Assembly: GCA_030589225.1 (NCBI GenBank)
Contig: JAUUWD010000016.1
Coordinates: 1 to 12,351, forward strand
Reading direction: 5' to 3'
From: Desulfobacteraceae bacterium
GTDB lineage: Bacteria > Desulfobacterota > DSM-4660 > Desulfatiglandales > Desulfatiglandaceae
Length of the DNA: 12,351 nucleotides
Positions 1-12,351 of this stretch are shown here, piece by piece (the first letter of the stretch is position 1; each line of letters opens with the position of its first letter). The position numbers and the translations under genes are program-made. The notes under the pieces were generated by a model. The model did not search any database, had not been told where the DNA came from, and was given only the letters and a program-made list of their open reading frames with translations.

Positions 1-575
1 ATGTGCACTCCTATGGAGAGCTTTTTACCCTGGCGACCGAATGCTACAAAACCTGTGATGATATACAGGGGAAAAAATTCAGGGTTGAGGGAGCCTGGAT
101 GGATTACTACAACAACCTGGGCGCCCGCGGGACTTATATCAGTGGTATGGAGGCCTACATGGGGTTGAAGCTGGGCACCATCGATGCATCACAGTGGGAT
201 GTGAGTGCCATTACCGGTCTGAAGTGGCATGAAGTGGCGCCATACCGGATTATTGGCGGGGGAAACGATATAGTCCCAGGGCAGATAGTATTCAGCATGA
301 AAAAATGGAAAGCTCTTCCTGATGATCTTAAAGAAGCGCTTAAAGGCGCTGCGGCTGACTATTTCCATCTGCTTAATGATGTCTACATGAAAGAAATGGA
401 AAAAGTCGACGAATTGGTCAAACAGGGTAAAGTCACCTACTGTGTTTTGGATGACGCATGTGAAAAGAAACATGCCGAAGTCGCTTATGCACTATGGGAT
501 GAGATTGCCAAGAGAGACCCGGCAGCTGCCAAAGCAGTTCAATTGATTAAGGACTGGAGAAAGACACTGAAGTAG
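1..575 (+). CDS. dctP: TRAP transporter substrate-binding protein, DctP family (5' truncated by window edge)
   Basis: This is the C-terminal ~190 residues of a periplasmic solute-binding protein; the reading frame is open to the left edge (bases 1-2 are part of a codon), so the signal peptide and N-terminal lobe lie outside the window. The segment GTIDASQWDVSAI matches the DctP-family hinge region, where an 'xGxIDxxxW' stretch follows the 'alqxG' helix. The helical tail ending in DWRKTLK is also typical of DctP proteins. The protein would capture the substrate in the periplasm and deliver it to the DctQ/DctM subunits encoded next. The gene ends with TAG, followed by a 99-base gap with a strong hairpin before dctQ. 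The ligand class (probably a carboxylate or amino-acid-like anion) cannot be determined, because the ligand-clamping arginine of TRAP binding proteins is not identifiable in this fragment. Family call is confident; substrate is unknown. Confidence 0.88.
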   Translation, partial: VHSYGELFTLATECYKTCDDIQGKKFRVEGAWMDYYNNLGARGTYISGMEAYMGLKLGTIDASQWDVSAITGLKWHEVAPYRIIGGGNDIVPGQIVFSMKKWKALPDDLKEALKGAAADYFHLLNDVYMKEMEKVDELVKQGKVTYCVLDDACEKKHAEVAYALWDEIAKRDPAAAKAVQLIKDWRKTLK

Positions 576-613
576 AAATAAAAATGACTCGTTATCCATA
601 TCCATATTGTTAA

Positions 614-651
614 GGGTGAAGGAGGGGGTTTGTTTTGCTCCCTCCTGACCC
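614..651 (+). other. Intergenic RNA hairpin between dctP and dctQ
   Basis: Bases 620-628 pair with 638-646 (nine pairs, one of them G-U) around a nine-base U-rich loop. After a small internal mismatch, GGGT (614-617) can pair with ACCC (648-651). No T-run follows, so this does not look like an intrinsic terminator. It sits where many TRAP operons need more binding protein than permease, so a role as a 3'-end stabiliser of dctP mRNA or an attenuation element is a reasonable inference. It also buries the GGAGG at 621-625, which argues against translation starting at the TTG at 630. Confidence 0.55.
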
Positions 652-674
652 CATTGGGCAGTGAGGTTTTAAGG

Positions 675-1163
675 ATGAATGATGGGATCAAGGGCTTTTT
701 CGAACTAATTGACACTATCACAGAGAAGATAGGCAGGCCTGCCAGTCTTTTGGTTTTTGTAATGACTGCTGTCACCACAACGGAAGTTGTGGGAAGGTAT
801 GTTTTTAATCACCCAACTATCTGGGCCTGGCCTCTGAATAGACAGATCTTTGGCCTGTTCATCCTTGTAGCAGGGGCCTATACTATGTCCAAAGACGGAC
901 ATATCAGGATCGAGATATTCTATGACCATTTTCCTCCCAGGATCAAACTGATTGCAAGATTAATTACTTTGTGCTGTTTTGTCATTTTTATGGGTGTGTT
1001 GCTCTGGCAGGCATCCTGGATGGGCTTGAATTCATTGAAGATGGGGGAGAAGATTACAGGGGCGTTTCGTATGCCTTTGTATCCATTTAAAATACTAATA
1101 CCCATATGCGTCTTTCTCTTTTTGCTTCAAGGGATTGCTGTTATTTGCCGACGCAAAGACTGA
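675..1163 (+). CDS. dctQ: TRAP transporter small permease subunit, DctQ family
   Basis: This small membrane subunit (162 residues from the ATG at 675) pairs with the large permease DctM to form the transmembrane part of the TRAP importer. Four hydrophobic segments are visible, roughly at residues 18-40, 54-72, 95-118 and 135-156. Between the second and third lies the family signature GHIRIEIFYDHFP, equivalent to the 'r.gHirvd' motif of DctQ proteins. The preceding region reads WAWPLNRQIFGLF, lacking the acidic 'eEl' pair common in other DctQ proteins, so this is a somewhat divergent branch. I chose ATG 675 over TTG 630 because GAGG at 663-666 is correctly spaced, the added N-terminus is not family-like, and the upstream site lies in a stable hairpin. 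It is followed after 23 bases by dctM. Confidence 0.85.
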   Translation: MNDGIKGFFELIDTITEKIGRPASLLVFVMTAVTTTEVVGRYVFNHPTIWAWPLNRQIFGLFILVAGAYTMSKDGHIRIEIFYDHFPPRIKLIARLITLCCFVIFMGVLLWQASWMGLNSLKMGEKITGAFRMPLYPFKILIPICVFLFLLQGIAVICRRKD

Positions 1164-1186
1164 TTAGAAATGAGGAATAGGATCTC

Positions 1187-2488
1187 GTGAGCATTGAGTT
1201 AGTTACGGTTCTTTTGTTTAGCGGCCTTCTTTTTCTATTGGCGATTGGGGTCCCTGTTGTCTTTGCGCTCGGCGGCATCAGCGTGGTCATCCTTTTTTTG
1301 ATAGGAGGTGTCAACGATCTATTCATAGTTGCCACAACAACTTACAGGCAAATCACAGACCCCGGCCTGATAACCATTCCCCTGTTCCTTCTTATGGGGA
1401 ATTTTTTGATCCATTCAGGGATATCTGATCGTCTGTTTAAGGCTTTAAACTACTGGTTGTCGGGCGTGAGGGGCGGTCTGGCAATCGTATCGGTTGGCGT
1501 TTGCGTTGCCCTGGCCATGTGCGGCGGATTTGGTCCCGGAATCCTCACCATGGGTCTGATTGCAGTGCCAGCCATGCTAAAACACGGCTATGATAAGTCC
1601 TTAGCCTTGGGGTGCGTTATGGCTGGCGGTGTTCTGGGTGAAATTATTCCTCCAAGCATCATCATGATTATTTTTGCCTATATTTCACGGATTTCAATAG
1701 GGAGGATTTTTTTTGGAGGTGCTATTCCTGGCTTTATCACTGCATTTCTATACATACTTTACATCACTGTAAGATGTTATCTCCAGCCGGATCTTGCACC
1801 CAGGTCCTCTGAGGAAATAACCTGGAAGATCAGATGGGCTTCAGTCAAGGATATAATCCTTCCTTCTTTACTGGTTGTCCTGGTCTTGGGGTCAATATTT
1901 ATGGGGATTGCCACCCCTACAGAGGCTGCCGGCGTGGGCGCCATGGGCTCTTTTTTGATCTGTATTGTTTATGGAAGGTTGACATGGAAGGTGATAACTG
2001 ACTCATGTCTTGAGACCATGAAAATCAGTGGTATGGCCCTGTGGATTTTGGTGGCAGCCACGCTCTTTGGTGTCGTTTATATCAGTGCAGGGGCACAAGA
2101 CATGGTCATGGAAATAGTAGAAAACCTGCCTGTTAATCGCTGGCTCATACTTGGAGTCATGCAAATCATACTCCTTGTATTTGGAATGTTCATGGATGAT
2201 TATGCTGTCTTGACCATATGCGCCCCAATTTTTATTCCCATTGCCGTCTTTCTGGGTTTTGATCCCATATGGTATGCAATCGTCTTTATCCTTAACATGC
2301 AGGTAGCTTACCTGACCCCCCCATTTGGCTGGGCCCTAATCTTGATGAGAGGGGTTGCCCCCCCTGAGATACATACCAAGGACATCTGGCGATCAATTCC
2401 TCCATTCGTGGGAATGCAGTTGATCGTTCTGGTCATTACTATGATATTCCCCCAGTTGGCCCTGTGGCTTCCAAATAAAATGCTTTAA
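1187..2488 (+). CDS. dctM: TRAP transporter large permease subunit, DctM family
   Basis: This 433-residue protein is almost entirely hydrophobic and has the normal length and repeated architecture of DctM, the sodium-coupled translocation subunit of TRAP importers. Hallmark segments are visible in order: GGFGPGILTMGLIAVPAML (~residues 109-127), GGVLGEIIPPSIIMIIFAY (~147-165, the first IPPS re-entrant loop), SIGRIFFGGAIPG, ATPTEAAGVGAMGS (~242-255), a second-half MDDYAVLTICAPIFIPIA segment (~343-360), and LTPPFGWAL (~378-386), the second re-entrant loop. The start is GTG at 1187, preceded by a TGAGGAATAGGA purine-rich site at 1171-1182. It is co-oriented with dctQ and almost certainly cotranscribed with it. 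The gene ends 167 bases before the SDR start codon; that gap holds two perfect hairpins. Confidence 0.93.
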   Translation: MSIELVTVLLFSGLLFLLAIGVPVVFALGGISVVILFLIGGVNDLFIVATTTYRQITDPGLITIPLFLLMGNFLIHSGISDRLFKALNYWLSGVRGGLAIVSVGVCVALAMCGGFGPGILTMGLIAVPAMLKHGYDKSLALGCVMAGGVLGEIIPPSIIMIIFAYISRISIGRIFFGGAIPGFITAFLYILYITVRCYLQPDLAPRSSEEITWKIRWASVKDIILPSLLVVLVLGSIFMGIATPTEAAGVGAMGSFLICIVYGRLTWKVITDSCLETMKISGMALWILVAATLFGVVYISAGAQDMVMEIVENLPVNRWLILGVMQIILLVFGMFMDDYAVLTICAPIFIPIAVFLGFDPIWYAIVFILNMQVAYLTPPFGWALILMRGVAPPEIHTKDIWRSIPPFVGMQLIVLVITMIFPQLALWLPNKML

Positions 2489-2505
2489 CCTTATTGCTTT
2501 CCCGA

Positions 2506-2528
2506 TTAACTTGATCCTTCCAAGTTAA
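2506..2528 (+). terminator. Perfect 8-bp hairpin downstream of dctM (possible transcript end or processing site)
   Basis: TTAACTTG (2506-2513) and CAAGTTAA (2521-2528) form an uninterrupted eight-pair stem around a seven-base loop, starting 18 bases after the dctM stop codon. The stem is AT-rich and is followed by ATCGTTATTAAT, not a clean T-run, so it is at best a weak intrinsic terminator. With the hairpin at 2541-2559 it marks the likely boundary between the transporter operon and the catabolic genes. Confidence 0.45.
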
Positions 2529-2540
2529 ATCGTTATTAAT

Positions 2541-2559
2541 CCACCAGTTCTACTGGTGG
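2541..2559 (+). terminator. Perfect 7-bp GC-rich hairpin in the dctM-SDR gap
   Basis: CCACCAG (2541-2547) pairs with CTGGTGG (2553-2559) around the loop TTCTA. It lies 12 bases after the first hairpin. The stem is strong but is followed by TTAGTGATT, with no T-run. It could be a terminator, an RNA stabilising structure or a dyad operator for a regulator of the downstream genes; the sequence alone does not decide. Confidence 0.45.
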
Positions 2560-2643
2560 TTAGTGATTACCTCAACAGTTGATGAATCCCAAAACCAGGC
2601 TTTCTGCAAGGTAATACAAATCACAACGAAGAAAACCGGGAAT

Positions 2644-2647
2644 GAGG
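2644..2647 (+). promoter_or_regulatory. Ribosome binding site deciding the SDR start
   Basis: GAGG lies eight bases upstream of the ATG at 2656. The frame is open upstream to a GTG at 2563, but the extra 31 residues are not SDR-like, and no ribosome site of this quality precedes the GTG. Confidence 0.55.
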
Positions 2648-2655
2648 TGTATTTT

Positions 2656-3468
2656 ATGAATGAGAAAGCAATGATGGATAAGAAAAACAGTGGCACAGGC
2701 AGGCTTGCAGGCAAGGTCGCTATTGTAACCGGCGCAGCCGGAGGGATTGGAGAAGCGACGGCCAGGTTGTTCGCCCGCGAGGGGGCAAAAGTCGTGGATG
2801 CGGACATCAAAGAAGTGCAAGGGCAGAAAGTAGTGCACGACATCCGTCAAGCGGGGGGAGATGCTTTTTATTTCGCCCATGATGTCAGGCGCGAGGACTC
2901 GTGGCAATCCTTGATGGAAGAAACGGTGAGCCGATACGGCAAACTCAATGTTTTGGTTAATAATGCGGGAATTATCAAAATCGCCGATATTGAAGACACA
3001 ACCTTGGAAGACTGGCAGGCGATCATGGATGTGAACGCCACCGGCGTTTTTCTGGGTACAAAGCTGGCCATCCTGACTATGAAATCAAATGGCGAACTTT
3101 GTTCGATTATCAACCGATCGTCTGTCGCCGGACAAGTCGGTGATAAAACCATGTTCGCTTATTGCGCTTCAAAGGGGGCGGTCACACTTCTGACCAAGGC
3201 CGCCGCTCTAGGCTGTGCGGCTAAAGACTACAAAATCCGCATTAACTCGGTTCATCCCGCGTATGTCCGAACCGACATGACTAAGGGCGAAGCGGCCGAA
3301 GTAGGACTCAGTGAAGAGGAGTACATGGAAGGCGCTAAATCCATACATCCCATTGGTGTAGGTGAGGCCATTGATGTGGCTTACCTGGATCTTTTCTTAG
3401 CCTCGGATGAATCAAGATGGGTTACCGGCGCAGAGTTCAACATTGATGGCGGCTTAACCGCCCAGTAG
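2656..3468 (+). CDS. Short-chain dehydrogenase/reductase (classical SDR), probably NAD(H)-dependent
   Basis: A 270-residue classical SDR: a soluble Rossmann-fold oxidoreductase that would interconvert an alcohol and a carbonyl. Visible motifs are the nucleotide-binding TGAAGGIG (25-32), an acidic residue at the end of strand beta-2 (DAD, 48-50) that usually favours NAD over NADP, NNAG (102-105), and the catalytic tetrad Asn127, Ser156, Tyr169 and Lys173 in the YCASK motif. PAYVRTDM (201-208) and the C-terminal GAEFNIDGG are standard. The sequence resembles the cyclic-alcohol/hydroxysteroid dehydrogenase branch, but I cannot name the substrate. About 17 polar residues precede the first strand, longer than average; an alternative ATG at 2671 would shorten this. 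It lies between the TRAP operon and the P-protein-like genes, so it may oxidise or reduce the imported compound. Confidence 0.9.
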   Translation: MNEKAMMDKKNSGTGRLAGKVAIVTGAAGGIGEATARLFAREGAKVVDADIKEVQGQKVVHDIRQAGGDAFYFAHDVRREDSWQSLMEETVSRYGKLNVLVNNAGIIKIADIEDTTLEDWQAIMDVNATGVFLGTKLAILTMKSNGELCSIINRSSVAGQVGDKTMFAYCASKGAVTLLTKAAALGCAAKDYKIRINSVHPAYVRTDMTKGEAAEVGLSEEEYMEGAKSIHPIGVGEAIDVAYLDLFLASDESRWVTGAEFNIDGGLTAQ

Positions 3469-3476
3469 CGAAAAGG

Positions 3477-3507
3477 GGGCACATGGCTTAAAACCCTCCC
3501 CATGCCC
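3477..3507 (+). other. Imperfect inverted repeat after the SDR gene
   Basis: GGGCACATGG (3477-3486) can pair with CCATGCCC (3500-3507) if two bases bulge, with a 13-base loop. It lies just downstream of the SDR stop codon and has no T-run. It may be a weak mRNA structure in the 125-base gap before the GcvPA-like gene, or may be chance. I see nothing else in this gap apart from the ribosome binding site at 3581-3585. Confidence 0.25.
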
Positions 3508-3580
3508 TCAGGAGCACAATATATTGCTTGAAAGGTGAGAGACTTGGTCGTATCACTAGGTTATGCAGTTACACTGGTAT

Positions 3581-3585
3581 AGGAG
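3581..3585 (+). promoter_or_regulatory. Ribosome binding site of the GcvPA-like gene
   Basis: AGGAG ends eight bases before ATG 3594. The frame is open further upstream to a TTG at 3528, but the family-conserved N-terminus (HPYIPNS, then the IEELF segment) begins just after 3594, so this site fixes the start. Confidence 0.7.
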
Positions 3586-3593
3586 ATAAAACC

Positions 3594-5000
3594 ATGGAAA
3601 ATGAAAAACACTTTGTTCATCCCTATATACCGAATTCTGTTTCCGAGGTAAAGAAGGAGTTAATGGGGGAGATCGGTATAACTGAGATAGAAGAGCTTTT
3701 TTGCGATCTTCCCGTTAGGGCAGACCCCTTCGAGCTGCCGGGGCCCATGACAGAGTACGAACTGAGACGGCATATGGAAAAAATCCTTTCGAAAAACCGG
3801 GATGACTTGTTGGTTTTTTGTGGGGCCGGTTGCTGGCCTCATTATGTGCCGGCGGTGGTGGATGAGATTATAAATCGGACTGAGTTCAAGACGGCCTATC
3901 TCGGGTTGCCTGAAGCGGAGAAGGGTAAGATGCAGGCCCTGTTCGAGTTCCAGAGTCTCATGGCCGAGTTGATTAGCATGGATGTGGTCATCAACTCGGT
4001 TTACGATTGGTCCACAGCGGCTGGCGAGGCAGCCAACATGGCCCGACGACTGACCGGACGTGGTCAGATCCTGGTTCCGGAGAACATCAGCCCTGACAGA
4101 CTCGGCGTGATAAGCACTTACACCAAGTGGACCGGAGCCAGAGTGGAACGGGTGGCCTTTGACCCCGGAAAGGGAACACTCAATTTGGGTGACTTGGAAG
4201 AGAAAGTTGGCCCGGAAACGGCCTGTATCTACATTGAGAATCCCAGCTATTTGGGTGTTATCGAGGACCAGACGGACGAAGTGGCCAGGATAGCCCATGG
4301 TGCCGGTGCTGTTTTCGTTGTTGGCGTGGATACTTCTTCGTTAGGGGTCTTGAGGCCACCCGGCGAATATGGGGCGGACGTGGTTGTGGGAGAGGCTCAA
4401 CCGTTAGGGTTGCACATGAACTTCGGAGGCAACTTCTTGGGGATATTTGGATGCAAGGACGACCAAGCCTATCTTGACCAGCTCCCAGGCTATGTGGGTG
4501 CTGTCGCCCCCACAGTGGACGGAAAGGGAAGGGGTTACCTTGATACCTTGTGGGACCGGCGGCATTTTTTTTCGCAGCGTGAAAACGCCACCTCGCTGAT
4601 CGGATCATCCAGCAACCTCTGTGCGATAGGTGCTGCTGTTTACATGTCTCTTCTAGGGCCTCAAGGGATGCGCGATCTGGGCGAAGCAATCGTTGCCAAA
4701 GCCAACTATGCCATCAAACGCATCAGTGAAATCGAAGACCTCAAGGGCCCTGTCTTGGGGGGCTCCCATTTCAAGGAATTTATAGTCAATTTTGACGGTA
4801 TAAATGCCAAAGTCTCGGACGTGAACAAAGCCCTCTATGTCGACTATGCCATTGTAGGTGGCAAGGACATCTCAAAAGAGTTCCCAAACCTTGGACAGAG
4901 CGCACTTTATTGTGTTACCGAAGTGCACACCTTGGAAGACATCGAGCAACTCGTGTATGCCTTAACCGAGATCGCGAAAGGAGGTGGCAGTGATGTATAG
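3594..5000 (+). CDS. gcvPA: Glycine dehydrogenase (decarboxylating) subunit 1-like protein, divergent GcvPA homologue
   Basis: This 468-residue protein is homologous to the N-terminal half (alpha subunit) of the PLP-dependent glycine decarboxylase P-protein, which works as an alpha2beta2 enzyme in glycine cleavage. Family features are YIPNS (11-15), EIEELFCDLP (31-40), the FCGAGCWPHYVPAVV stretch (75-89), NRTEF.TAY (94-102), ADVVVGEAQPLGL (261-273) and a VDGKGRGY segment (308-315). Several hallmarks differ from what I recall of GcvPA: the strongly conserved 'TPYQPEISQG' after TAY is replaced by LGLPEAEKGK (103-112), and 'REKATSNICTNQ' is replaced by RENATSLIGSSSNLCA (329-344), with about five extra residues. 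The overall fold is clear, but glycine specificity should not be assumed. It overlaps the GcvPB-like gene by eight bases, so the two are translationally coupled partners. Confidence 0.85.
   Translation: MENEKHFVHPYIPNSVSEVKKELMGEIGITEIEELFCDLPVRADPFELPGPMTEYELRRHMEKILSKNRDDLLVFCGAGCWPHYVPAVVDEIINRTEFKTAYLGLPEAEKGKMQALFEFQSLMAELISMDVVINSVYDWSTAAGEAANMARRLTGRGQILVPENISPDRLGVISTYTKWTGARVERVAFDPGKGTLNLGDLEEKVGPETACIYIENPSYLGVIEDQTDEVARIAHGAGAVFVVGVDTSSLGVLRPPGEYGADVVVGEAQPLGLHMNFGGNFLGIFGCKDDQAYLDQLPGYVGAVAPTVDGKGRGYLDTLWDRRHFFSQRENATSLIGSSSNLCAIGAAVYMSLLGPQGMRDLGEAIVAKANYAIKRISEIEDLKGPVLGGSHFKEFIVNFDGINAKVSDVNKALYVDYAIVGGKDISKEFPNLGQSALYCVTEVHTLEDIEQLVYALTEIAKGGGSDV
4980..4984 (+). promoter_or_regulatory. 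Ribosome binding site of the GcvPB-like gene inside the end of GcvPA-like
   Basis: GGAGG sits within the last codons of the upstream gene, eight bases before ATG 4993. In-frame GTG codons at 4984 and 4990 are poorer candidates because one overlaps and the other nearly abuts this site. Confidence 0.7.
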
Positions 5001-6519
5001 ACAAGCCCGATACGATGAACCCTGCATCTTTGAGATGGGGCGCAGTGGAACGAGAGGTCATCTGGTGCCCCGAGTGGAAACCGAGATCAAGGACGCTGTC
5101 GGTGATGGTTGGTCCCACATTCCGGCAAATATGCGGCGCAATAACCCACCCGGGCTTCCTGAGCTCTCAGAGGTGGAAGTGATGAGACACTTTTTCCGTC
5201 TCTCACAAGAGAGCACCTGCGTAGACAGCGGATTCAATGCCGAAGGGACATGCACCATGAAATATAACCCCAAGGTCAATGAGACCTTGGCCGGATCGTC
5301 CAAGGTGGCCAACCTTCACCCCTTCCAGGACGAAGAGAGCGTCCAAGGGATGTTAGAAATATTGTACCGGCTTGGCGAGTGCTTCAAGGCTATAAGCGGA
5401 TTTGATGCGGTCAGCTTTCAGCCACCGTCGGGCACACTATCAGAGTTCACAGAGTGCCTTATAATCGCAGCTTTTCACAGGCATAACGGCAACGATCACA
5501 AGACCGAACTCATCGTACCATATACCTCCCACGGCACAAACGCCGTGGCGGCCAAAATGGCAGGCTTCAACGTGATCACCATCGACCAGACAGAAGATGG
5601 AAACCTGGACTTTGAGGCCTTTAAAGAGGCCGTGTCAGAGCGAACCGCGGGCATGCTCCAGACCAATCCAACCTCCCTGAGTGTCTTTGATACCAATATT
5701 ATGACCGTGGGAGACATTATTCACGAAGTGGGAGGGATTTTCGCCTATGATGCGGCCAACACCAACTCGGTTATGGGACGTGCAAGGCCCAAAGATTTGA
5801 ATTTTGATCTGGTTCATTACAATGCGCACAAGGCCTTCTCCAGCCCCCATGGCGGCTACGGTCCGGGCATGGGTGTCGTTGTCGTCTCCAAAGAGCTGGC
5901 GTCTTTTTTACCCTCACCCACGGTTGGGTTTGACGGGAAGCGTTACTTCCTCGATTTTAACAGACCCTTAAGCATTGGCAGGGTTAAGCAGTTCTATGGC
6001 AACGTGCCTAATGCGATCCGGGTCTATGCCTGGATTCTGGCTATGGGTTCTGAAGGCATTGCCACAGCCACAGACATCGCAGTATTGAATAACAACTATA
6101 TCATGCACAAGATGAAACAGATTCGGGGTATCAGTGTGCCCATGGCCGAGGGCAGGGCACGCATGGAGGAGACGGTCTTCAGCCTCAAGCAGATGTTGGA
6201 TGAAACCGGGGTTGATGCCCACCATTTTTCCCTCCGGGTAGCGGATTTTGGCCCCAACAGCACTTTCACCTTGGGTTACCCGACCTATGTGGAGGAACCG
6301 TGGGTCATCGAACCCACCGAGAGCCTGGACAAGAAGGAGATCGATAATTTTATTGATATCGTCCGTAGCGTGGCCGAGGAGGCATACGACAATCCTGAAA
6401 TAATCCTGAAGGGTCCGCAAAATTGCGCTGTGGGAGAGGTTGACATGGCCGCATCGGAGGATCCAGTGACCATGGCACTTACCTGGCGAATGTATCGTAA
6501 AAAAGGGCTCAAGTTCTAG
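4993..6519 (+). CDS. gcvPB: Glycine dehydrogenase (decarboxylating) subunit 2-like protein, divergent GcvPB homologue
   Basis: This 508-residue protein is homologous to the C-terminal, PLP-binding half of the P-protein. Conserved blocks include SEVEVMRHFFRLSQ (59-72), CTMKYNPKVNE (87-97), ANLHPFQDEESVQG (106-119), SHGTN (179-183), LTNP-type QTNPTSLSVF (223-232), and YNAHKAFSSPHGGYGPG (276-292), where Lys280 is the expected Schiff-base lysine. The C-terminal EPTES (440-444) is also standard. Against this, the cofactor-contacting 'QPAAGAHGE' block is changed to QPPSGTLSE (143-151), losing the usual His/Gln, and the 'GFHPPT' block before the C-terminus reads FGPNST (419-424). The enzyme should bind PLP and probably catalyses an amino-acid decarboxylation or related reaction with its alpha partner, but the substrate pocket looks altered. 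No GcvH or GcvT gene is seen in the window. Confidence 0.87.
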   Translation: MYRQARYDEPCIFEMGRSGTRGHLVPRVETEIKDAVGDGWSHIPANMRRNNPPGLPELSEVEVMRHFFRLSQESTCVDSGFNAEGTCTMKYNPKVNETLAGSSKVANLHPFQDEESVQGMLEILYRLGECFKAISGFDAVSFQPPSGTLSEFTECLIIAAFHRHNGNDHKTELIVPYTSHGTNAVAAKMAGFNVITIDQTEDGNLDFEAFKEAVSERTAGMLQTNPTSLSVFDTNIMTVGDIIHEVGGIFAYDAANTNSVMGRARPKDLNFDLVHYNAHKAFSSPHGGYGPGMGVVVVSKELASFLPSPTVGFDGKRYFLDFNRPLSIGRVKQFYGNVPNAIRVYAWILAMGSEGIATATDIAVLNNNYIMHKMKQIRGISVPMAEGRARMEETVFSLKQMLDETGVDAHHFSLRVADFGPNSTFTLGYPTYVEEPWVIEPTESLDKKEIDNFIDIVRSVAEEAYDNPEIILKGPQNCAVGEVDMAASEDPVTMALTWRMYRKKGLKF

Positions 6520-6541
6520 GCCTATAACGAGCAATAAAACC

Positions 6542-7666
6542 ATGGACCATAAAAGAGTGGCTCTGATTGTCAATCCAGTGGCAGGCATGGGTGGTCGGGT
6601 CGGTCTAAAAGGAAGCGATGGTGAGGAGACTCTTCGGCGGGCCAGGGAGCTTGGTGCCACTCCCAGTGCACCTGGTAGGACGGTTGAAGCACTGATGGGC
6701 CTTGCCCCTCTTACAGCCAAGATTGAACTCATCTCATATCCGGCGGAGATGGGCGAGGCAGAAGCCCGAGAGGCCGGGTTCGAGCCCAAGGTCATCGGTC
6801 GTATCGACCCTGGCCGAACTACAGCTGAGGACACCATTCGGGCTGCGAGGGAGATGGCTACGATGGACCTGGATCTGTTGCTTTTTGCTGGTGGTGACGG
6901 CACGGCTCGGGACATATATAAGGCCATCGGGTTAGAAGTCCCAGTTGTGGGGATACCTGCCGGTGTAAAAATACATTCCGGGGTCTATGCGATTAACCCG
7001 ACCCGGGCAGCAAGACTTATTGAGATGTACCTGCGAGGCCAGGTCAAGGCGCTAAGAGAAGTCGAGGTCATGGACATAGACGAAGAGGCCTTTCGTCAGG
7101 GGAGGATCTCGGCTCGTCTATACGGCTACCTTAAGGTGCCCCTTGAACGGAGGCTGACCCAGGGAGCCAAAGCGGCCTCGGCTGGGGGCGAGCACGAGAC
7201 GCTGGCTATGCAATCCATCGCCGAGCAGATCGTTGAAACCATGGAAACTGACTGTCTGTATATTATCGGTTCAGGCACTACCCCCCGGGCAATCATGGAA
7301 TGCCTCAGTCTCAAAAACACCCTGCTGGGTATTGATATCATCCTGAATGGTAAACTTGTGGCAATGGATTTAAACGAGAATCAAATCTTAGATCTGGTCA
7401 ACGATAAGATGGCAAAAATCATCGTCACCCCCATTGGTGGTCAGGGTTACATATTTGGTCGAGGGAATCAACAGTTGAGCCCTAATGTCATAAAAGAGGT
7501 TGGGGTTAGCAACATCATCGTAATAGCAACCCAAAACAAGCTGAACTCCCTGAAACGAAAGCCACTTCTCGTCGATACGGGTGATAGGGAGGTGGATAGT
7601 ATGTTGAGGGGGTATATGAGAGTGGTTACAGGTTACAAGGAGGAAATGATATACAAAGTCGCATAG
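6542..7666 (+). CDS. ATP-NAD/AcoX kinase family protein (COG3199-like)
   Basis: A 374-residue soluble protein of the predicted ATP-dependent NAD kinase/AcoX family. It shows the diacylglycerol-kinase/NAD-kinase-type N-terminus LIVNPVAGMGG (8-18), the catalytic GGDGTARD (117-124), VVGIPAGVKIHSGVYA (135-150), GSGTTPRA (243-250) and the characteristic TPIGGQGYIFGRGNQQLSP region (296-314). NAD kinases make NADP from NAD; the exact activity of this branch is not established to my knowledge, and AcoX is known from acetoin catabolic operons. ATG 6542 must be the start because the conserved nucleotide-binding strand begins within the first ten residues, yet no convincing Shine-Dalgarno site precedes it. 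Its position 22 bases after the GcvPB-like gene suggests coupled expression and a role in supplying cofactor to, or modifying, the neighbouring PLP enzyme pathway. That role is inference. Confidence 0.85.
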   Translation: MDHKRVALIVNPVAGMGGRVGLKGSDGEETLRRARELGATPSAPGRTVEALMGLAPLTAKIELISYPAEMGEAEAREAGFEPKVIGRIDPGRTTAEDTIRAAREMATMDLDLLLFAGGDGTARDIYKAIGLEVPVVGIPAGVKIHSGVYAINPTRAARLIEMYLRGQVKALREVEVMDIDEEAFRQGRISARLYGYLKVPLERRLTQGAKAASAGGEHETLAMQSIAEQIVETMETDCLYIIGSGTTPRAIMECLSLKNTLLGIDIILNGKLVAMDLNENQILDLVNDKMAKIIVTPIGGQGYIFGRGNQQLSPNVIKEVGVSNIIVIATQNKLNSLKRKPLLVDTGDREVDSMLRGYMRVVTGYKEEMIYKVA

Positions 7667-7780
7667 TTCACGCGGGGAATAAAGTATGTAAGGCCTACAA
7701 GGAGTAGGTAAGCTTCGTAAATGAATTAATGGACTAAACCGGACCACTCAAAACCATTTCTTTCATGAACATTGCTGGTT

Positions 7781-7788
7781 AAGGAGGT
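7781..7788 (+). promoter_or_regulatory. Near-consensus ribosome binding site of the corrinoid protein gene
   Basis: AAGGAGGT, seven bases from GGAGG to ATG 7795, is the strongest Shine-Dalgarno match in the window and suggests high expression. The preceding 128-base gap otherwise shows only a short CCTAC/GTAGG stem (7694-7708); I found no cobalamin-riboswitch B12 box and no convincing promoter. Confidence 0.7.
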
Positions 7789-7794
7789 TTAACA

Positions 7795-8427
7795 ATGACA
7801 GAAAATTTGATCACACTGCTTGTGGAGTTAAAGGAACAAGACTGTCTCCGGGTCACCGGGGAGAGGCTGGAGGCCGGAGAGGACCCTCACAAAATTGTTG
7901 AAGATGCCAGAGAAGCAATGAAGATCGTGGGCCAGCGGTTTGCGGACAATGTATATTTTATTCCCGACCTTGTTTATTCGGGCAAGATTCTTGAACAGAT
8001 ATCTGAGATAGTGAAACCTAAGTTATCACAGAAGTCCCAACCTAAGCGCCTCGGGAAGTTCGTCATTGGCTCTGTCGCGGGAGACTTGCATGATATTGGT
8101 AAGAATTTGGTGTCTTTCATGTTGGATGTGAGCGGTTTCGAGGTATTCGACCTGGGGGTTGATGTCCCAGCCCAGGCTTTTGTGGACAAAATCAAGGAAG
8201 TGGAGGCTGAGGTGCTGGGCCTGAGTGGCTTTTTGACCTCGGTCTATCAGGCAATGAAGGATACGGTGGAGGCCGTAAAGACCGCGGGTTTGAGGGACCA
8301 GGTGAAGATTATGATCGGAGGGGGTGTGATGGATGATGAGGTGAAAAAGTTCTCCGGCGCGGACGCATATCGGCCGGACGCCATGGCGGCTGTGACCCTG
8401 GCCAAAGAATGGATTGGAGGTGCATAA
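7795..8427 (+). CDS. Corrinoid (cobalamin-binding) methyl-carrier protein, MtaC/MtbC/MttC-like
   Basis: This 210-residue protein has the standard two-domain layout of methyl-accepting corrinoid proteins: an N-terminal helical cap (~1-80) that covers the methyl-cobalamin face, and a C-terminal Rossmann-type B12 domain (~87-210). The cobalt-binding motif GDLHDIGKN gives D-x-H-x-x-G with His99 as lower axial ligand. The GLSGFLT (142-148) and MIGGGV (173-178) loops that hold the nucleotide tail are present, and the length matches the family. It would carry a methyl group from a substrate methyltransferase to a second methyltransferase in the cytoplasm. The next gene overlaps it by one base and encodes a URO-D-family methyltransferase, its likely partner. 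Which of the methyl-donor classes it serves (methanol, amines, methoxy compounds, thiols) is not readable from the sequence. Confidence 0.95.
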   Translation: MTENLITLLVELKEQDCLRVTGERLEAGEDPHKIVEDAREAMKIVGQRFADNVYFIPDLVYSGKILEQISEIVKPKLSQKSQPKRLGKFVIGSVAGDLHDIGKNLVSFMLDVSGFEVFDLGVDVPAQAFVDKIKEVEAEVLGLSGFLTSVYQAMKDTVEAVKTAGLRDQVKIMIGGGVMDDEVKKFSGADAYRPDAMAAVTLAKEWIGGA

Positions 8428-9740
8428 TGGCGGATAAGACGACGGAAAATCTTGAACGTTGGTGTTCTGGAGAAGGCATTGATTTTATCAATGGCGAGGC
8501 TGAAGCCGCCTATAAGAGGCGGGCTCGGAGGATCGCCGATGTCATTCAACTTAAAATCCCTGATCGGGTTCCTATCGTGCCCAGCTTTGGCATGTTTCCC
8601 TACCTGGACAACGGTCTGACCTGTGAGGAGGCCGTGTTTGATTATGAGAAGGCCCATCAGGCCGCTATGAAAACCTTAGAGGAGTTTGAACCTGATATGT
8701 TTCTGGGTTCGGGCTACGCATTTCCAGCCCCTCTTTTTGAAGCCCTGGGATACAAGCAAATAAGATGGCCCGGACAGGAAATTCCGGCCCATTATGTCTA
8801 TCAGTTTGTGGAAGATGAATACGTAAAGGCCGAGGAGTTTTACGACCATTACCTGGGTGACCCCTCTGACTTCATGCTCCGCGTCTATCTCCCGCGCGTC
8901 TGCAGCCAGTTAACACCGTTAGAACGGATTCGTCCTTTTGCCGAGTCCTTTGGGTATTACCTGACAATGTGCGGCTCTTATGCCTATTTTGGCATCCCAG
9001 AGGTCCAGGAGGCCCTAAAGGCTCTGATGAAAGCGGGGGAGGAATCACTCAAGTGGGTGAGCATCCTCGGGAAACAGGCCGAAGAGATTGTTTCGCGCGG
9101 TTTCCCTCTGTTTGAAGGGGGAGAATCAGCCGCACCTTATGACTTGGTGGGGGACTGGTTCAGGGGGACTGCCGGTGTGATGACGGATATGTACAGATGC
9201 CCTGACAAGCTTCTGGCAGTCATGGAGAAGCTGGTACCCATCTCGATCAAGATGGGTTTGGATCTTGCCAAAGACACTGGACATCCTATCATCGGCTTTA
9301 TGTTACACAAAGGGGCTGACGGTTTTATGTCCCCAGAGCAGTTCAACACCTTTTACTGGCCCCCTCTGAAGAAGGTCATGATGGGACTGATTGAGGAAGG
9401 GTTTGTACCACTTTTGCTCTGCGAAGGGGAATACACGTCCCGTCTGGAAACCATCGCGGACATACCGAAGGGCAAATGCATCTATTGGTTTGAAAAAGTG
9501 GATTGGGCCAGGGCCAAGGAAATTTTAGGGGAGACAGTATGTATTCGGGGAGGGGTCCCGGCTTCAATCCTTTTCTCCGGGACAGTTCAGCAAATGAAAG
9601 ACTGCCTCAAAGAGGTCATTGACGTGGTGGGTAAAGGAGGTGGCCTGATCGTTGACTGCGGTCTCTGGTTTGACGAGGCCAAGCATGAAAACGTCAAGAC
9701 TATGGTCGAATTCACCAAGGAATACGGGGTATACAGATAA
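8427..9740 (+). CDS. Uroporphyrinogen decarboxylase family (URO-D) protein, probable corrinoid-linked methyltransferase
   Basis: This 437-residue protein belongs to the URO-D superfamily, which includes the MtaA/MtbA/CmuA cobalamin methyltransferases. The N-terminal KIPDRVPIVPSFGMFPYL (43-60) matches the 'PDRVPv' opening, and the C-terminal half shows the VDWARAKEILGETVCIRGGVP (358-378) and SGTVQQMKDC (384-393) segments of the TIM barrel. It starts at ATG 8427 in the TAATG overlap with the corrinoid gene, with TGGAGG at 8415-8420 six bases upstream. The known methyltransferases carry a zinc-binding H-x-C; here the equivalent strand reads LLLCEGEYTSRL (329-340), leaving Cys332, Glu333 and Glu335, and Cys411 lies near the usual second cysteine. 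It is about 100 residues longer than MtaA. True haem-pathway HemE is unlikely because of length and context. Methyl donor and acceptor are unknown. Confidence 0.85.
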   Translation: MADKTTENLERWCSGEGIDFINGEAEAAYKRRARRIADVIQLKIPDRVPIVPSFGMFPYLDNGLTCEEAVFDYEKAHQAAMKTLEEFEPDMFLGSGYAFPAPLFEALGYKQIRWPGQEIPAHYVYQFVEDEYVKAEEFYDHYLGDPSDFMLRVYLPRVCSQLTPLERIRPFAESFGYYLTMCGSYAYFGIPEVQEALKALMKAGEESLKWVSILGKQAEEIVSRGFPLFEGGESAAPYDLVGDWFRGTAGVMTDMYRCPDKLLAVMEKLVPISIKMGLDLAKDTGHPIIGFMLHKGADGFMSPEQFNTFYWPPLKKVMMGLIEEGFVPLLLCEGEYTSRLETIADIPKGKCIYWFEKVDWARAKEILGETVCIRGGVPASILFSGTVQQMKDCLKEVIDVVGKGGGLIVDCGLWFDEAKHENVKTMVEFTKEYGVYR

Positions 9741-9751
9741 AATTTCAATAC

Positions 9752-9757
9752 GGAGGG
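9752..9757 (+). promoter_or_regulatory. Ribosome binding site of the molybdopterin oxidoreductase gene
   Basis: GGAGGG lies six bases before ATG 9764 in the 23-base gap after the URO-D-family gene. The short gap supports cotranscription. Confidence 0.6.
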
Positions 9758-9763
9758 AAAAAT

Positions 9764-12022
9764 ATGAAAGAAGCCAAGAGTACTGAGGTTAAGCGAGCCC
9801 TTTGTTTTGGCTGTTGGCTACAGGCTGGCGTATTGGCGACTGTCGAAGACGGGAAAGTGGTGAAGCTCAAGGGTGAGCCCGACCACCCGGTGAACCAGGG
9901 CTGGATCTGCGAGCGTTCAAAGGCATTTATTGAGCATCTGTATCATGAGGATCGTCTTAATTATCCTCTGAAGAGAGTTGGTGACAGGGGAGATGGCAAA
10001 TGGGAAAGAATCTCATGGGAGGATGCCTTAGACCAGGTGGCCGAAAAACTGGATAAAATCAAGATGGAAAATGGCGCTGAGGCGGTTGCGTCTGTTGGGG
10101 GTACTGGTAGGGGTTTTTCAGAGATGTTCAAAGCAAGATTTATGAATCTTTTTGGGAGCCCCAACCGCGCAAATGCCGGGCAGTGGTGCTCTGTTGTGAG
10201 CCGTCAGATACATGCTGCTATTTACGGGGCCGGCGCCAGCAGATCTGTAAAGCAACCCTGCAAATGCGCGGTAATCTGGGGAGGGAATCCGGCTGAATCC
10301 CTGGCTTGCACGTTTACAAGCCTCCTCAAGGCCAAGAAACAGGGCACGAAGTATATTGTCATTGATCCTAAGTACTCTGAGAGCGTGAACCGGCTCGCAC
10401 ACCAGTGGGTGCAACTAAGACCTGGCACTGATGCTGCTCTGGCCCTGGGCTGGTTGAATGTGATTATAGAGGAGGACCTCTATGATAAGAATTTTGTTGA
10501 GACGTGGTGTCATGGATTTAGTGAGTTGAGAGAACGCATAAAACAATACTCTCCCAAGAAAGTTGCCGAAATAACCTGGGTGCCGGAAGAAGAAATAATT
10601 CAATCAGCACGGCTATATGCCACAAGCAAACCGGCATCTATTATCTGGGGTGTGAAGTCGGACATGCAAGGCAGGAATGTTACCAGCATTACCCAGGCCA
10701 AATGCATACTCAGGGCAATAACCGGCAACCTTGATGTAATGGGCGGCGACATGCTTGCAGGGCCTTGCGAAAAGGCCAACTACGGCCCTGTCCTTGAGAA
10801 TATGGACATGCTGCCGCCAGAGCAGAGAAAGAAGCAACTCGGTGCGGACAGGCATAAGCTTTGGGGCTATCCGGGATATGAATTGGTTCACCAGGCAGCA
10901 AAACCTTACTGGTATGGAAAGGGGTTAACTTCTGGTTTCCTCCCCGCTTGCCATGAGCCGGATATATGGACGGCCATACTTGCAGGTAAGCCATACCCGG
11001 TCAAGGGGTTGATTTGTGGAGCTTGTAATCCACTGGTCGCATATCCCAACACTAAAAGGATCTACAAGGCATTGAAAAGCCCAGATCTTGAGCTTTTCGT
11101 GGTCGCTGAGCAGTGGCTGACACCAACGGCCATGCTTGCCGACTATGTGTTCCCAATTACCAATTGGCTGGAACATCCCCAGATGTGCACCCAGACCTTC
11201 CAGGGGCACGGCAACATCGCTTCAGTAGGACAGAGAGTGATTCAGCCCCTGCATGAGCGCAGGACCGATTATGAATTCTATCAAGGCCTGGGGTTGAGGC
11301 TGGGACAGGGAGATTACTGGCGAGAAACCCTCAACAAAGAATGGGACTGGTGTTTGGGACCTTTACTTAATGAGCTTGACATGCAGTCTGCAGAGGAATT
11401 TGCAAAGAAGCAACGCTGGTGGACACCTCCGGTTGTGGAAAAAAGATACCAAACAGTCGATCCGGGAACCGGAAAGCCAAAGGGATTTGCCACACCAACT
11501 GGAAAGGTTGAACTCTATTCTACTATTCTTGAGCAACTGGGATATGATCCATTGCCCCGCTATGAAGAGCCTCCGGAAACACCCGTGAGCCAGCCGGAAC
11601 TCGCCAAAAAGTACCCATTTATTCTGATAACCGGCTCCAGATTTCGACCTATGCACCACTCAGAGCATAGACAGATACGCTCGCTTCGCCGGCTCTATCC
11701 ATACCCAACAGTTGAAATCAATCCAGATACGGCCCGGAGGTTAGGCATTGGTGAAGGCGACTGGGTTGTCATAGAGACACCTAGAGGGAAGATTAAGCAG
11801 AAAGCGAAGCTCACTTCCAGAATTAACCGCAGGGTGATTGAGGCACAGCATGGATGGTGGTTCCCCGAGGAGATTGCTGACGACCCACTGCTATACGGAG
11901 TTTTCGAATCAAATGTCAATGTCCTGACAACCGATGACGATGAATACTGCGATCCCCCTACCGGGGCAGTTACCTTTGGTCCTCTGCTGTGCAAGGTTTA
12001 CCCCCTTAAGAAATATACTTAA
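9764..12022 (+). CDS. Molybdopterin (Mo or W) oxidoreductase, DMSO reductase superfamily, single catalytic subunit
   Basis: A 752-residue bis-pterin enzyme. Domain order fits the superfamily: an N-terminal Fe-S domain (Cys14, Cys17, Cys49), the molybdopterin domain (RISWEDALDQVAEKL at ~82-96 onward), and a C-terminal dinucleotide-binding beta-barrel (~617-752) beginning FILITGSRF and containing RRLGIGEGDWVVIETPRG. Cys142, in AGQWCSVVS, is placed as the Mo/W ligand, much as in acetylene hydratase. The Fe-S motif reads C-x2-C-x3-Ala-x27-C, so the third cluster ligand is Ala21. No twin-arginine signal is present, so it should be cytoplasmic. No complete partner subunit gene is seen beside it, in contrast to respiratory members of the family. 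The reaction cannot be named; hydratase, transhydroxylase or ferredoxin-linked redox chemistry are all possible. Confidence 0.9.
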   Translation: MKEAKSTEVKRALCFGCWLQAGVLATVEDGKVVKLKGEPDHPVNQGWICERSKAFIEHLYHEDRLNYPLKRVGDRGDGKWERISWEDALDQVAEKLDKIKMENGAEAVASVGGTGRGFSEMFKARFMNLFGSPNRANAGQWCSVVSRQIHAAIYGAGASRSVKQPCKCAVIWGGNPAESLACTFTSLLKAKKQGTKYIVIDPKYSESVNRLAHQWVQLRPGTDAALALGWLNVIIEEDLYDKNFVETWCHGFSELRERIKQYSPKKVAEITWVPEEEIIQSARLYATSKPASIIWGVKSDMQGRNVTSITQAKCILRAITGNLDVMGGDMLAGPCEKANYGPVLENMDMLPPEQRKKQLGADRHKLWGYPGYELVHQAAKPYWYGKGLTSGFLPACHEPDIWTAILAGKPYPVKGLICGACNPLVAYPNTKRIYKALKSPDLELFVVAEQWLTPTAMLADYVFPITNWLEHPQMCTQTFQGHGNIASVGQRVIQPLHERRTDYEFYQGLGLRLGQGDYWRETLNKEWDWCLGPLLNELDMQSAEEFAKKQRWWTPPVVEKRYQTVDPGTGKPKGFATPTGKVELYSTILEQLGYDPLPRYEEPPETPVSQPELAKKYPFILITGSRFRPMHHSEHRQIRSLRRLYPYPTVEINPDTARRLGIGEGDWVVIETPRGKIKQKAKLTSRINRRVIEAQHGWWFPEEIADDPLLYGVFESNVNVLTTDDDEYCDPPTGAVTFGPLLCKVYPLKKYT

Positions 12023-12024
12023 GG
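12004..12024 (+). other. Perfect 7-bp inverted repeat spanning the stop codon of the molybdopterin enzyme
   Basis: CCTTAAG (12004-12010) and CTTAAGG (12018-12024) flank a seven-base A/T loop, with the TAA stop inside the right arm. It may be a weak mRNA structure; since each arm contains the palindrome CTTAAG, chance is also plausible. The rest of the 56-base gap holds only the AAGGAGG ribosome site at 12066-12072. Confidence 0.25.
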
Positions 12025-12078
12025 TTAAACATACTACTTTACTATTCAATGTAGATCAATGTGTCAAGGAGGAACCCT

Positions 12079-12351
12079 ATGTCCCTAAAAGATAGAAAAC
12101 CTGTTGCTCCTTATATGGCGGTAGGCCTATCTACTGTCGCGTACGGCATTGCCGAGCGAAAACACATCAAGCGCAATCTGGAAACCATAGAAGAAAACAT
12201 CCACGCTGCCGTCTCAATGGTCAATGTCAATATGCCTGTCAAGGCCATTGCCCTGGCTGAAGGTGCGCTCACAGGTTTTACCGATGAGGCGTTTGATTTA
12301 CCTCATACGCTGGCAGCGAAGGAGCTCTTCATTGACATTCCGGGCGAAGAG
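12079..12351 (+). CDS. Nitrilase-superfamily carbon-nitrogen hydrolase (3' truncated by window edge)
   Basis: An open frame of 91 codons from ATG 12079 to the window end, preceded by AAGGAGG (12066-12072) with six-base spacing. The translation has the first helix and strand of the nitrilase fold: NLETIEENIHAAVS (33-46), then VKAIALAEGALTGF (54-67), where Glu61 fits the first catalytic glutamate of the Glu-Lys-Cys triad in the 'lxPExxxtGy' motif. A later IDIPGEE (85-91) also fits family members. The Lys and Cys lie beyond the window. Such enzymes hydrolyse nitriles, amides, N-carbamoyl or N-acyl amino acids; the specific substrate is not readable from this fragment. It is the last visible gene of the operon and may release the amine or acid that the upstream enzymes process. 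Confidence 0.75.
   Translation, partial: MSLKDRKPVAPYMAVGLSTVAYGIAERKHIKRNLETIEENIHAAVSMVNVNMPVKAIALAEGALTGFTDEAFDLPHTLAAKELFIDIPGEE

Follow-up and report, generated by a model that had tools for sequence, protein, structure and literature searches.

The P-protein family of glycine decarboxylase is regarded as having a single reaction, and proteins of the type described below are called glycine dehydrogenase by curated models. A dehydrogenase adjoining a PLP enzyme is familiar from Tdh-Kbl, the partnership of threonine dehydrogenase with 2-amino-3-ketobutyrate CoA ligase. Methylcobamide methyltransferases of the MtaA/CmuA type, which belong to the URO-D family, are marked by an HxC zinc motif; the CdmB/CdmC chloromethane system of Acetobacterium dehalogenans combines a URO-D protein lacking HxC with a two-domain corrinoid protein. 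CdmB is reported to contain no zinc, and it acts on haloalkanes, not methylamines (PMC13222342).

Relatives of several of these proteins lie together in the stretch of DNA analysed here (hereafter the window), which comprises 12,351 nucleotides of a Desulfobacteraceae contig (JAUUWD010000016.1). The P-protein-like subunits are referred to as P'alpha and P'beta, together P':

3..575, plus strand: TRAP substrate-binding protein DctP, truncated by the window start (PF03480, E 3.5e-22)
630..1163, plus strand: TRAP small permease DctQ, an ORF assigned by position and relatives (63% identity to the L041 ORF at the same place)
1187..2488, plus strand: TRAP large permease DctM (PF06808, E 4.4e-82; 79% to L041)
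2653..3468, plus strand: SDR-family dehydrogenase (PF13561, E 4.7e-55)
3594..5000, plus strand: P'alpha, GcvPA-like subunit (GDC-P PF02347, E 2.7e-64; GcvPA model 456.5 bits, cut-off 364)
4984..6519, plus strand: P'beta, GcvPB-like PLP subunit (GcvPB model 541.9 bits, cut-off 441; Lys283, Asp256, His183)
6542..7666, plus strand: NAD/diacylglycerol-kinase-superfamily protein (NAD_kinase PF01513 and NAD_kinase_C PF20143; GGDGT motif)
7795..8427, plus strand: corrinoid carrier protein (B12-binding PF02310, E 6.9e-20; B12-binding_2 PF02607, E 3e-11)
8424..9740 (start 8409 or 8424), plus strand: URO-D-family, CdmB-like methyltransferase (PF01208, E 4.1e-17; CdmB, E 7.7e-35)
9764..12022, plus strand: molybdopterin protein, acetylene hydratase relative (PF00384, E 1.1e-35; 2e7z, E 6.3e-128)
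12061..12351, plus strand: start of a CN hydrolase, truncated by the window end (no Pfam match to the fragment; 85% over 82 residues to the PF00795 protein of L041)

An earlier note on this DNA had read the five genes from 3594 to 9740 as one co-oriented, partly overlapping run, and this holds: all ORFs there lie on the plus strand, with gaps of -17, 22, 128 and -4 bases in gene order, the largest preceding the corrinoid gene. Its five family assignments are likewise borne out by Pfam and NCBIfam profile matches. The genes for the molybdopterin protein and the CN hydrolase follow the corrinoid/URO-D pair after short gaps, and a consensus scan of 7400-7900 found one minus-strand terminator-like site, with no promoter-like or plus-strand terminator-like site. 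Such operon-like spacing makes co-expression of the pair with P' possible.

P' among the P-proteins

Both P' subunits exceed the NCBIfam cut-offs, and NCBI models name them GcvPA and GcvPB. The earlier description of the P-protein as divergent is apt: identity is 42-48% to relatives of the same type within the order, and 33-40% to the ordinary GcvPA/GcvPB found there. The PLP lysine and aspartate and the stacking histidine of the beta subunit are kept in all 74 beta rows (seven of them ordinary archaeal, with the ordinary L037 row excluded from the count) and in 27 of 27 ordinary rows. The HGTN motif is retained in the P'beta of the window and lost in most P' rows, for example to HPxD, and the tryptophan changes of the P' alpha subunit are common to ordinary archaeal rows of the L042 type.

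Related loci were collected with two short patterns from the P'alpha N-terminus, which gave 349 stretches and 318 relatives, the best 80 of which were used; neighbouring genes were taken as BLAST matches at E 1e-5 on ORFs of at least 80 residues. Upstream of P', at least 3 kb of flank is present in 61 of the 80 loci; downstream this holds for 53, so that some corrinoid or URO-D cases could be missed. L062 is apparently the same contig as L038, and the P'alpha ORF of L041 ends some 200 bases before its match does. In an alpha-subunit tree of 109 rows, which includes ordinary GcvPA from P' genomes and leaves out L038 and the ordinary copy of L037 along with 16 of 24 ordinary rows from the order to which the window belongs, P' forms one clade of 67 rows with a support of 99. 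This clade sits inside the P-protein tree, adjoining ordinary archaeal rows, and the window and L041 form a deep branch within it. Ten of the 80 loci group with ordinary archaeal P-proteins (L042, L043, L045, L047, L048, L050, L067, L079, L110 and L112); 65 of the remaining 70 fall in the P' clade, four (L052, L091, L094 and L097) are placed by the beta tree only, and L058 is in neither tree. The beta tree, whose 12 ordinary rows come from one order and which omits 15 of 27 ordinary rows, the ordinary L037 row and L038, had suggested a clean split of P' from canonical P-protein; that reading was dropped given the ten loci that the alpha tree places with ordinary archaeal proteins. By our reading of the genome search, 28 of the 33 P' genomes hold an ordinary-type GcvPA besides P'. 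From these placements, and as part of the explanation preferred below, P' is tentatively seen as an offshoot of the archaeal-type glycine-decarboxylase P-protein that mostly coexists with the ordinary enzyme.

Conserved neighbours of P'

Judged by gene neighbourhoods, the conserved unit is P'alpha-P'beta together with the putative NAD/diacylglycerol-kinase-like protein. A relative of the kinase-like gene is present in 52 of the best 80 of 318 loci, 47 times downstream in the run. Once the ten ordinary archaeal loci and ten cut off right after P' are set aside, 60 loci remain in which the sequence runs on beyond P', and 52 of them, from bacteria as well as archaea, have the gene; among 61 relatives, the gene occurs in four of four P' genomes as against three of 57 others. 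An SDR is found in 56 of the same 80 loci, in 48 of them upstream in the run. The earlier note knew of no described pathway using its combination of genes, and for the P-protein pair with an NAD-kinase-like gene this stands, no description having been found in a non-exhaustive literature search that covered mainly papers available without subscription; as a single module with corrinoid and URO-D proteins, the combination did not survive the comparison of loci given below.

The kinase-like protein shares the NAD_kinase and NAD_kinase_C domains and the GGDGT motif with the ATP-NAD-kinase family (AcoX included), and differs in having no NCBIfam or PDB sequence match. A model built from 26 rows (pLDDT 86.9, pTM 0.65) matched diacylglycerol kinases first, at a TM of only about 0.27; GGDGT is kept in this candidate NAD kinase, and lipid kinases share the NAD kinase fold. 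Neighbours of P' across loci have an amino-acid theme, and the transporters and hydrolases vary, pointing to no single substrate. In L217, a Tdh-like alcohol dehydrogenase (ADH) precedes P', an arrangement that resembles Tdh-Kbl in logic only, as this ADH scores below the Tdh cut-offs and the family matches of P' include no Kbl model.

The corrinoid/URO-D pair and the molybdopterin protein

The earlier assignment of the methyltransferase to the URO-D family was correct (PF01208), but HxC is absent from the window protein, which resembles CdmB, and its identity as MtaA is rejected. In the column of the HxC histidine, 60 of 64 aligned rows (the window, 60 of 120 relatives and three controls) have proline; HxC occurs somewhere in 10 of the 120 relatives, and the three URO-Ds of L040 and L039 that served as controls all have it. 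The pair looks like a CdmB-type substrate methyltransferase (MTI) with its carrier, not MtaA. CdmB is the only solved relative, and the pair shares with CdmB/CdmC both the missing HxC and the two-domain corrinoid protein; it differs in that the main match to CdmB is limited to residues 200-437 and that no methyl-acceptor enzyme adjoins the pair in the window.

In the other loci compared, the pair was not found next to P'. A URO-D gene is found in none of the best 80 of 318 loci (0 of 70 without the ordinary archaeal loci), and a corrinoid gene in two of the 70 (two of all 80), both outside the P' run and within 10 kb of P': L044, with MttB and MtmB, and L070, with an MttB fragment. By density (144 B12-binding_2 matches in about 107 Mb from 37 of the genomes with these loci, sums of rounded figures), the 80 loci, 1.19 Mb in all, should contain about 1.6 corrinoid genes, a rough comparison because neighbourhoods were searched by BLAST and genomes by HMM; L044 and L070 were therefore not taken as independent support for a module. 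The slot that follows the kinase-like gene and precedes the CN hydrolase lacks the pair both in L041, the nearest relative, where it is empty, and in the same-genus contig L233, where it holds a molybdopterin gene; the window has the pair and a molybdopterin gene. Four of six fetched loci (L182, L183, L185 and L186, from genomes G056, G044, G053 and G073) have the pair without a detected P', adjoining other transporters. The corrinoid gene directly precedes URO-D in these four and in the window, and does not in L181 and L184. The earlier proposal of one module joining P-protein, corrinoid and URO-D proteins, as a conserved unit of five families, is accordingly rejected, and the gene order that it expected to be conserved is not so among the best 80 of 318 loci. 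The comparison shows that the corrinoid/URO-D pair of this single window cannot on its own carry a methylated-amino-acid pathway; a link of some kind to N-methylated amino acids may exist.

The molybdopterin protein downstream has acetylene hydratase (PDB 2e7z) as its best solved relative, matched over the full length, and the metal-ligand cysteine is aligned. Membership of that family is rejected on account of a tryptophan at the position of the catalytic Asp13 and an alanine at the third of the four FeS cysteines.

Competing explanations and what they imply

Our best explanation, to which we give slightly less than an even chance, is that a catabolic operon has accreted around an old core of P'alpha-P'beta and the kinase-like protein, and that the run is not a five-part machine. 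Within this explanation, and held just as cautiously, P' would be a PLP enzyme that cleaves amino acids apart from glycine cleavage, with a substrate surmised from neighbouring genes. In the window, the core is accompanied by the TRAP importer and the CN hydrolase; P' may bind, as an aldimine, an amino acid that is imported or released from an amide, and cleave a bond at the alpha carbon of this amino acid without lipoyl-GcvH, either by decarboxylation or by splitting a beta-keto or beta-hydroxy amino acid produced by the adjacent SDR or by a threonine-dehydrogenase-like enzyme. The kinase-like protein might supply NADP or phosphorylate a product. The corrinoid/URO-D pair would be a later insertion after the kinase-like gene and upstream of the CN hydrolase. 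Its CdmB-like enzyme would methylate the corrinoid protein, from which an MtrH- or MeTr-type enzyme encoded elsewhere would pass the methyl group to tetrahydrofolate. A bolder and decidedly unlikely version would make P'alpha-beta an undescribed archaeal P-protein offshoot that cleaves non-glycine amino acids without lipoyl H-protein and has a dedicated NAD/diacylglycerol-kinase-superfamily kinase and an alcohol dehydrogenase. It would have reached Asgard archaea, Bathyarchaeota, Bacillota, Chloroflexota, Aminicenantes and Desulfobacterota, some genomes having more than one copy, and its importer or hydrolase would differ by lineage; the CdmB-like demethylase added in the window would then give access to the same substrate in methylated form.

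Alternatively, P' might be a second ordinary glycine decarboxylase that draws in trans on the GcvH of the cell, in an operon for the oxidation of glycine or a derivative, which we consider unlikely, though it must be taken seriously. Family, two-subunit form and PLP residues are those of GcvPA/GcvPB (PDB 1wyt), the model cut-offs are exceeded and the branch adjoins ordinary archaeal P-proteins; moreover, P' could use GcvH in trans, as a match of E 7.5e-29 or better is present in 30 of 33 P' genomes and one of E 2.1e-38 in the window's own. P' also lies directly before gcvH-gcvPA-gcvPB in G049, and Grd-type glycine-reductase genes lie near P' in L058, L106 and L080. P' nonetheless departs from GcvPA/GcvPB in forming its own supported clade, usually additional to ordinary GcvPA, in its kinase-like and dehydrogenase partners, and in beta motifs altered in most rows (not in the window). 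Furthermore, 83 of 84 neighbourhoods, many of them short, have no GcvH-like ORF, and P' occurs in three drafts of unstated completeness in which no GcvT was found and GcvH was either not found (G102 and G120) or represented by one unconvincing 45-residue match (G100; E 1.7e-4, formally over the family cut-off). Somewhat doubtful, but compatible with this reading or with the accreted operon, is the idea that the corrinoid/URO-D pair is a mere passenger, functionally unconnected with P', as its absence from the same place in L041 and L233, the 128-base gap and its occurrence beside other transporters would suggest; the short gaps onward and the scan of 7400-7900 speak against it. The pathway of the earlier note, in which an N-methylated amino acid loses its methyl group to the pair and the remainder is decarboxylated by P', appears improbable: it draws on the tight co-orientation in the window, the MttB and MtmB neighbours in L044 and L070, and the three loci with Grd-type genes, of which L058 has a GrdB whose highest score, one below cut-off, is with the sarcosine GrdF model, yet it is opposed by the locus counts, by L041 and L233, by pairs without P' and by the substrates of CdmB.

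Should the P' clade, as the accreted-operon explanation would have it, do something other than decarboxylate glycine, there would be a PLP activity to assay whose kinase-like partner is a constant companion, and glycine oxidation would be predicted too often for Asgard archaea, Bathyarchaeota and anaerobic bacteria.

The gene run and its conservation

The source genome of the window is a 2.0 Mb draft (355 contigs, 65.67% complete), and the window holds eleven genes, all co-oriented, in which P'alpha and P'beta (together P') denote two P-protein-type subunits.

Genes of the window in order, all in the same orientation
DctP, truncated by the window start
DctQ, between DctP and DctM
DctM, after DctQ and before the SDR gene
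SDR, between DctM and P'alpha
3594-5000, P'alpha, GcvPA-like
4984-6519, P'beta, GcvPB-like
6542-7666, NAD-kinase-like protein
7795-8427, corrinoid protein
8424-9740, URO-D protein
9764-12022, molybdopterin protein
from 12061, CN hydrolase, start of gene

Family searches and ORF positions confirmed the families and coordinates that the earlier note had assigned to the five genes from P'alpha to the URO-D protein, which are spaced by -17, 22, 128 and -4 bases, with further gaps of 23 and 38 bases on either side of the molybdopterin gene. The proposal that these five genes form a single module was not borne out. A three-sequence P'alpha alignment, scanned against genome contigs, turned up 318 relatives; the best 80 loci among them were compared over neighbourhoods of up to 10 kb per side, with at least 3 kb of flank downstream of P' in 53 of the 80. 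Among these best 80 of 318, many with short flanks, no URO-D relative was found near P', and a corrinoid relative occurred in two (L044 and L070), in neither case inside the co-directional run of P': the first lies on the opposite strand together with MttB and MtmB genes, and the second follows an MttB fragment, upstream of the SDRs. With 144 corrinoid-domain matches in 37 of the P'-locus genomes (~107 Mb summed), density alone predicts ~1.6 matches in the 1.19 Mb of neighbourhoods. Gene order is thus not conserved for the five-gene combination across the 80 loci compared.

The P'-kinase core and glycine cleavage

In a 109-row alpha-subunit tree, ten of the 80 loci cluster with ordinary, glycine-cleavage-type archaeal P-proteins (the Bathyarchaeal L042, L043, L045, L047, L048, L050, L067, L079, L110 and L112), and none of the ten has a kinase-like gene or an SDR match; their P-proteins carry P'-like alpha-subunit motifs. 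Of the remaining 70 loci, 52 carry the kinase-like gene, or 52 of 60 when ten that stop right after P' are left out, and SDR matches occur in 56 loci, 48 of them upstream within the run. The kinase-like protein keeps a GGDGT motif; no sequence relative was found for it in the PDB, and its predicted model weakly resembles diacylglycerol and NAD kinases. Among the hosts of P' are Asgard archaea, Bathyarchaeota, Bacillota, Aminicenantes, Acidobacteriota, Chloroflexota and Deltaproteobacteria. Four of 61 relatives of the window carry P' (the window's own genome G000, G049, G055 and G059); the kinase-like gene (E <= 1e-30) is in all four and in three of the 57 others, one of these three being a remnant at locus L233.

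Both P' subunits are named GcvPA/GcvPB by NCBIfam, and the PLP residues are intact in all 74 beta rows, as expected if P' had an ordinary, GcvH-dependent role, which it may. P' nevertheless forms a single 67-row clade (support 99), in which the window and L041 make up a deep branch (support 100). This clade adjoins the ordinary archaeal P-proteins and is separate from the ordinary GcvPA found in P' genomes, which makes P' an archaeal-type offshoot, still within the P-protein family. The alpha changes SYxH to CWxH and YDG to YDW are common to P' and the L042-type ordinary rows, and most P' rows show the beta changes HGTN to HPxD (the window retains HGTN), NPNTLG to NPEDTG and DGAN to DQAN. A GcvH-like ORF lies in one of 84 neighbourhoods, in G049, where P'alpha-P'beta-kinase (L037, G049:C98) stands directly 5' of gcvH, ordinary gcvPA-gcvPB and, by eye, lipB/lipA-like ORFs. 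A GcvH survey of 36 genomes, reduced to 33 by excluding three with the ordinary archaeal type only (G086, G096, G116), gave matches at E 7.5e-29 or better in 30, a single 45-residue match in G100 (E 1.7e-4) and none in G102 and G120; GcvT was not found in G100, G102, G120, G000 and G099 among 12 genomes examined. Ordinary-type GcvPA, on our reading of the matches, accompanies P' in 28 of the 33. Judged from sequence, P' probably works outside the glycine cleavage system.

The corrinoid/URO-D pair and a variable slot

At L041 (Desulfobacterales), P'alpha, P'beta and the kinase-like protein are 80%, 83% and 76% identical to those of the window, and the CN hydrolase 85% identical to the window's fragment over 82 residues. 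The order there is TRAP-P'alpha-P'beta-kinase-CN hydrolase; the CN hydrolase gene immediately follows the kinase gene, and P' is not preceded by an SDR. The end of the same operon in a same-genus genome (L233; G002:C63, 2-5053) starts with a transposase-like ORF (by eye), followed by what remains of a kinase-like gene, spread over two frames (87-88% identical), then a molybdopterin protein with only 40% identity, and then a CN hydrolase with 88-92% identity (88% to that of L041); no corrinoid or URO-D match was found in it. Since the three loci differ between kinase and CN hydrolase, this slot is variable, and the pair was either gained in the window or lost in L041/L233. In another family, L038/L062 shows the TRAP-SDR-P'alpha-P'beta-kinase order of the window, and the pair is absent from the ~0.7 kb beyond the kinase gene, the whole extent covered. 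A Chloroflexi contig (L073) carries P' only 44-46% identical and a CN hydrolase (6815-8014) 75% identical to that of L041 over 397 residues, which hints that hydrolase and P' may have moved independently. The molybdopterin protein of the window has acetylene hydratase as its closest solved relative (2e7z, E 6.3e-128), from which it differs in having Trp at the position of the catalytic Asp13 and Ala in place of the third FeS Cys.

Of 85 genomes of the order, 26, the window's own included, have URO-D relatives at E <= 1e-100. In the six best other genomes (G082, G056, G044, G067, G053, G073) no P'-type alpha subunit was detected, weaker matches in G056, G044 and G073 being of ordinary type. Among their loci, the corrinoid gene stands directly 5' of URO-D in L182, L183, L185 and L186, and URO-D lacks an adjoining corrinoid gene in L181 and L184. 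Family search identified a methyl-tetrahydrofolate methyltransferase downstream in L183 and L186, two loci that hold a RACo/AcsV-like corrinoid activator as well; in L182 such an enzyme was recognised solely from its GERINP motif. Pair and neighbours here resemble a complete methyltransferase system in which the URO-D protein would be the substrate enzyme. The sole solved relative found for the window's URO-D protein was CdmB, described in PMC13222342 as a haloalkane methyltransferase that contains no zinc and is related to O-demethylases. The window's protein lacks the HxC motif present in three other URO-D proteins of its genome. Elsewhere in that genome, L040 (G000:C108) encodes a RACo-like activator, an MtrH-family protein and, judged by sequence, a corrinoid protein, which could serve the pair. 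L040 is a further corrinoid system, with two HxC-type URO-D proteins; its activator has 1151 residues and a pyridine-nucleotide-disulphide oxidoreductase domain. At L039 (G000:C267), a TRAP transporter and, by eye, a CoA-ligase-like ORF lie between URO-D genes, one of which is split into two pieces.

Possible roles of the core

The genes around P' suggest amino acids as a theme: CN hydrolases (window, L041, L073), M20-family hydrolases (L046, L100), an M29 peptidase (L054), a dipeptidase-like ORF (L223, by eye) and, below cut-off, a proline-racemase-family protein (L071), with TRAP, SSF, Na+/H+-antiporter-family and sugar-type ABC transporters. A zinc alcohol dehydrogenase, for which L-threonine 3-dehydrogenase is the best model (below cut-off), replaces the SDR at the second P' copy of Maledivibacter. 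In L058 and L106, P' and the kinase gene stand at the head of a run of thioredoxin-reductase and glycine-reductase genes, with an ABC transporter intervening in L106; at 91% identity between their GrdE proteins, the two loci amount to about one case. A GrdE fragment also lies ~7.6 kb beyond P'beta in L080. The dehydrogenase might make a beta-keto amino acid, from which PLP-dependent cleavage by P' would then yield glycine or an amine; these neighbours also fit a P' that decarboxylates another amino acid. By BLAST, several genomes hold more than one P'-like copy (L092/L217 in G107, L080/L223 in G102, L218-L220 in G108), with differing neighbours, a pattern that could reflect specialisation on different substrates. 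What underlies the run in the window is a conserved P'-kinase core, and it is this core that deserves testing.
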